Origin: an uncultured Crocinitomix sp.
Lineage (GTDB): Bacteria > Bacteroidota > Bacteroidia > Flavobacteriales_D > Crocinitomicaceae
Length of the DNA stretch: 64,000 nt
Direction of reading: 5' to 3'
Assembly: GCA_937136425.1 (NCBI GenBank)
Contig: CAKZON010000024.1
Coordinates: forward strand, 1 to 64,000
Below the pieces are notes generated by a model. That model made no database searches. It saw only the letters and a program-made list of their open reading frames with translations, and was not told the origin of the DNA. The translations under genes were made by a program, and so were the position numbers. Positions 1 through 64,000 of the stretch are shown here, one piece after another (positions within the stretch are counted from its first letter, which is position 1; each line of letters opens with the position of its first letter).

Positions 1-1026
1 CCATTTCATCAGCACATCAGAACTCTCAACTTCTTGCGCTGCAATTGACTCTAAAATAGCTCTATTGATAAGCAATGATGAGTCGATATCGAGTTCAGCA
101 GCGACTTTATCTCTCTTCGCTAACATTTCCTCGACTCGCTTATCGAACGCCTCATCCTTATTACGCTTACCTTTAGCCGCAGGACGCTTAGGATAGAGAT
201 CCTCAGAAAGACCTTTCACCTCTTCCACAGCCTCTGCGAAACATTTTCTTCTTGTTGTGCGGAAGTGCTTAGGAAGCACAGGATCCTTGCCACTAGATAA
301 GTCTAGCGCCCAAGTGATCAACTGCTTATTACCACAGACCATAAAAGTAGGTCTATCCCACTTCATCGCCTCTGCATCTCTCCAATACCAGAGAGCACGC
401 AGATAAGCCAAAGCCTTAGGCTGGAGTTTACCACATCCTGAGATACGCCAAGGATCCTCCTTAGACATAGGACGAGCTAACACTTTCTCTCTAGCATTCT
501 CACAGCTCTCGATAAACCACTCATAACGACCCTTCTCATGAAGACCTGTTAGAATTTGATCCACGATAGGCTTCAGATAAAGCACGTCATTGATCGCATA
601 CTTACGCATGATGTCAGTGAGTGGACGTTTCGCCCAGTCTGCCTTCTGTGAACTCTTGCTGATCTCTTCACCACAGTAATGCTCAACTAGATTGGCGTAA
701 CCAAATTTCTTCACCCCTAAAAGCCTCGCCCCTATCTGAGTATCATAAATCATCGGCGGAACCACATCCAGATCACGGCGCATCAGCACAATGTCATAGT
801 CAGCTCCATGCATCCATAACTTCCCCGTAGAGAGGAAATCTTTCAGTGGCTGCATATCTTCGACCGCCAACGGATCTATCAGCTGATGATTCTCACCATC
901 AGTGAACTGCACCAGTGACATCTTCTCATTATAACGGTGAAGACTATCTGCCTCCAAGTCCATCGCTCTGAAGTCGCCGTTAAGCGAGTTAAAATATTCT
1001 GTTAGATCCTTAGTTGTTTCTATCAT
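1..1026 (-). CDS. rnd: Ribonuclease D (3'-5' exoribonuclease), 3' end cut by window edge
   Basis: Read on the minus strand this frame is open for 342 codons and leaves the window. It carries the DEDDy exonuclease signature: D23 and E25 in AMDLEAD, D78 in HGADYDI, and Y143/D147 in KYAINDVLYL. A C-terminal HRDC-like helical region follows, ending near residue 340. The family trims 3' ends of tRNA and other stable RNAs in the cytoplasm. The ATG shares one base with the rho stop (TAATG), so the two are probably translationally coupled. Its composition is unusual: lines counted are 45-53% G+C and Leu is often CTG, against about 32-36% elsewhere. The HRDC-bearing form is also not what I expect in Flavobacteriales. 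It may be transferred or belong to a chimeric contig end. Confidence 0.88.
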   Translation of the reverse strand, partial: MIETTKDLTEYFNSLNGDFRAMDLEADSLHRYNEKMSLVQFTDGENHQLIDPLAVEDMQPLKDFLSTGKLWMHGADYDIVLMRRDLDVVPPMIYDTQIGARLLGVKKFGYANLVEHYCGEEISKSSQKADWAKRPLTDIMRKYAINDVLYLKPIVDQILTGLHEKGRYEWFIESCENAREKVLARPMSKEDPWRISGCGKLQPKALAYLRALWYWRDAEAMKWDRPTFMVCGNKQLITWALDLSSGKDPVLPKHFRTTRRKCFAEAVEEVKGLSEDLYPKRPAAKGKRNKDEAFDKRVEEMLAKRDKVAAELDIDSSLLINRAILESIAAQEVESSDVLMKW

Positions 1027-2732
1027 TAAATCCCCTTAAGTAAAAGTTCTGTGTTATTCTGAGTCTGGTTTAACGCCTTCATCAATGTTTGAAGCGCATC
1101 ACCTACTGGAAGCGCTGCTATGACACGGCGAATCTCTAACACCTTCTGCATTTCATCAGGATGGTAAAGACGGTCGTCATTTCTTGTTCCACTCTGAGGG
1201 ATATGGATCGCTGGGAAAATTCTACGTTCTGCTAACTCTTGATCAAGCTTTATCTCCATGTTGCCAGTCCCCTTGAATTCCTCAAAGATCACCTCATCCA
1301 TTTTAGATCCAGTTTCTGTTAATGCCGTTGCTAAGATTGTTAAAGAACCACCGTTCTCTATTTTTCTTGCCGCACCAAAGAAACGTTTTGGTTTGTGTAA
1401 TGCATTCGCATCAACTCCACCAGAAAGTACTTTTCCAGATGCGGGTTGAACAGTATTATAAGCACGAGCTAGACGCGTAATTGAATCTAATAAGATAACT
1501 ACATCATGTCCACACTCTACCATTCGTTTTGCTTTTTCCAAAACGATATTAGCTAACTTCACATGTTTATCTGCAGGTTCATCAAATGTCGAAGCAACAA
1601 CCTCTGCATTTACTGAACGTGCCATATCTGTAACCTCTTCAGGACGCTCATCTACTAATAAAACAATTAAATAAACCTCAGGATGATTTGCTGCAATTGC
1701 ATTGGCAACATCTTTTAACAAAACCGTTTTACCAGTTTTTGGTTGCGCAACAATCATTCCCCTTTGTCCTTTACCTATTGGAGCAAACAAATCCATAATT
1801 CGAGTAGAAAGTGATTCATCTTTATGCCCTGTAATTTTAAACTTATCTCTTGGGAACAATGGAGTTAAATATTCAAAAGGAACACGATCTCTAACATAGT
1901 TAGGCTCTCTTCCGTTTACACTTTCGACACTAATTAATGGGAAATATTTTTCACCACTTTTTGGTGGACGAATAGCACCTTTTACTGTATCTCCTTTTTT
2001 CAAACCATGTCTTTTCACTTGGCTTTGAGAAACATAAACATCATCCGGAGATGGAAGGTAATTATAATCAGACGATCTTAGAAAGCCATAGCCATCTTGC
2101 ATCATATCTAATACTCCTTCACTGATAATTAAACCATCAAAATTATATCCATAAAAATCTTCTACAGATTTTTTACGGTTGTTCTGGTTGTTATTGTTGT
2201 TCTGGTTATTGTTGTTATTGTTGTGACCACTGTTATTTCTTTGGTGATTTGCTTTATCACGTGCAGATTGTTCTTGTGCGCTTTGTCGATTATCGTTCGG
2301 TTTTGGTTTTCTTCGGCGTTTCTGATTGTTTTCAGAATTTTCAGCAGGCTTCGTTTCAGCAGCTTCTACCTTTTCTTCCGTCTTCTTTACTTCACTTTTT
2401 TGATTCTCACCTTCTTCTTTCTTTTCCGCTTCCTTTTTAACTTCTTCCTTCTTCTCACCTTCTGCTTCGACAGAAGCTTTTATTTCATTAGAAAACAAAT
2501 CGTCCGCATTAGGAACTGCTTTTTTTCTTCTTCTTTTACGTTTGGGAGCCTCTTCTGTTGTAGCCGGAGCCTCTTCGCTTGCAGCTGGAGTTTCTTGTTT
2601 TTGAGGTTTTGCTTTAATCAAATCAATGATTTCTTTCTTTTTTAATGTAGAGGTACCTTCTATACCTAAAGTTTTAGCTATCTCTCTTAACTCCGCTACT
2701 TTTTTAGCGTTTAGATCTGAACTGTCAGTCAT
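1026..2732 (-). CDS. rho: Transcription termination factor Rho
   Basis: 568 residues. The N-terminal Rho-N/SAP-like helix segment spans about residues 8-42. A long Lys/Glu-rich then Asn/Gln-rich insertion (about 45-190) is typical of Bacteroidota Rho. The cold-shock-like RNA-binding domain is about 203-275 ([11 protein letters not shown]), and the hexameric ATPase follows, with Walker [10 protein letters not shown] and Walker [11 protein letters not shown]. Rho is an RNA-dependent helicase that ends transcription. Oddity: the last ~90 residues ([20 protein letters not shown] to the terminal NTELLLKGI) do not resemble the Bacteroidota ending I know (LQLDR..LSNKRIFPA, finishing in SMN). Codon use also becomes richer in G+C there, from about position 1300 down. 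The 276 bases upstream hold its promoter region, but I see no clear box. Confidence 0.95.
2177..2225. repeat. Low-complexity trinucleotide run coding for poly-Asn/Gln in Rho
   Basis: On the minus strand, iterated AAC/AAT/CAG codons encode an Asn/Gln-rich linker inside the Rho insertion. Runs like this are prone to slippage and vary in length between strains. They do not affect the RNA-binding or ATPase domains. Confidence 0.7.
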
Positions 2733-2941
2733 AAATATTTTTTGATTCGATTATTTCTTTGAACGAAAATTCGGTGTGTGAAATGTGAGAGATAAACGAA
2801 CTATTCTCTCTAGATTTAATGCAATGATACAAATATTAATTTAAACATTGAAATTCCGAATCGAATTTATTACAAATAGTTACCAACCTGAGTATGTTGG
2901 TTATGGTGTTTTCAAAGTGAAATAAAAACAATGAAAACACA

Positions 2942-2949
2942 TATATTTG
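2942..2949 (+). promoter_or_regulatory. TAnnTTTG-type -7 box upstream of glmM
   Basis: TATATTTG matches the Bacteroidota -7 consensus TAnnTTTG, 59 bases before the GTG of the phosphohexomutase gene. No TTG is found at the usual 17-23 base distance upstream, so the -33 element is weak or absent. Confidence 0.4.
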
Positions 2950-3008
2950 TGAAGAAACTTGTTTCAAGAGAAGTGAATTAATTCAATTTCTAATTAAAAC
3001 CATTTATT

Positions 3009-4397
3009 GTGACTTTAATCAAATCTATATCAGGCATCAGAGGAACTATTGGAGGAAAACCAGGAGAAGGCTTAACACCAGTAGACGCTACCAAATTTGC
3101 AGCAGCTTACGGCACATGGATCATGCAAAACAACGCAACAACAAAACCAAAAATTGTTATTGGAAGAGATGCACGACTGTCTGGTCAAATGATATCGGAT
3201 TTGGTAACGAACACCTTACAAGGACTTGGTATTGATGTTATTGATTTAGGCTTATCAACAACTCCCACGGTAGAAGTAGCGGTGCCAATGGAAAATGCTC
3301 AGGGTGGCATTATCATAACAGCTAGTCATAACCCTAAACAATGGAATGCCTTAAAACTATTAAACGAAAAAGGGGAATTCATTTCAGATGTAGAAGGCAA
3401 AACCATATTAAAAATAGCGGAAGAAGAGGCCTTTAATTTTGCTGCTGTAGATGACCTTGGAACAGTAACTCAAAATGACACTTATTTAGCAAAACATATA
3501 GAAGCCGTGCTTAATTTACCGCTTGTAGATGCGGAAGCAATTAAGGCTGCCAATTTTAAAGTTGCAGTTGATGCAGTTAACTCAACTGGTGGAATTTTTA
3601 TCCCGGCGTTGCTAAAAGAATTGGGTGTTGAAACTATTTATGAACTTTATTGTGAGCCAACTGGGCATTTCCCGCATAACCCTGAACCATTGCCTGAAAA
3701 CTTGACTGCAATTGCAGAAAAGATAAAAGAAACAGGTGCAGATTTAGGAATTGTGGTTGACCCTGATGTGGATCGTTTAGCTTTTGTGTGTGAAGATGGC
3801 TCTATGTTTGGAGAAGAATACACGTTAGTTGCTGTTGCTGACTACGTTCTTCAGCATACACCAGGAAATACGGTTTCTAATTTATCCTCTACTATTTCAT
3901 TAAGAGAGGTTACTAATCGATATGAAGGTAGCACTTATGAAGCTGCTGCTGTTGGTGAAGTTAATGTTGTCAATAAAATGAAAGCTACAAATGCCATAAT
4001 TGGCGGTGAAGGTAATGGAGGCGTTATTTATCCAGAATTACATTATGGAAGAGATGCTTTAGTAGGTGTAGGATTGTTTTTAACACAATTGGCAAAAGCC
4101 AAAATGAAAACCTCTGAATTAAGGGCTACTTATCCAAACTATTTTATCTCTAAAAATAAAATAGAGCTGTCTCCAAGCATGGACGTAGACGCTATTTTAG
4201 CAGCCGTGCAAAAAGAATACGCTAATCAAGAGGTTGATACTACAGATGGTGTTAAAATTTACTTTGGATCTGAATGGGCACATTTGAGAAAAAGTAACAC
4301 TGAGCCTATTATCCGAATTTATTCGGAAAGCGAATCTGAAGAAAAAGCAAACCAACTAGCTTTTGATATCATGGCAACAATAAAATCGCTAGCATAA
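3009..4397 (+). CDS. glmM: Phosphoglucosamine mutase / phosphohexomutase (GlmM type)
   Basis: 462 residues of the alpha-D-phosphohexomutase family. It interconverts glucosamine-6-P and glucosamine-1-P for UDP-GlcNAc, hence peptidoglycan and lipid A; phosphomannomutase activity is possible. Seen in order: N-terminal SGIRGTIGG, the phosphoserine loop TASHNPKQWNA with catalytic S106, the metal loop DPDVDR near 250, the sugar loop GGEGNGG near 335, and the phosphate-binding motif RKSNTEPIIRI near 430. The start is GTG at 3009, chosen because the family begins at MTLIKSISGIRG. It stands alone on the plus strand, divergent from rho. Substrate preference cannot be read from the sequence. Confidence 0.85.
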   Translation: MTLIKSISGIRGTIGGKPGEGLTPVDATKFAAAYGTWIMQNNATTKPKIVIGRDARLSGQMISDLVTNTLQGLGIDVIDLGLSTTPTVEVAVPMENAQGGIIITASHNPKQWNALKLLNEKGEFISDVEGKTILKIAEEEAFNFAAVDDLGTVTQNDTYLAKHIEAVLNLPLVDAEAIKAANFKVAVDAVNSTGGIFIPALLKELGVETIYELYCEPTGHFPHNPEPLPENLTAIAEKIKETGADLGIVVDPDVDRLAFVCEDGSMFGEEYTLVAVADYVLQHTPGNTVSNLSSTISLREVTNRYEGSTYEAAAVGEVNVVNKMKATNAIIGGEGNGGVIYPELHYGRDALVGVGLFLTQLAKAKMKTSELRATYPNYFISKNKIELSPSMDVDAILAAVQKEYANQEVDTTDGVKIYFGSEWAHLRKSNTEPIIRIYSESESEEKANQLAFDIMATIKSLA

Positions 4398-4682
4398 CAA
4401 GCTACCCAGCAGGATTACAACAACTTAGAGACAATTAAAAGTTTCGCTTTTTAGTGACTCAATGTCTCTCTTGTCCCCTATTCTTAAATTTTAACGCAAT
4501 AGTTTTCAACATCTGTTAATAACTAAGCTATTGAGAAACCACGCCCTCTCTCGGAATTTAATTATTTTAATGCTCCAATTTAAAAACAACTGATTAAGTC
4601 ATTCAATTAATAGAGCAGCCTTACTGGCATGATTATTTCTTTGAACGACCTGGACAAGCAAGTTGTTGCACAAATTTAAACT

Positions 4683-5777
4683 ATGAAAAAATTCACATTT
4701 ACCTTATTACTTGCAGTAATAGGATGCAGCGGTTTTTCACAAATCGACGAATTGACTCCTGAAGAGAAATTCTACCGTGATTCAATTACCCATTTGAATG
4801 AATCTAACGCCGCGATTGAAGCCTCTCAATTAGCTTACAATGAAGGAATAGAACTTTTTAAGCAAAAAAAATACAAAGGGGCTGCTAATAAATTTTCGGC
4901 ATCAATAACAAACGACCCTAAGTTTACTCCAGCATATTACAATAAGGCTGTTGCAGAAAACAGCATGGACGACTTCAAAGGTGCTATTAAGACTATTGAT
5001 GCTTTATTAAAATTAAAACCAACATATGCTAAAGCCTTTTTTCAACGCGCTAAAGCCTACCAAGGATTAAATGACTTTTTAAATGCTGAAAAGGATTATC
5101 AAAAAGCAATTAAGTTAGATCCAAAAAACGATAAAGCATACTACAATTTTGGCACTTTAAAATTCATGCAAAAAGATTATTTTGAAGCTATTGCACAATT
5201 CTCTAAAGTAATAATGCTAAAGCCTGATGATGCCTACGCTTATAACGACAGAGGATCTTGTTACCGCATGATAGAAAAATACACCGAGGCTGTAAAAGAC
5301 TATGAAGAAGCTGCTCGTAAAAACGAAAACCTTGCTTTTGTATTGAATAACATTGGTACAACCAAAACAAAACTTAAAATGTATCAAGAAGCATTGGCGG
5401 CTTTCAATCGTGCATTGAGCATTGATGCTAAATTTTACCTTGCCTATAACAACCGTGGTGTGACACACATGAAAATGGAAAGAATTGATGATGCTGTTAA
5501 TGATTTTACAAAAGCGATTGAAATTAACCCATCTTACGCGCCAGCATATAGCAACCGTGCAGGAGCATATTTCACTAAACAAGAATATGCTAAAGCTAAA
5601 AAGGATGCAGACAAAGCAATTCAATTAAACCCTGACTTTGCAGATGCTTATGTTAACAGAGGTAATGCAAGAGAGATGTTAAGAGATTTGGATGGAGCTT
5701 GTGCTGATTGGTATAAAGCTAGAGAATTAGGTTCTGAATTGGCTAAACAGTATCATTCAGGAAATTGCGCAAATTAA
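4683..5777 (+). CDS. Secreted tetratricopeptide-repeat protein
   Basis: 364 residues. A signal peptide (MKKFTFTLLLAVIGCSGFSQ) is followed by about eight TPR units from residue 50 to the end, with the usual A-Y-x-N-R-G and AIxLxP signatures. TPR arrays are protein-binding scaffolds, and the export signal puts this one in the periplasm. The stop lies 29 bases before the start of a PorE-like OmpA protein that itself has N-terminal TPRs, so the two are probably cotranscribed partners in the envelope. The Cys before FSQ could be read as a weak lipobox (VIGC), but cleavage after FSQ looks more likely. No enzymatic domain is visible. Confidence 0.8.
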   Translation: MKKFTFTLLLAVIGCSGFSQIDELTPEEKFYRDSITHLNESNAAIEASQLAYNEGIELFKQKKYKGAANKFSASITNDPKFTPAYYNKAVAENSMDDFKGAIKTIDALLKLKPTYAKAFFQRAKAYQGLNDFLNAEKDYQKAIKLDPKNDKAYYNFGTLKFMQKDYFEAIAQFSKVIMLKPDDAYAYNDRGSCYRMIEKYTEAVKDYEEAARKNENLAFVLNNIGTTKTKLKMYQEALAAFNRALSIDAKFYLAYNNRGVTHMKMERIDDAVNDFTKAIEINPSYAPAYSNRAGAYFTKQEYAKAKKDADKAIQLNPDFADAYVNRGNAREMLRDLDGACADWYKARELGSELAKQYHSGNCAN

Positions 5778-5806
5778 GATCAAAAAAAACAGATAAAAAA
5801 TTAGAG

Positions 5807-7879
5807 ATGAAAAATTATTTAATCATATTATTCCTATCCTTTTCCGTTTTTTCTTTTGGTCAAGATGTAGAATTTAGAGCCGCAAATTTTAAAGACAATA
5901 AGGATGGATTTAAAAAGGCGAAAGAACAATTAGAATTGGGTACTGAGCAATGGGAACTAGGAAATGCCCAAGTGTTTATAGTTAAAAGTCCGGAGCTATA
6001 TTATATGAAAGCTTTAGAGTTTTTTGATAAAGCTTACAAGTTTAATCCCAACAGTGCTGAACTCAACTTTAAAATAGGCGTATGTCATATTCATTCCACG
6101 CATAAAGTGAAAGCAATACCTTACTTTAAAGAAGCTTATAAAAGAAATGTTGAAGTTGATCCGTTCATTAACTACTACATGGGGTTAGTGAATCAACTAG
6201 AAGGAAACTTTAAAAAAGCCCTAACATTCTATAATACTTTTGAAACTGAATATAGAAAAGCAGATGATTTTGGGAAATTTGTAAAACAGCGTAAAAGTGA
6301 GTGTAAATCTGCGCTGACACTTGTTGACAAACCTATTCGCGCTTGGATCGATCACGTTCCAGAACTTTCATCAGAATATGACGATTATGCACCATCAGTA
6401 ACGATTGACGGTGAAGAGATCATCTTTACATCAAACCGTCCTAACGGGCACACACCAAATGAGGTTGGTGTTTATGATGATGATATCTACTCAGCTACGT
6501 TAGTGAATGGAACTTGGCAAAAACCAACTGCATTAAAAGGTAAAATCAATACTGAAAGCAACGACATATCTAACAACCTTTCCTACAATGGTACAAAGAT
6601 GCTTATGAGTAAAATCAATGCACAAGGAAATTCAGACATTTATGAATCAGAATTAAAAGGTGACACTTGGTCTGATCCTATCAGTTTTTCAAGAGATATT
6701 AATTTCAAATCAAACGAACGTTACGCATCTTATAACTTTAATGATAGATCAATCTATTTCTGTAAGGATAAAGCGGGAGGAAAAAATGGATATGATATTA
6801 TGGTATCAGGCGTAAAAGTTAAGAGAGAAAGATCATATGGATTACCTGTACAGGTTATTGATGTGAGTTCTCAATTTAATGATGGTCCTATATATTTACA
6901 TCCCAATGGAAAAATAATGTACTTCGCATCTGAAGGATTTAACTCAATGGGAGGTTATGACATCTTTTATGCAAAGAAAATTAAAGGTGGCGGATGGGGC
7001 AAACCCGTAAACATGGGGGCACCAATTAATACGCCATATGACGATTTCTTTTTTGCTGCTACTGCTAATGGTAAATTCGCCTATATATCTTCCAATAGAG
7101 ATGGAGGAAAGGGTGGTTTTGACATTTACAGAGTAACATTCTGGGGAGAAGAAAAATCTCCTTCATTTGCTACGGAAGATTATTTATTAGCATCTGTTGC
7201 AAAACCAATTCAAGATCCTGAATTAGTTGGAGAAGTGAAAGTTACAAGCATGGCTGAATTGACTGTATTTAAAGGGAAAACTTTAGATGCTATTACGAAA
7301 AAAGCCGTGGAAGCAGTTATCGAAATTACTGATAATGAATCCGGAGATATTGTACAAACGTTTACAACTAATAGCGCAACTGGTAAATTCTTAATATCAC
7401 TAGAGTCTGGTGCTAATTATGGTATTGCCGTTAAAGCGGATGGATACCTTTTCCATTCAGAAAACTTTGACATTCCACAAGGAAGTGCATACAACTTGGT
7501 TAACAAAACGATTGAATTGAAAAACATTAAAATTGGTAGCAAAATTGCACTTAGAAATGTTTTCTTCGACACTGGTAAATCAAATATTCGTTCAGAATCA
7601 AATGCTGAGTTGGATCGATTAGTACAATTATTAAAAGATGTACCTAGTTTAAAAATTGAACTATCAGGACACACTGATAACACAGGTTCGGCACAAAATA
7701 ACATTAAGCTTTCGCAAGCACGTGCTGATGCTGTTGTACAATATTTAACGAGTAAAGGAATTGCAGGAAATAGATTAACTGCAAAAGGTTACGGATCTGA
7801 CAAACCAGTTGACACAAACTCAACTGCAACAGGTAGACAAAATAACCGTAGAACAGAATTTGAGATTACTGCAAATTAA
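5807..7879 (+). CDS. PorE-like protein: TPR, PD40/WD40-like propeller, CRD and OmpA C-terminal domain
   Basis: 690 residues from the ATG at 5807. An upstream in-frame start at 5765 would add 14 charged residues before a clean signal peptide (MKNYLIILFLSFSVFSFGQ), so I reject it. Domains in order: TPR-like helices about 30-150; PD40-type beta-propeller blades about 190-450 (e.g. DGEEIIFTSNRP, IYFCKDKAGG); a carboxypeptidase-regulatory-like domain about 500-580; and an OmpA_C peptidoglycan-binding domain about 590-690 (NVFFDTGKSNIRSES, LSGHTDNTGS, NNRRTEFEI). This is the architecture of PorE, which links the type IX secretion machinery to peptidoglycan. Bacteroidota often carry several paralogues, so the T9SS role is inference. 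A strong terminator follows. Confidence 0.8.
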   Translation: MKNYLIILFLSFSVFSFGQDVEFRAANFKDNKDGFKKAKEQLELGTEQWELGNAQVFIVKSPELYYMKALEFFDKAYKFNPNSAELNFKIGVCHIHSTHKVKAIPYFKEAYKRNVEVDPFINYYMGLVNQLEGNFKKALTFYNTFETEYRKADDFGKFVKQRKSECKSALTLVDKPIRAWIDHVPELSSEYDDYAPSVTIDGEEIIFTSNRPNGHTPNEVGVYDDDIYSATLVNGTWQKPTALKGKINTESNDISNNLSYNGTKMLMSKINAQGNSDIYESELKGDTWSDPISFSRDINFKSNERYASYNFNDRSIYFCKDKAGGKNGYDIMVSGVKVKRERSYGLPVQVIDVSSQFNDGPIYLHPNGKIMYFASEGFNSMGGYDIFYAKKIKGGGWGKPVNMGAPINTPYDDFFFAATANGKFAYISSNRDGGKGGFDIYRVTFWGEEKSPSFATEDYLLASVAKPIQDPELVGEVKVTSMAELTVFKGKTLDAITKKAVEAVIEITDNESGDIVQTFTTNSATGKFLISLESGANYGIAVKADGYLFHSENFDIPQGSAYNLVNKTIELKNIKIGSKIALRNVFFDTGKSNIRSESNAELDRLVQLLKDVPSLKIELSGHTDNTGSAQNNIKLSQARADAVVQYLTSKGIAGNRLTAKGYGSDKPVDTNSTATGRQNNRRTEFEITAN

Positions 7880-7904
7880 AATACAATAACCAACCCCCTA
7901 TGAG

Positions 7905-7940
7905 AACGTCCTTTTTGCCATGCAGAAAGGACGTTTTTTT
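7905..7940 (+). terminator. Rho-independent terminator after the PorE-like gene
   Basis: A perfect 10-base stem (AACGTCCTTT at 7905-7914 with AAAGGACGTT at 7926-7935) is followed by a T run on the plus strand, 26 bases after the stop codon. Confidence 0.9.
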
Positions 7941-7944
7941 TGCA

Positions 7945-8496
7945 TCAATTTGCATTCAATAATTTTTGGAGTTTCCAAAAGCCTTTGCAAGAACCAAAGT
8001 TTTGAGTATTAGCAGTGGTGCCAACAACATGAATAATAGAGCAACCAAAACATACTTTAGCGATTCCAACAATCTTATTCTGCCTTTTAAAAATTAAAAT
8101 ATCATTATAGACTGGCATGCACATCCATTTCATTTCGCTTGGGTCAAAACTCTTTTCTCTGAACAAATCGTTTAATTCGTAGTGCTTATCTTCTGGTACA
8201 AGTTCATAGTCATAACCAAAACTTTCTAACTCTTCGATAAACATTGTATCGACTAAGTTTTCGGGAACATCATCAGATAAAACCTCAATAAACCTTTCTG
8301 TTTTAGCATTAATAGAATTGGATAATTCAATTGAAAACAAAGAATCCTCTGAAACAAAAGTAGAATAATGCTCTACTTGATCGAAATCAAAATAATACAC
8401 TTTGAATTCATCCCAATTTTCTGATTCTACCTGTGAATTACAACTTACCAATATAAGGGCAAGGAAATAGAATATCCCCAATTTAAAACACTGCAT
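7945..8496 (-). CDS. Lipoprotein of unknown function
   Basis: 183 residues from the ATG at 8496. The longer frame starting at 8526 would run back into the upstream gene and put ten residues before the signal peptide. MQCFKLGIFYFLALILVSC is a good SPII signal with lipobox LVSC, so the mature protein is a membrane-anchored lipoprotein. The rest is acidic and mixed alpha/beta with no motif I recognise; a CFGCS segment near the C terminus may be a disulphide or metal site. It lies 13 bases downstream of the SpoIIE-type phosphatase gene on the same strand and is probably cotranscribed with it, which hints at a role in the same signalling step. Confidence 0.65.
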   Translation of the reverse strand: MQCFKLGIFYFLALILVSCNSQVESENWDEFKVYYFDFDQVEHYSTFVSEDSLFSIELSNSINAKTERFIEVLSDDVPENLVDTMFIEELESFGYDYELVPEDKHYELNDLFREKSFDPSEMKWMCMPVYNDILIFKRQNKIVGIAKVCFGCSIIHVVGTTANTQNFGSCKGFWKLQKLLNAN

Positions 8497-8509
8497 ATTC
8501 AATGAATAT

Positions 8510-10690
8510 TTAATCAACTTTAACACTCATCACCAATACATCATCAATTTGTTCCTCATCTCCAAGCCATTCGTTAAAAGCACTTTCAAGCTTATTTTTT
8601 TGTTCTGCCAATGGCATGTGGGCTATCGCAATTAATAATTCTCTAAATCTGCGGTAGTTATATTTTTTTCCTTTCGGCCCTCCAAATTGATCAGCATAAC
8701 CATCTGTAAACACATAAATTTGATCTCCTAGTTGCAAATCAATAGAATGATTGGTGAAAGGTTTTAATTCATCTGAGCTATTACCAATTGGATGTTTATC
8801 TCCTTTAATCTCTATTAATACAACCTCATCCGTTTCAGAAACAATATTCATAACAGGTAAAAGCAAATCTTTATCAAAAGATTTTTTGTTTCTAAGCAGG
8901 TATAAAGGATTTTTAGCACCTGCAAAGTACATTTTACTTCGATCATGATTCAATGCACACATGGCAATATCCATTCCATCTTGAACAGCTTTTCCGTCAA
9001 TCGTTCTACGCAAAGTTTTGTTCACTCCACGGCTTAAATAAAACAATGCCTCTCCTGGAGAATTAACGGTTGGTTCGGTTAAAGTTTGACTCAGAAGGTT
9101 ATTTCCTACAATACTCATAAAAGCACCTGGCACACCATGACCAGTACAATCAACTGCAGCAAATAAAACATACTTATTTTCTACAGGAGCATTGGTGGTA
9201 CTTGTAGACTCAACAAAATAGAAATCACCACTTACAACATCTTTCGGGCGGTAAAAAATAAATGAGTTTGGAACTAAATTATTCACTTGCTCGTCAGAAG
9301 GAAGGATGGCTTCTTGAATTCGCTTAGCATACTTAATACTGCTAACAATCTCTTGATTACTTTTTGCTAATTCCTCTTTTTGTAATTCAATTTCAGAGGT
9401 TCTTTCTTTAACTTGGCGTTCTAATCGGATGTTACTCTCATCCATTAAAGCATTTTTTTCTTTTAATGTATGCAAGGCTTCTTGTTGCGCCTCTTCTTTT
9501 TCCTTTTGCAATTTCCCATATTTATTAGACATGGAAATACTGAGCACTACAAACTCTAACGCCGAACTAATTTTTAAAGCTCCTAACGATATAATTTTAT
9601 CTCCTACAATACTCAAATTGCCCAGTATAAACACTACTCCACCAATAATTAAAATGATAAATGCTAATGCAAAGAAAAAATCAACATTTACTCCTTTTAA
9701 ACGTAATCTAATAATAGTATAAGCAGCCAATAAAACACTAAACAAACTAGCTGCATTAATCAGTGGAAAGGAGATTTCATACAATGCTCCAGGAATAAGT
9801 GACATGACAATTATACCTACCATCAAAACCCTTACACCATAAAAAACCTTCCATAAAGATTCACTATTATTTTTAAGCTGAAGGAAATTATTGACATAGG
9901 TTAAAAGAAAGATGACCGTTAACCCTGCAAACACTAGCAAGGCATGACTAGCAAAATAACCTCCACTTGGAAAGAAATGATGATGCGAATAACCATCTAA
10001 AGAAAATTGCAACATTCCCTGTGAGAAGGCATATAAAATGTAGAACAAAAAGGTTTTATCTCGAAGGAAAAGGAAGAAGAAAAAGTAGATGATAACGACT
10101 AATGCTATCAACCCATAATAAAAACCATTTTTAAACTGATTTTTAAAATCTTGCGCAAAAAAGGACATTCGGTCATGAAAAATAATAGGAGCAAAGAGTA
10201 ATTCTCCATCACTTTCCAATTTTAAATAAAATGTTTTACGTTCTCCTTTTTCTAAATCAATTGGAAAGAGATTTTTACGGTGGACAATTTCTTTATCATC
10301 ATAATGAAAGTCATCTCCACTGACATAATGCTTTTCAATTACATCTCCATTAACTTCAAAGAGTTCTGCCTTGTTAGTTACCGGGCGAGCAGTTTCAAAA
10401 ATAAAGTGCTCAAACGAAGTTTGGTTTTGAATGGTAAAACGCAACCAATAGCGGGATGCAGTGAAATTAAAGTCTAGTATTTTGTCTTCATTTAGAGCAA
10501 AATCTTCAATATTCAAAGCTAAAACCTGCTCAATAGATGCATATTGATCCTCAATATCTTCAAAAACGGTCACACCGACTCCTGAAGACTTTCCCATATC
10601 ATCATCCAAAAGATTGATTTCACTTTGCGAATTTCCGGTAACGGAAAATATCACACCTGTAAAAACGAGAAAGAGGAGCCTTATCAACAT
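8510..10690 (-). CDS. 7TM-DISM receptor with SpoIIE/PP2C phosphatase domain
   Basis: 726 residues. Signal peptide 1-22; a periplasmic 7TMR-DISMED2-like beta-sandwich about 30-165; seven membrane helices about 185-395; a coiled coil about 395-455; and a PP2C/SpoIIE Ser-Thr phosphatase domain about 470-725. The metal-binding aspartates sit in FAAVDCTGHGVPGAFMS and FTDGYADQFGG. The family senses an extracellular, often carbohydrate-like ligand and dephosphorylates a cytoplasmic anti-anti-sigma or regulator protein. No STAS partner is seen next to it. A lipoprotein gene follows 13 bases downstream. Function is assigned by architecture; the ligand is unknown. Confidence 0.88.
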   Translation of the reverse strand: MLIRLLFLVFTGVIFSVTGNSQSEINLLDDDMGKSSGVGVTVFEDIEDQYASIEQVLALNIEDFALNEDKILDFNFTASRYWLRFTIQNQTSFEHFIFETARPVTNKAELFEVNGDVIEKHYVSGDDFHYDDKEIVHRKNLFPIDLEKGERKTFYLKLESDGELLFAPIIFHDRMSFFAQDFKNQFKNGFYYGLIALVVIIYFFFFLFLRDKTFLFYILYAFSQGMLQFSLDGYSHHHFFPSGGYFASHALLVFAGLTVIFLLTYVNNFLQLKNNSESLWKVFYGVRVLMVGIIVMSLIPGALYEISFPLINAASLFSVLLAAYTIIRLRLKGVNVDFFFALAFIILIIGGVVFILGNLSIVGDKIISLGALKISSALEFVVLSISMSNKYGKLQKEKEEAQQEALHTLKEKNALMDESNIRLERQVKERTSEIELQKEELAKSNQEIVSSIKYAKRIQEAILPSDEQVNNLVPNSFIFYRPKDVVSGDFYFVESTSTTNAPVENKYVLFAAVDCTGHGVPGAFMSIVGNNLLSQTLTEPTVNSPGEALFYLSRGVNKTLRRTIDGKAVQDGMDIAMCALNHDRSKMYFAGAKNPLYLLRNKKSFDKDLLLPVMNIVSETDEVVLIEIKGDKHPIGNSSDELKPFTNHSIDLQLGDQIYVFTDGYADQFGGPKGKKYNYRRFRELLIAIAHMPLAEQKNKLESAFNEWLGDEEQIDDVLVMSVKVD

Positions 10691-10788
10691 TGTCTAAATA
10701 TAATGAAATAAAGTCTCGATTATTTGTCAATTCCTGTGAAGCCCATATGAGTTTTATCAATATTTACTACAACCCACCACTAAATGCA

Positions 10789-10841
10789 TAAAAAATGCCG
10801 CCTCAAATTCTCTTCTTTTAAAAGGAGAGAACGAGACGGCA
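10789..10841 (-). terminator. Terminator after the beta-helix lipoprotein gene
   Basis: A long imperfect hairpin runs from TGCCG at 10796 to CGGCA at 10841, with an inner TTCTC/GAGAA stem. On the minus strand it is followed by a TTTTTT run (10790-10795). It lies about 50 bases past the stop codon at 10892. Confidence 0.85.
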
Positions 10842-10891
10842 CTATCTTGATTTACAATATTTTTTACAATTGCGAATCGGAAAGTTACGGT

Positions 10892-12154
10892 TTAATCAAA
10901 GTGAACAGTACAACCTCCACCAACACAATCGGCATCTGCTCCAACTCCGTTACCCGAAATTGTGTTGTAAGTCATTACACCAGCAGCATCTGTTTGTGTA
11001 ACGCCACCGCAAATCATAGTTGAAGATCCGTAAACATATCCTCCCCAACTATTTGAATTTGAAATTGTGGAATTATCCAACTCTACTCTTCCATCCAATA
11101 CTAATCCAGAATATTCCCAACCCCAATAAGAACCTCCATCAGTAATGTTTACATAAGTCAACTTATTATTTGGATTATTAGATTGTATTCTAATTCCTGC
11201 CCAATATCCTGGACTTGTAAAACGCCCGTTAAAATTAATTGGCATTGTTGCTGATCCAACTGCAGTAAGCCAACCAGACTCTCTAACATCTATTCCTTCT
11301 CCGGCTTCAAACAAAATTGTTGAACCGGCATTAATTGTTAGTCCAGCACTTACATCAATAGTGCTTAAAATCAATAAAGGCGTTGTTGTTCTCTTCCACG
11401 TTTGGTCTGAATTAACAGCTCCTGATCTCACATTAATATAAGCTTGTCCGTTACCAACGTTATAGCTTGATGCCTCATCTAACGAAGCTACGTGTTGCGC
11501 TTCAACACTCAATCCAACTGTTGCATTACTTGAAAAAGTATTATTTGCGAATTCAGTTAGTGTTGTTCCATCTGCAGCAAACAACCCCACTTCTTGCGAA
11601 TTAGAAAGTGTTGAGTTTTTAATAATCAATCTTCCTGCACCGCTCACATATAAGTTAGCAAATTCCCATCCCCAATATGAACCTGCATCTGAAATAGACA
11701 CATATTCTAAGCGATTATTTGGGTTGTTGGATTGAATTCTTAAACCTTCCCAATAACCGGCACTAGCAACTTCTCCTTTAAATTCAATAGGGTTTGTTAC
11801 TGTTCCTACAGCTGTAATAGACCCTGAAGGACTAACATCAAGTGATGCCCCTGCACACATTACAACATCTGCTCCTGCACCAATTGTTAAAGCAGCGGTA
11901 ATTTCAATGTCTCCACAAACTTCTATTCGAGCATAATTCCAGGTTGTTGGTGTTACAACATCCTCTGTTACCACTAAGATTTCTCCTTCAATAATGATCC
12001 CATCATACTCACAAGAACCATCATCATGATTCGCTTTATTATTATAATTATCCGCTAACGGATCTGTACATCCTTCTTTTTTACATGCTGTCACCATCAA
12101 ACTTAATCCGGCAAAAGCAATCATCAGAACACTTGGAATTCTTAAATTTTTCAT
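10892..12154 (-). CDS. Lipoprotein with duplicated right-handed beta-helix
   Basis: 420 residues. The SPII signal has lipobox VTAC followed by KKEG. A short Cys-bounded motif (GCTDPLADNYN..DDGSC), common at the N terminus of Bacteroidota surface proteins, is next. The remainder is two homologous halves of parallel beta-helix. Each has the block GYW.G.RIQSNNPNN..L.YV.I.D.GSYWGWE, starting near residues 132 and 319. Such folds often bind or cleave polysaccharide, but no catalytic residues are apparent. It is transcribed divergently from the sigma factor gene at 12288 and carries the GGTTACCT-N15-CACTAA element 23 bases before its ATG, so it is a likely target of that sigma factor. A strong terminator follows it. 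Confidence 0.75.
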   Translation of the reverse strand: MKNLRIPSVLMIAFAGLSLMVTACKKEGCTDPLADNYNNKANHDDGSCEYDGIIIEGEILVVTEDVVTPTTWNYARIEVCGDIEITAALTIGAGADVVMCAGASLDVSPSGSITAVGTVTNPIEFKGEVASAGYWEGLRIQSNNPNNRLEYVSISDAGSYWGWEFANLYVSGAGRLIIKNSTLSNSQEVGLFAADGTTLTEFANNTFSSNATVGLSVEAQHVASLDEASSYNVGNGQAYINVRSGAVNSDQTWKRTTTPLLILSTIDVSAGLTINAGSTILFEAGEGIDVRESGWLTAVGSATMPINFNGRFTSPGYWAGIRIQSNNPNNKLTYVNITDGGSYWGWEYSGLVLDGRVELDNSTISNSNSWGGYVYGSSTMICGGVTQTDAAGVMTYNTISGNGVGADADCVGGGCTVHFD

Positions 12155-12194
12155 TTTTTCGATTTTTATTTTGCTCTTTAGTGATCGAAAAAAT
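12153..12194. promoter_or_regulatory. Perfect 11-base inverted repeat over the beta-helix gene start
   Basis: ATTTTTTCGAT (12153-12163) and ATCGAAAAAAT (12184-12194) are perfect inverted copies 20 bases apart. They span the start codon and the -10-like element of the beta-helix gene. A third ATCGAAAAA lies at 12234-12242. This could be an operator or an mRNA 5' hairpin. Confidence 0.45.
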
Positions 12195-12206
12195 GAGAAG
12201 GTAACC
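12178..12206 (-). promoter_or_regulatory. ECF-like promoter of the beta-helix gene (GGTTACCT-N15-CACTAA)
   Basis: Read on the minus strand: GGTTACCT (12206-12199), a 15-base spacer, then CACTAA (12183-12178), 23 bases before the ATG. The same element with identical spacing precedes the sigma gene at 12259 and the outer-membrane protein gene at 21824. It resembles a -35/-10 pair for an alternative sigma factor. Confidence 0.55.
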
Positions 12207-12258
12207 AGCCCAGCAAAGTTTTTTTCTATTTTTATCGAAAAAGAAATTTATACAAATC

Positions 12259-12287
12259 GGTTACCTATTCATTTTACACCGCATTAA
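12259..12287 (+). promoter_or_regulatory. ECF-like element at the sigma gene (GGTTACCT-N15-CATTAA)
   Basis: GGTTACCT (12259-12266), 15 bases, then CATTAA (12282-12287), directly abutting the TTG start codon. If it is the promoter, the message would be almost or fully leaderless; otherwise a longer transcript from further upstream is needed. It suggests autoregulation by the sigma factor. Confidence 0.45.
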
Positions 12288-12848
12288 TTGGATAAAAAAG
12301 CTACCATACAGTCAATTCAGAATCAAGACGAGCGAGTTGTTCAGCGCATCTATAGTGAATTCAAACCAAAATTTGTGAATTGGCTTAAAGGAAAATATAA
12401 AATTGGTGAGCAAGATGCGTGCAGTGAAATATACCAGCGCAGCTTTACCGTTTTATTTTTTAATATTAAACGTGGAAAGCTAGATAATTTGGAAGCAAGT
12501 ATTGAAACCTATTTATTTGGAATAGGAAAAATGATTGTTCGAGAGTGGTGGCGAGAACGTGAACAAGACAATAAATCGCTAGATTTAAATGACAAGGACG
12601 ATTTAGCGCAAGTTGATTTATTATCCAATGCGTTTAATGGAAATGAAATTGATGACGACAGGAGGAGAAAATTAGCGAAAGCCATACAAGCTATGGGCGA
12701 ACCTTGCAAAACAATACTAACCCTTTTTTATTGGGAGCGTAACAGTATGGAAGCCATTGCGGCTAAAACTGGCTATAAAAATGAGCAAGGCGCTAAAAAG
12801 AAAAAATATTTGTGTTTAGAAAAATTAAAAAAACAGATGTTGAAATAA
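12288..12848 (+). CDS. Sigma-70 family (ECF-like) RNA polymerase sigma factor
   Basis: 186 residues. Region 2 is about residues 20-95 (DACSEIYQRSFTVLF and YLFGIGKMIVREWW). Region 4 is about 125-186, with the helix-turn-helix around CKTILTLFYWERNSMEAIAA and GYKNEQGAKKKKYLCLEKLK. A TAA stop lies directly before the TTG at 12288, so TTG is the earliest possible start, and no ATG lies near it. The next gene follows with no gap and encodes a membrane TPR protein that looks like its anti-sigma partner. A shared two-part element upstream suggests that it drives itself, the divergent beta-helix lipoprotein and an outer-membrane barrel. This sigma type is often seen near TPR and CHAT genes in Bacteroidota (recalled, not searched). 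Confidence 0.88.
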   Translation: MDKKATIQSIQNQDERVVQRIYSEFKPKFVNWLKGKYKIGEQDACSEIYQRSFTVLFFNIKRGKLDNLEASIETYLFGIGKMIVREWWREREQDNKSLDLNDKDDLAQVDLLSNAFNGNEIDDDRRRKLAKAIQAMGEPCKTILTLFYWERNSMEAIAAKTGYKNEQGAKKKKYLCLEKLKKQMLK

Positions 12849-13565
12849 ATGGAACTAAGTGCAGAACATATCGCATTATTTGACGCTTATATTCGAAATG
12901 AATTAAGTGCTCAAGAACGTTTGAACTTTGAGGAAAAGTTAAACAATGATAACGCCTTTAAGCAAGATTTTGAAGCCTTTAAAAGCTTTGAGCAAGATAT
13001 GTTTGATGCTGAGGTAATTGCATTCAAAGATAAACTTGACGAATGGGATAAATCTGCAAAAGAAAACACAAAAGAGAAAACACGTATAATTCCAATTCGA
13101 CTAATTGGTCTCGCTGCATCTATTGCCATTATAGTAACCTTTTCTATCCTCTATTTTATAGGGCAACCCAGCCATCAAGATTTAGTTGCTACGAATTTTC
13201 AACCTTATGACAACATTTTAACTGTAAGAGGTGAAAAGGAAGATTTGGACGAAGGACTAATGCGGTACGAAGCCAAAGAATATCAAGCAGCAATTGCTTT
13301 ATTCGAAGGATACCCTGACAATATAAATGCCCAATTTTATAGTGGTGAAGCTTATTTAGCTTTGAATGATTACGAGGCTGCAATTAATGTTTATAAACGG
13401 GTTTTACAAACTGACGGTATCTTTAACGAAGTTTCTGAATTTCACTTGGCACTTGCATACCTTGGAAATAACAACACCCAATTGGCAAAAGAAACGTTGT
13501 TGGCCATTCAAAAAGAAAGTGATTATTTCATTAATGCTGAAGAATTATTGGTTGAATTAGAATAG
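12849..13565 (+). CDS. Single-pass membrane TPR protein, probable anti-sigma factor
   Basis: 238 residues. The N-terminal 80 residues are cytoplasmic and helical (FDAYIRNELSAQERLNFEEK), resembling the sigma-binding arm of Bacteroidota anti-sigma proteins but without zinc-binding Cys/His. One membrane helix lies at about 84-105. The C-terminal 130 residues, predicted periplasmic, carry two or three TPR-like units (AIALFEGYPDN, AQFYSGEAYLALNDYEAAI). The ATG follows the sigma stop directly (TAAATG), so the pair is coupled. The natural reading is that periplasmic TPRs sense a binding partner and release the sigma factor. Its 3' end overlaps the convergent CHAT gene by nine bases. Confidence 0.75.
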   Translation: MELSAEHIALFDAYIRNELSAQERLNFEEKLNNDNAFKQDFEAFKSFEQDMFDAEVIAFKDKLDEWDKSAKENTKEKTRIIPIRLIGLAASIAIIVTFSILYFIGQPSHQDLVATNFQPYDNILTVRGEKEDLDEGLMRYEAKEYQAAIALFEGYPDNINAQFYSGEAYLALNDYEAAINVYKRVLQTDGIFNEVSEFHLALAYLGNNNTQLAKETLLAIQKESDYFINAEELLVELE

Positions 13566-16034
13566 TTTCCGTCCTAAGAATATCAATACAACCAACAAAC
13601 CTGCACCAATTAAATATCTCCACCAACTTACGCTACCTCCTTTTTCATATAAAGGTTGATTGTTCCCATAAACCACATAATTCGCCCAAAAAAACGGTTG
13701 TTTTTTTATCTTATCAGCTTGCTTAAGGTAATTGATTTTTGCCCTTTGCAAACTTTCTGACTTATTGCCCCCCATTTTTAAGTTGGCATAGAAATCAACC
13801 ATTATTTCTGATGAGCTTTTATCCTGAGCACTCCAAAGGCTTCCGACAGTTGAAGGGATACCAGAATAATAAAAAGCATTGGCTAAACTTATAATTCCTG
13901 TGCCGTCCTCAATTTTACCCTTTGCCGTATTACATGAACCTAAAGTAACCATTTCAGCTTGGATATTTAGTGCGAAAACTTCATGTGCAAAAAGTCGATT
14001 TAAGGAATCATTTTTAATCGTATTAAACACTAAATAAGATCGGTAAGGATGCTCTGCATTCAACATAGAATGTGAAGCTAAATGAATGATATCAGCCTCG
14101 CTCGCATGGTTCAAGAAATTTGCTTTTGTAGCCTCTTCGGATCTGAAAACCTCAGCATTAAAGTTTTGTTCAAACGTGTTAACCTCTTCAGCAGCATTCG
14201 ACAAAATAGAAAGTGAATCTATGCCATAGTTTGATGGATAAAAGCACATGAACCGCTTGGGCACTACTACTTCTTTTCCGTCTGCAATAATCCCATAAAA
14301 AGAGTAAGAATAACTCACGCGATAATCCTCCACCAAATAACGATTATTATTATCCAACAAGGCGTCAAAACTAACATAACTTAATTCATTCATTGGAGAA
14401 ATAAGTAGATTATCGGATTCAAATTTAGACTGAAAGGGCGCGATTAAAAAATTATGTAAATCATGATTCAACTTCTTTTGAATTGCAAGACTGTCTTTAC
14501 TGTATTGAATTTGTCCATTTAATGCATAGGATCTTTCAATTATTGCAGTTAAATTTTCAATTTGAATTTTGTCAAAAAAGTGGTTTTCAACACCCACACC
14601 AATAACATAAACACAATGGTTTGCTCGGTCAGGGAAATAAGTAATTAGGGTCGTTGTATCCACTTGCAAATAGCTTTCCAATCTGGATGAAAACTGCGTA
14701 TTGTTGAATCGATATTCTTCTAAAATTTGTGATCTTTTTGTTTTCTTTTTTAAATCTGCCAATTCATAAGACAACTTTCTATGCTTATTTCTGATTTCTT
14801 CGTTATCTGCCGATTCTTCAATCTCTTTATTTAAAAAGATAATTTGATTTTTCAACTCTTTTTCTCTACTCCAAAGGTTCGCATTAACCTCTTGAGATAT
14901 CCTTTCTAAGTGCAATCTTCCTGACTGATAAGTGTCAAGTATTCGAATGAGCTCAATTACATTTTCTCTGCTCCCACCTACTTCGTCTGAGTAAACATGA
15001 AATATTGATAAGAGTTTTATCAATTTCTCTTCTGATCTCAAAATAACGTTTCCAATTTTTTCTCCATCATTTTGCAAGGCTACTTTTTCAGCTAATAAAA
15101 AACCTGTTTTTGCCCATTCATATGAAGCAATTAAAAAATCTTTATCGTTAGATTTTTCAAATCGAAATTGCTCTGCATCTGCGAGTAAAAAGATATTTTC
15201 AAAAAAACTCCGAGTTACCATATTTGGATTTGCATCTAAATACTTTTCCATATCTAAGTATGAATCATATTGAGGGTATTTCGCTATGAATCCGAGTAGT
15301 TCTGTGTATTGCTCGCCATAAAACTGCGCCCTTATTACAAAGTGAATAAAACGATCATGTGGTTGATCTATAGTATCTTGCTCTTCATACAGAGCTAAAC
15401 CTTGTTTTGCAAAATCAACAGCCTCTAAGTGGCGCCCTGTTCTAGAATAAAATACAGATCTTTCGCTTAGTAAATTCATTCTTAAATAAGAAAGACTTGG
15501 GTTATTGTCAGCAATTTCATAGGCCTGCTTCCAATACGACTCTGCCTGAGCAATATTTCCCATATTCAAACTTAAGGCAAAAGTTGAGTGATAAAAATCC
15601 AATAAAGCCTCATTATAACTCAATATTGGAATCAATCCTTTTAAGCTTTTCAGTAAATTTTCACAACTTACTATATACTCATTTGATGCTGAAAAATCTC
15701 CCCTAAAAGCTTCAAACAATGCAACCTTACGATAGAGTTCAACCAAATCCAAATAATCTTCTTCAAGCGGTTCTGGTGCTTTTTCTAAAAATTGCTCTCT
15801 AAAGTATATTGCTTGCAACAGATAAGACCGTGAATCATCTTGATCACTAAACGTTTTATTGTGCCAGTCTGCAATTTCTTGACATATGATTGCCTTACTT
15901 CTAAGATCGCTAGGTGTATTTTTGTCTTCGAGTACAGATAGCACATTTAACAATGAATCTAAATTGCTAGCTCTAAGTCCGCCTGAAATCCCTATTAACA
16001 TGACCAAGAAAAAAAATGGCCGAACACTTATCAT
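13557..16034 (-). CDS. Secreted TPR-CHAT protease with C-terminal membrane anchor (copy 1)
   Basis: 825 residues. Signal peptide 1-22; TPR-like helices about 25-390; a coiled coil about 380-440; and a CHAT (caspase-like, clan CD) domain about 500-780. The dyad is visible: H655 in HLASHSML and C701 in LGSCNTAKG, with the family motif SLWSAQDKSSSE. A membrane helix follows about residue 797 (WWRYLIGAGLLVVLIFLG), then a short basic tail. The catalytic domain should therefore face the periplasm, unlike cytoplasmic CHAT proteases of the separase or gRAMP/Craspase kind. It is about 150 bases downstream of a close paralogue and convergent with the sigma/TPR pair. Substrate unknown. Confidence 0.85.
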   Translation of the reverse strand: MISVRPFFFLVMLIGISGGLRASNLDSLLNVLSVLEDKNTPSDLRSKAIICQEIADWHNKTFSDQDDSRSYLLQAIYFREQFLEKAPEPLEEDYLDLVELYRKVALFEAFRGDFSASNEYIVSCENLLKSLKGLIPILSYNEALLDFYHSTFALSLNMGNIAQAESYWKQAYEIADNNPSLSYLRMNLLSERSVFYSRTGRHLEAVDFAKQGLALYEEQDTIDQPHDRFIHFVIRAQFYGEQYTELLGFIAKYPQYDSYLDMEKYLDANPNMVTRSFFENIFLLADAEQFRFEKSNDKDFLIASYEWAKTGFLLAEKVALQNDGEKIGNVILRSEEKLIKLLSIFHVYSDEVGGSRENVIELIRILDTYQSGRLHLERISQEVNANLWSREKELKNQIIFLNKEIEESADNEEIRNKHRKLSYELADLKKKTKRSQILEEYRFNNTQFSSRLESYLQVDTTTLITYFPDRANHCVYVIGVGVENHFFDKIQIENLTAIIERSYALNGQIQYSKDSLAIQKKLNHDLHNFLIAPFQSKFESDNLLISPMNELSYVSFDALLDNNNRYLVEDYRVSYSYSFYGIIADGKEVVVPKRFMCFYPSNYGIDSLSILSNAAEEVNTFEQNFNAEVFRSEEATKANFLNHASEADIIHLASHSMLNAEHPYRSYLVFNTIKNDSLNRLFAHEVFALNIQAEMVTLGSCNTAKGKIEDGTGIISLANAFYYSGIPSTVGSLWSAQDKSSSEIMVDFYANLKMGGNKSESLQRAKINYLKQADKIKKQPFFWANYVVYGNNQPLYEKGGSVSWWRYLIGAGLLVVLIFLGRKLF

Positions 16035-16183
16035 AAATTCTAATTCTATTGTTTGGGGTTTGAATTGAGCGATTCTAAAAGCATCAAATTCTCATCTCAC
16101 AACTTTATTTTTAGGGAGCAAATTTTCAAAGGTGAAATAAATTTATTAAACCTCCAAACCAATTCAAAATAGCTTACCGAACT

Positions 16184-18700
16184 TTATTTTTTCTTTGGAT
16201 AAAACCACACAATAACTAACAGTAAAATGATCGATCCAGCCCCTACTAAATATTTTGTCCAGGATGTTGAGTTTGATTTTTCATAAAGAGGAGAATCATC
16301 ACCATACACCACATAATTAGCCCAAAAAAACGGTTGCTTTTTGATCTTGTCTGCTCGTTTAAAATAATTGATTTTAGCACGTTGTAAACTTTGCGACTTA
16401 TTTAATCCAGACTTTAAATTGGTATAAAAGTCAATCATTATTTCTGATGAACTTTTATCCTGCGCACTCCATAAACTGCTAACTGTTGCAGGAACACCAG
16501 CAAAATAAAATGCGTTTGCTAAACTAACAACGCCTATCCCCTCTTCGATTTCTCCTTTCGCAGAATTGCAAGAACTTAAAGTGACCATCTCGCAATTCAA
16601 TGTTTTAGAAAAAATTTCATGCGCAAATAGTTTATTTTCAGTTGAATCTGTTGTTTGATCAAATAATATATATGACTCATATGGCCGTGCAACATTAAGC
16701 ACTGAATGGGAAGCCAAATGCAAGATTTGCTTTTGATTAGAAACATCCAAGAAACTCTGTTTTGTAGCAGCATTACCTTTGAAAGTTTCACCACCTAACA
16801 CATCCTTAATTTGACCTACCTCATGCTCTCCATTATTCAAATAAGCCAACGAATCTGTCCCATAATTACGAGGGTAATAGGATGCAAAAGTAGGCTTTCC
16901 GCTAGGTATCCTTTTCTCATTAATCACCGAAAACAAAGAACTTGTATATTGCAATGCATAGGATTCGAAAAGATATTTCTCCTCTTCATCTAGCATGGCA
17001 TCAAAACTCACGTAGCTCATTTCATTGTTCGGATAAATCAATAATTCGGTGGTGTTAAAATGATGCCGAATGGGTTTTACTAAATAATTATATAAGGCTT
17101 TATTTAGTTCTTTTTGAAGTGCAATAGTCTCTGGATTTGTCTGTAAACGGGCGTTTAATTGATACGACTCAGCAATTAATGGTATAAAATTTTCAGGAAC
17201 TGCCAATACTTCAAAATATACCTCACTTTGGTTCGCTCCAATAACATAAACAGAATCATTTTTGTTTTCATAAAAATAAGTCACAACGTTTTTATTTGAG
17301 CGCTCGATAAAGTTGTTGAGCAGTTCTTTAAACTGATTTTGGCCTATTTGATACTCGGCCATAATTTTGTCATTCTTCGTTTGTTTATTCAGCTCCTGAA
17401 TTTTTGATGAAAGCGAATATGCAATATCACTCAAAGAATCAATATTTACCCTACTTTCCTTTTGTTTGGAGGCTTCCTCTAGTTTTAGGTTGACATAAAT
17501 AAGTTCATTTTTCATTTTTTTTTCTTCCTGAGATAATTGCCTATTCACACTGTATGAAACACGTTCAACATGTAACCTTGCTGACTGTTGTACATCAATC
17601 ATTCGAAGACCTTCAATTATTTTATCAGAAGTTAATTCTTGATGATTTTTTAAATGAGCCATACAAATCAAGTTTCCAACTACTTTGTTTTCCGGATCAG
17701 AAACAATATTCCCGATTTTATCGACATTGTTTTTCACAATATAGTCCTCCGCAATTTGAAATGCGGCTTGTTGCCAACGATCTGCCTCATTAATTAAATC
17801 AATATCATCTGAAATATCATACATACGCATTAGCGCAAATGATCGAATAAAAATATTATCTACAAAATTACCCAAGTCAACCACATCTTCAGATGCAGCA
17901 GATTCAATGGCCTCTTCTATTGTTCTAAAGCCTTTTCTTTGATCCAAAAAAGCAATCAATTCCTCATACTTTTTATTTCGAAATTTTGCAAAAACATAGC
18001 TACGAACAAAAACAAATTCATCAATGGGGTAATAAATTGCATTTTGGTCATACACTTGCAGGGCTTTTTCGGCGTATAACTCCCCTTCATCAAAGTTTTT
18101 AATCGCACATAAAAGTTCTGCACGATAGCGATAATTTTCCGCAAGATAAATTGAGCTTTCTCCTGTTTTCAAAAGCATTTTTTCAACTTTCGATAATTGT
18201 GTCTCTCCTTTCACATAGTCTTTTACATGAAATGACATAGCGAAATTGCTATGATAAAACTCGACCATAATAGCATTATACTCCTCACTAGGAAGTTGAT
18301 TTTTTAATCGCTTATAAAATTCTTCTGATTTATCAATGTATCGTGTCGCTTGCTCCTTATTTCCTGTTGTTGATTCAAACGTTGCAATATTTCGGTAGAG
18401 GTATGCCAAGTCATAACAATTCTGGGCACTCCAATCTTCTTCCAATTCAATTCTTTCTTCAGTAAAAGCGATTGATTGCAGAAAATAAAACCGCGCTTTA
18501 TTTTGCTCTCCAAGCTCTTGATAACGTACAGCAATATTATTACAAAGTATACTTTTTTGATCCAGATTTTCTGAAGTTACGACTGCAGGAATTTCTGACA
18601 AAGTATTTAAAAGAGAATCTAAAACTGTTGCTCGACTGCATAATGACCCGAAGCCAAAGAACAAAGACAATAAGAATAAGCGAATTTTAAACACACTCAA
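16184..18700 (-). CDS. Secreted TPR-CHAT protease with C-terminal membrane anchor (copy 2)
   Basis: 838 residues, a tandem paralogue of the 13557-16034 gene with the same plan: signal peptide, TPR helices, coiled coil, CHAT domain and C-terminal membrane helix. The dyad is H665 (HLASHSVL) and C711 (LSSCNSAKG). The segment ADKIKKQPFFWANYVVYG is identical in both copies. The start is TTG at 18700 or GTG at 18696; no ATG is close. Upstream lies the terminator of the S9 peptidase gene, so it probably has its own promoter; TATTTTTG ending at 18698 fits the -7 consensus but sits too close to the start. Both copies keep the catalytic residues, so this looks like functional duplication, not decay. 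Confidence 0.84.
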   Translation of the reverse strand: MSVFKIRLFLLSLFFGFGSLCSRATVLDSLLNTLSEIPAVVTSENLDQKSILCNNIAVRYQELGEQNKARFYFLQSIAFTEERIELEEDWSAQNCYDLAYLYRNIATFESTTGNKEQATRYIDKSEEFYKRLKNQLPSEEYNAIMVEFYHSNFAMSFHVKDYVKGETQLSKVEKMLLKTGESSIYLAENYRYRAELLCAIKNFDEGELYAEKALQVYDQNAIYYPIDEFVFVRSYVFAKFRNKKYEELIAFLDQRKGFRTIEEAIESAASEDVVDLGNFVDNIFIRSFALMRMYDISDDIDLINEADRWQQAAFQIAEDYIVKNNVDKIGNIVSDPENKVVGNLICMAHLKNHQELTSDKIIEGLRMIDVQQSARLHVERVSYSVNRQLSQEEKKMKNELIYVNLKLEEASKQKESRVNIDSLSDIAYSLSSKIQELNKQTKNDKIMAEYQIGQNQFKELLNNFIERSNKNVVTYFYENKNDSVYVIGANQSEVYFEVLAVPENFIPLIAESYQLNARLQTNPETIALQKELNKALYNYLVKPIRHHFNTTELLIYPNNEMSYVSFDAMLDEEEKYLFESYALQYTSSLFSVINEKRIPSGKPTFASYYPRNYGTDSLAYLNNGEHEVGQIKDVLGGETFKGNAATKQSFLDVSNQKQILHLASHSVLNVARPYESYILFDQTTDSTENKLFAHEIFSKTLNCEMVTLSSCNSAKGEIEEGIGVVSLANAFYFAGVPATVSSLWSAQDKSSSEIMIDFYTNLKSGLNKSQSLQRAKINYFKRADKIKKQPFFWANYVVYGDDSPLYEKSNSTSWTKYLVGAGSIILLLVIVWFYPKKK

Positions 18701-18726
18701 AAATAATTTTTTTACGCAAAATAGAA

Positions 18727-18763
18727 ATAAAAAACCCGTTTCAGCATTTGCTAAAACGGGTTT
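18727..18763 (-). terminator. Terminator after the S9 peptidase gene
   Basis: AAACCCGTTT (18732-18741) pairs with AAACGGGTTT (18754-18763). On the minus strand a T-rich stretch follows. It lies 20 bases past the peptidase stop and isolates it from the CHAT gene. Confidence 0.85.
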
Positions 18764-18783
18764 CTTTAATTCTTTTGATCTTA

Positions 18784-20901
18784 TTATTTATTGTTATCAA
18801 TTACATAATCTAATACCTTTTGCATTAAATGCACACGATCTTTTCCGCGTACATTGTGCTTATGCATTGGATAAGGAAAGAAATCCATTTGAACACCTTC
18901 CTCAACAAAAGCCTGCACTAGGCTTAGGTTATGTTGCATTACAACCACGTCATCCATTGTTCCATGAATCAACAATAAATCTCCTTTTAATTTAGCGACA
19001 TGATTTTTAAGATTATTTGCCTTATACCCTTCTTCATTCTCTGATGGCATATCCATATAACGCTCTCCATACATGATCTCATAATAACTCCAGTCAGTTA
19101 CTGGCCCGCCAGCTACACCAACATTAAATACACCAGCCTCACGAAGCATTAAAGAGGTTGTCATAAAACCACCAAAACTCCAACCATGAACAGCTAAACG
19201 ATTTGCATTTACATATGGCAAAGATTTTAGATGTTTCACACCCTCCATTTGATCCGCCATTTCAGCCGTACCCAGTTGACGGTGAATTACGCTTTCAAAT
19301 TCAAAACCTCTATTAGCTGATCCTCTATTATCTAAAGTATATACTAAATAACCTTGTTCGGCCATCCAATACATCCACAAACTAGCACCGCCTAACCACG
19401 AATTGGTTATCAATTGTGCATGAGGGCCTCCATAAACATATACCAATACTGGGTATTTTTTCTTCGGATCAAAATTACTTGGTTTAATTAATCGGTAATT
19501 CAAGTCTGTTTTTCCATCAGCTGCTTTAATTGTGCCAATTTCGGCTTTCCCCATTACAATGCCTTCATATGGATTAGCAGCAGTCAATACCTCTCTCAAC
19601 ACTTTCCCCTTAGACAGGTCGTAAATAGTTTCTTTGTTTGGAATATAGTTAGAAGACATTTGGTCATACATTAAAGTATAATCAGATGAAAAAGAAACGT
19701 GATGTGTTCCTGCACCATTTGTTAACTGTTCTTGCTTACCACTCTTTAAATTCACTTTAAAGGCATGCGTTTCCATTCCATTTGCACCAGTTCCTTGAAA
19801 ATAAACATTCCCCTCTGTATCGTGTCCAATAATTTCTTGCGCTACCCATTTATTCTCAGTCAATTTTCTCACTAAAGCACCTTGATCATCATAGAGGTAT
19901 AAATTCATAAAACCGTCACGCTCGCTCATCCAAATAAATTGATTGTCATTCACAAAATACACTGGATGTTCTGGTTCAACCCATTTATCATTTTTTTCTT
20001 CAAATAATGTTTTTTCCAAGGCTCCGGTCTTCGTGTTATACTTATTCAATTTCATATGGTTTTGTCCACGATTTACCTCAGCAATGTAGAAGTGCTCATC
20101 TTTAGGTCCCCATCCAAAATTCGTCAAATAATCATCCTTCTCTCCCGTAGGCTTAACCGTAACAGATTCATTTGCCCCAACATTAAAAATAACAACTGCT
20201 GGTCTTTCACTTTTTTGTCCTGCCATTGGATATTTAATTGACTTTAAAGACCCTGTTGGCGTATCAATATTTAACAATGGATAATCAGCAACATCTTTTT
20301 CGTCTTTTTGATAATAAGCCAATAATTGCCCATTGTTTGACCAAAATGTTCCTTTTGTAATTCCAAATTCACTTCTAGCAATTGCCTGGCCTGAAACTAC
20401 GTCATCATCCGTTTGTGCTACAGGAAAAGATAAGCTTGATACAAATAATTTATTTTCAGTAGTATAAGCCAAACTTTTTGATGCACTTGTAAAATCTACA
20501 GCTCCAGAAGCACTTGGATAAGATGCAAGAGCTTCGCTTGTTTTTTCTTTAAGATTAATTAAAAAGTATTGCTCTCCAATAGTTGTATAAAATGAATTTT
20601 CATCAACCCACTCTGTCACATTCACATAACGTGGCTGTCCACCGGTCATTGTTGCTAATTCAGCAGTAGTAATAATGCTACTTGTTTTATCATTTTTCAC
20701 ATTTCCTTTTAATAGCGTTTGATAGTCAGCTGAAAGAAAAGAATAGTTATTCGTTCCAGGTATCCACTGCACCATATTAGTACTTTCCGGATAAAATTTT
20801 CTGTATTGTTGCATTACAGCATCTTCAAGAGTTAATTCTTGTTGTGCCTGTGCAACATTAGCTGCAACCCCAATAAATAGGAATAAAAGTAATTTCTTCA
20901 T
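18784..20901 (-). CDS. S9 family dipeptidyl peptidase IV-like protease
   Basis: 705 residues. A signal peptide (MKKLLLFLFIGVAANVAQAQ) is followed by the DPPIV N-terminal beta-propeller about 90-440 and the alpha/beta-hydrolase domain about 470-705. The catalytic triad is visible: Ser in GWSFGGFMT, Asp in HGTMDDVV, and His in MHKHNVRG. The Glu pair of the propeller that binds the substrate N terminus is not clear to me. It should cleave X-Pro/Ala dipeptides from peptides in the periplasm, as part of protein nutrition typical of Bacteroidota. It has its own terminator downstream and about 260 bases upstream that include another gene's terminator, so it is a single-gene unit. Confidence 0.9.
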   Translation of the reverse strand: MKKLLLFLFIGVAANVAQAQQELTLEDAVMQQYRKFYPESTNMVQWIPGTNNYSFLSADYQTLLKGNVKNDKTSSIITTAELATMTGGQPRYVNVTEWVDENSFYTTIGEQYFLINLKEKTSEALASYPSASGAVDFTSASKSLAYTTENKLFVSSLSFPVAQTDDDVVSGQAIARSEFGITKGTFWSNNGQLLAYYQKDEKDVADYPLLNIDTPTGSLKSIKYPMAGQKSERPAVVIFNVGANESVTVKPTGEKDDYLTNFGWGPKDEHFYIAEVNRGQNHMKLNKYNTKTGALEKTLFEEKNDKWVEPEHPVYFVNDNQFIWMSERDGFMNLYLYDDQGALVRKLTENKWVAQEIIGHDTEGNVYFQGTGANGMETHAFKVNLKSGKQEQLTNGAGTHHVSFSSDYTLMYDQMSSNYIPNKETIYDLSKGKVLREVLTAANPYEGIVMGKAEIGTIKAADGKTDLNYRLIKPSNFDPKKKYPVLVYVYGGPHAQLITNSWLGGASLWMYWMAEQGYLVYTLDNRGSANRGFEFESVIHRQLGTAEMADQMEGVKHLKSLPYVNANRLAVHGWSFGGFMTTSLMLREAGVFNVGVAGGPVTDWSYYEIMYGERYMDMPSENEEGYKANNLKNHVAKLKGDLLLIHGTMDDVVVMQHNLSLVQAFVEEGVQMDFFPYPMHKHNVRGKDRVHLMQKVLDYVIDNNK

Positions 20902-21086
20902 ATATATTTTTTAAAGAATTTCAATGCATTAACCTTGAATGCTTTGAGGTTCTAAATCATTAAAATTGAATCGTAAAAATAGGAATAAAATCTGCTTTTT
21001 TAACTGAATATTACATAAATGGCAGTAATCCCATTTTAGCAGTTAGATCCAAAATTCGCACCAAAACAAATGATAAAACACATAGA

Positions 21087-21139
21087 ATTAAAAATCCCCG
21101 TTCAAAACATTATAAATTTAATGTCTCAAACAGGGATTT
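21087..21139 (-). terminator. Terminator after the outer-membrane barrel gene
   Basis: A 20-base imperfect stem with G-U pairs (21092-21111 with 21120-21139; ends AAATCCCC and GGGATTT). On the minus strand TTTTTA follows. It begins 22 bases past the stop. Confidence 0.8.
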
Positions 21140-21160
21140 ATCCAAGTATTATAGGAACTA

Positions 21161-21781
21161 TTAGATCTTCAAAGTAAGCCCTACTTTTGCCCAACCTAAA
21201 GGGTTTCTACCTGTTTCTAAAAACGCACCAAGCTGATCGGAAAAGTAATATCTAAATCCTGCAAAATATCCAAACCTCCATGAAGAATCAAAAGTCTTAC
21301 GCTCATGCTGTTCATTCGTACCTGTTTGATCCCATTTCTCCGTCGTATTAATCCATAATAAACCTGTAGAGGCTCCAACATAAAAATCAAGTTTATCTGA
21401 ATTTAGTCCTCCCATTTTATCTTCTAGCAAATTTTTGAGAAAATCTAAATAGTGAAAAGAACCTCTAAAACCTACAGTTTTATATTCATATTTGTACAAA
21501 TAATCGCTTGCTGTAAACAAGCCGTCTTTATAACGTCTTAAACCATACTCGGCCTCTAATCCAAAACTTAAATAATCTGTACTAGCATATTCGAAATTTA
21601 ATGCTACCGGAGGAATAATATTTACAACATCCCAAGAATAACCGTAATCATACCACCCCAATGTAATAGATGGGTTAATTAATACGTTTCCTTTTTCAAT
21701 TGATGGCGCGCTCTGAGCCAGAGTAGTAGATGATGCTGAAAAAATCAACAATAATACAAGCGCATTTTTCAAATAATTCAT
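21161..21781 (-). CDS. Outer-membrane beta-barrel protein
   Basis: 206 residues from the ATG at 21781. The signal peptide is MNYLKNALVLLLIFSASSTTLAQ. The mature part has alternating amphipathic strands rich in aromatic residues (SITLGWYDYGYSW, FGYFAGFRYYFSD, WAKVGLTLKI), as in small OmpW/OmpX-like barrels. A longer frame from 21826 would add 15 residues, but those codons overlap a promoter-like element, so I prefer the shorter form. GGTTACCT-N15-CACTAA ends 14 bases before the ATG and is shared with the 12.2 kb sigma locus, so this may be a distant member of that sigma regulon. Function beyond barrel formation is unknown. Confidence 0.7.
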   Translation of the reverse strand: MNYLKNALVLLLIFSASSTTLAQSAPSIEKGNVLINPSITLGWYDYGYSWDVVNIIPPVALNFEYASTDYLSFGLEAEYGLRRYKDGLFTASDYLYKYEYKTVGFRGSFHYLDFLKNLLEDKMGGLNSDKLDFYVGASTGLLWINTTEKWDQTGTNEQHERKTFDSSWRFGYFAGFRYYFSDQLGAFLETGRNPLGWAKVGLTLKI

Positions 21782-21795
21782 AAAGTTTTTTTCAA

Positions 21796-21824
21796 TTAGT
21801 GCGCCTATTTTTAAAAAGGTAACC
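21796..21824 (-). promoter_or_regulatory. ECF-like promoter of the outer-membrane barrel gene (GGTTACCT-N15-CACTAA)
   Basis: Minus strand: GGTTACCT (21824-21817), 15 bases, CACTAA (21801-21796), then 14 bases to the ATG. This is the third copy of the element found twice in the intergenic region at 12.2 kb. Confidence 0.55.
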
Positions 21825-21846
21825 AATTGAAAAAAAATATTTTTTA

Positions 21847-22848
21847 TTAAGCGGATTGATGCTGCCGAACAAACTCATCTAACGGTACGGCAAAATCAGT
21901 TGGATTCGCATCAACCCAATCGCAAACCGTGTTGTATTCGTCATGTTCATCATTAAAATCTAAAATCCCATAATTTTTGGACAACCGTGGAATGTTAACA
22001 GTAATTACTTCTGCCAAAGGACCTTTGGTAGCTTGCCAGGCCTGAATTGCTTCTAAAAAAGTTAAAAATGCACCAAACGAATGTCCAGCCGCAAACTTCC
22101 CTACTTCTTCTTTTACAAAATCTTTTATACCAAGGCCTTTCAAACCTTCTTCTAATGCAGTTGCAGCGGCCGTACCTTCTTCTCTCATTGGACTAATGAT
22201 ATCAATCCTTTCAAAAGGACCATTCTTTAACGCATACTTCCCTATTGTCGATTCAAAATTGATAAACTGTCCTTTGGTTCCTCCGTCACTAAAATGCCCA
22301 TTGGGGAAATTACGCTCAAGGCTATTAGTGTCATCAATTTTTTGCCATGGAAAAACAACCGGTATTGCCGTTGACGCCATAAACAAATCAGAAGCAACTA
22401 AAGCACGTTGATTTGTTGCCTCAAAATTATTTGCCCATTCAGTATTATGTTCTCGGTCTGACAAGGTTAAAACATAAGATTGAAATGGAAGATCCCCAAA
22501 GGTATGCACATTTGCTTCTCCTAAAAAACCGTCTAGTGTTTTACGCAAAGGATCTGTATTTAAAAGTGACAGATGTAACCCACCATGTTTAAAAACCTGA
22601 TCATTGGTTAATTTCCATAGCAAATTGTTTTTATAATCCTCATCCCAACTCAGTGGAGCGCTATCTCTAAAGCAAGAGTTTAATGCTAACAAGTTCAACG
22701 AACCTGAACTAAATCCTGCTAAAATGGTATCTTTTTGAGAAATTCGAAGTCCTTTTTGTGCTCTTAATTTGTCAATACAAGCAACCTCTTGCGAGATTCT
22801 GGCAGCTGCACCAGTTACCATTATCAAGTTTTTATTATTTGTGTTCAT
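21847..22848 (-). CDS. Patatin-like phospholipase (divergent oxyanion loop)
   Basis: 333 residues with no signal peptide, so probably cytoplasmic. The nucleophile elbow GFSSG gives S47, and the dyad Asp is D188 in FSDGG. The usual Gly-rich oxyanion loop (GGG.[KR]G) is replaced by TGAAAR at 12-17, which keeps the Arg but loses two glycines. Family members hydrolyse acyl chains from phospholipids. It is divergent from a second, canonical patatin gene about 230 bases away, and its stop is about 65 bases before the outer-membrane barrel gene, which has its own promoter-like element. Activity may be altered by the loop change. Confidence 0.75.
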   Translation of the reverse strand: MNTNNKNLIMVTGAAARISQEVACIDKLRAQKGLRISQKDTILAGFSSGSLNLLALNSCFRDSAPLSWDEDYKNNLLWKLTNDQVFKHGGLHLSLLNTDPLRKTLDGFLGEANVHTFGDLPFQSYVLTLSDREHNTEWANNFEATNQRALVASDLFMASTAIPVVFPWQKIDDTNSLERNFPNGHFSDGGTKGQFINFESTIGKYALKNGPFERIDIISPMREEGTAAATALEEGLKGLGIKDFVKEEVGKFAAGHSFGAFLTFLEAIQAWQATKGPLAEVITVNIPRLSKNYGILDFNDEHDEYNTVCDWVDANPTDFAVPLDEFVRQHQSA

Positions 22849-23082
22849 AGCGTTTTTAATAGATAATTCAATGCTCCCAGCGTTAGGTAGTTGTAGGAAC
22901 TTTGATTTAGGTTAAATAGATTAGGTTAATGCTACAATATACACTTTTTTAATACCATCCATAAGCAAATCACCAGAAAAAACAATGTTTATACACCTCA
23001 CTTTTAGGAAGATAATTGGATTGATCCTATTAAATTTCTTGAATAAATCTTAACTTGTTCTTCTAAACCTAATTTAAAGCTT

Positions 23083-23952
23083 ATGAAAATTGAAAACCTT
23101 GTATTTGAAGGTGGAGGTGTAAAAGGTATTGCATATGCCGGAGCCATACAAGCACTTGAAACAAAACAGATTCTTAAAAATATTGTTCGTGTTGCAGGAA
23201 CATCTGCTGGAGCAATAACAGCTGCATTAGTCAGTTTAAAATATGATGCATCTACCATAACAACAGTTGTAAAAGGCACAGATTTCAACAAATTTGAGGA
23301 CCATTGGAACCCACTAAAAATTCCAACAAAATATGGGCTTTACAAAGGGCAATATCTCCTTGAATTTATAGAATCATTTTTTACGCGAATCAACCTACCT
23401 AAGGATACTACTTTTAAAGATTTGAAGGATAAAAATTACTTAGATTTAAAATTATTCGCCTCCGACTTAAATTTACAAGAAGCTCGTGAGTTTTCTTTTG
23501 ATGCTACTCCTAACGCAATTGTTGCCGAAGCTGTTCGCGCATCAATGTCCATCCCCGTATTTTTTCGAGCTTGGAAATTCACCAACAAGATACCTGATGA
23601 GCACATTTATGTAGATGGTGGAGTTACCTATAACTATCCAATAACGGCGTTTGATGTTGATGGTTCAAATCCCCAAACTCTTGGATTCCACTTTGGTAAA
23701 ATGAATCAAAAAAGAGAGGCCTCAGATCTAGACTATGATCATTTACTAGATTATGTTAAAACTGTTTTTAACATGTTACTTGATTCGCAAAAAATTGATT
23801 ATGCCAAAGATTCATCTGAGAGAAAAAGATCTGTTAACATTAATGATTTTGGTATTTCAGCAACTGACTTTTCATTGACGGAAGAACAAAAGGACAAACT
23901 ATACGATTCAGGTCAAAGCGCAACATTAAAATTTCTAGAATCACAGCATTAA
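23083..23952 (+). CDS. Patatin-like phospholipase
   Basis: 289 residues. All patatin motifs are intact: oxyanion loop EGGGVKGIAYAG (9-20), nucleophile S41 in GTSAG, and the dyad Asp in YVDGGVTYNYP near residue 180. There is no signal peptide or membrane helix, so it is a cytoplasmic or peripheral acyl hydrolase. It is divergent from another patatin gene at 22848. The region between holds no obvious box, and a shared control region is possible. The ATG at 23083 gives the family N terminus directly. Confidence 0.85.
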   Translation: MKIENLVFEGGGVKGIAYAGAIQALETKQILKNIVRVAGTSAGAITAALVSLKYDASTITTVVKGTDFNKFEDHWNPLKIPTKYGLYKGQYLLEFIESFFTRINLPKDTTFKDLKDKNYLDLKLFASDLNLQEAREFSFDATPNAIVAEAVRASMSIPVFFRAWKFTNKIPDEHIYVDGGVTYNYPITAFDVDGSNPQTLGFHFGKMNQKREASDLDYDHLLDYVKTVFNMLLDSQKIDYAKDSSERKRSVNINDFGISATDFSLTEEQKDKLYDSGQSATLKFLESQH

Positions 23953-24087
23953 ATAATTAATGTTGTAATCATCCGTAACATTCAATTGTTCAATGCAATT
24001 CAACAGAATCCCATTTTGGGTAACATTCTGGCAAAGAGTCTGCAGTAAATTTTGTAAATTGCGCCTAAATTAAATTAGACTTGATTT

Positions 24088-26181
24088 ATGTCAGAGACGG
24101 CTTCGGGAAAAAAGAAAAAGACGATAAAAACGAGTAAAAAAGACATTCGAAAAGCATTTGAATTGATGTGCACAGCCAAAACAATGGCTGAGAAATACGA
24201 AGAGAATGCAAAAATTACTGCAAAATATGTTCACGCAACTTCACGTGGACACGAAGCTATTCAATTGGCTTTAGGAATGCAGTTAAAACCACAAGATTGG
24301 GTTTCACCATACTACAGAGATGATTCAATTCTTTTAGGAATTGGAATGGAGCCATGGGAAATCATGCTTCAGGTTTTTGCAAAAAAAGACGACCCATTTT
24401 CAGGAGGAAGAACATATTATTCTCACCCGAGTTTAAATCGAGAAAATATGCCCAAAATACCTCATCAATCTTCGGCAACAGGGATGCAAGCCATTCCAAC
24501 TACCGGAATTGCCATGGGGATACAATACAAAGAAATTTTAGGTCAAGCAGATGATTACAACGGAGAAAATCCAGTGGTTGTTTGTTCATTAGGAGATGCT
24601 TCTTGTACAGAAGGTGAAGTTTCTGAAGCGTTTCAAATGGCTGCTTTAAAACAATTTCCAATTTTATATTTGGTTCAAGATAATGAATGGGATATTTCTG
24701 CAAGTGCAGACGAAATCAGAGCACAGGACATTAGTTATTATGCCCAAGGCTTTAAAGGGTTGGAAGTTGTAACAATTGACGGCACTGATTTTGAAACTTC
24801 ATATCAAACCATTAAAAAAGTAATTGCTAAAATCAGAAAAGAAAGACGCCCATTTTTAATTCACGCAAAAGTTCCGTTATTGAATCACCATACATCTGGT
24901 GTGCGTAAAGAATGGTATCGAGATGATTTAGAAGAAGCTGCTTTGCGCGATCCATATCCACAGTTGAAAAACTTGGCTATGGACGCTGGAATTACTGAAA
25001 GTGACATATTTGAAATTGAAGCAGAAATAAAAGTAAAAGTAGATACTGATTTTGATAAAGCCTATAATTCAGAAGATCCTGACCCATCAAGTTTAACAGA
25101 TCATTATTTTGCTCCTACTCCAATTACAGAAGAAAAAGGAGAACGTGAACCTGCAGGTAAAAAACCAACAGTAATGGTTGACAGTGCTTTGTTTGGAATT
25201 AGAGAAATATTATCTAAACATCCTGAAGCACTTTTATATGGTCAAGATGTTGGAGGCAGATTAGGTGGAGTATTTAGAGAGGCTGCAACATTAGCACAGC
25301 AATTTGGAGATGAGCGTGTATTTAATACCCCCATCCAAGAAGCTTTTATAATTGGAAGTACAGTTGGAATGTCGGCAGTTGGTTTAAAACCTATTGTTGA
25401 AGTACAATTTGCCGATTATATTTGGCCAGGACTTAATCAACTTTTCACTGAGGTAAGTCGTTCTTACTATTTGTCCAACGGAAAATGGCCGGTGAGCGCA
25501 ATCATTCGTGTACCAATTGGTGCCTATGGAAGCGGTGGTCCTTATCACTCTTCAAGTGTAGAATCCGTTGTTACAAATATTCGAGGAATCAAAGTAGCTT
25601 ATCCTTCAACTGGTGCAGATTTGAAAGGATTAATGAAAGCTGCATTTTACGATCCAAATCCAGTTGTTATGTTAGAGCATAAAGGATTGTATTGGAGTAA
25701 AATCAAAGGAACAGAAGGTGCTATTACTGTAGAACCTAGCGAAGATTACGTCGTTCCGTTTGGTAAAGCTAGAATTGTACAAAACGCAGATGCTGATAAA
25801 ATTTCGGCCGGAGAGTCATTAGTTATCGTTACTTATGGACGTGGCGTTTATTGGTCTATTGAGGCGGCTGAAAACTACCCAGGACAAATTGAAATAATTG
25901 ACTTAAGAACACTTAGTCCGTGGGACGAGGAAACTGTTTTCGCGGCGGTAAATAAACATAGCAAGTGTTTACTCGTAACTGAAGAGTCAATCGAAGCAAC
26001 TTTCACATTGAGTATTGCAGCAAAAATTCAAAAGAATTGCTTTAAACAATTAGATGCCCCTATTGAAATTGTAGGTTCTGTAGACACTCCTGCAATTCCT
26101 TTAAACTCAATTTTAGAAGCAGAGTTATTAACCAATGCTACTAAAGTAGCTGCTGGAATTGCAACCGTATTAGAATTTTAA
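24088..26181 (+). CDS. Fused E1 alpha/beta subunit of 2-oxoacid (branched-chain type) dehydrogenase
   Basis: 697 residues joining the alpha subunit (about 20-340) and beta subunit (about 355-697). The thiamine-diphosphate motif starts at GDASCTEGEVSEAF and ends at the Asn of LVQDNEWDIS. The beta part has QDVGGRLGGVFR, a TPIQEAFIIG loop with the conserved Glu, and the C-terminal transketolase fold. It decarboxylates 2-oxo acids and passes the acyl group to a lipoylated E2, which is not in this window. The single-chain form is typical of Bacteroidota. The substrate is probably branched-chain 2-oxo acids feeding iso-fatty acids, but pyruvate cannot be excluded. A direct repeat GTAACATTC lies upstream at 23975 and 24020. 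Confidence 0.9.
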   Translation: MSETASGKKKKTIKTSKKDIRKAFELMCTAKTMAEKYEENAKITAKYVHATSRGHEAIQLALGMQLKPQDWVSPYYRDDSILLGIGMEPWEIMLQVFAKKDDPFSGGRTYYSHPSLNRENMPKIPHQSSATGMQAIPTTGIAMGIQYKEILGQADDYNGENPVVVCSLGDASCTEGEVSEAFQMAALKQFPILYLVQDNEWDISASADEIRAQDISYYAQGFKGLEVVTIDGTDFETSYQTIKKVIAKIRKERRPFLIHAKVPLLNHHTSGVRKEWYRDDLEEAALRDPYPQLKNLAMDAGITESDIFEIEAEIKVKVDTDFDKAYNSEDPDPSSLTDHYFAPTPITEEKGEREPAGKKPTVMVDSALFGIREILSKHPEALLYGQDVGGRLGGVFREAATLAQQFGDERVFNTPIQEAFIIGSTVGMSAVGLKPIVEVQFADYIWPGLNQLFTEVSRSYYLSNGKWPVSAIIRVPIGAYGSGGPYHSSSVESVVTNIRGIKVAYPSTGADLKGLMKAAFYDPNPVVMLEHKGLYWSKIKGTEGAITVEPSEDYVVPFGKARIVQNADADKISAGESLVIVTYGRGVYWSIEAAENYPGQIEIIDLRTLSPWDEETVFAAVNKHSKCLLVTEESIEATFTLSIAAKIQKNCFKQLDAPIEIVGSVDTPAIPLNSILEAELLTNATKVAAGIATVLEF

Positions 26182-26231
26182 AAATCTTGAATAATCACCA
26201 TTGTGATTGTTTTCAAAATTTAACTTGAAAA

Positions 26232-27617
26232 ATGAATAAATTACTTTTAGCAATATTATTCCTTACAATCGCTGCCCCAACATTTGCAGGCAAAGAAAAA
26301 GAAAAAAAGGAAAAAGAACCTAAACTTGAAGCTGGTATGTATGCCAGGTTCAACACAACAAAAGGAATCATTCTTTGTGAATTAGAATTTGAGAAAGCTC
26401 CAATGACTGTTGCAAATTTTGTTGGTCTAGCCGAGGGAAATTTTTCTGTTGACACATTTAATTACACAACTCCTTTCTACGACAGTATCAAGTTTCACCG
26501 TGTTATTGCAAATTTCATGATTCAAGGTGGTGATCCGCTAGGCAATGGCTCTGGAGGGCCAAGTCATAGCATGTATGATGAAACAAGAGATGACTTACTT
26601 CATTCTGGACCCGGAATTTTATCTATGGCCAATTCAGATCCTCGAAACTCTAAAAAGCCCTTTTCAAATGCAGGAAAAACAAATGGTAGTCAATTTTTTA
26701 TTACGCACAAAGCTACTCCACATTTGAATGGGTTACACACAGTTTTTGGACACGTTATTTATGGACAAGAAGTAGTAGATGCAATTGAAAAGGATGATAT
26801 AATGATTGAAGTCACTATCATTCGAAAAGGTAAAGCCGCTAAACAATTTGACGCAACTGCCGTTTTTAAAGAAGAAGCTTATTATAAAACGCCAGAAGGT
26901 CAATTAGTTTTAGTCAAAAACAATGAAGCTCTGATTTCTGCAAAAAACGCTCAAATTGAAATTCTTGAAAAAGAAAGTGCAGCGCAAACAAAGGAAAAGA
27001 AAAAATTAAAAATTGATGACGAAGTAGCTGCGTTGAAAGAAGAGGTTTCATTCTTAGAAAAACAAAATAAAAACATTGCAGATGCCATTGCAGCAAAAGA
27101 AAAAGTTAAAATTGAAAAAGAGCGCATTGCGAAATGTGCTAGTATGTCGATTGTTGAGTACAATAAATTTTTCTTTGCTGAAGTAAAAAAACAATATCCA
27201 ACAGCTCAGCAAACAGCTTCAGGTTTAGTTTATGTCATTCAAAACTCTGGAGACAGCACAACAATTACACAAGGTGCAGTAGTAAATGCACATTGCACTG
27301 GAAATTTCAGAAATGATGGATCTAAATTCTTTTCTACGAAAGATGGACAAGGGGCTCCAATGAAATTCAGATATAAAATTGATAGAATGGTTCTAGGTTG
27401 GGAAGAAGGTATGGCCATGCTTGGAGCTGGAGGAAAAGCAATTTTCTTCTTACCATATCACTTGGCATACGGAGCTGCTGGTCGTGCACCTGCAATCCCT
27501 CCTTATTCTGATCTAAATTTCACAACTCACATTATTACCGTTGCTCCTCCTGTTCCTCATAATGAGCATGACGGACATGATCACAGTGGTCATGACCATA
27601 GTGGACACGGACATTAA
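26232..27617 (+). CDS. Secreted two-domain peptidyl-prolyl isomerase: cyclophilin plus FKBP, His-rich tail
   Basis: 461 residues. Signal peptide to about residue 19; a Lys/Glu linker; a cyclophilin domain about 38-195 (FHRVIANFMIQGGDP, GSQFFITHKATPHLNG); a coiled coil about 220-285; an FKBP domain about 320-440 (VLGWEEGMAMLGAGGKAIFFLP, AYGAAGRAPAIPP); and a C-terminal tail of alternating His/Asp/Gly from about 447 that should bind divalent metal. It should catalyse proline isomerisation during folding of exported proteins in the periplasm. The double isomerase is unusual outside Bacteroidota. It is 50 bases after the E1 gene, so readthrough is possible, and a good terminator follows. Confidence 0.9.
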   Translation: MNKLLLAILFLTIAAPTFAGKEKEKKEKEPKLEAGMYARFNTTKGIILCELEFEKAPMTVANFVGLAEGNFSVDTFNYTTPFYDSIKFHRVIANFMIQGGDPLGNGSGGPSHSMYDETRDDLLHSGPGILSMANSDPRNSKKPFSNAGKTNGSQFFITHKATPHLNGLHTVFGHVIYGQEVVDAIEKDDIMIEVTIIRKGKAAKQFDATAVFKEEAYYKTPEGQLVLVKNNEALISAKNAQIEILEKESAAQTKEKKKLKIDDEVAALKEEVSFLEKQNKNIADAIAAKEKVKIEKERIAKCASMSIVEYNKFFFAEVKKQYPTAQQTASGLVYVIQNSGDSTTITQGAVVNAHCTGNFRNDGSKFFSTKDGQGAPMKFRYKIDRMVLGWEEGMAMLGAGGKAIFFLPYHLAYGAAGRAPAIPPYSDLNFTTHIITVAPPVPHNEHDGHDHSGHDHSGHGH

Positions 27618-27667
27618 CATGGCTTTTTAAAGGTTAAAATTACAGTTATAAACATTATTAATAGTTC

Positions 27668-27703
27668 ATCCCAATCGAATAATAATTCGGTTGGGATTTT
27701 CAT
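27668..27703 (+). terminator. Terminator after the isomerase gene
   Basis: ATCCCAATCGAAT (27668-27680) pairs with ATTCGGTTGGGAT (27685-27697) around an AATA loop, followed by TTTT. Confidence 0.88.
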
Positions 27704-27749
27704 TTTATAAAACCCTAATCAACTCCTTTTCCAGCCTAAATTTACGGGT

Positions 27750-28451
27750 ATGAAAATCAGGGTAATTACAGGAATACTTTTATTTATTCATTGCTTATCG
27801 AGCTGCACTTCTAATACTAACAGCAATATTGAACACAAAATAAATCCTCAAAACAAACTAGAAAAAGCACAGATTGAAGCAACGCCTAACTTAACGTTTC
27901 ACGAGTCAATCAACAACACTCCTCTCAACTTAGAGAACTTCATTCCAACTGGCTATTCAGTAATAGATTTATCTAGTGGTGACCTGAATAATAATGGATT
28001 AATAGATAAAATTTTGGTCCTAAGAAAAAACACAGAAGCTTATTCATCAAATTATGCAGATTACAAACCCGACAAAAGGCCACTAATGCTTCTAATAGCA
28101 AACCATGATAATACATACGAACTCAAATTTAGAAATGACAATGTAGTAAGCTGCATTGATTGCGCAGGAATTTTCGGAGATCCCTTTGTAGGTGTATCAA
28201 TAAAAAATGGTGCTTTTACAATTGAAGATGGTATTTCTGGCGGACATCACTGGGAAAAGCACACCACTTTTAAATATTATCCTGAAAAACAAAATTGGTA
28301 TTTAGATTCAATGCATTTCACGAGCTACAAATGGAATGACAGCAATGCTGAAGATGCTGAAATACTAATTAAAGACATTGTGAAAATTGAAACAATTAAT
28401 GATTTTGGAGAAATTTCATTCAGTGAATTTGATTACTATAATGATTTTTAA
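27750..28451 (+). CDS. Lipoprotein of unknown function
   Basis: 233 residues. SPII signal with lipobox LSSC (MKIRVITGILLFIHCLSSC). The mature part opens with an FG-GAP-like calcium loop, GDLNNNGLIDKILVL, then RPLMLLIANHDN, NVVSCIDCAGIFGDPF and GISGGHHWEKHTTFKY. I recall uncharacterised secreted proteins in many Gram-negative bacteria with this GD.N.DG...D..L.L / RNDN / C..CGG.FGDP pattern, but no function. A short CxxC may form a disulphide. It stands alone between a terminator and the symporter gene. Confidence 0.7.
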   Translation: MKIRVITGILLFIHCLSSCTSNTNSNIEHKINPQNKLEKAQIEATPNLTFHESINNTPLNLENFIPTGYSVIDLSSGDLNNNGLIDKILVLRKNTEAYSSNYADYKPDKRPLMLLIANHDNTYELKFRNDNVVSCIDCAGIFGDPFVGVSIKNGAFTIEDGISGGHHWEKHTTFKYYPEKQNWYLDSMHFTSYKWNDSNAEDAEILIKDIVKIETINDFGEISFSEFDYYNDF

Positions 28452-28492
28452 TTGAAACTATGTCAAGGGCTAATAAATCCTTATCTTTAAAC

Positions 28493-28500
28493 TATGTTTG
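28493..28500 (+). promoter_or_regulatory. TAnnTTTG-type box upstream of the symporter gene
   Basis: TATGTTTG fits the Bacteroidota -7 consensus and sits 39 bases before the ATG at 28540. No clear -33 TTG lies at the expected distance. Confidence 0.35.
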
Positions 28501-28539
28501 ACACGTTTTTTTAATTGAAAAATTAAGTTAAAAAAGATT

Positions 28540-29880
28540 ATGTTAGAATTCAGACCCTTGAATCATTTATCACATCATTTAGATCGCTTAATCAAAGGGC
28601 GTTTATGGTTGAAGGTTATAATTGGACTAGTATTAGGTGCAGGGCTCGGTGTCTTATTCAATCCATCAACAGGTATACTTTCAGAGGAGAGTAGTTTGCG
28701 TTTAGCCGAGTGGTTAGACTTACCTGGACAAATATTTATGCGTCTTGTGCAAATGATTATGATTCCTTTGATATTTACTTCTATCATTTCAGGAATTGTA
28801 TCTAACACCTCTGACAATCTAAAAAAGTTTGGTTTACGCCTTTTGCTCTACTTCATTTTCACAACTGCCATTGCTATAATTATAGGCTTAACAGTGACAC
28901 TTATTTTTAAACCAGGTCAATATATTTTAACTCATGGAGGATTTCCTAATAGTACAGGCAGCACAATTGCCCCAAATGAACAAACTAACGTATTAGAAAA
29001 CATTCCTAGTGCCATCTCTAATCTAATTCCTAATAACCCTTTAGAATCAATCTTAACGGGAGAAATGTTAGGCGTTGTTATTTTCACTATAATTATTGGC
29101 GTTGCAATTACCCAACTTCAAGAAACAACAGCCAGACCAATTATTCGTTTTTCAGAAGCCGTGCAAAAAATATGTATGATCGTAGTTTCATGGGCCATGA
29201 GATTAGTGCCTTATGCCGTGTTTGGTTTAATGGCAGCTTTACTTTCTCGCACTGGGGCAGAAATATTCCTCGGTCTTGGTTATTACATTGCTGTTGTTAT
29301 TCTAGGCCTGCTTCTATTAATGATATTCTATTTAGTCATGGTCTTTTTAATCACAAAAAAAAGCCCAATTGCCTTTATGCGTTCTATAAAAGAACCCCAA
29401 CTATTAGCTTTTTCAACTGCAAGTTCAGCCGCTGTTATGCCGCTATCTATGAAAACAGCTGATGAAAAACTTGGCGTATCATCTAATATTAGTGATTTTG
29501 TAATACCTGTTGGTGCCACTATAAATATGGACGGTACCGCATTATTTCAATGTGTTACAACATTGTTTATGGCGCAAGCCTATGGTATTGAATTGACCAT
29601 TATGAACATGTTGCTAATCACATTCACTGTTGTTGCAGCATCTATTGGTACTCCAGCTATTCCGGGAGGCGGAGTAATTATCTTGGCTTCAGTTTTATCT
29701 AGTGCTGGTATTCCTGTTGACGGACTTATTATCATTATAGGTATTGATCGAATACTAGGAATGTTTAGAACAGCAGTAAACGTTACTGGAGATTTAACTG
29801 CTTGCCTTATTTTCAACCAATTTTATGGAGCTGTTTTTAACAAAAGCTCAAAACCAAATGATTTAAATGCAGAAGAATAA
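28540..29880 (+). CDS. Dicarboxylate/amino acid:cation symporter (DAACS family)
   Basis: 446 residues with eight membrane helices and two hairpins of the glutamate-transporter fold. Diagnostic features: LVQMIMIPLIFTSIISG in the first half, the Ser-rich re-entrant hairpin FSTASSAAVMPLSM, the Na+-binding NMDGTALFQ motif, the second hairpin TPAIPGGGVIIL, and GIDRILGMFRTAVNVTGD. It imports acidic amino acids or C4-dicarboxylates with Na+ or H+. The Arg in the last helix that favours acidic amino acids over neutral ones is not clearly placed, so the substrate is left open. Its stop codon touches the stop of the convergent gene with no gap. Confidence 0.92.
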   Translation: MLEFRPLNHLSHHLDRLIKGRLWLKVIIGLVLGAGLGVLFNPSTGILSEESSLRLAEWLDLPGQIFMRLVQMIMIPLIFTSIISGIVSNTSDNLKKFGLRLLLYFIFTTAIAIIIGLTVTLIFKPGQYILTHGGFPNSTGSTIAPNEQTNVLENIPSAISNLIPNNPLESILTGEMLGVVIFTIIIGVAITQLQETTARPIIRFSEAVQKICMIVVSWAMRLVPYAVFGLMAALLSRTGAEIFLGLGYYIAVVILGLLLLMIFYLVMVFLITKKSPIAFMRSIKEPQLLAFSTASSAAVMPLSMKTADEKLGVSSNISDFVIPVGATINMDGTALFQCVTTLFMAQAYGIELTIMNMLLITFTVVAASIGTPAIPGGGVIILASVLSSAGIPVDGLIIIIGIDRILGMFRTAVNVTGDLTACLIFNQFYGAVFNKSSKPNDLNAEE

Positions 29881-30831
29881 CTAAGGTTCTACTGCCATCA
29901 TAATCCACCACCCTTTAGCTTGATCAGCACCTGTATAATACAAATGCTTTTTTCCATTAGAAGGATTAAAAATTAATTGAGGAGCAATAATTTCGTTTTT
30001 TTCATACGGCTTACCTTTTCTCACAAGAACAGGTGTTTCAGTATATTCCCATGGTCCAAATGGGTGATCTGCTTCTGCATAAAAAATTGCTTCTCTATCT
30101 TCATATTCTTGTGTACTTACAGCATAATATCTCCCATCAACACCCTTCGTCAATTGTCCCTCCATCCCTATTGGACATTCAACTTCTTCAAAATCACTCC
30201 ATGTATAACCATCATCCTCAGATTTGGCTCCCATTATCCATACCTCCGTTACCTCTTCAGGTGAAGCATTCCAAGCCAAAAATGCCATATGTAAAACTCC
30301 GTCATGTTCAACTATACTAGGTGAAGTAATCAAATACACATCTTTCCCTGCAATCTCTCCACGAGGAATCACAGGTGTTTCAATCGTCATGTAAGGACCT
30401 TCTAAATTATCCGATTCTGCCATAAAAACCTGCGATTTATAGGTCACCTCATCATCATATCCTATAAAGAATATTTGATGTTTACCATTATCAGCTAATC
30501 GATAAAAAGGAGTTTCTTTATGCCCGTCTTCACCTGAAGGTAAGTCCTCATAAACCACGGCATTCACTTTTTCCCAACTCGTCCAATCCGAACCTGACGC
30601 TAACTTAATTTGTATTCTTCCATCCACATCTCCAGAATATATCATTTTCAAATTTCCAGATGCATCATGAAAAACATGTGCGTCACTTGCTACCTCATAA
30701 TTTTCTCCATCAATTGCATCTCGCATAACGGGGGCATCTATGCGATTCCAATCTGTTGACAGTGAAGTGTCTTTTTTACAAGAAAAAAATGGAAATAAGA
30801 TTAAAACGAATATAATTATTTGAGTTTTCAT
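29881..30831 (-). CDS. Lipoprotein with five-bladed beta-propeller (GH43/GH32-like fold)
   Basis: 316 residues. Lipobox FFSC followed by KKDT. The mature protein shows repeated blade motifs (VFHDASGNLKMIYSGD, HKETPFYRLADNGKHQIFFIG, TSPSIVEHDGVLHMAFLAWN, APQLIFNPSNGKKHLYYTG) as in family 43/32/68 and 130 glycoside-active enzymes. Acidic residues in SDAHVF, SPSIVEH and the ENLEGPY-like strand could be catalytic, but I cannot assign them. It is probably surface or periplasmic, acting on plant or algal glycans. A 23-base palindrome lies just upstream of the start, consistent with substrate-dependent control. Confidence 0.65.
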   Translation of the reverse strand: MKTQIIIFVLILFPFFSCKKDTSLSTDWNRIDAPVMRDAIDGENYEVASDAHVFHDASGNLKMIYSGDVDGRIQIKLASGSDWTSWEKVNAVVYEDLPSGEDGHKETPFYRLADNGKHQIFFIGYDDEVTYKSQVFMAESDNLEGPYMTIETPVIPRGEIAGKDVYLITSPSIVEHDGVLHMAFLAWNASPEEVTEVWIMGAKSEDDGYTWSDFEEVECPIGMEGQLTKGVDGRYYAVSTQEYEDREAIFYAEADHPFGPWEYTETPVLVRKGKPYEKNEIIAPQLIFNPSNGKKHLYYTGADQAKGWWIMMAVEP

Positions 30832-30854
30832 ATCGAGTGGTTATTAATTACTGG

Positions 30855-30877
30855 TTATTAATTCGTCGAATTAATAA
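30855..30877. promoter_or_regulatory. Perfect palindrome, likely operator of the propeller lipoprotein gene
   Basis: TTATTAATTCG, a central T, then CGAATTAATAA: an 11-base perfect inverted repeat, 24 bases upstream of the ATG at 30831. A direct repeat GGTTATTAATT (30839-30849 and 30853-30863) overlaps its left arm. Confidence 0.5.
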
Positions 30878-30933
30878 GACTTCTCCCCTATTAATTTATG
30901 TAACAAACAAAAACTGAGAAGAAATATCAATCA

Positions 30934-30968
30934 TTAAAACGGTTCTAACCTTTTAAATTAGAACCGTT
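30934..30968 (-). terminator. Terminator after the 30992-31213 small gene
   Basis: AACGGTTCTAA (30938-30948) pairs with TTAGAACCGTT (30958-30968), an 11-base perfect stem. On the minus strand TTTT follows. Its position 23 bases past the stop supports the small ORF as a real gene. Confidence 0.75.
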
Positions 30969-30991
30969 GAACTATTAGCTAAGAATTATTA

Positions 30992-31213
30992 TCACAGCTC
31001 CCATTTACAAGCGCATTTTTCTAGCTCATCCAAAAGGTTTATAAGATTTTCAATTTCGTCATTAATCTTATAAAAGTTAGAACTAATCTCATAACGATAA
31101 TCTGTTACATATTTTGTCTTAGAATATTCTTCAAAATTGTCTAACAATTTTTCAAATGATTCATAAATCTTTGAACTCTCAATCAATTCGGTTAATCTGT
31201 ACTCTTTTTTCAT
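30992..31213 (-). CDS. Small protein, unknown, all-helical
   Basis: 73 residues from the ATG at 31213 (MKKEYRLTELIESS); a TTG start at 31234 would add seven residues. It is rich in Glu, Leu and Lys with heptad-like spacing (ESFEKLLDNFEEYSK, DEIENLINLLDELEKC) and ends in CACKWEL. It has no signal peptide. A terminator directly downstream and normal codon use favour a real gene. It could be a small coiled-coil adaptor; I recognise no family. Confidence 0.55.
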   Translation of the reverse strand: MKKEYRLTELIESSKIYESFEKLLDNFEEYSKTKYVTDYRYEISSNFYKINDEIENLINLLDELEKCACKWEL

Positions 31214-31234
31214 AATTTTATTTTTGAGACACAC

Positions 31235-31544
31235 CCCACCAATTGAGAAAGCAGCAACAAGACATTCTGTACAAATACTACCCGTTTAGGGTGGAGATTT
31301 TTGCAGAATTGCATTTTAGTCTTGTTTCAATTGAACAATTGGTATTTTCGTTGAGTAAAATAAATATTGAAAACAAGGACATCAGAATGAAATCATACAA
31401 GATTAAACAAATGCAAAACAACAATTTTTCTCTATCAATGCTTTCTGATTAATATTTTTAATGAAACCTATAGCTGAGGCTCGCAAAAAACTAAATGAAA
31501 ATAAATGTGTAACTACTGCACATTTTTGATCTTATAAAAAACAG
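31235..31544. other. Intergenic stretch with one doubtful TTG-started ORF
   Basis: About 370 bases separate the small minus-strand gene from the next plus-strand gene. A 69-codon frame runs 31243-31452 from a TTG, rich in aromatic and Asn codons and without similarity I recognise; it is probably not translated. The right end holds a promoter-like pair for the following gene. Confidence 0.4.
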
Positions 31545-31552
31545 TATATTTG
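31526..31552 (+). promoter_or_regulatory. Bacteroidota-type promoter of the 31602 gene
   Basis: TTG (31526-31528), 16 bases, then TATATTTG (31545-31552), an exact TAnnTTTG box. It is followed by 49 bases to the ATG at 31602. The spacer is one base shorter than the 17-23 range I recall for Flavobacterium. Confidence 0.5.
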
Positions 31553-31601
31553 AAAACCATTCCTACAACCCCATTATTTAGTAAATAAAAATTGATTTGA
31601 A

Positions 31602-32132
31602 ATGAAAAGAATTTTGTTGGTGGGTATCCTATTATTAAACCTAATTGCTGTGCAAGCTAATGCACAATGTGAAACAACTCATTTATTGTGCAAAAAACAA
31701 CTGTCCAAAGAAGATAAAAAGGCTAACTGGAATGTGAATCAGCAATCTCAAAGTGAATCGGTTGAGAAAGGAACAGAATATGAGTTATTTGTAACAGCAT
31801 ACAAAGGATTAGAATATCGATTATCAGTTTGCACCGATATTGGAGGAGGAACACCTGCCAATTTTCAATTGGCGCAAGATATGATGGTCACTGTTACTGA
31901 TTCAAATGGCAACACCAATATCCAAAAACAGCGCAAAGTTATTTTTGACAATTCTACTAATGAAAATACAGAACTATATGTCCTTTTCAGAAGTAATAAA
32001 ACAGAGAAGTTTTATCTAACTGTAACAATACCTTCCACAGGTAAAAGTGCTAGCAAAAAATTTAAAAATACAGACTTTGTTTGTGTAGGTGTGTTGTTAG
32101 AACACCGAAAGACAAAAAAATCTGCTTTGTAA
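31602..32132 (+). CDS. Secreted protein of unknown function
   Basis: 176 residues. Signal peptide MKRILLVGILLLNLIAVQANAQ, then CETTHLLCKKQLSKEDKKANW. The rest is predicted beta-rich (EYELFVTAYKGLEYRLSVC, MMVTVTDSNGN, TELYVLFRSNKTEKFYLTVTIPS) and resembles a small jelly-roll or C2-like sandwich. Four Cys in the mature chain could pair. It has a convincing promoter. Downstream are an interrupted lipoyl-like ORF and a Crp-type regulator on the same strand. Function unknown. Confidence 0.7.
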   Translation: MKRILLVGILLLNLIAVQANAQCETTHLLCKKQLSKEDKKANWNVNQQSQSESVEKGTEYELFVTAYKGLEYRLSVCTDIGGGTPANFQLAQDMMVTVTDSNGNTNIQKQRKVIFDNSTNENTELYVLFRSNKTEKFYLTVTIPSTGKSASKKFKNTDFVCVGVLLEHRKTKKSAL

Positions 32133-32163
32133 GAGCAATCATTCCACATTCTATATCAAGAGT

Positions 32164-32418
32164 TTGATTGAAACCACAAAAATATGTTGCCCTTCCCCCA
32201 TGAATTTCGACGGTTCATCAACAATCTCAGAACTCAATATAAAAGAAGGAGATGTTGTTAAGAAAGAGCAAGTTCTTTTTATTCTGACCACTGAAAACCA
32301 CTGATTAGAATATAAAGCAGACGAAAATTGCATTATATATAAAATACATTGTAAACAAGGTACAGTTGTAATGTGTAACGAATTACTGCTTGAAACAAAA
32401 TCTATCAATCAAAAATAA
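32164..32418 (+). pseudogene. Lipoyl/biotinyl-like domain ORF interrupted by an in-frame TGA
   Basis: The frame can start at TTG 32164 or ATG 32200. It reads STISELNIKEGDVVKKEQV then LFILTTENH, meets TGA at 32302-32304, and continues open for 37 codons as LEYKADENCIIYKIHCKQGT and on to TAA at 32416. The two parts are the two hairpins of a barrel-sandwich lipoyl domain (typical wording: G.I.ei.VkeGD.V..gq.l..iEtdK...e). The stop falls at or next to the place of the modified lysine. The final TAA shares a base with the ATG of the Crp gene, which argues that the whole frame was once one coupled gene. Nonsense mutation is the simplest reading; a sequencing error is possible. Confidence 0.6.
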
Positions 32419-32999
32419 TGAAAACTGAATTCAGAGCATTTGTATCAAATTTCACATTTTTAACCCCTCAAGAAGTGGATATCATTGTTGATAACACTGT
32501 CCTTCATGAATTTAAAAAAGGCACTATATTACTGAAGGAGGGAAATGTTTCAAAAGAATGTTATGCAGTTGTAAAAGGATGTGTTAGAGAATTTTATTTA
32601 AAAGAAGGTATTGAAAAAACAACCTCTTTTTTTACAGAAGGGCAACCTGTTAATTCTTTTTCAAGTTATACCAATGGCCTTCCATCTAAACATTTTTTAG
32701 AATGTGCCGAGAACTGTATATTAACTGTGGGCAACCAATCATTAGTGGAACAAATGTGCGAACGAGTCCCACGACTTACAGAATTTATTAATAATGAGGT
32801 TCAAAAAGAGGCTGGCGCCCTGCAAGAAAGAATGGCAACATTTATGACATCCTCTCCTGAAGAACGTTTCTCTGATTTAATGAAACATAATCCAAGTCTT
32901 ATGAATCGCGTTCCGCAACATCAAATCGCAAGCTATCTCGGGGTAACTCCAGAATCACTTAGCAGAATTAAAAAGCGGTTTTATCAGAAAAAAAGCTAA
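32418..32999 (+). CDS. Crp/Fnr family transcriptional regulator
   Basis: 193 residues. An N-terminal cyclic-nucleotide-binding-like beta-roll spans about 25-115 (LKEGNVSKECYAVVKGCVREF). A dimer helix follows, then a C-terminal helix-turn-helix about 160-188 (VPQHQIASYLGVTPESLSRIKKR). The cAMP phosphate-binding RxS motif is not evident, so the ligand is probably not cAMP; no Fe-S cysteines are arranged as in Fnr. It overlaps the preceding interrupted lipoyl-like frame by one base (TAATG). The convergent DUF4386 gene begins five bases past its stop. Genes of this type often regulate a neighbouring membrane protein. Confidence 0.88.
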   Translation: MKTEFRAFVSNFTFLTPQEVDIIVDNTVLHEFKKGTILLKEGNVSKECYAVVKGCVREFYLKEGIEKTTSFFTEGQPVNSFSSYTNGLPSKHFLECAENCILTVGNQSLVEQMCERVPRLTEFINNEVQKEAGALQERMATFMTSSPEERFSDLMKHNPSLMNRVPQHQIASYLGVTPESLSRIKKRFYQKKS

Positions 33000-33004
33000 C
33001 CTCT

Positions 33005-33718
33005 CTAGGCTATTTTCGGTTCCTTGTTTCCTTTAACAATCAACCAAATTGCAAACCATAACTCTCCAATTACGGCCAAAACTAGTAAGGTTGAAAAAAG
33101 AATAGTTAGCACCTGAGAGTTCATGGTTGTGAATTGAATAAAGCTGTCACCACCATAACCAATTCCTCCAAGCAACATTAATATACCTAGCCATTTTGAC
33201 GTTTTGCCAGATTTGCGTAAAACATACCCCAACGTAAAAAGATGAACAGCAAAAAACAATTGCCAAGCCAGCTCTCCATATCTATGCGCCTTAAAAAAAA
33301 GTAAATTCAATGATTCTAACTCTTCGGCACTAAATGTATTTAGAAAAGTAGGCTGCCCCATAATAATAACCGGAATCATATAATTAATTAAATTCACTCC
33401 CATAACTATTGCCATTGCCATTCTAGAATATGTTGCAATGGTCATTCCTACTGGACTAGCAGCTTTAAACAATCGATAAAGTAGTACAGTAAGCACAACT
33501 TCAAAAATCATTACAATAATATCACCTGTAATCCCCATTTTAAACAAAATTTGATTGTCTAATAAATTATGAAATGTTTGCGTTGCATTTCCTTCAGACA
33601 CGATCTCACCTGGCACATAACCAATACTAAATCCGCCAATTACGGCAATAAGTAAATATAATACACCTGATAACAGTGCGTTTCGTCGATCAAGGTTTTG
33701 ATGTTTTAATAAGCTCAT
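33005..33718 (-). CDS. DUF4386 family membrane protein
   Basis: 237 residues from the ATG at 33718 (MSLLKHQNLDRRNALLSGVLYL); a longer start at 33760 is less likely. Six hydrophobic helices span about 15-230, with the family hallmarks LDRRNALLSGVLYLLI near the N terminus and a GYVLRKSGKTSKWLGILMLLGG segment near the C terminus. It is an inner-membrane protein with no known activity. It converges on the Crp-family gene with a five-base gap, and that regulator may control it. Confidence 0.8.
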   Translation of the reverse strand: MSLLKHQNLDRRNALLSGVLYLLIAVIGGFSIGYVPGEIVSEGNATQTFHNLLDNQILFKMGITGDIIVMIFEVVLTVLLYRLFKAASPVGMTIATYSRMAMAIVMGVNLINYMIPVIIMGQPTFLNTFSAEELESLNLLFFKAHRYGELAWQLFFAVHLFTLGYVLRKSGKTSKWLGILMLLGGIGYGGDSFIQFTTMNSQVLTILFSTLLVLAVIGELWFAIWLIVKGNKEPKIA

Positions 33719-33889
33719 TTTTAGTTGTTTTATTTTAGGACAAATTTCGCTCACAAACAAAACCTATGCATTGACTTAAGATAAGAAATGTAAATTTTTG
33801 AAAAAAAATGTTCTCAATACTTTCTCGCATAGATATGCAACGAAGAATATAAATACCTTTAGTACATTTCAATAAAAATTAGAAATATC

Positions 33890-33918
33890 TGTAACCAAAC
33901 TAAAACAACTAACGACTC
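33890..33918 (+). promoter_or_regulatory. ECF-like promoter of the DUF6249/sigma operon (TGTAACC-N16-CGACTC)
   Basis: TGTAACC (33890-33896), 16 bases, CGACTC (33913-33918), then 26 bases to the ATG at 33945. The AAC of the -35 and CG-C of the -10 follow the general ECF pattern, so the sigma factor encoded two genes down may drive its own operon. Confidence 0.5.
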
Positions 33919-33944
33919 ATATAATAAACAGTAAATTTAGAATT

Positions 33945-34289
33945 ATGGAACACCTAGTACATGTCTTAATACCAATTGCCGGATGTGCAATGATTTTTGG
34001 AATTGTATACGTAGTTATTACGGCAAGCAATCGCGAAAACATGGCAATGATCGAAGCAGGAATGAACCCGAAAGGACATAAAGCAAACCGCCACTCAAAA
34101 CTTCGAATAGCACTTTTAGCTTTTATGGTTCCAATCGGAATATTAGTTGGAAACTTAACACATTCTATATTTGGAATGGATGCAGAGCCTGCTGCAGTTG
34201 TATTTGCTTTTCTTTTTGGAGGCATAGCTTTAACTGCTACCTATTTTATCCAAGAGGATCGCATGCGTAAATATGGTGAAGAAGAATAA
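33945..34289 (+). CDS. Small membrane protein, DUF6249-like
   Basis: 114 residues with three membrane helices (about 4-26, 48-66, 73-93). Between the first two lies a conserved cytoplasmic stretch, NRENMAMIEAGMNPKG, typical of a Bacteroidota family found beside ECF sigma genes. It is first in an operon with a sigma factor, a two-helix membrane protein and an acetyltransferase; the gap to the sigma start is 11 bases. It may take part in sensing or in holding the sigma factor, but that is inferred from position only. Confidence 0.75.
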   Translation: MEHLVHVLIPIAGCAMIFGIVYVVITASNRENMAMIEAGMNPKGHKANRHSKLRIALLAFMVPIGILVGNLTHSIFGMDAEPAAVVFAFLFGGIALTATYFIQEDRMRKYGEEE

Positions 34290-34300
34290 GACCATTTTTC

Positions 34301-34867
34301 GTGGATAAACAAGACGTTTCAAATATAATCTCACAAATAAGAGCAGGCGATTACAATGCCTTTTCAATATTGGTTGATGCACATAAAGACATGGTTTATT
34401 CTTTATGTTTAAAAATGACCAATTCAAATGAAAATGCAGAAGAAATTGCGCAAGATTCTTTTGTAAAGGCCTACCAAGGTTTGCATAAATTCAAGGGTAA
34501 AGCAAAGTTTTCGACTTGGCTATATCAAATAACCTATTATACCTGCATCAATTTTTTGAGGAAAAATAAATTAACAACTACCACTGATTTCCCAGACAAT
34601 TATGAAGATAATACGGCAGAAATATTGGATCAAATCCAACAAGATGAGCGCCGTAACTATATTTCAAAAGCACTAGCACATTTGGAACCAGAGGAACGCG
34701 CACTCATCACTTTTTACTATTTAGAAGAACGACCAATAAAGGAGATTTCTGAAATCATGAAAATGTCGATCTCTAATGTAAAAGTGAAATTACACCGCAC
34801 CCGTAAAAAGCTATACGGTATTATGCGGTTTTTATTAAAAAATGAAGTAAATTCGTTAGTAGAGTAA
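34301..34867 (+). CDS. ECF RNA polymerase sigma factor
   Basis: 188 residues from GTG at 34301. Region 2 is about 20-90 (VDAHKDMVYSLCLKMTNSNE, EEIAQDSFVKAYQGL, FSTWLYQITYYTCINFLRK). Region 4 is about 125-180 (LEPEERALITFYYLEERPIK, SNVKVKLHRTRKKL). It is second in the operon, followed after 26 bases by a small membrane protein with a cytoplasmic N-terminal arm, which is the likely anti-sigma. A promoter-like TGTAACC-N16-CGACTC before the first gene suggests autoregulation. It belongs to a different ECF group from the sigma gene at 12288. Confidence 0.92.
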   Translation: MDKQDVSNIISQIRAGDYNAFSILVDAHKDMVYSLCLKMTNSNENAEEIAQDSFVKAYQGLHKFKGKAKFSTWLYQITYYTCINFLRKNKLTTTTDFPDNYEDNTAEILDQIQQDERRNYISKALAHLEPEERALITFYYLEERPIKEISEIMKMSISNVKVKLHRTRKKLYGIMRFLLKNEVNSLVE

Positions 34868-34893
34868 CACCTGCTATCGTAACACAATATGAT

Positions 34894-35232
34894 ATGGAGA
34901 AGGAAGATAAACGATTAAAAGAAATACTACAAGAAGGACACGAACACGATTCGCCATCCATGAGTTTTACGGCAAATATAATGCGTGAATTAGATGCTAA
35001 ACGCACTGCTAGACTTAAACCTATTATTGGAAAATGGGCGTGGATTTTAATTATTGCGTTCTTTTTAGTAATGGTTTCAATTCCTTTAATGTCTCATTGG
35101 GCAACACTATACTCTGACACCATTGACCAAGTTATTCCACATGTTAAATTAGGATTAATCATTATTTCAATGAGCAGCTTATTTATCATATTTGATGAAT
35201 TTTTTCTTCGCAAAAGAAAAGCGAACGGATAA
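34894..35232 (+). CDS. Two-helix membrane protein, candidate anti-sigma factor
   Basis: 112 residues. An acidic N-terminal arm of about 45 residues (KRLKEILQEGHEHDSPSMSF) would lie in the cytoplasm. Membrane helices follow at about 48-67 (AWILIIAFFLVMVSIPLMS) and 85-104, and the tail is basic (RKRKANG). The PSMSFTANIM motif recurs in Bacteroidota proteins encoded after ECF sigma genes. No zinc-binding His/Cys pair is present, so it is not a ZAS-type anti-sigma. Its role is inferred from gene order. Confidence 0.65.
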   Translation: MEKEDKRLKEILQEGHEHDSPSMSFTANIMRELDAKRTARLKPIIGKWAWILIIAFFLVMVSIPLMSHWATLYSDTIDQVIPHVKLGLIIISMSSLFIIFDEFFLRKRKANG

Positions 35233-35238
35233 GAATAT

Positions 35239-35742
35239 ATGAACATTCGAAAAGCGACCACGTCGGACACCACTCCAATATTTGATTTGCTAACTGCCGT
35301 TGCAGCACATATGCAAGAACAGGGAATTATGCAATGGAATGAAAATTATCCTACCATTCAGCATGTAACAGCTGATATAGCCATAGAAAACATCTACATA
35401 TGCGAAGAAGAAAATAATATTCTTGGTGTTATTTCGATTGATGCTAATCAAAGTCCAGAGTATGCTGAAATTCCATGGCAATTTACTCAAGGGGACGTTT
35501 TAGTTGTGCACCGCTTAGCCGTTTCTCCATTAGCTCAAAAAAAAGGGATTGGCAGACAATTAATGGACTTTGCTTTAAACAAGGCAATTACTGAAAATTA
35601 CACGTCTATCAGACTAGATGCCTATAGTTTAAACGAACGTACTTTACGTTTTTACGAAAAAAGAGGATATCAAAAACGCGGAGAAATTTACTTCCCGTAT
35701 AGAAATGAGCCTTTTAATTGTTATGAAAAACTAGTAGTTTAA
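35239..35742 (+). CDS. GNAT family N-acetyltransferase
   Basis: 167 residues of the GNAT fold, with the acetyl-CoA motif VSPLAQKKGIGRQLMDFAL (motif A, Q/R-x-x-G-x-G/A) at about 98-116 and the motif B segment LNERTLRFYEKRGYQKRGE near 138-156. It starts seven bases after the preceding membrane protein gene, so it is the last gene of the sigma operon. The acceptor substrate is unknown; ribosomal proteins, small amines or antibiotics are typical. Confidence 0.88.
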   Translation: MNIRKATTSDTTPIFDLLTAVAAHMQEQGIMQWNENYPTIQHVTADIAIENIYICEEENNILGVISIDANQSPEYAEIPWQFTQGDVLVVHRLAVSPLAQKKGIGRQLMDFALNKAITENYTSIRLDAYSLNERTLRFYEKRGYQKRGEIYFPYRNEPFNCYEKLVV

Positions 35743-35762
35743 TAACTGATGTTACTCAGGCA

Positions 35763-36677
35763 TTAAATGAAAGTACCAGCAGCTTTTAATTTAGGTTTCC
35801 AGTAAGTAGATTTTTCAATTTCAGTAATGATTACCCCTTTACTTGTAGAAGCATGCACCATGATTAAATTCTCTCCTTTTTGATTAATAACCATACCTAC
35901 ATGGGAAATATTCTTACCAGAAGAAAAGAACAATAAATCTCCGCGGAAAGCATCATTTAGTTTAACTTTTTTAGCACCATTTAACTGAGCTGATGCCGTG
36001 CGAGGAATAACCAATCCATATTTCTTATGTACATAACCAACTAAACCTGAACAATCAAACCCTTTAGGATCTGAACCAGCCCAAACGTATTTCACTCCAA
36101 CAAGTGATTTAGCGTAAACAACCATTTTTTCACGAATGCCGTTATTACCCGAATTATTATCATTATTAGAACCGTTATTCGTTGTCACAACAGGGTCATC
36201 TTTACCTGGTTTTTCAATTTCTACATCAGGTTTTGCTTTAATCCCTTTTAATTCATTCATTCTAAAAGATTGAATCTGCTCTGCAGAACCATTCAATCGC
36301 AGTTTTTCAAACTTAGTTTCCAAGTCAACCAAATATGTTTTTAAGCTGGCTATTTCATGATAATGTGCTGTCAAATAATCATTGATATTTTCATTATCCA
36401 TAAAGTCTTTGTACGCTATAACCGCTTCACTAATCGCGTAATCATGTCGTCCAAACCATTGCTCATCATTTGACAAACGAAACAATGCCAACGACTTGTA
36501 AAACGAAGGCAATCCACTATAATCATAAGATGGCATTGCAATTAACTTTGACGACTTACGTAACACTTTAGTGTAGTAACCTTGGTCATAAAGAACTTCT
36601 AACTGATCGATTTTTCGATCTTGACTCATTCCGAGAAAAGAACAAAAAACAAAGCCGATTAAAAACAGGTATCTCAT
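35763..36677 (-). CDS. NlpC/P60 family cell-wall peptidase
   Basis: 304 residues. Signal peptide MRYLFLIGFVFCSFLGMSQ; a helical N-terminal region about 20-160; an Asn-rich linker about 165-185; and a C-terminal NlpC/P60 papain-like domain about 185-304. The catalytic residues are C209 in KGFDCSG, H259 in SHVGMV and the third polar H275 in MVHAS. It should cut gamma-D-Glu-mDAP or related bonds in peptidoglycan stem peptides in the periplasm. It is convergent with the GNAT gene, which ends 20 bases away. Confidence 0.88.
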   Translation of the reverse strand: MRYLFLIGFVFCSFLGMSQDRKIDQLEVLYDQGYYTKVLRKSSKLIAMPSYDYSGLPSFYKSLALFRLSNDEQWFGRHDYAISEAVIAYKDFMDNENINDYLTAHYHEIASLKTYLVDLETKFEKLRLNGSAEQIQSFRMNELKGIKAKPDVEIEKPGKDDPVVTTNNGSNNDNNSGNNGIREKMVVYAKSLVGVKYVWAGSDPKGFDCSGLVGYVHKKYGLVIPRTASAQLNGAKKVKLNDAFRGDLLFFSSGKNISHVGMVINQKGENLIMVHASTSKGVIITEIEKSTYWKPKLKAAGTFI

Positions 36678-36788
36678 ATTACAAATTTAGATTGAAAAAC
36701 GCCTGATTCCCTTTAAAATCAGAACATGTATCCACAACTCTTTGTTAATTCTAAATACAGATAAAATCATGCCAACCTTAATTTGTCT

Positions 36789-36796
36789 TACTTTTG
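36789..36796 (+). promoter_or_regulatory. TAnnTTTG-type box upstream of lpxB
   Basis: TACTTTTG matches the Bacteroidota -7 consensus, 51 bases before the TTG start of lpxB. The -33 element is not obvious. Confidence 0.4.
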
Positions 36797-36847
36797 TAGA
36801 TTACGGTGCGCAGAAAGCGTTCCCGATCCAACAAAATTTAGGCTGTT

Positions 36848-37966
36848 TTGAAATATTACATAATAGCAGGAGAAGCCTCTGGTGATTTGCACGGAAGCAA
36901 TTTATTAAAAGCTTTAAAAGCAAAGGATTCACAAGCTCAAATTCGTTTTTGGGGAGGTGATCAAATGCAAGCAATTACAGGTAAACCTGTAAAACATATA
37001 AAAGATCTTGCTTTCATGGGATTTGTCGAAGTTGTTGCGAATTTACGCACCATTCTTTCTAATATCTCCTTCTGTAAAAAAGACATTTTGGAGTTTGCTC
37101 CAGATAAACTTATTTTGATCGATTATCCAGGTTTTAATTTACGTATTGCAGATTTTGCTACAAAAAATAACATTGAGGTTCATTATTATATCTCACCTCA
37201 AATTTGGGCATGGAAACAAAATCGTGTCCACAAAATAAAGCGAACGGTAAATGAAATGTATTGCATTTTACCCTTTGAAAAAGACTTTTATAAAAAATTC
37301 GAAATGGATGTTCATTACGTTGGACACCCTTTGGTAGATGCAATTCAAAACTTTAAAGAAACAGCTGTTTCGAATGCTGATTTTCAGTCTGAATTTGAAT
37401 TGAATGGAAATCAAATAATGGCTTTATTACCTGGAAGTAGATTGCAAGAAATAAAAACAAAACTTCCTATAATGCTTCAAGCTGCTAAAGCTTATAAGAA
37501 CATGGAAATTTTAATTGGTGGGGCACCTAACATACCAGAAAAATTCTATTTGGATTTGGCCAAAAACATTCCTATTAAAGTAATTCCAAATCGAACCTAT
37601 GATTTATTAAACCAAGCCCATTTAGCTATGGTAACTTCTGGTACTGCAACACTTGAAACCGCATTGTTTAAAGTTCCACAAGTGGTGTGCTATAAAGGAA
37701 ATCCTATCTCTGTAAGCATTGCTCGTAAACTAATTAAAGTAGATTATATCTCATTAGTTAACTTAATTATGGGAAAAGAGGTTGTGAAAGAATTGATTCA
37801 AAAAGATCTAACTGCCGAAAACATCAACTCCATACTATTGCCAATGCAGGATGCAGAAAATGAAGCTCGCAAAAAACTGCTTTCAGCCTATGATGAGCTC
37901 GAAAAATTGCTTGGTGGTGGTGGTGCATCTGATAAAACTGCATCATTATTGGTAGAGAATACATAA
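36848..37966 (+). CDS. lpxB: Lipid-A-disaccharide synthase
   Basis: 372 residues, GT19 fold. Family motifs: N-terminal AGEASGDLHGSNLL, HYYISPQIWAWKQNRVHKIK, LPFEKDFY, VGHPLVDAI, LLPGSRLQEIK, and MVTSGTATLETALF with the donor-site Glu. It transfers UDP-diacylglucosamine onto lipid X to form the lipid A disaccharide at the inner face of the inner membrane. The start is TTG at 36848, which gives the canonical MKYYIIAGEASGD N terminus. The next gene starts one base after its stop and is probably cotranscribed. A poly-Gly run near residue 357 (LLGGGGASDK) is unusual at the tail. Confidence 0.94.
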   Translation: MKYYIIAGEASGDLHGSNLLKALKAKDSQAQIRFWGGDQMQAITGKPVKHIKDLAFMGFVEVVANLRTILSNISFCKKDILEFAPDKLILIDYPGFNLRIADFATKNNIEVHYYISPQIWAWKQNRVHKIKRTVNEMYCILPFEKDFYKKFEMDVHYVGHPLVDAIQNFKETAVSNADFQSEFELNGNQIMALLPGSRLQEIKTKLPIMLQAAKAYKNMEILIGGAPNIPEKFYLDLAKNIPIKVIPNRTYDLLNQAHLAMVTSGTATLETALFKVPQVVCYKGNPISVSIARKLIKVDYISLVNLIMGKEVVKELIQKDLTAENINSILLPMQDAENEARKKLLSAYDELEKLLGGGGASDKTASLLVENT

Positions 37967-37967
37967 T

Positions 37968-39155
37968 ATGAAAATTCTAACCTATATCTTACTTGTATTC
38001 TTTTCATTTAAAGGAATTGCACAAGAATTGGATATTGGTATAATGCGTGATTACACATTAGGCACAGTAGAAATTTCATATCTCGAAGGAAATTATGAAG
38101 TAATTGGAGATACCAACGCTATCACAAATATTGAAAAAGGACAATCCATTCGTTTGAAACGAAGTGGTGAAAAAATTAAGGTGGTTAAAAATGATAAAAC
38201 GATTGGTTTTTATGATAGCTTAACCGTTCGGTCTTACACAGAAGATAATAGTCTTAAAATTCAATGTTTAGCACCTTCCTCAAAAAAAACAAGACGATAC
38301 AAGGATGATTTTATTTTAACTCCAGAAGGAGAAAACGCTATGCGCGTAATCAACCGTGTTGAAATGAAAAACTACTTAGGTGGCGTAATTGAAAGTGAAG
38401 GCGGCGGCGGTCGACATTTAGAATATTATAAGGTACAAGCTATTTTGAGCAGAACCTATGTCTTAGGCCATTTAAAAAAACACAGAAAAGAAGGTTTTCA
38501 ATTATGTGATCGTGTGCATTGTCAAGCATATCATAATATGCTAATATATACGCCCAGAATTGCAGAAGCCGTGGAAGCTACACGCGGAGTAGTTATGCTC
38601 AACAAATCGCTAAAATTGGCACAAGGTTTCTTTTTTGCAAACTGCGGTGGCCAAACAAGTGAAGCAGACTTTGTTTGGAACGAATCTGTTTCACACTGTA
38701 AAAGCATTGTAGATACTTTTTGCATTAAATCAAGGCAAGCCAATTGGACCAAAGAAATTAATGCCAATGATTGGAAAAATTATTTAGTAAGTCATTTTGG
38801 ATATCCTGTTGACGATCCTGTTTTAGGTCCTTTAATGTATAATTTTTCACAACCATCTAGAAAAGCATTCTATCAATATCCGCAGTTAGGAATTCCTTTA
38901 AGAGATATTAGAATTAAGTTTCGTTTAAAATCTACTTGGTTTTCATGCAAAAAAGTAGGAGACAAAGTAATTCTTACAGGAAAAGGTTTTGGACATGGTG
39001 TTGGCGTTTGTCAAGAAGGCGCAATGGGAATGGCTAGGAATGGATTCACAGCTGACCAAATTTTAAACTTCTACTTTACTGATATTCATTTGATGAATTA
39101 TTTTAACTGGAGTTTTTACAAGCAGAAAGAAGTCGAAGAAGAACCTAGCTTTTAG
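37968..39155 (+). CDS. SpoIID/LytB domain protein
   Basis: 395 residues. Signal peptide MKILTYILLVFFSFKGIAQ, then a SpoIID domain about 115-370. Conserved segments are GGVIESEGG with the catalytic Glu, YYKVQAILSRTYVLGHLKKH, CDRVHCQAYHN, a FFFANCGGQTSEADFVW block, and the closing GKGFGHGVGVCQEGAMGMA. SpoIID is a lytic transglycosylase acting on denuded glycan strands. In Bacteroidota such secreted forms probably remodel peptidoglycan. It follows lpxB by one base, so it shares that operon. Confidence 0.88.
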   Translation: MKILTYILLVFFSFKGIAQELDIGIMRDYTLGTVEISYLEGNYEVIGDTNAITNIEKGQSIRLKRSGEKIKVVKNDKTIGFYDSLTVRSYTEDNSLKIQCLAPSSKKTRRYKDDFILTPEGENAMRVINRVEMKNYLGGVIESEGGGGRHLEYYKVQAILSRTYVLGHLKKHRKEGFQLCDRVHCQAYHNMLIYTPRIAEAVEATRGVVMLNKSLKLAQGFFFANCGGQTSEADFVWNESVSHCKSIVDTFCIKSRQANWTKEINANDWKNYLVSHFGYPVDDPVLGPLMYNFSQPSRKAFYQYPQLGIPLRDIRIKFRLKSTWFSCKKVGDKVILTGKGFGHGVGVCQEGAMGMARNGFTADQILNFYFTDIHLMNYFNWSFYKQKEVEEEPSF

Positions 39156-39308
39156 ATGAAAAAAATTACGATTATAAATATTACTCCTAAAATTTTTAAT
39201 CGCCAAAATGCAGAACCTGTTGACTCACTCTCCTTCTTTAAAGAGCCTCATTATTATTTAGAAACATCTGACCACATAAAACTAAACAAGCGCACTTTCT
39301 TTTATTGA
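39156..39308 (+). CDS. Possible small ORF after the SpoIID gene, overlapping acs 3' end
   Basis: 50 codons starting at an ATG that directly follows the SpoIID TAG stop (TAGATG), so coupled translation is possible. The product begins MKKITIINITPKIFNRQN and ends LNKRTFFY. It has no signal peptide or motif. It overlaps the 3' end of the convergent acs gene by 27 bases. It could be real, a degraded third gene of the lpxB operon, or chance. Confidence 0.3.
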   Translation: MKKITIINITPKIFNRQNAEPVDSLSFFKEPHYYLETSDHIKLNKRTFFY

Positions 39309-41192
39309 TTCAACAACTTCCGGATTCAAAAGTGTTGAAATATCACCCAAATTATCCATTTCACCACAGGCAATTTTTCTCAAAATTCGGCGCATTATTT
39401 TACCAGACCTCGTTTTAGGTAATCCATTAGTGAACTGAATTTTATCTAGCTTTGCTATTGGACCAATCAGCTTTGCAATAAGAGCATTAATTTCAGTTTT
39501 CAGCTCTTCCTCACTCATGTCTCCAACAGTATCTTTTAAAGTAACATAACCGTAAAGAGCACTTCCTTTAATCTCATGCGGATAACCTACAATTGCAGAT
39601 TCAGCAACAAATAGATGCTCATTAATTGCATCCTCAATTGGTGCTGTACCTAAATTATGTCCTGAAACGATAATGACATCATCTACTCGTCCAGTAATCC
39701 GATATAAGCCATCTTCATCTCTCAACGCTCCATCTCCAGTAAAATAAGTTCCAGGAAAAGCTGAAAAATAAGTTTCACGATAGCGATTATGATTCCCCCA
39801 TATTGTTCGCGCCATTGACGGCCATGGATGCTTAATGCACAACCTTCCCTCCTGATTATTACCATTTAGCTCTACTCCGTTTTCATCAAACAAGGCAGGT
39901 TGTATTCCAGGCAATGGTAAAGTCGCGTAAGTTGGTTTCGTTTTAGTAGCGTTAGGTATTGGAGATATTAAAATTCCACCCGTTTCTGTTTGCCACCATG
40001 TATCCACAATTGGGCAGTTTTGCTTTCCTATGTACTCATCATACCAATGCCAAGCTTCTTCATTAATTGGCTCTCCAACAGTCCCTAATACTTTTAACGA
40101 GGATAAATCGTGACCTGAAACATTACTCAAACTTTCCTTTGCTAAAGCTCTAATTGCAGTTGGGGCGGTATAAAATTGATTGACTTTATGCTTCTCAACA
40201 ATTTGCCAAAACCTTCCGCAATCAGGGTAACTTGGCGTTCCTTCAAACATAACAGTTGTTGCACCATTCGCAAGAGGACCATAAACGATATAGCTATGCC
40301 CAGTAATCCATCCAATATCTGCAGTGCACCAATACACATCTTCTTCTTGATATTGAAATACATTACTAAATGTATAGGCTGTATAAACCATATAACCCGC
40401 AGTGGTATGAACCATTCCCTTAGGCATGCCTGTTGACCCTGATGTATACAAAATAAATAAAGGGTCTTCTGCATCCATTACTTCAGGCGGACAAATGGGC
40501 GAAGCAGCATCCAATTCAGGCTGCAACCATTTATCTCGACCATCTTTCATTTGGATGTTTGATCCAATTCGTTTGGCGACCAAAACAGTTGCCACAACGG
40601 GACAATCCAGCAAGGCATCATCTACAATACTTTTTAAATCAATCGTTTTGTCTCCGCGGAAAGATCCATCAGAAGTGATCACCATTTTACAATCACTATC
40701 ATTGATTCTTGTTGCTAATGCCGTCGAAGAAAAGCCTGCAAAAACGACTGAATGAATTGCGCCTATTCGAGCACATGCCAAAACTGCAACAGCCAATTCA
40801 GGAATCATGGGTAAATAAATACAAACTCGATCTCCTTTAGCAATTCCGTTACTTTTTAAAACATTTGCAAATCGATTTACGCGGTCAGATAATTCATTAT
40901 ATGAAATGTGCAAAGCCTTTTCATTTGGGTCATTAGGCTCAAATAAAATAGCAGTTTTATCACCTCTTGTTTCTAAATGGCGATCAATACAATTTTCTGT
41001 AATATTCAATTTTGCACCTTCAAACCACTTAACTTCTGGCTTTTCAAAATCCCAAGAAAGGGTTTTATCCCATTTCTTTTGCCATACAAAATTTTCTGCT
41101 GCAACTGCGTCCCAAAAGGCTTTAGGATCATCTACAGATTTTTGATAAGTGCTTTTATAATTTGCAAGGCCTTTAATTTGAAAATTGCTCAT
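39282..41192 (-). CDS. acs: Acetyl-coenzyme A synthetase
   Basis: 636 residues, close to the usual 640-650. ANL superfamily motifs: the P-loop-like YTSGSTGMPKGMVHT, the tripartite WWQTETGG, YFTGDGALRDEDGLYRITGR, and C-terminal KTRSGKIMRRILRKIA, whose Lys is the site normally acetylated to switch the enzyme off. It activates acetate to acetyl-CoA through acetyl-AMP. An acs N-terminal domain (YKSTYQKSVDDPKAFWDAVA) starts the protein and supports the ATG. It is transcribed alone and converges on the lpxB/SpoIID operon. Confidence 0.95.
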   Translation of the reverse strand: MSNFQIKGLANYKSTYQKSVDDPKAFWDAVAAENFVWQKKWDKTLSWDFEKPEVKWFEGAKLNITENCIDRHLETRGDKTAILFEPNDPNEKALHISYNELSDRVNRFANVLKSNGIAKGDRVCIYLPMIPELAVAVLACARIGAIHSVVFAGFSSTALATRINDSDCKMVITSDGSFRGDKTIDLKSIVDDALLDCPVVATVLVAKRIGSNIQMKDGRDKWLQPELDAASPICPPEVMDAEDPLFILYTSGSTGMPKGMVHTTAGYMVYTAYTFSNVFQYQEEDVYWCTADIGWITGHSYIVYGPLANGATTVMFEGTPSYPDCGRFWQIVEKHKVNQFYTAPTAIRALAKESLSNVSGHDLSSLKVLGTVGEPINEEAWHWYDEYIGKQNCPIVDTWWQTETGGILISPIPNATKTKPTYATLPLPGIQPALFDENGVELNGNNQEGRLCIKHPWPSMARTIWGNHNRYRETYFSAFPGTYFTGDGALRDEDGLYRITGRVDDVIIVSGHNLGTAPIEDAINEHLFVAESAIVGYPHEIKGSALYGYVTLKDTVGDMSEEELKTEINALIAKLIGPIAKLDKIQFTNGLPKTRSGKIMRRILRKIACGEMDNLGDISTLLNPEVVESIKESALV

Positions 41193-41338
41193 GGTTTTGA
41201 ATATTTATGCCCTATAAATATAAGCACTTGGATAATAATTCAAGATTTAGAATCGAATAAAATAACCTAAAGTATTGTACACGTTTATTTCATTTAGGTA
41301 TATCAAATTCAGTGACAACTGACGATCTTCTTGTTCTA

Positions 41339-41827
41339 TTAACGAATTAATGATTGAATCTTATCTTCATTAATTAAGTTCAATACATCAATAAAACTCA
41401 AACCTGAATTAGTATATTTCCCTGGATTCCCTTCTACACTCATTGCAGTCCACAATTCATCAACTCCTACTTGTTTTGAATTGTATGAAAAATATAACAT
41501 TTCGCTATCGGCGTGACATACATCTAAAACTAGGTGAAATCCATCCTTATCTGGGACAGGATAATCAAAAATATTCAATCCTTCATCCCAATCATCCACG
41601 CCATAAAAAGTAACATAAGTACCATCTTTCAATCTTAGAATAAGTACACTCATTTCACTTAAAAAATATAAATAGCTATTAATATCGAGGAAAGGCGCCT
41701 TATTCTTTAGCTCCAATGCTTCTTTCATAAAACAAGCAGGTTTTCTATCAATATTAGAGCCTTCTACTTCAAACTTATCTAACAGTTTTGAGAGGAGGTT
41801 TTCTACTATTTTATTCTTTTCGATCAT
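41339..41827 (-). CDS. Hypothetical protein
   Basis: 162 residues, soluble, no signal peptide. Acidic and mixed alpha/beta: an N-terminal helix (MIEKNKIVENLLSKLLDKF), then strands such as SVLILRLKDGTYVTFYGVDDWDEG, and FHLVLDVCHADSEMLYFSYNS. The size and style recall small immunity or SUKH-like proteins of polymorphic-toxin loci, but I see no diagnostic motif and no toxin next to it. It lies in a worn region with a broken T9SS cargo tail and a truncated sigma gene. Confidence 0.5.
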   Translation of the reverse strand: MIEKNKIVENLLSKLLDKFEVEGSNIDRKPACFMKEALELKNKAPFLDINSYLYFLSEMSVLILRLKDGTYVTFYGVDDWDEGLNIFDYPVPDKDGFHLVLDVCHADSEMLYFSYNSKQVGVDELWTAMSVEGNPGKYTNSGLSFIDVLNLINEDKIQSLIR

Positions 41828-41905
41828 TCAATTATATCCTATAAGTTTAGACTCAATTAACATTTAAATATAAGACAAACTATTCATCAGAAATGACAAA
41901 GACGA

Positions 41906-42145
41906 TTATTCTATTAGAAATCGACCATTAATTGTACTAGCAGCGTTGTTCGCACCTGTAGTTAGCTGAAACATGTACTGCCCGCTATTTAAATGAGACA
42001 AATTAATCATTAACGAATTATCTTGAACATTCACCTCTTGATACACTACTTGTCTTGTTAAGTCAAAAATCAGAACTTCATGTATTCGTTCACTATTCTG
42101 CTCCAATTTAAAGTTAATATTGATTTTCGAAGGAATTGGATACAA
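41906..42145 (-). pseudogene. Orphan type IX secretion C-terminal sorting domain (cargo gene remnant)
   Basis: About 79 codons that begin at the usual YPxPS motif (YPIPSKININF) and run through VLIFDLTRQVVYQEV and LSHLNSGQYMFQLTTG to a short basic-free end, FLIE. This is the whole T9SS type A CTD of about 75 residues but with no cargo in front. Only a TTG could serve as start, and no signal peptide can be found. Upstream the frame runs back out of phase into the truncated sigma-like gene. It is best read as the surviving tail of a deleted surface protein. Confidence 0.6.
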
Positions 42146-42189
42146 ATAACACTTCTCTTTTAATAAAAGATGACGGTAAATTAATATTT

Positions 42190-42522
42190 CTAGTTCTTTA
42201 TGGAAATTAATTTATGCTTTTCAATATCCCAAATTATACCCCAACTCTTAACATATTCAGCAATTGGGCGTAAACCAACTTCAGCACGCCGTTCATCTAC
42301 ACATTCGGGGTTCTCAATTGGTTCCACAAAATAAGTTTCAGATTCCTTATTATATCCGATTTGACTCCATGAATTGTATGCACGCGTAATAGATTCATTC
42401 ATCAAGTCCTCTTGATCCATAATAAAAGAAGATCTTGCTTGACAAAACAATTCGAACCTTGCATGAATTGGCTCATAAGCCTTCATAAATTCGTTTTGTT
42501 TTATACGGTCACTTTTCTTCAT
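42190..42522 (-). pseudogene. Truncated sigma-70-like protein (region 2 only)
   Basis: 110 residues. The first half resembles sigma region 2 (EFMKAYEPIHARFELFCQAR, DQEDLMNESITRAYNSW), the pattern of a Bacteroidota sigma-70 group. The expected second part of region 2 and all of region 4 are missing. Instead there is a different 50-residue tail (VEPIENPECVDERRAEVGLR, YVKSWGIIWDIEKHK). It cannot act as a normal sigma factor. It may be a fusion product of a deletion, or a small regulator that retained only core-binding capacity. The next frame downstream is an orphan T9SS tail. Confidence 0.5.
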
Positions 42523-42603
42523 AAATCAATATCCTTATTAAGTAAGTAACATATGTTCAAAAAAACTAACATAAACCCCGTGTTTTTTTGAATTTTATCT
42601 ACA

Positions 42604-42643
42604 CATCAAAAAAGCGACCCTAACCAAAAGTTAAAGTCGCTTT
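42604..42643 (-). terminator. Terminator after the ssb-like gene at 42668
   Basis: AAAGCGAC (42611-42618) pairs with GTCGCTTT (42636-42643), with inner AAC/GTT pairing. On the minus strand TTTTTT follows. Confidence 0.85.
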
Positions 42644-42667
42644 AAACCTAAAAGGTTCCGTCAACCC

Positions 42668-43009
42668 CTATCCGGCCTTTTTTGGGTTTATTAATAATAT
42701 TTCGTTCACTTGTATTTCTGTTACTCGGCGATTCGAACCTCCGTTATCCTGATAAATTCGATTAACCAATTTTCCGTCCACGGCTAAAAGCTGCCCCTTT
42801 TTGACAAACTTTTCAATCAACTCGGCTTTCTTACCCCAAGCCACGATCTGGTGCCATTGTGTCAATGTCTTTTTTCCGTTTACTTCTTTTATTGTTTCAT
42901 TGGTCGCTAACGAGAATTTAGCTAGTTTTACACCGTTTTCAAATGTTCTGATAGTTGGATTAATCCCTGTTCTTCCGATTAAATTGACTGCATTTTGTAA
43001 TTTGTTCAT
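42668..43009 (-). CDS. Single-stranded DNA-binding protein, short form (copy 1)
   Basis: 113 residues forming one OB fold: LIGRTGINPTIRTFENGVKL, FSLATNE, LTQWHQIVAWGKKAELIEKF, VKKGQLLAVDGKLVNR, VTEIQVNEILLI. It lacks the Gly/Pro-rich linker and the acidic DDDIPF-type tail of the replicative SSB, so it cannot recruit the usual SSB partners through that tail. It has a paralogue 120 bases upstream on the same strand, and a terminator follows. It is probably an accessory SSB for repair, competence or a mobile element rather than the essential ssb. Confidence 0.85.
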   Translation of the reverse strand: MNKLQNAVNLIGRTGINPTIRTFENGVKLAKFSLATNETIKEVNGKKTLTQWHQIVAWGKKAELIEKFVKKGQLLAVDGKLVNRIYQDNGGSNRRVTEIQVNEILLINPKKAG

Positions 43010-43129
43010 GATCTTGAATATTTTGATTTAATAAATAATGGTACCCTACTCTTTTAGCAGGCATTTCGTTAGTCTAAATGTTACGCACCTCACAGCAATT
43101 GATCGATACGCAACACTTAACTAACTCCT

Positions 43130-43480
43130 CTACTTCTGCCCTTCTTCTTTTCTACCTAAAAGCAAAATCTCATTAATTTGCACTTCTGTTTTCACTCGCT
43201 TTTCTCCTTCTTTTGTCTCATATGTTCGGGTTACTAGTTTTCCTTCTATCGCAATCTCTTGTCCTTTTGTCACAAATTTTTCTATAATATCGGCCTGATT
43301 ATTCCATGCAATTGCATTATGCCAGTTTACAGATTCTACTTTTTCGCCTTGTGGTGTTTTATATACTTCATTAGTTGCTAATCTTATTTTTGCCAGTTTT
43401 TTACCATTTTCAAACGCAATGATTTCTGGAGTTTGTCCTAAGTTTCCGATTAATTGTACTTTGTTTCTTAACGTGTTCAT
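43130..43480 (-). CDS. Single-stranded DNA-binding protein, short form (copy 2)
   Basis: 116 residues, paralogous to the gene at 42668: LIGNLGQTPEIIAFENGKKL, IRLATNEVYKTPQGEKVESV, WHNAIAWNNQADIIEKFVTK, GQEIAIEGKLVTRTYETKEG, VQINEILLLG. Again only the OB fold is present and no acidic tip (it ends RKEEGQK). Being first on the minus strand, it probably carries the promoter for both copies. The upstream region has repeated TTTGTAAACG-like sequences that may be operators. Confidence 0.88.
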   Translation of the reverse strand: MNTLRNKVQLIGNLGQTPEIIAFENGKKLAKIRLATNEVYKTPQGEKVESVNWHNAIAWNNQADIIEKFVTKGQEIAIEGKLVTRTYETKEGEKRVKTEVQINEILLLGRKEEGQK

Positions 43481-43579
43481 AATGTTTAATTTTTAAATGT
43501 ATGTTAATGATTACTGTCGTTGTTTGTTATCGACACTGCAAAGGAATGACAAGTACAAAACTTTAATCGTATTATAAAT

Positions 43580-43622
43580 GTTTGTAAACGAATAAAATAC
43601 GTTTGAAAATATTTACAAACGT
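43580..43622. promoter_or_regulatory. Nested inverted repeats between the ssb pair and the VOC gene
   Basis: GTTTGTAAA (43580-43588) is inverted at 43612-43620 (TTTACAAAC), and ACGTTTG (43599-43605) is inverted at 43616-43622 (CAAACGT). Three near-copies of the half-site thus cluster about 100 bases upstream of the SSB start. The 433 bases from 43481 to 43913 otherwise hold no gene I can support. Confidence 0.45.
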
Positions 43623-43913
43623 TTTTAACACTGATTATCAATGATTAACAAAAACAAAAGTTGATCTTATTTTTTTCCTTAAAATTGATAATTAATAGTT
43701 TTTGACGCAGATAATTGCAGATTATTTGAATAAAAATCATTGGTGGCATGAATAAATTTCTTCTATTAAACCGAATGATCAATAATTAGAAAATGACTTT
43801 TCAATCAGCAAATCTTCTCACAGATCTTGAGACAGAAATCTATTTTCATTAAATTCGAATGCGATACCATTAAAGATTCAAAAAACAAGCCATTGTTAAA
43901 TCAAAATAAAATT

Positions 43914-44594
43914 ATGAAAACAATAATTCAAACACCCACACCTAATTATGACCTGAGTTGTAATTTTTATAAAAAAATTGGTTACGCTATTGACAAAGTA
44001 GAAGGGAAAACATTTGTTCATTCAAAAGGAATAACAATAGAATTGAACGAAGATAGATATAGTCGTGCCGGTTTAAAATGTTTTGGAAATAATTGGGCAC
44101 AATTTTTAATTGATTGTGGATTAATGTCTAATGCAACAAAAACACCAAACGGATTTTTAATTACATCTCCATCTGGCTGTCCTGTGTACTTAGAGGATAT
44201 GGCAGATCAAATTCCACAAAGTGAACAAACGCCGTTGATTGGCAATTTTGCAGGTTTTTCTCTGGAAACAAATCAAATTGAAGAATCTAGTCAGTTTTGG
44301 GCACTTTTTGGGTATAAACAAACTATGGGTAATATCGATCAAGGTTGGCTTGCGCTTTCAAATGATGAAGGTTTCTCTATAAGTTTAATGAAATATCAAT
44401 GTTGTCCACATATATTTTTGAACCCATCACTTTCATATTTTAATGGAACTGATAATCTGTCCATTATCAAACAGGTAAAAGAGGCTGACATAGCAATTAC
44501 AGAAGAGATTACGCATTTCAACCCTGATGGCATTGTAGACAATATTATTATACAAGATCCTGCTGGTTTAGGCTTTTTTATATTTAGTGATTGA
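43914..44594 (+). CDS. VOC superfamily (glyoxalase/bleomycin-resistance-like) protein
   Basis: 226 residues from the ATG at 43914; an earlier in-frame TTG at 43827 would add 29 charged residues with no domain support. Two VOC-type halves: TIIQTPTPNYDLSCNFYKKI with GYAIDKVEGKTF and CPVYLED in the first; FAGFSLETNQIEESSQFWAL and VDNIIIQDPAGLGFFIF in the second. The metal ligands of true glyoxalases (H/E/H/E) are not clearly conserved, so I cannot name a substrate. Monocistronic. Confidence 0.75.
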   Translation: MKTIIQTPTPNYDLSCNFYKKIGYAIDKVEGKTFVHSKGITIELNEDRYSRAGLKCFGNNWAQFLIDCGLMSNATKTPNGFLITSPSGCPVYLEDMADQIPQSEQTPLIGNFAGFSLETNQIEESSQFWALFGYKQTMGNIDQGWLALSNDEGFSISLMKYQCCPHIFLNPSLSYFNGTDNLSIIKQVKEADIAITEEITHFNPDGIVDNIIIQDPAGLGFFIFSD

Positions 44595-44701
44595 TGCTAT
44601 TTATGACATAAAATCAACAACAACAATGAAATATAATTGCTAAAAAGTCAGTACGTCATTTATTAATAGTACATTTACGCTTTAATATTATTTTTATTAC
44701 A

Positions 44702-44893
44702 ATGAAAAACGGAACAGTAAAATTCTTCAATGAATCAAAAGGATTTGGATTTATCACAGACGACGCGGACAATCAAGAGTACTTTGTACACGTAACTGGA
44801 TTGATCGACGAAATCAACGAAGGCGACAAAGTTGAATTCGATTTAAAAGATGGTAGAAAAGGACTAAACGCAGTAGACGTTAAAGTAATTTAA
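44702..44893 (+). CDS. Cold-shock domain protein (CspA family)
   Basis: 63 residues, a single OB-fold RNA chaperone. RNP1 is KGFGFIT and RNP2 is EYFVHV. It binds single-stranded RNA and DNA and melts mRNA structure. The 107-base upstream region may hold a long 5' leader, typical of this family's post-transcriptional control. It is followed by a very strong terminator. It is shorter than E. coli CspA (70), as is usual in Bacteroidota. Confidence 0.95.
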   Translation: MKNGTVKFFNESKGFGFITDDADNQEYFVHVTGLIDEINEGDKVEFDLKDGRKGLNAVDVKVI

Positions 44894-44915
44894 TCAATAC
44901 TAGCAATCTTATTAG

Positions 44916-44949
44916 AAAGCCTTAACTTAAATGTTAAGGCTTTTTTTTT
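44916..44949 (+). terminator. Terminator of the cold-shock gene
   Basis: AAAGCCTTAAC (44916-44926) pairs with GTTAAGGCTTT (44933-44943) and is followed by a nine-base T run. Confidence 0.95.
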
Positions 44950-44999
44950 GCCCTTTTTCTCGATTCTAAGAATTGAATTATAATAGGGGAAATGGTTTC

Positions 45000-45015
45000 T
45001 ATACTCGAAAGTATA
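45000..45015. promoter_or_regulatory. Small palindrome before the T9SS glycosidase-like gene
   Basis: TATACT-CGAA-AGTATA, a perfect six-base inverted repeat 22 bases upstream of the ATG at 45038. It may be an operator or a minor hairpin. Confidence 0.3.
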
Positions 45016-45037
45016 ATAGTAAACCAATCGACCAATT

Positions 45038-46381
45038 ATGAAACTGAGCACTACCTTATTATTATTCTTATCTATTTTATCTCAATTTTCAGGAAAAGCG
45101 CAGCTAGCAAAAGGTGATAGAATTTTTGCCTGGCAGGTTGATGCAGCTGAAAATGATGATTATGAAGCCGCGTTTACATTTGCAGCAAATGCTTGTCAAG
45201 AATCCACACATCTATCATTAACATGGTCTGGCCTTGAGCCAGATGCAGGAGAATTTGACCATGATTTCATTGCTTCTCGCTTAGATATTGCAAATCTTTA
45301 TTATTCAATCAATGATGTAATGGTTGAAATGCAGGTTTCGGTAACCAATATTGCAATAAAAGAGGTTCCCGCAGACTTGGATGAAGTTCCTTTTGACGAT
45401 CCTCTTATGGTAGCCCGTTTTAAAACTGCATTAGACACTATTTTTCAACACATTCCTGATATTGAATTAGCAGCATTGAATATTGGAAATGAAAGTGACA
45501 TTTTATTTGGAACAGATGAAAGTATGTATGCTGCCTTTAAAACATTTCTGGATTCAATTGTCCCTTATGCCAAAGACTCGTATTTTGATTTATATGGAAA
45601 GGAATTAAAAGTTGGAACAACTTTAACTTTAGGTGGTTTAATAAGCCCTGAAAAATCAGCATATTGCCAAATGATGAATGAAGACTTGGACATTATTACC
45701 GTAACTTATTATCCTTTAGCTCCTGATTTCACAATGGAATCACCAACTGTTGTTGCAGATCATTTTGATGCATTAGTTGCATTATATCCTTCCGTTGAGC
45801 AGCCAATTTATTTTGCCGAATGTGGTTACGCCTCAAGCGAAACCTGTAATAGCTCAGAAGATTTACAAGCCGAGTTCTTTTCGGCCGTTTTTAACGCTTG
45901 GGATGAACATTATGACAACATTAAATACCTCACAGTGTTCAAATCGACAGATTGGTCATTCGAAGATGTTGAATTTTTCGAAGAGTACCTTGGAATCGAC
46001 GATCCTATTTTTTTAGAATATCTAAGAACGCTAGGTGTCCGCACTTGGGATGGAGATGGAACTAATAAATTAGCTTACGAAGTAATTTTATGCGAACTAG
46101 AAGCAAGAGATTGGTGTGATGTAGAATGCGCTTTAAGTAATATTTCAACCTCACCCGCACATAATTCTATTCAATTATTCCCAAATCCAACGAACGGGAT
46201 ATTGAATATTATTTCTGAGGCTCCGATTAAAGAATTAACCATTTATAACTCCATTGGTGAATCTATCCTCACAACAAATGAAACATTTGCAAACGTTAAA
46301 GACTATTCTGCAGGCATTTACTTAGTTCATATAACAATGAATGACAATACCTTACAAACTCTGAAATTTTCAAAGCAATAA
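45038..46381 (+). CDS. Secreted clan GH-A-like glycosidase with T9SS sorting domain
   Basis: 447 residues. Signal peptide MKLSTTLLLFLSILSQFSGKAQ; a TIM-barrel about 25-355; and a T9SS type A C-terminal domain about 370-447 (LFPNPTNGILNI, KELTIYNSIGES, YSAGIYLVHITMND). Two barrel motifs fit clan GH-A: LNIGNESD, with E152 as acid/base, and YFAECGYAS, with E261 as nucleophile, plus VTYYPL on a strand between. I cannot name the GH family; an endo-acting hemicellulase or galactanase is possible. The CTD means it crosses the outer membrane through the T9SS and is released or attached to the surface. Confidence 0.75.
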   Translation: MKLSTTLLLFLSILSQFSGKAQLAKGDRIFAWQVDAAENDDYEAAFTFAANACQESTHLSLTWSGLEPDAGEFDHDFIASRLDIANLYYSINDVMVEMQVSVTNIAIKEVPADLDEVPFDDPLMVARFKTALDTIFQHIPDIELAALNIGNESDILFGTDESMYAAFKTFLDSIVPYAKDSYFDLYGKELKVGTTLTLGGLISPEKSAYCQMMNEDLDIITVTYYPLAPDFTMESPTVVADHFDALVALYPSVEQPIYFAECGYASSETCNSSEDLQAEFFSAVFNAWDEHYDNIKYLTVFKSTDWSFEDVEFFEEYLGIDDPIFLEYLRTLGVRTWDGDGTNKLAYEVILCELEARDWCDVECALSNISTSPAHNSIQLFPNPTNGILNIISEAPIKELTIYNSIGESILTTNETFANVKDYSAGIYLVHITMNDNTLQTLKFSKQ

Positions 46382-46512
46382 TGTAATTACGTTACTGAAC
46401 AATTGGTCGAAAATTGTTGCTACTTGAGCGATAATTTTCCTAAAACTCTGTCTTTGCTTAAAAATTATGTTGATATTTAAGTGAAACGAATAACTAGGTA
46501 CCCTCCCACAAA

Positions 46513-46547
46513 GTATCAATCTAACACTCTTATTAAACCATTGATAC
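46513..46547. promoter_or_regulatory. Inverted repeat upstream of aqpZ
   Basis: GTATCAAT (46513-46520) and ATTGATAC (46540-46547) are perfect inverted copies 19 bases apart, about 40 bases before the aquaporin ATG. They are spaced like two operator half-sites or a loose hairpin. Confidence 0.35.
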
Positions 46548-46587
46548 ACCTAAAATAGTAACGTAATTTAAATTAAAATATAAGTCT

Positions 46588-47280
46588 ATGAAAAAGTTAA
46601 TGGCAGAGTTTATTGGAACAATGTGGTTGGTAATTGGAGGGTGTGGAAGTGCCTACTTCGCATGTAATTACCCAGATGCAGGAATTGGTTTTCTGGGAGT
46701 ATCGCTAGCATTCGGTTTGACCGTAGTTACTATGGCTTATGCCATTGGACATATTTCAGGTTGTCACCTTAACCCAGCTGTTTCTATTGGATTATGGGCA
46801 GGTGGAAGATTTGATGCAAAAGAATTACCTGGATATATTGGTGCACAATTATGCGGAGGTATTGCTGGAGCAGGTATACTTTATTTAATTGCAAGTGGCG
46901 CTCCTAATTTTGACGGTGTAGGTGGTTTTGCAGCCAACGGATATGCTGAAGGATCACCAGGAGGCTTTAGCATGATGTCTGCCTTAGTTATTGAGATTGT
47001 GATGACTTTTATGTTTTTAATTATCATTTTAGGATCAACTCACTCGAAAGCACCAAAATACTTAGCAGGACTTGCTATTGGTTTAGGATTAACCCTTATC
47101 CACCTAATCAGTATTCCTGTTACTAACACTTCAGTGAATCCTGCTCGTAGTACAAGTCAAGCTATTTTTTCGGAAAGTGATTGGGCTATGGGGCAATTGT
47201 GGTTATTTTGGGTAGCACCAATAGTTGGAGCTATTCTTGCCGGTATTGTATATAAAAACATGTCTCCAGAAGAAAAATAA
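46588..47280 (+). CDS. aqpZ: Aquaporin (AqpZ type)
   Basis: 230 residues, six membrane helices and two half-helices. Both NPA boxes are present: [13 protein letters not shown] near residue 65 and [14 protein letters not shown] near 185. The Arg after the second NPA is conserved, as in water-selective channels. The N terminus [20 protein letters not shown] is that of AqpZ. It moves water across the inner membrane under osmotic change. It is transcribed alone, has an inverted repeat in its upstream region and a strong terminator after. Confidence 0.93.
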
Positions 47281-47298
47281 CAAGATATAATTTTGATG

Positions 47299-47334
47299 AA
47301 CCGAGTAAGAAAGTATTCTTACTCGGTTTTTTTG
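47299..47334 (+). terminator. Terminator of aqpZ
   Basis: AACCGAGTAAGAA (47299-47311) pairs with TTCTTACTCGGTT (47316-47328), a 13-base perfect stem, then a T run. Confidence 0.95.
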
Positions 47335-47359
47335 TTTCATTAATTCATGATGATTACAT

Positions 47360-48262
47360 TTGAATAAAAACATTCAAGTCAAATTTGAACATATCATAAA
47401 TGAGTTGGCAAACGCCGAACGATTCAATGTTTATTGTGAAAAACATTTGACGATTATCCCAAGTAGAAAAGGAATAAAAAAAGCCATTAAAAAAGGAGAG
47501 TTGCGCTTAAATGGTGACGTTGTTGAAGGTGGCAGATGGTTAAAAGAAAAGGATATTATTACTCTTGTAGATTTAGAGTTAACTCCACCTAAAACCTATC
47601 ATAAGAAACTAGAAGTACATTATGAAGATGAAGATTTCGCTATCATAATTAAACCCGCAGGAATAAGTGTGAGCGGCAACCAATTTAAGACTGTTCAAAA
47701 CGCCTTGCAACATAATTTACGTCCCTCAGTAAAACAAGATGCACTCCCCTGGCCATTACCTGTTCACCGTTTGGATAATCAAACCTCAGGATTGTTGATT
47801 ATAGCTAAAACTAAAACAAGTAGAGTTCGATTAGGACAGGCTTTTGAACGCAAAACAATCCATAAAAAGTATCAAGCACTGGTTATTGGTAAAACACCTT
47901 ATTTTGGTCGAATTCAGGTTCCTATTGATGGTAAAAAATCAGTCTCAACTTACCGCACAATAAAATCATTACCATCACTCAAAAATGATTTTTTAAGTTT
48001 AGTTGAACTGACTCCTGAAACGGGTCGAACACATCAACTAAGAATTCATTGCGCACATATGGGACACCCAATATTAGGTGATAAACTTTATGGAAAAACC
48101 GACTTAATCTTGAAACATAAGGGTTTGTTTTTATGTGCAACTAATCTTTGTTTTAATCATCCTATAACAAATGAAAATCTTGAATTCAATATCTCTGCAC
48201 CAAATAAATTTGAGACTAGATTGTTGAATGAAGCTCGGCGGTTTACCAATAAAAGGACATAA
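47360..48262 (+). CDS. RluA family pseudouridine synthase
   Basis: 300 residues from TTG at 47360. An N-terminal S4-like RNA-binding segment (about 20-75: PSRKGIKKAIKKGELRLNG) is followed by the catalytic domain about 85-285. The active-site Asp is in HRLDNQTSGLLIIAK, and later motifs are KKYQALVIG, TGRTHQLRIHCAHMGHP and LGDKLYG. It isomerises uridines in rRNA or tRNA; the exact site cannot be told from sequence. It is set off from aqpZ by that gene's terminator. Confidence 0.92.
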   Translation: MNKNIQVKFEHIINELANAERFNVYCEKHLTIIPSRKGIKKAIKKGELRLNGDVVEGGRWLKEKDIITLVDLELTPPKTYHKKLEVHYEDEDFAIIIKPAGISVSGNQFKTVQNALQHNLRPSVKQDALPWPLPVHRLDNQTSGLLIIAKTKTSRVRLGQAFERKTIHKKYQALVIGKTPYFGRIQVPIDGKKSVSTYRTIKSLPSLKNDFLSLVELTPETGRTHQLRIHCAHMGHPILGDKLYGKTDLILKHKGLFLCATNLCFNHPITNENLEFNISAPNKFETRLLNEARRFTNKRT

Positions 48263-48373
48263 ACCCTTACTAGAAATCTGCAGAAAAAAGCTATACTTTC
48301 ACGAATAATAAACGGCACCAAACATGCTAGTTTCATCTCTAATTTTGAACTAGATTTGAATAAAAACCTCTGC

Positions 48374-48916
48374 ATGAACAAACTGATTTATTTTCTATTA
48401 ACTATAATGCTAATTGGTGCTTGTAATGAATCTACTTCGTCTGAAAACGTGCCTAATGATATAAGACCTGTTGATTCTGTGACTATTTCAGAAATTGACA
48501 CTTTGACAATAGATACCTTAGTATCTTCAACCAGCTTAGAAGAAACTCCGCAATTAACTAACCTGAATGAAAATAGCTCCTTAGCAAGTTATATTAATTA
48601 CCTCCACGAAAAAATGGAAAATGTAAAAAATCCAATTAGAGCGACTTATGAAGGAACAGATTTTGGTGACTATTTTCACCTCTCATTTAGAGGTCCAAAC
48701 GAACTATATTTAGATTTTGCAGATGGTAATAATGATTTTGGGAAGTATGAACTATATGATTCGCTGACATTTGAAGAAAATCAAAAATATGTTGGTAAAA
48801 CCTTTGAAATTCACTGGGAATATAAAATATCAACTTTTGCTTGTTGCGAAGGAGAGATGGAAGCCGTAACAGCTAAAGTCCCGTCAATTACGGAACTAAA
48901 ACTAATTGAACAATGA
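48374..48916 (+). CDS. Lipoprotein of unknown function
   Basis: 180 residues from the ATG at 48374; a TTG at 48356 would add six. SPII signal MNKLIYFLLTIMLIGAC with lipobox IGAC. Then comes a Ser/Thr/Asp/Glu-rich linker about 20-60, and a small beta-rich domain about 70-180 (YFHLSFRGPNELYLDFADGN, KTFEIHWEYKISTFACCEG). Its TGA overlaps the ATG of the next gene by four bases (ATGA), so the two are translationally coupled. No family recognised. Confidence 0.65.
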   Translation: MNKLIYFLLTIMLIGACNESTSSENVPNDIRPVDSVTISEIDTLTIDTLVSSTSLEETPQLTNLNENSSLASYINYLHEKMENVKNPIRATYEGTDFGDYFHLSFRGPNELYLDFADGNNDFGKYELYDSLTFEENQKYVGKTFEIHWEYKISTFACCEGEMEAVTAKVPSITELKLIEQ

Positions 48917-49626
48917 AGACCCTATACCTCTTAATTATAAGCGTATTTGTGTCTACAAGTATGTGGGGTCAAGAACATGATTACCAAGAAATCGATACCA
49001 GTCTAGTTTCTGATTGGATTGAAAAATATCCGCGTCCATACACTGGAGTATACCTATTCGGTGACTCTGAATCAGAATCGTCATTAGTGATTTTATATGC
49101 TAAAAACACCCTCGTAATTCAAATAAGTTGGGGAGAATGGAATGAAGGGGGTAATGAGTTTTACACATATTACGAAACCCTAACTAATGTAACCATTAAA
49201 AATGGGCGATTAAAGTCAGACCAATATGAAGGTAGTTTTGTCAATTATTTAGACGGAGAAACGAAGCAAAAAGGTTTACGCATAAATAACCCGTGGACAA
49301 TAGGAATGAATGATGGGGTTTGGGAATTGGGTCTGAAAAGTATTTCCCCATTCAACTACAAGGGAAAGTATCCGAAAGCAACAACAAGTTACCTCTATCA
49401 ATCTGATTTGAATAAAATGTCTCGTCAAGAATTAAAAATAATGCGAAATGAAATTTATGCGAGGTACGGATACATTTTTAAATTTGGTGGCGAAATGGAT
49501 AAGTATTTTAGAGCTACTGATTGGTATAAACCACAGCACAAAAATGTTGATGCCTACATTACCTCAATTGAAAAGAAAAACATTGAATTAATACAAGCCG
49601 CGGAAAAATTAACAGCATTAGACTAA
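48913..49626 (+). CDS. Secreted YARHG-domain protein
   Basis: 237 residues. Signal peptide MKTLYLLIISVFVSTSMWGQ; a beta-rich domain about 35-150; and a YARHG domain about 165-232 (MSRQELKIMRNEIYARYGYI, then F..TDWYKPQHKNVDAYIT). YARHG is an extracellular module of unknown function that may bind peptidoglycan or protein. The overlapping ATGA with the preceding lipoprotein gene suggests that the two products act together at the envelope. A terminator lies about 135 bases downstream. Confidence 0.82.
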   Translation: MKTLYLLIISVFVSTSMWGQEHDYQEIDTSLVSDWIEKYPRPYTGVYLFGDSESESSLVILYAKNTLVIQISWGEWNEGGNEFYTYYETLTNVTIKNGRLKSDQYEGSFVNYLDGETKQKGLRINNPWTIGMNDGVWELGLKSISPFNYKGKYPKATTSYLYQSDLNKMSRQELKIMRNEIYARYGYIFKFGGEMDKYFRATDWYKPQHKNVDAYITSIEKKNIELIQAAEKLTALD

Positions 49627-49759
49627 CTATAATTCAGGCCAAATTGACTGTTCCTAAACCAAAACTGTCCATTCCTAAAAATCATATCCGTTAAAACACC
49701 TAATTCCCTACATTGCAGTAGTAATTCAAACCTCCCACCTAACAAATTAGCATATAAAG

Positions 49760-49790
49760 CCTTGTCTCCATGACAAGGTTTTTGTTTTTT
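49760..49790 (+). terminator. Terminator after the YARHG gene
   Basis: CCTTGTC (49760-49766) pairs with GACAAGG (49772-49778), followed by TTTTTGTTTTTT. Confidence 0.75.
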
Positions 49791-49850
49791 AGAACAAATC
49801 TTACTCCCTCCTTGTTATATTTAAACAACTGAATTATAATATAACTAACA

Positions 49851-50324
49851 ATGGCATTCTATCAAAAAGAAGTAAGTCAAGTAATAAATGGTAGTCTAAA
49901 TGATGTTTGGGATTTTATCTCTTCACCTAAAAACTTAAAGGAGATAACACCAGATCATATGGGTTTTGATATTACTTCTAAAAATACACCCGAAAAAATG
50001 TATCCTGGTTTAGTCATTAGTTATAAAGTAAAGCCCTTAGCGAATATCAAAACAACTTGGGTTACCGAAATCACACAGGTCAGCGATAAAAAATATTTTG
50101 TAGATGAGCAGCGCATTGGTCCTTATAAAATGTGGCACCACCAGCATATTATTGAATCCATGGAAAATGGCTGTGTATTAATGAAAGACATTATAAGCTA
50201 TAGCCCGCCTTTTGGTTTTTTAGGTGCAATTGCTAATCAGCTTTTAATAAAGAAAAAATTGGATGAGATTTTTGAATATAGAAGGATCGCCTTAGAAAAA
50301 AGGTTTCCGCCTAGCTCCAATTAA
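49851..50324 (+). CDS. SRPBCC (START/Bet v 1-like) protein
   Basis: 157 residues, one hydrophobic-cavity fold. The N terminus YQKEVSQVINGSLNDVWDFISSPKNL is the standard strand-helix opening; GLVISYKVKPLANIKTTWVT, YFVDEQRIGPYKMWHHQHII and CVLMKDIISYSPPFG follow, and a long C-terminal helix closes the cavity. It matches the cell-division-inhibitor-like or cyclase-like SRPBCC group often linked with lipid or polyketide binding. The ligand is unknown. Its stop overlaps the stop of the convergent lipoprotein gene by four bases (TTAA). Confidence 0.82.
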   Translation: MAFYQKEVSQVINGSLNDVWDFISSPKNLKEITPDHMGFDITSKNTPEKMYPGLVISYKVKPLANIKTTWVTEITQVSDKKYFVDEQRIGPYKMWHHQHIIESMENGCVLMKDIISYSPPFGFLGAIANQLLIKKKLDEIFEYRRIALEKRFPPSSN

Positions 50325-51088
50325 AACTCCAATTGTTTATTGCTAATTGCAGATCTTTTAATTTCTAATTTATTTTGATCAGTTAGCAGAACTTCTATCC
50401 AACCTATTGAATAACAATTTTCATCTTCATATTTTCGAAAGAGTAAATATGTCTTTTCTCCTGTTGGAATTGGATAGCATGTAGGCTCTAAGATAGTAAT
50501 GTCGCAAGTAAGGCTATCAAAGGTTTCATTAAATTCGCATTCCATAAATTCATGTCCAGACGAAGCTAATTCTAAATACCCCAATGAGTTTTCCCCCCAT
50601 ACTAATTCATTCGGATTAAATTCTTCTCCTTCCATAAAAGTCATAGGATTATTGGCACCCGCACCTATAAACGTATAATCTTCATCTTGACAACCGGTGA
50701 TGAGTCTACGCTCTCTTCTTGGAAAAGAACCTTCCCAGTTCTGATAATATGGCGTTTCTAAATAGTATTCGTCACCTGAATTTTTAATTTCTAAAATTTC
50801 AACAAATGGGTTTGGTACTTCTAAGATGACATTCCAAAACTCAAACCCTGTCCCTGAATCAACACTGTCTCTTTCACTCCTAAAATTAATATCAATCAAA
50901 TTATCATTATCCAAATCAATTTCAACCTCATCCACTTTTAGCCAATCCTCCTCATTAATTCCTTCAATCGTCACATCATGAGTAGTAATTGTCATACGTT
51001 TATCAGATCCAACTGCATATTTATCGTATCTACTTTTTTTACATGAAAATAGAAACAGGACTACAAGAAAAGGAAGATAAAATTTCAT
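50321..51088 (-). CDS. Lipoprotein of unknown function
   Basis: 255 residues. SPII signal MKFYLPFLVVLFLFSC with lipobox LFSC, then KKSRYDKY. The mature part is beta-rich and acidic, with an FG-GAP-like DLDNDNLIDINFRSERD calcium-loop segment near residue 57. Later parts (GLEFWNV-like strands, SCDITILEPTCYPIPTGEKT) show no recognised domain. It is monocistronic and convergent with the SRPBCC gene. Confidence 0.65.
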   Translation of the reverse strand: MKFYLPFLVVLFLFSCKKSRYDKYAVGSDKRMTITTHDVTIEGINEEDWLKVDEVEIDLDNDNLIDINFRSERDSVDSGTGFEFWNVILEVPNPFVEILEIKNSGDEYYLETPYYQNWEGSFPRRERRLITGCQDEDYTFIGAGANNPMTFMEGEEFNPNELVWGENSLGYLELASSGHEFMECEFNETFDSLTCDITILEPTCYPIPTGEKTYLLFRKYEDENCYSIGWIEVLLTDQNKLEIKRSAISNKQLEF

Positions 51089-51205
51089 AAGATTGAGTTT
51101 TGTTTCTTCAAATATAAGTTATATCACAGATTAATAGGCATTGATTTTTTTGACAAAAAAACGTTTTTATACATTTCAAAATCAACATTTTACTATCTTA
51201 TGTAG

Positions 51206-51448
51206 ATGAAATTTTCAAATAAATGCCCTAAATGCGAGAGCAATGACATATACACAGATGAAGGTATAACAAAGCAAGGAGTTCGCACCGCAATTGGTAT
51301 TTCAAGCTGGACTCGTCTATATTTTGACATGTATATTTGTTCGAATTGTGGTTTTACCGAAGAATATGTGAGAGAAGAAGATCTTCAAGACTCAAAAAAA
51401 ATGGAAAAACTCAAAGAAAATTGGAAAAAGAAGAATACAGGTTTGTAA
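51206..51448 (+). CDS. Small zinc-ribbon protein
   Basis: 80 residues with two CxxC knuckles, CPKCESND at about 8-11 and CSNCGF at about 47-50, forming a rubredoxin-like zinc ribbon. The tail is charged and helical (EEDLQDSKKMEKLKENWKKK). Such proteins can be adaptors or RNA-polymerase-like zinc ribbons; no function can be assigned. It precedes the VWA/MoxR pair by about 95 bases on the same strand, and cotranscription is possible. Confidence 0.7.
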   Translation: MKFSNKCPKCESNDIYTDEGITKQGVRTAIGISSWTRLYFDMYICSNCGFTEEYVREEDLQDSKKMEKLKENWKKKNTGL

Positions 51449-51543
51449 TTTAAATGAACAATTTCCGTCCGATAATAGTTATCTTAGTACAATGCTGATT
51501 TAATTCAAATCAGTATTTAGATGGCTTATTAGCTGCATCAATT

Positions 51544-52668
51544 ATGAAAAATTTAAAACCTCAATCTGGATTTGTATTCTCTGAATATATTGAACCCGAA
51601 AAAGAACCATTTGATCGGTTTTTTGACATTTTTAAGGAAGTAATCACCTACACATCTGGAGATGTGGATGAAGCCTTGGATTGGTTAGCCCACTTGGACA
51701 AAGAATATAAATTAAGTACGGACGAATACAACCTAGATGACTTTATTGAAGACTTAAAGAAAAGAGGTTACATAAAGGATGATGACGATCCTGATAGCGA
51801 AGGTGGAATGGCAATAACTGCCAAAACAGAACGAGCCATTCGACAACAAGCACTCAACCATATCTTTGGAAAGCTTAAACGCAGTGGCTCTGGCAATCAC
51901 AAAACCAAACATACAGGTCAAGGAGATGAGCACAATGGAGAGTTCCGAAATTATCACTATGGAGATTCCTTAGAACGAATTTCGATGACTGAAAGCCTTC
52001 GCAATGCTCAGATTAATAATGGCATTGGCGATTTTAAATTGACAGAAGATGATTTAGTAGTTGAACAAACAAGTTTCAAAGCACAGATGAGTACCGTTCT
52101 GATGATTGACATTAGTCATAGTATGATTTTATATGGCGAAGACCGCATTACCCCTGCTAAAAAAGTGGCTATGGCATTGGTTGAATTGATTCGAAGCCGT
52201 TACCCGAAAGACACGCTCGATATTCTAGTCTTTGGGAATGATGCTTGGCCTATTAAAGTGAAAGACCTCCCTTATTTGCAAGTTGGTCCGTATCATACCA
52301 ATACTGTTGCTGGAATTCAGTTAGCATTAGATTTATTACGAAGAAAAAAGAATACAAACAAACAAATTTTCATGATTACTGACGGTAAACCAAGTTGCTT
52401 GCGTTTGCCTAATGGCGAATATTACCAAAATAGCTTTGGGCTAGACGATTACATTACCGATAAATGCTACAACATGGCTCGGCAAGCAAGAAAACTACAA
52501 ATTCCTATTACCACATTCATGATTGCAAGAGATAATTATTTGATGGAATTTGTAGAAAAATTCACAAAAGAAAATAGAGGCAAAGCCTTTTACACTGGTC
52601 TCAAAGGATTAGGTGAAATGATTTTTGAAGATTACGAAACCAATAGAAAAAAAAGACTCAAAGGCTAA
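51544..52668 (+). CDS. VWA (von Willebrand A) domain protein partnered with a MoxR ATPase
   Basis: 374 residues. An N-terminal helical region about 1-150 is rich in acidic residues. A VWA domain spans about 178-370, with the MIDAS metal site in MLMIDISHSMIL (DxSxS), the Thr of NTVAGIQ, and TDGKPS. There is no signal peptide, so it is cytoplasmic. It is followed 46 bases later by a MoxR AAA+ gene. MoxR-VWA pairs act as chaperones that insert metals or mature protein complexes; the substrate here is unknown. The N-terminal region may hold the docking site for the ATPase. Confidence 0.85.
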   Translation: MKNLKPQSGFVFSEYIEPEKEPFDRFFDIFKEVITYTSGDVDEALDWLAHLDKEYKLSTDEYNLDDFIEDLKKRGYIKDDDDPDSEGGMAITAKTERAIRQQALNHIFGKLKRSGSGNHKTKHTGQGDEHNGEFRNYHYGDSLERISMTESLRNAQINNGIGDFKLTEDDLVVEQTSFKAQMSTVLMIDISHSMILYGEDRITPAKKVAMALVELIRSRYPKDTLDILVFGNDAWPIKVKDLPYLQVGPYHTNTVAGIQLALDLLRRKKNTNKQIFMITDGKPSCLRLPNGEYYQNSFGLDDYITDKCYNMARQARKLQIPITTFMIARDNYLMEFVEKFTKENRGKAFYTGLKGLGEMIFEDYETNRKKRLKG

Positions 52669-52713
52669 GTTTAACACTGATTACCAATTACTAACGACAC
52701 TGACTAAAAAATA

Positions 52714-54168
52714 ATGAATCATAAAGAAATTAAAACACTAGGCGAGTTAAAAGCCACGGGATATTCAACGCAAAGCATTAAGGATGAATTACGCGAAAAT
52801 TTAATCGCCAAATTACGCTCCAAAGAACCTGCTTTTGAAGGCATAATTGGATATGACGCAACTGTATTGCCCCAATTAGAGCGTGCCATTTTATCAAAAC
52901 ATAATATTAACTTATTAGGACTACGCGGACAAGCTAAAACCAGACTTGCTCGTGGTCTTGTTAACCTACTTAATGAATGGATGCCTATTGTAGCAGGGTC
53001 TGAAATTAACGACGATCCACTTGATCCGATTTCAAAATTTGCTATTGACAAAATTAATGAACTGAAGGACGAAACGCCTATTGCATGGGTGCACCGCAGT
53101 AATCGTTTTTATGAAAAACTAGCAACACCTGATGTAACAGTTGCAGATTTAATTGGAGATGTTGATCCTATCAAAGCGGCCAACTTAAAACTTTCTTATG
53201 CAGATGAAAGAGTGATTCATTACGGGATGATTCCCCGTGCTAATCGTTGCATTTTTGTCATTAATGAACTACCAGATTTACAAGCAAGAATTCAGGTTGC
53301 ATTGTTCAATATTTTGCAAGAAGGGGATGTTCAAATACGTGGATTTCAAATTCGCCTGAATTTAGATTTACAATTTATTTTCACAGCAAATCCAGAGGAT
53401 TACACGAATCGTGGGAGTATTGTCACGCCTTTAAAAGATCGTATAGGATCTCAAATATTAACCCACTACCCTATCAATCGAGATATTGCTAGAGCCATTA
53501 CTTCGCAAGAGTCTAAAATTAATGCCGATTTAGCAGACAAAATTCATGTGCCTGAGTTAGCAACAATATTATTAGAACAAATTGGGTTTGAAGCTAGAAC
53601 AAGCGAATTTATTGATGTTAAAAGCGGAATATCTGCAAGAATGGCAATAACAGCTTATGAAAACTTGATTAGTGCCGCCGAGTTACGCTTAATCAAAAGT
53701 GGAGAAGAATCAACTACGGTTCGCATGAACGATTTGTTAGGAGTTATTCCGGCAATTACGGGAAAGGTAGAGTTAGTATATGAAGGTGAACAAGAAGGAT
53801 CAGAAGAGGTTGCGCTATTATTAATTGGAAGTGCAATAAAAACCCTTTTTAATGAATACTTCGTGGAAATTAAAAAATTAGCGAAACAAGGGGAATATGA
53901 TGATTTTGATAAACTGACGGAGTGGTTCATTAACAACCCCGGATTTGAGATCATTAATGAGAGTAATAATGATGAATTTACTTCGGCCATTAACTCGATC
54001 TCTCCTCTGACGAATATTCTTGAAAAATTCCAACCCAATTTGCCAGCTGCGGACATTCTGTTTGTAAAAGAATTTGTGCTTTGGGCTATGGTTGAATATA
54101 AAAAACTAGCTAAAAAGAAATTTGATGAGGGATATGAATTTGAAGACACAATTCTGAAAGGTTATTAA
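52714..54168 (+). CDS. MoxR-type AAA+ ATPase
   Basis: 484 residues, AAA+ of the MoxR/RavA/magnesium-chelatase class. Walker A is GLRGQAKTRLARG near 68-80 and Walker B is FVINELPDL near 185. The sensor and pre-sensor segment is FIFTANPEDYTNRGSIVTPL, and the arginine-finger segment is LKDRIGSQILTHYP. Helical and lid regions fill 260-484. It should form a hexamer that remodels a client together with the VWA protein encoded 46 bases upstream. It is longer than typical MoxR (about 320-350) because of its C-terminal helical extension. Confidence 0.88.
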   Translation: MNHKEIKTLGELKATGYSTQSIKDELRENLIAKLRSKEPAFEGIIGYDATVLPQLERAILSKHNINLLGLRGQAKTRLARGLVNLLNEWMPIVAGSEINDDPLDPISKFAIDKINELKDETPIAWVHRSNRFYEKLATPDVTVADLIGDVDPIKAANLKLSYADERVIHYGMIPRANRCIFVINELPDLQARIQVALFNILQEGDVQIRGFQIRLNLDLQFIFTANPEDYTNRGSIVTPLKDRIGSQILTHYPINRDIARAITSQESKINADLADKIHVPELATILLEQIGFEARTSEFIDVKSGISARMAITAYENLISAAELRLIKSGEESTTVRMNDLLGVIPAITGKVELVYEGEQEGSEEVALLLIGSAIKTLFNEYFVEIKKLAKQGEYDDFDKLTEWFINNPGFEIINESNNDEFTSAINSISPLTNILEKFQPNLPAADILFVKEFVLWAMVEYKKLAKKKFDEGYEFEDTILKGY

Positions 54169-54215
54169 AAAGCAACACGAATGAACCTCTTTGCGGTTTG
54201 TTTGTACACTAGCAT

Positions 54216-54686
54216 ATGAAACCTTTATTCATCTTCATTTTTTTAATATTAATTGGCGGATTTAAGAGCCGTGCACAAAACGAACTAGTGAATATTCACC
54301 TCAGCAAATCTGAGATGCACGGCGGTACCCAATCTAGTGGAGTTTCAACAACACTTGCCTATACTTTTGTTTCTAAAAAGGCAATAAAAATGTTAAACAT
54401 AACATTTGAAGAAGCACCACTTCTACTTGATGCTAAAGACACGCTTATTATTTTTTTGATTACTCACCGACCATATGGCGGAATCAGCTTAGATAATCGT
54501 TCAGAGATTGGAGAATATCAAGAAAAAAAATCTTTTGCCTCTTATTATAGAAACAGTGCTTATCACCTTAGTGTTAATACAAAATCTGAATTTAAATTAG
54601 CAGCAACTTATAAATACAAGAAAAAGAAATATGTTGCTAAACGTAAAACAGAAATTGACATGGAGCAACAAAACTATGCCCCCTAG
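54216..54686 (+). CDS. Secreted protein of unknown function
   Basis: 156 residues. Signal peptide MKPLFIFIFLILIGGFKSRAQ, then a predicted all-beta domain (LVNIHLSKSEMHGGTQSSGV, KDTLIIFLITHRPYGGISLD, FKLAATYKYKKKKYVAKRK). No motif recognised and no Cys. It starts 48 bases after the MoxR gene, so it may be the last gene of that operon, but export separates it from a cytoplasmic ATPase. Confidence 0.6.
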   Translation: MKPLFIFIFLILIGGFKSRAQNELVNIHLSKSEMHGGTQSSGVSTTLAYTFVSKKAIKMLNITFEEAPLLLDAKDTLIIFLITHRPYGGISLDNRSEIGEYQEKKSFASYYRNSAYHLSVNTKSEFKLAATYKYKKKKYVAKRKTEIDMEQQNYAP

Positions 54687-54830
54687 GCATTTTAACAATT
54701 TTTATAACTCTTCTCAGCTGTTAGCTGTAACTTCTTCTCGTTTTAACAAATCCCAACATCCTTTAACAATTCTTTAGATTTTGGGCTATACTCTTACCAT
54801 ACCTTTAAATACACATTTAAATTTAAAGAT

Positions 54831-55322
54831 ATGCCCATTAAAAATTTATGCCTTCTATTATTAGCTGCTAGCACTGCTTTTGCCTGTAAAAAATATGTAG
54901 ACGGTCCAAATTTTAGTTTAAAATCAGAAGAAGCCCGATTGGTCAGAAAATGGCAGGTTCAAATCGCTTATCATTCTTTTTTTACAGACACTCCTTCGCA
55001 AGGAGAAGATCAAACCTATATCTGGCAAAACTTAAAAATTGAATTTAAAGAGGACAATACCTACGTCTTAGAAAATTACAATATTGCTTTAACAGAAAAA
55101 ACAATTGAAACAGGAAATTGGGAATTTACAGAAGACCTTTTAAGAGTGAAAACTACCGGAACAGAAAAGCGTTATGATGTTGAAACAGATGATCTTTTAA
55201 GTCAAAAAAGTAAAAGCAATACTTGGCGCGTAACTCGTCTAACCAAAAAGGAATGTTGGATTTGGTATCAAAATCAAGTTGATCCCCCTTGGATCTATTT
55301 CAAGTTGAATTCTTATAAGTAA
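54831..55322 (+). CDS. Lipocalin-like lipoprotein
   Basis: 163 residues. Lipobox AFAC followed by KKYVDGP. The mature chain follows the small lipocalin pattern seen in many Bacteroidota lipoproteins: a first strand LVRKWQVQIAYHSF, later LKIEFKEDNTYVLENYN, TGNWEFTEDLLRVKTTG, TWRVTRLTKKECWIWYQNQ, and a final strand WIYFKLNSYK. It would bind a small hydrophobic ligand or serve as a structural module; neither can be tested here. Monocistronic. Confidence 0.7.
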   Translation: MPIKNLCLLLLAASTAFACKKYVDGPNFSLKSEEARLVRKWQVQIAYHSFFTDTPSQGEDQTYIWQNLKIEFKEDNTYVLENYNIALTEKTIETGNWEFTEDLLRVKTTGTEKRYDVETDDLLSQKSKSNTWRVTRLTKKECWIWYQNQVDPPWIYFKLNSYK

Positions 55323-55351
55323 ATGGTGATTCTATGACGTGTTTAACGCTC

Positions 55352-55849
55352 CTATATCACATCAAAATCATCAATAACATCATCCGAATGCTGATTTGTA
55401 GTCAAGCCCATTTTTTGACGATAATCTCGAACAGCTTGGACAAGAAGCACGATTGAAAAAGCCAGACATATGAGGCCAAACAACCACCAAGAAAGATAGG
55501 TAGTCCCAAAGGAATCTGCATCATTATTAGCAATAAAAATAATGTTCATTAAAATGAATAGACTGGAAAGGATTATACCGATTATAGATATGGTTTTCAC
55601 CGTTCGACGAAGAATTTGCTTCAAATTTCCAATATAAAACCCTAGAAAAAACAAGCCAACTATTATCATGAAGAAAGCTCCGTTCAAACCTAAATTTGTA
55701 ATTCCGGCATCCAAACGTGCAAATCCACTTCCGTAATAACCATAGGTAGATCTAAGCAGTTCACCAATTGCCGTTGCAATATACCTACCATACCAAAAAA
55801 TGCCTATACTGGCTAATATTCCTATTGTGTTTAATATTCTCATTTTCAA
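55352..55849 (-). CDS. Four-helix membrane protein (paralogue of 60234-60719)
   Basis: 165 residues with four hydrophobic helices (about 7-25, 50-72, 82-105, 115-140). The last has IVLLVQAVRDYRQK, shared with the 60234 gene as IVLLVQAVRYENRN. A charged, acidic C-terminal tail (SDDVIDDFDVI) also matches in style (TNTEVIDTEIV). There is no signal peptide beyond the first helix. It is probably an inner-membrane protein; the family is unknown to me. The two copies flank five unrelated genes. Confidence 0.65.
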   Translation of the reverse strand: MKMRILNTIGILASIGIFWYGRYIATAIGELLRSTYGYYGSGFARLDAGITNLGLNGAFFMIIVGLFFLGFYIGNLKQILRRTVKTISIIGIILSSLFILMNIIFIANNDADSFGTTYLSWWLFGLICLAFSIVLLVQAVRDYRQKMGLTTNQHSDDVIDDFDVI

Positions 55850-56011
55850 TTATAATTGGCTAACTCAAATTTCTTAAAATTAGCTCTCCAAAAATAAGGA
55901 AATACCAATTGGTTGTTTGAATTATTAATGGGATATTTTAAATTTACACAATAACGCAAAACCTGAAATCAACAATTGTGTTTTACCTTATTGCTCAATA
56001 AAAAGACAGTT

Positions 56012-56554
56012 TTGAACTATTTATTTTCAACCGAAAGGTTACAAGTACGCCCATTAGACAGTAATGACTTGGATGCTTTGCATAAAATGCATTCTAATCC
56101 AAATGTTATGCGATACACAGGTGATAAGCCTAAAACTTTAAAGGAAGATCAAGAAAACCTTACCCATGTTATTAACTGCTATACAAAACCAAATAATGAT
56201 TTTTGGGTGTGGGCTGTTGAGCGCAAAACTGATGGAATAATGATTGGAACCTGTGCCTTGCTTAAAACCAACCCCGAACCTCCAGAGGAACAGGAGGACG
56301 AGATTGGTTATCGATTTACAGAAGATTATTGGGGCAATGGTTATGCCACAGAAATTACCAAAGGGCTACTCAATTTTGCTTTTACCAAACGCGGAAAAAA
56401 TGTGCTTATCGCAGAAGTTGATGAATTAAACTTAGCTTCAGTTAAAATATTAGAAAAGCAAATGAACTTTGTTAAAGCATATTACAGCGAAACTTACCAA
56501 TCCAATGACCGAAAATACGCTATTGACAAAGTCACTTTTCTGGCACGACAATAA
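56012..56554 (+). CDS. GNAT family acetyltransferase (RimJ/RimL type)
   Basis: 180 residues from TTG at 56012 (the family begins at FSTERLQVRPLDSNDLDAL); a TTG at 55976 would add twelve residues. Acetyl-CoA motif A is RFTEDYWGNGYATEITKGLL and motif B is DELNLASVKILEKQMNFVK. It belongs to the Acetyltransf_3 group, which acetylates protein N termini, amino sugars or antibiotics; the substrate is unknown. Monocistronic, with the converging MuiA-like gene 20 bases away. Confidence 0.85.
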   Translation: MNYLFSTERLQVRPLDSNDLDALHKMHSNPNVMRYTGDKPKTLKEDQENLTHVINCYTKPNNDFWVWAVERKTDGIMIGTCALLKTNPEPPEEQEDEIGYRFTEDYWGNGYATEITKGLLNFAFTKRGKNVLIAEVDELNLASVKILEKQMNFVKAYYSETYQSNDRKYAIDKVTFLARQ

Positions 56555-56575
56555 ATTTGTCGAATCATCACTTAA

Positions 56576-58222
56576 TTAAAAGTTTCCAACAAACTTCCCT
56601 TTTGGTTTCTTCACTTCATAAATAATTTCATGCTTCTTTTCCTGACCTGGGTCAATTTCATAACTCCATGTTAGTGTTCCTGTTTTTTCCTCACGTTTTG
56701 CCCGAGAAACATTCTTTACATTCACTTCTATTTCTTGACTATTTGAAATTGGAACCTGATCTTTAATCACTAAATCAACTGGAAATCTCTTTTTGCTTTT
56801 TACAATTAATTCTATTCCAATTTCAGTAGTTTCAATACCTCCACTAATTTTCATTTTTTTCTCGCTATACTGTTTTATTTTTCGGCGCTCAACAGTTATC
56901 TCTCTATCTTTGCCTAACATCAATTGAAGGTCATCCTCAACTTTTGAAGGATCAATAAATAATTTACCAACATAGGTTCCTTCTAAAAAGATATTCCCAA
57001 ATGCAGGAATTAAATCATATTGTTTCCATTTATCAATTTCTGCAAGCAAATAAACATTATTATCATACTTTGGAACAGCATAATAAATGTACTTAGTTTC
57101 CATGTCAAACTTTTCCAAAACCATTACTGCAACACCATCATTTCCGCTCATATTATATGCTAAATTACTTTCATACTCTCTGTTGATCATTTTATGCGTA
57201 GCATGTGTAAACTGTTGCAAATAATCTGTTGTATTTGGTGTAGAAGAGGTTCCATTAGTTTCCTGATAGCTTCCTGTGATACTAAGAGGTAATGCAGCAT
57301 TCGATATTGCACCATTATACATGAGTTGGTTAGTGCTTGAATAGTCTCTCTGTTTATTTTGGAAATATAAAACCCAAGGATGCACTTTTGGTACTTCAGC
57401 CAATATTTCAGGTTTTTTGGTTGACAAGATTAGTTTTACACCTGTCCAATCCACACCAGTATTTTGATTTATTGTTGCTTTACAAACAGTATTTAATGGA
57501 TGTTCAAATCCTTTCGATTTAATTTCATAAAACGGCGTCCAACTTACATTATCTACCAAATAGTTTAATTCAAAATTAATTGACATTGCTTTATCTGCAT
57601 AAATTTTTGCTTCAACAACTCCCATATAGGTTGTGTTTTCATGCATTGACAATCGACTATTTAAGCCTCTTGACAATTTAGACAACACTAAGTTTTCCTG
57701 TTCTAGTTCAACAATTAATTGGTCAATCTCGTTGGATCTATCTCTATAAAAATCTGCTAGCTCACCTAACCGTGCAACGAAAGTATCCTCAGTTTGTCCT
57801 CCTACCTTATTATGGTTTTGCACCAATTGCTTCTCTTTAAGTAGGTTCCCTATTTTATTGTTTCTAATCGTTATTTTTCTTTCTACAACCTGAATAGAAT
57901 CAGTAATAGCTTTCATCTTTTTGTCTAAACCAGTTCTAGGTTTTTGTTCCTGCATGTAACGGGTATAAACAACCGTAAAATTGTCATTTCCTTGTCGACT
58001 ATATAACTGAATAGAGTTTGCATTAATAGATTGTTCCAATCCTGTAAATCGGAAAATATTTTCGCCCTTTTTAAGACTTATTCTCTTTTCTCTCCCCAAT
58101 TGAGCCCCTTGTGTAAAAACCGTTGCTTTGTCAACTTTAGTTACTATATCGGTTTTTGAATTGGCTATAAGAATGGTACTGAAAAGACTAAAAAGTAAGG
58201 TGAAGGCGAAGTTAATTTTCAT
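56576..58222 (-). CDS. MuiA family protein (DUF4140/DUF4139)
   Basis: 548 residues. Signal peptide MKINFAFTLLFSLFSTILIANS, a DUF4140 N-terminal domain about 25-125 (KVDKATVFTQGAQLGREKRI), a coiled coil about 90-190, and a DUF4139 beta-sandwich about 200-545 (YLVDNVSWTPFYEIK, VELIVKSKKRFPVDLVIKDQ, GTLTWSYEIDPGQEKK). The family is named mucoidy inhibitor A from an old gene-dosage phenotype; its molecular role is unknown. It is periplasmic and monocistronic. Confidence 0.85.
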   Translation of the reverse strand: MKINFAFTLLFSLFSTILIANSKTDIVTKVDKATVFTQGAQLGREKRISLKKGENIFRFTGLEQSINANSIQLYSRQGNDNFTVVYTRYMQEQKPRTGLDKKMKAITDSIQVVERKITIRNNKIGNLLKEKQLVQNHNKVGGQTEDTFVARLGELADFYRDRSNEIDQLIVELEQENLVLSKLSRGLNSRLSMHENTTYMGVVEAKIYADKAMSINFELNYLVDNVSWTPFYEIKSKGFEHPLNTVCKATINQNTGVDWTGVKLILSTKKPEILAEVPKVHPWVLYFQNKQRDYSSTNQLMYNGAISNAALPLSITGSYQETNGTSSTPNTTDYLQQFTHATHKMINREYESNLAYNMSGNDGVAVMVLEKFDMETKYIYYAVPKYDNNVYLLAEIDKWKQYDLIPAFGNIFLEGTYVGKLFIDPSKVEDDLQLMLGKDREITVERRKIKQYSEKKMKISGGIETTEIGIELIVKSKKRFPVDLVIKDQVPISNSQEIEVNVKNVSRAKREEKTGTLTWSYEIDPGQEKKHEIIYEVKKPKGKFVGNF

Positions 58223-58436
58223 AATACAATAATGTTTTGATTGCTCAAATTTATTGTTATCAACACTTATTTAAAAGCTAGAAAAAGGCATTACCGCATA
58301 TGCTTGAGAGTACATTGCATATGAATGAGGCAAGTGCCATTTATTTCACATTAAAAATGGATTTATTTGTAAAACAAGCCTTGGATAATAAAGAAAATGA
58401 ATAACTTGGTTCTTGAATCTTTCAAAACAAATTCAC

Positions 58437-58946
58437 ATGAAAAAATTGGCGCTTAGCACTTCTCCGGACTATTATAAAGGTTATATTGAATTGGCCCCAG
58501 ACCAACCATTAATGGAGGTATTACCAACTGGAGGTATTGACTTGTTTGTGAATGAGCTAGAAACCTTAAAAGGAATTGGGCAACGTGTATATGCACCAGG
58601 CAAGTGGACAGTAAACGAACTTATTCAACATTTAATTGATACCGAAAGGATATTTGTGAATCGGGCGTTAAGATTTGTTCGCCAAGATGACACAACACTT
58701 CCTGGTTATGACCACAATGCCTACGTACCCGTTTCAATGGCTAATGATCAATCTATTGATGCTTTGCTTGAGGAATACCTTGCAGTAAGAAAATCTACTG
58801 AATTATTCTACCGCCCTTTAACAGAAAAACAGCTGCTATCTAGTGGCACAGCAAGTAGTGTGCAAATCTCACCTTTGAGTATTGGTTATATTTTAATTGG
58901 TCATCCAACTCACCATTTTAATGTGATAATGGAACGGTATTTATAA
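58437..58946 (+). CDS. DinB family protein
   Basis: 169 residues from the ATG at 58437; a TTG at 58413 would add eight. The four-helix bundle has the metal-binding histidines of the DinB/YfiT superfamily: KWTVNELIQHLIDTE (His near 65) and IGHPTHHFNVIMER (two His near 158-163). Members include bacillithiol- or mycothiol-dependent transferases. Bacteroidota that make bacillithiol often have several, so thiol transfer is a plausible role. Soluble and cytoplasmic. The next gene begins 29 bases downstream. Confidence 0.85.
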   Translation: MKKLALSTSPDYYKGYIELAPDQPLMEVLPTGGIDLFVNELETLKGIGQRVYAPGKWTVNELIQHLIDTERIFVNRALRFVRQDDTTLPGYDHNAYVPVSMANDQSIDALLEEYLAVRKSTELFYRPLTEKQLLSSGTASSVQISPLSIGYILIGHPTHHFNVIMERYL

Positions 58947-58975
58947 TATCCGTTTCACATATGCGTTTCATAAGA

Positions 58976-59461
58976 ATGAAACTTATTCTATTACTAACTG
59001 TAGCAATAATTCCTTATTTAAGTTTTTCTCAAGTAAAAGATTTAAATCAATTTAAACAAACCGACCTTTCCAATTTCAGGACAGATACCATTCAGAATGT
59101 GGTATACTATTATAAAGATACGTATGCTACAGGTTTTAAAAATGAGGTGTTATTAGGTTCCGATTCTTACACTCCAGAAGGTGTTATAAGTGGTTATTCA
59201 CGAATCGACACCTTAACTGGAATTCATTACTCCTTAACATATTATGAAAATGGAAATCCAAAGTCATTCAATTACGAATTGCAGCCTTTATTCAGCCAGA
59301 CCATATATTATTGGGAAAATGGAAAAGTTGGCTTAATCACTCACTTCAAAGATCTAACAATTAAACATGGTTGGTTTATAGAATATAATGAACAAGGTGT
59401 TTTAACAAGCAAAGAACTATATGCTGATGATGAATTAATTTACTCAGAACCGATCGAATAA
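58976..59461 (+). CDS. Secreted MORN-like repeat protein
   Basis: 161 residues from the ATG at 58976; an ATG at 58961 adds five and is not excluded. Signal peptide MKLILLLTVAIIPYLSFSQ, then beta-hairpin repeats of the MORN_2 kind: GIHYSLTYYENGNPKSFNYE, FSQTIYYWENGKVGLITHFK, HGWFIEYNEQGVLTSKELYA. These form an elongated beta sheet. Similar repeats occur in antitoxin-like and envelope proteins. The DinB gene 29 bases upstream may be cotranscribed. Confidence 0.7.
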   Translation: MKLILLLTVAIIPYLSFSQVKDLNQFKQTDLSNFRTDTIQNVVYYYKDTYATGFKNEVLLGSDSYTPEGVISGYSRIDTLTGIHYSLTYYENGNPKSFNYELQPLFSQTIYYWENGKVGLITHFKDLTIKHGWFIEYNEQGVLTSKELYADDELIYSEPIE

Positions 59462-59498
59462 AATCATAACCATTATTATTTAACCCTATCTTTAACTT

Positions 59499-60233
59499 AT
59501 GAGTTTCTTAAAAGCCGAGTGGCGTAAATTAATTTTAGTCAACTACGAAGTTGATCCACAAATTTTAATACCCTATTTACCTGCTAAAACTGAATTAGAT
59601 TTGCATAACGGAAAATGCATGGTAAGTTTAGTCGGTTTTAAGTTTGTAAACACTAAAATGCTAGGAATAAAAATTCCATTCCATATCAATTTTGAAGAAG
59701 TAAACCTCCGTTTTTATGTCAAACATAAAGCTGGAAACGATTGGAAAAGAGGGGTTGTTTTTATTAAAGAAATTGTCCCCAAAAGAGCCATTTCAATTGT
59801 TGCCAACACGGTTTATAAAGAGCATTATGAAACCTGTAAAATGCGGCATACATGGAAAGAAACGAATGATGAATTCACTATTAGTTACGGATGGAAAAAG
59901 AATGGAATATGGCAAGATGTTGAAGTAAAAGCTGCTAAAACGCCTTTTAAAATTGATCCATCAGCCGTGCAAAAAGTGGGCAGCCTTGAAAGTGATATTG
60001 CTTTCATAACTGAACATTATTGGGGCTACACAAAAATTAATGCCGAGAAAAGTTTTGAATATGAAGTAACGCATCCCGTTTGGGACGCTTATCCAATTCA
60101 ATCCTACAAACTGAATGTAGATTTTGGAATGGTATATGGCAATGACTTTGCTCACCTTAATAATTCAGAGCCTCTTTCAGTCATGCTGGCTGAAGGGTCT
60201 GAAATTACCGTTGAGAAAGCGGTTAAAATATAG
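59499..60233 (+). CDS. DUF2071 (YqjF) family protein
   Basis: 244 residues. Family signatures: the N-terminal AEWRKLILVNYEVDPQILIP, YLPAKTELDLHNGKCMVSLV, then FHINFEEVNLRFYVKH and a central WKRGVVFIKEIVPKRAISIV block. The fold is an acetoacetate-decarboxylase-like beta-barrel, but the catalytic Lys of that enzyme is not assured. No signal peptide. The stop touches the stop of the convergent membrane-protein gene. Function unknown. Confidence 0.85.
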   Translation: MSFLKAEWRKLILVNYEVDPQILIPYLPAKTELDLHNGKCMVSLVGFKFVNTKMLGIKIPFHINFEEVNLRFYVKHKAGNDWKRGVVFIKEIVPKRAISIVANTVYKEHYETCKMRHTWKETNDEFTISYGWKKNGIWQDVEVKAAKTPFKIDPSAVQKVGSLESDIAFITEHYWGYTKINAEKSFEYEVTHPVWDAYPIQSYKLNVDFGMVYGNDFAHLNNSEPLSVMLAEGSEITVEKAVKI

Positions 60234-60719
60234 CTATACGATTTCAGTATCTATAACCTCCGTATTAGTTTCCCGCTTATTGTTGCGGTTTTCATAACGC
60301 ACTGCTTGCACTAATAAAACAATGAAAAAGGCTAGGTTTATAACATGATAAACAGCAAAAAAACCACCAGATTCATCAAAACTCATTGCGCCACCATCTA
60401 CAAGCACCAATAAATTTATTAATACTATTAATAACGAAAAAGACAACCCAATAATGGACATTACTTTAGCCGTTACAGTTTTAACTTTAATAATATTCCA
60501 TATATATCCGAGCACAAAAAATACGGTAAATGGAATCATCACTAATGCCGCTTCAAATGTAATAGAGTTGTAATCTGGATAGCTATAATTAAGATAATCG
60601 TCATAATCATAACTGCTCCAATAACGCCATTGCGCTTCATCAACTTCATTGATGTAATATCCAATAATGGCAAGTACAACTACTACCAATACAAGACCAA
60701 TTATATTAACAATTTTCAT
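60234..60719 (-). CDS. Four-helix membrane protein (paralogue of 55352-55849)
   Basis: 161 residues, four hydrophobic helices (about 4-23, 55-75, 84-108, 120-140). An aromatic, acidic loop follows the first helix (YWSSYDYDDYLNYSY), and the C-terminal tail is charged. It shares IVLLVQAVR in the last helix and the IxxIxxIG..S...LINxxx helix with the gene at 55352. The Tyr/Asp-rich loop may face the periplasm and bind cation. Function unknown. Convergent with the DUF2071 gene, with no gap between stops. Confidence 0.65.
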   Translation of the reverse strand: MKIVNIIGLVLVVVVLAIIGYYINEVDEAQWRYWSSYDYDDYLNYSYPDYNSITFEAALVMIPFTVFFVLGYIWNIIKVKTVTAKVMSIIGLSFSLLIVLINLLVLVDGGAMSFDESGGFFAVYHVINLAFFIVLLVQAVRYENRNNKRETNTEVIDTEIV

Positions 60720-60807
60720 AGGTTAGTTTTTCATAAAAATATCAAAATAATTTTAACAACTAGGGGACAAAATCTATATAACCGACTATAATTCAAACGA
60801 GTTTAAC

Positions 60808-61878
60808 ATGAAATTGCATTTATCATTAATTATTGCGGCAACATTAGGAATGTCCTTTATGAGTTGTAAAAAGCCAGACTTGAGTTCTCCAGGCACTTAT
60901 ACCATGCCTTCTGAAGAAGTGATGCATGAAGGAACTTGGTTACAATGGCCACATGACAATACATACGCTAATCACATTACAAGACACGAAGAAACATTTG
61001 TAGAAATTACGCGTGCGTTGCATACTGGTGAACGTGTTCATATCATAGCATATGACAATACCGAGAAGGATCGCATAAGCGCCGTTTTAGTTGGAGAAGG
61101 AATTGATATGACTCAAATAGATTTGTTTGTTTGCAAAACAGATGATTATTGGACAAGAGATAATGGGCCAATCTTTGTTTTGGATCAAAATGGAATACCT
61201 ACTATCCAAAATTGGGGTTTTAATGGCTGGGGAGACAAAACGGCCTACGAAAAATGCAATCAGGTTCCTAATAAAATCGCTGAGGCATATGGAATTCCAA
61301 GTATAAATGTAGATTTCATTAATGAAGGAGGTTCTGTTGAGTTGGATGGAAAAGGAACATTAATGGCTAAAAAAAGTTCAATTCTAAATCGGAATAGAAA
61401 TCCGGGTATTTCGCAAAAAGAGGCTGAAGCAGTCTTTACTAAATATCTTGGAGTAACCAACTTTATTTGGTTAAAGGGATATAAAGGTGGAGATATTACT
61501 GACGACCACATTGACGGCACGGCACGTTTTGTAAATGGTAATACGATCGTTACCTTGAGAGAGGAAGATGCCTACCCAGGAGAATATAAGAAACTTGCTA
61601 ATGCAACGAATGCTAATGGAGAAAAATATACTTTGGTTGGCTTACCTTTCAGTAAAAACACTTTACCTGGATCTGAAGAAAAGGGAATCTATGTGAATTT
61701 TTATATTGGAAATGAAGTGGTTTTGGTTCCTAACTTTGATGATCCTAATGACGAAGTCGCAAACGATATTATACAAGGGCTATTCCCTGAAAAAACTGTG
61801 GTAGGAATTCCTGCCGTTGAATTAGGCATTGATGGCGGAGGAGTACATTGTGTCACACAACAACAACCACTATTTTGA
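60808..61878 (+). CDS. Agmatine deiminase / peptidylarginine deiminase family lipoprotein
   Basis: 356 residues. Lipobox FMSC followed by KKPD puts it at the envelope. The guanidine-modifying fold is clear: PSEEVMHEGTWLQWPHD, the DNGPIFV stretch with YWTRDNGP, NEGGSVELDGKGTL, DDHIDGTARFVNGNTIVT (Asp/His), and the catalytic Cys near residue 350 in GGGVHCVTQQQP. It converts agmatine, free arginine or C-terminal peptidyl-arginine to citrulline-type products with ammonia release. The lipoprotein location recalls the secreted P. gingivalis PPAD more than the cytoplasmic AguA. A fragment of a second copy lies at 62311. Confidence 0.87.
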   Translation: MKLHLSLIIAATLGMSFMSCKKPDLSSPGTYTMPSEEVMHEGTWLQWPHDNTYANHITRHEETFVEITRALHTGERVHIIAYDNTEKDRISAVLVGEGIDMTQIDLFVCKTDDYWTRDNGPIFVLDQNGIPTIQNWGFNGWGDKTAYEKCNQVPNKIAEAYGIPSINVDFINEGGSVELDGKGTLMAKKSSILNRNRNPGISQKEAEAVFTKYLGVTNFIWLKGYKGGDITDDHIDGTARFVNGNTIVTLREEDAYPGEYKKLANATNANGEKYTLVGLPFSKNTLPGSEEKGIYVNFYIGNEVVLVPNFDDPNDEVANDIIQGLFPEKTVVGIPAVELGIDGGGVHCVTQQQPLF

Positions 61879-61944
61879 TTAAATATTGGTTATGAAATGC
61901 AACCATAATAACGTGTATGGCATCAGCATATTAAAATATAAACA

Positions 61945-62277
61945 ATGAAAATATTCAGTTTAATTATAATCGCTCTTGTAATAGTTCCATCTTGCAACAA
62001 AGAAAAAAATGAAATCAAATATTTTTGGAAAGAAACATTCTGCTCAAATCCATGGATGGATGATTATGATAAAACAGAAGAAGAAGTTAAAGCAATAGTA
62101 ATTGATTATTTAGCTTCAGAAAAAATAAAAGTGAAAGAAGTAGAGATTGAATTCAATGCTAATCAAGCACAAACTTGTGAAGCATGCACCTGTCTAACTG
62201 GCAACAATATCATTGTCATTACAGATAATAAGTACGAAAAAAAACTCACAGCTTTAAACTTTGAAAAACACGAATAA
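61945..62277 (+). CDS. Small lipoprotein of unknown function
   Basis: 110 residues. SPII signal MKIFSLIIIALVIVPSC with lipobox VPSC, then a short acidic domain with one disulphide-like pair, CEACTC, near residue 82 and a closing strand NIIVITDNKYEKKLTALNF. The compact alpha/beta pattern (TEEEVKAIVIDYLASEKIKV, KEVEIEFNANQAQ) suggests a small ferredoxin-like fold. It sits between an intact deiminase and the tail of a lost copy, so it may have arrived with the rearrangement. Confidence 0.6.
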   Translation: MKIFSLIIIALVIVPSCNKEKNEIKYFWKETFCSNPWMDDYDKTEEEVKAIVIDYLASEKIKVKEVEIEFNANQAQTCEACTCLTGNNIIVITDNKYEKKLTALNFEKHE

Positions 62278-62310
62278 TAAGCTCATATTAAAATTTCAAT
62301 GTTTGAATAA

Positions 62311-62370
62311 GGGATTGATGCTGGCGGCATAAACTGTATTGCACAACAAAAACAACAGCCATTATTTTAA
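62311..62370 (+). pseudogene. 3' fragment of a second agmatine deiminase gene
   Basis: 19 codons and a TAA read GIDAGGINCIAQQKQQPLF, matching the end of the intact deiminase (GIDGGGVHCVTQQQPLF), including the catalytic Cys. A TAA lies directly before the fragment in frame, so nothing upstream can be translated into it. It ends two bases before the convergent moaCB stop. Confidence 0.7.
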
Positions 62371-62371
62371 A

Positions 62372-63286
62372 TTAATGCCGCTCTCCTTTCAACACGCCAA
62401 ATACGTGCAACACTTCTGGAAAAACTGCTTCCATGCTTTCCCGTGCACCATTAGTTGAACCAGGCAGTGCCATTACTAATGTGCTTCCTTTAACACCTAC
62501 TACACTGCGAGACAACATAGCATATGGCATTCGATTTTGTCCATAGTTACGAATCGCTTCTTCAATTCCTGGGATTCTACGATCCAATAATGGCTCTATG
62601 GCTTCTGGTGTCACATCTCTAATAGATAAGCCTGTTCCGCCAGTGTAAATCACCATATTAAATCCATCTGCATGATAATTGTTCAACTTACCTTGAATCG
62701 CTTCTTTTTCATCAGGAATAATATCATAGGCCCCAATTTCCACACCGCTTTTTTCTAATTTTGCGATAATAGCTTTCCCGGCTTTATCTTCTTTCTGTCC
62801 GGCAGAAATGGTATCAGAACATACAATAACTGCCGCTTTTAAATCTTTTCGATCTAAAAATTTGTCTTTAAAATCAGTCTTTCCGCCACGTTTGTTCAAT
62901 AGCTTAATCGTTCCTATTTCGATTCCTTTATCAATAGGTTTAAGCATATCATACATATTCAACGCAATAACACTTACTCCATGCATTGCCTCTACCTCAA
63001 CCCCTGTTTTATAAATGGTATGTACTTCCATCTCTACATAAATAGATAAGCCTTCAATACGATAAGAAACTGCCGTGTATTCAATTGGCAAAGGATGACA
63101 ATCTGGTAATAAATCAGGTGTTTTTTTCACCCCCAATAACCCAGCAGCTTTGGACATTTCAAAAACATTTCCTTTAGGAACTGTTCCATTATTTATGGCG
63201 TCTATTGTTTCTTGCTTACTCACATTTACTACAGCCTGAGCAATAGCTTTACGCAAAGTATTTGACTTTTCTGTTATGTTTACCAT
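62372..63286 (-). CDS. moaCB: Bifunctional molybdenum cofactor protein MoaC-MoaB
   Basis: 304 residues. The N-terminal MoaC domain is about 1-145 (KGNVFEMSKAAGLLGVKKTP, HPLPIEYTAVSYR, EMEVHTIYKTGVEVEAMHGV, KRGGKTDF), which makes cyclic pyranopterin monophosphate. The C-terminal MoaB/MogA domain is about 150-304 (AAVIVCSDTISAGQKEDKAG, IYTGGTGLSIRDVTPEAIEP), which adenylates molybdopterin. Fusion of these two steps is a Bacteroidota arrangement. It follows moaE by about 100 bases on the minus strand and is probably in the same operon. Confidence 0.94.
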   Translation of the reverse strand: MVNITEKSNTLRKAIAQAVVNVSKQETIDAINNGTVPKGNVFEMSKAAGLLGVKKTPDLLPDCHPLPIEYTAVSYRIEGLSIYVEMEVHTIYKTGVEVEAMHGVSVIALNMYDMLKPIDKGIEIGTIKLLNKRGGKTDFKDKFLDRKDLKAAVIVCSDTISAGQKEDKAGKAIIAKLEKSGVEIGAYDIIPDEKEAIQGKLNNYHADGFNMVIYTGGTGLSIRDVTPEAIEPLLDRRIPGIEEAIRNYGQNRMPYAMLSRSVVGVKGSTLVMALPGSTNGARESMEAVFPEVLHVFGVLKGERH

Positions 63287-63385
63287 TATTATAATATTTG
63301 GTACTTAGTATCTTGTTAATTTATGGTGCATTGGAAAATTAACCACTGACAATTGTACATTGATAGATTTCTTATTGTTAATTGA

Positions 63386-63832
63386 TCAACTATTAACCTT
63401 CCATTGATAAGATTCATCTTCAAAAATTTCTTTACCAAATACAGGTACGTTTGCTTTAATTTCTTCCACCAAAAAGCGACAAGCATCCATTGCCATAGCA
63501 CGGTGTTTTGAAGAAGTAAATACGAACAAGCAAATTTCTCCTGCTTTCACTGGTCCTAAACTATGATAGATATGCATACAGGTTAAATCGAATTTCTCAA
63601 AAGCTGCTTCTCTAATCTCATGAAACTTTTGCTCTGCCATTTCTTCGTAAGCCGAATAATCAATTCCCTGCACCACTTTTCCATCAATTTCGTCAGCACG
63701 CACTTGTCCTAAAAAAATGTCATGTGCACCAATATTTGTTTTAACCTGATGATGCGCTATTGAAGTTGCTATTTTTTCCGGACTGATAGCACCTTGTACA
63801 AATACCTTTTTTGGTTTCTTTTTAGTTTCCAT
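63386..63832 (-). CDS. moaE: Molybdopterin synthase catalytic subunit MoaE
   Basis: 148 residues. Family motifs: GAHDIFLGQVRADEIDGKVV near 35, GIDYSAYEEMAEQKFHEIRE, HIYHSLGPVKAGEICLFVFT, KHRAMAMDACRFLVEEIKAN, and VPVFGKEIFEDESYQW, whose Lys residues bind precursor Z. It transfers sulphur from MoaD thiocarboxylate onto cyclic pyranopterin. Its start overlaps the upstream rhodanese frame by 11 bases, indicating coupling. moaD is not in the window. Confidence 0.93.
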   Translation of the reverse strand: METKKKPKKVFVQGAISPEKIATSIAHHQVKTNIGAHDIFLGQVRADEIDGKVVQGIDYSAYEEMAEQKFHEIREAAFEKFDLTCMHIYHSLGPVKAGEICLFVFTSSKHRAMAMDACRFLVEEIKANVPVFGKEIFEDESYQWKVNS

Positions 63833-64000
63833 AATTCTGCATTCCTCCTTTTAATTCTTTTATATCATTCAATTGGTGGGCTTGTTTTAATAATTGCCTC
63901 ACATTATTTGATCTTGCTCCGGTTTGACAAACCAAAACTACCTTTTTATCTGTTTTAAATCGATCTATTTTTATTTGCAAATCTGACATTATAATTCGCT
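63822..64000 (-). CDS. Rhodanese-domain C terminus (probably MoeB/HesA-rhodanese type), 5' part outside window
   Basis: 59 codons of the end of a protein, entering at 64000 and stopping at TAA 63822. The segment KKVVLVCQTGARSNNVRQLL contains the rhodanese active-site Cys loop CQTGARS, and ELKGGMQNYG closes the fold. An ATG at 63989 exists, but the frame remains open to the window edge and the fold would be incomplete from there, so a longer parent is expected. In Mo-cofactor operons this domain is usually fused to a MoeB/ThiF adenylyltransferase that activates MoaD. Confidence 0.75.
   Translation of the reverse strand, partial: RIIMSDLQIKIDRFKTDKKVVLVCQTGARSNNVRQLLKQAHQLNDIKELKGGMQNYGN

Follow-up and report, generated by a model that had tools for sequence, protein, structure and literature searches.

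Three genes in a 64,000-nucleotide stretch of a marine Crocinitomix genome (the window) are preceded by the same two-part element with the same internal spacing, which raises the question of whether these elements are promoters and, if so, which sigma factor reads them. A pattern search of the window returned three exact occurrences of GGTTACCT-N15-CAYTAA, where N15 corresponds to N16 when counted from GGTTACC, and the largest count across 100 dinucleotide shuffles of the window was 0. One predicted promoter of the ECF type lies on the minus strand (12178-12206; -35 GGTTACC, -10 CACTAA), 23 bases before the ATG at 12154 of a divergent beta-helix lipoprotein gene. On the plus strand, the predicted autogenous promoter of an ECF-type sigma gene (12259-12287) combines a -35 GGTTACC (12259-12265), a 16-bp spacer, and a -10 CATTAA (12282-12287) that directly abuts the start codon, with 0 bases to the TTG at 12288. 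The last one, again on the minus strand (21796-21824; -35 GGTTACC, -10 CACTAA), stands 14 bases before the ATG at 21781 of an outer-membrane barrel gene. An earlier sequence-only reading of this DNA had placed the element at these positions and strands with identical spacing, had given the distances of 23, 0, and 14 bases, and had judged the recurrence very unlikely by chance in 64 kb; the sequence and the shuffles confirm all of it.

Distribution and conservation of the element

Enrichment in the strain's own genome was judged by pattern and profile searches. Five exact N15 matches are present in the 6.1-Mb genome, at the three window sites and at C14:1509 and C110:140074, and the N14-16 form is found at eight sites. 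Reversed-pattern controls gave two and three matches, respectively, so that the exact count is about 2.5 times its control. This raw genome-wide count alone is a modest excess; it is position and conservation that make the case decisive. Seven of the eight N14-16 sites precede exported-protein or sigma genes and one (on C33) is intragenic.

The comparison was extended to nine Crocinitomix genomes, including the strain's own. The sigma gene is present in six of them, the other five orthologues being 54-92% identical to the protein of this strain. The sequence-only reading had proposed a scan of this genome and its relatives for enrichment before start codons, and the result was uniform: each of the 16 exact N15 sites found across the genus is followed, after 0-55 nt, by the start codon of an open reading frame of at least 185 aa. 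An exact site occurs in five of the six genomes with a sigma orthologue versus none of the three without. The sixth sigma-bearing genome, C. catalasitica, has near-exact sites only, namely GGTTACT...CACTAA at the sigma gene, GGTCACC...CACTAA at the lipoprotein gene, and GGTAACC...CACTCA at the barrel gene. The sigma-gene site is kept in all six orthologous loci, as GGTTAC-N17-CAYYAA abutting TTG or GTG, and in the aligned intergenic regions upstream of sigma it forms an indel-free footprint within diverged sequence. The lipoprotein site is likewise kept at 6/6 loci and the barrel site at the 5/5 loci that have the gene, GGTCACC and GGTAACC..CACTCA variants among them. The cluster of lipoprotein, sigma, TPR, CHAT, S9, and barrel genes is syntenic as far as the contigs extend. 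In a profile search of the genus, in which the training sites match by construction, about 20 sites were set apart from the background by a clear gap, and all of them precede genes. One genome (G062, 84% complete), in which a sigma orthologue was not found, nevertheless has two near-consensus sites.

Two further features of the locus were observed. A gene for a 7TMR-DISM/SpoIIE phosphatase (8510-10690 in the window) also adjoins the lipoprotein gene in the four other loci that reach that far and may belong to one signalling locus with it. In C. algicola only, a palindrome-like ACGTGAATTACACGT lies upstream of the sigma promoter.

Which sigma factor reads the sites

Upstream regions of other ECF genes carry GGTNACCT in 24 of 43 cases in the family and in 16 of 24 cases in the order, against about 1.9 and 1.0 expected from shuffles, a pattern in keeping with ECF autoregulation. 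Because of this recurrence, the GGTNACC -35 is a property of the ECF family. The -35 alone is not specific to the sigma factor encoded at 12288, and the sequence comparison marks the N16-CAYYAA combination as the specific part; GGTTACC alone was rejected as a mark of the 12288 regulon because many paralogous ECF promoters carry GGTNACCT. N16 (from GGTTACC) with CAYYAA is found in the Crocinitomix sigma clade and in a sister clade from another family, and the sigma-gene site of L063 reads N16 CATTAA, whereas other ECF clades mostly have N15 with CATAAA, CATTAA, or GATATA. The sole outlier is L037, an unrelated long-branch ECF with N16-CATCAA. The strongest argument for a reading of N16-CAYTAA by the 12288 sigma is this agreement between spacing and sigma phylogeny.

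What was seen directly is that the sites exist, where they lie, that they are conserved, and that their spacing follows the sigma clade; we infer recognition by the 12288 sigma factor. As the sites are conserved and co-occur with the sigma gene, and as N16-CAYYAA tracks its clade, the three are very probably promoters of this ECF sigma factor. The sequence-only reading had taken the element for the -35/-10 of this sigma. That assignment gains from the footprints at six loci, the co-occurrence, and the clade-tracking spacing, and gives way in one respect, the GGTTACC half not being sigma-specific. A literature search for GGTTACC together with a sigma factor retrieved nothing relevant, and we found no published promoter motif for these Flavobacteriales ECF sigma factors in the searchable literature.

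Other explanations were weighed against the same data. It is unlikely that the sites are ECF-family promoters whose main reader is not the 12288 sigma but a paralogous sigma factor (on C44 or C68). The paralogues' own promoters in this genome do carry GGTGACC or GGTTACC, and G062 carries its two similar sites without a detected 12288 orthologue, but the paralogue promoters combine N15 with CATAAA or GATATA, N16-CAYTAA tracks the 12288 clade and its sister, and genomes without a 12288 orthologue have no exact sites although paralogues are present. Some of the sites could be read by paralogues that share this -35. That GGTTACC is the site of a separate regulator acting over ordinary promoters, with CAYTAA incidental, seems very improbable. 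The 7-bp palindrome GGTNACC and the inverted GGTCACC...GGGTGACC pairs at some loci would suit such a regulator; however, the pairs are accounted for by divergent promoters, the spacing to CAYTAA is fixed across species and is typical of ECF promoters, and the element recurs before ECF genes with a clade-specific -10. That an AT-rich bipartite string recurs by chance has a negligible probability: despite the modest excess over the reversed control, every exact genus site stands in front of a gene, and sites are conserved down to an orthologue protein identity of 54% while their flanks diverged.

Related arrangements were seen in other clades. A second ECF clade (L087, upstream of G000:C44:78605, and relatives L022-L030) has GGTGACC-N15-GATATA, and several of its members have an inverted GGTCACC copy upstream of it; these copies are probably back-to-back divergent promoters. 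In the sister clade, L133, L134, and L135 also carry a divergent GGTTACC-N16-CAT[CT]AA upstream of sigma, without a clear following gene.

The sigma locus and its start-codon overlap

The sigma factor (12288-12848, plus strand) has 186 aa and a TTG start, replaced by GTG in two orthologues. It matches the sigma70-ECF model TIGR02937 over residues 21-184 (E=1.4e-8), with a score of 34.5 bits that is below the NCBI curated cut-off of 42.9; the model matches all six orthologues, at best with 8e-12, and a Pfam scan of the window protein gave no match. The ECF-model match and the -35/-10 with a spacing of about 16 bp upstream of its own gene (6/6) fit membership in ECF group IV. The ATG of the next gene (12849-13565, plus strand) follows the sigma stop codon immediately. 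Its product, a membrane protein with an N-terminal helical domain, one transmembrane segment, and TPR repeats, is probably the cognate anti-sigma factor. The antisigma profile NF052375 matches five of the six orthologues (best 7e-6), the window copy falling below the cut-off at 0.066, and a structure search with the AlphaFold model returned TPR matches only.

Two TPR-CHAT proteases of the same architecture, with an apparent C-terminal transmembrane segment, are encoded on the minus strand at 13557-16034 (Pfam CHAT E=1e-51; motifs LASH and GSCN) and 16184-18700 (E=2e-49; LASH and SCN). Catalytic His/Cys motifs are present in two CHAT proteases encoded with the sigma and its putative inhibitor. 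Read by eye, both have signal-peptide-like N-termini and C-terminal transmembrane-like segments, and a CHAT-like reading frame also adjoins the sister-clade sigma in L135. By analogy with type III-E CRISPR, where a TPR-CHAT protease cleaves the inhibitor of an ECF sigma (PMC10028731), the CHAT proteins may release the 12288 sigma and are candidate activators.

The explanation that we favor, and hold with high confidence overall, joins these elements. The three sites would be GGTTACC-N16-CAYTAA promoters recognized by the ECF sigma of 12288-12848. While the cell is at rest, the sigma is probably held by the TPR membrane protein; its release would follow an event in the periplasm, for which cleavage by the neighboring exported TPR-CHAT proteases is a candidate. 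The freed sigma would then transcribe its own operon, the divergent lipoprotein gene, and the barrel gene; a DUF3108-like gene (C20) and two genes for T9SS cargo (C14, C110) probably complete the set in this strain. The weak ECF score, the -35 shared with paralogues, the G062 sites, the L037 outlier, and the awkward geometry at the sigma gene count against it.

This geometry concerns where transcription and translation begin. A TTG or GTG comes straight after the -10 hexamer in each of the six orthologues. It appears to be where translation begins, because codons 2-6 vary mainly at third positions (five of five third positions variable versus three of ten others, P ~0.02, six orthologues). Ile7 (12306-12308) is ATA in 6/6 orthologues, where ATA makes up 27% of Ile codons, and the codons of the other invariant Ile residues vary among orthologues. 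An internal ATA start at codon 7 was considered, but the third-position variation favors TTG/GTG. An open-complex scaffold of sigma-H has its -35 duplex starting at -34 (PMC6411747), so the expected transcription start is some 34-36 nt away from the first G. This corresponds to sigma codon 3, and the self-made transcript may therefore lack the sigma start codon. A leaderless transcript starting exactly at the TTG was judged unlikely, as transcription would then start right behind the -10, with no intervening base. The sequence-only reading had noted the difficulty of a near-leaderless transcript; the difficulty is conserved in six of six species and is sharper than it had stated, the expected start falling inside the sigma reading frame.

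Among related promoters, the C68 paralogue of this genome has its TTG at 35, as needed for a leaderless transcript. Start codons lie 27-32 nt from the first -35 base in L133, L135, L136, L139, and L142, and at least three further ECF lineages in the order have overlaps of this size. For the sigma gene, the possible options are a promoter in effect serving the anti-sigma gene only, a roadblock, or an unusual transcription start. A tentative reading of the site's position is that the autogenous promoter yields a transcript with the anti-sigma but not the sigma, or acts as a roadblock on an upstream sigma promoter, giving negative feedback in either case. A T-rich block ending in TATTTTTR (approximately 12217-12234, plus strand) aligns in every orthologue, some 18-26 nt ahead of the sigma -35, and is a weak candidate for the -7 element of a housekeeping promoter. 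No -33 TTG matching this block was seen in the orthologue alignment, and a housekeeping promoter upstream of sigma was set aside, as it has no -33 and nothing convincing emerged from the overlapping loci beyond the genus.

Predicted regulon and known systems

The lipoprotein (10892-12154, minus strand) has a Beta_helix match just under the curated Pfam cut-off (E=1e-5) and a lipobox-like ...VTACKK. The barrel-like protein (21161-21781, minus strand; 206 aa) has a weak OMP_b-brl match (E=0.0013), and its true start is probably the ATG at 21781 rather than the TTG at 21826, both site and ATG being conserved. By inspection, a terminator-like inverted repeat, AAATCCCTGTT...AACGGGGATTTTT (21150-21100, minus strand), follows the barrel gene, which suggests that this gene is monocistronic and that the S9 and CHAT genes are outside its operon. 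Beyond the window, the sites at C14:1509 and C110:140074 stand 15 and 55 nt before exported T9SS cargo genes (Por_Secre_tail), and five genomes, diverged in sequence, carry a site at the DUF3108-like gene, with a spacing of 16 or 17 from GGTTACC or GGTTACT. These two cargo genes and the DUF3108-like gene are probably further targets in this strain. The small envelope regulon of the sequence-only reading thus keeps its exported and envelope targets and its predicted autoregulation, but is probably wider, taking in T9SS cargo and the DUF3108-like protein. A separate lipoprotein family (CKKGENDP...) has GGTTAC[CT]-N15-CATTAA 5 bases before its ATG in two species (G000:C14:10833 and G060:C84:32768), and its transcript is possibly leaderless. 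The C14:10833 site, with N15 counted from GGTTACC, was left out of the regulon because the C68 paralogue is its probable reader.

RpoE-RseA of E. coli and SigW-RsiW of B. subtilis are autoregulated pairs of an ECF sigma and a membrane anti-sigma, with promoters of about 16-bp spacing and envelope targets. The Crocinitomix locus resembles them in its ECF sigma and putative membrane anti-sigma, its spacer of about 16 bp, and its predicted autoregulation and envelope targets, but differs in having GGTTACC rather than GGAAC as the -35, TPR repeats in the putative anti-sigma, and a promoter that abuts the sigma start codon. The kind of system is already known, whereas the motif, the regulon, and the start-codon overlap were not found in the searchable literature. 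The analysis gives this Flavobacteriales ECF group a conserved motif and a small predicted regulon that includes T9SS cargo, and describes a -35 (GGTNACC) shared by an ECF family whose -10 and spacing differ by lineage. An ECF sigma, a putative TPR anti-sigma, and CHAT proteases are also linked here outside CRISPR.

The type III-E CASP system consists of Csx29 (TPR-CHAT), Csx30, and CASP-sigma (PMC10028731). As in CASP, a TPR-CHAT protease, a sigma inhibitor (putative here), and an ECF sigma share one locus with several intralocus sigma motifs. In contrast to CASP, the Crocinitomix CHAT proteins look exported and membrane anchored, and the inhibitor would be a TM-TPR protein. No Cas7-11 or CRISPR proteins were present among the nine neighboring proteins scanned, and the locus is not classed as a CASP member. 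If the start-codon overlap is functional, it would provide a simple and testable negative-feedback wiring. Streptomyces sigma-E has an experimentally supported repressor role, in which it occupies its own site as a roadblock (PMC10771440), and is a precedent for such action by an ECF site placed over other promoters or downstream of them; in Crocinitomix, a roadblock is suggested by how the site sits against the sigma start codon.
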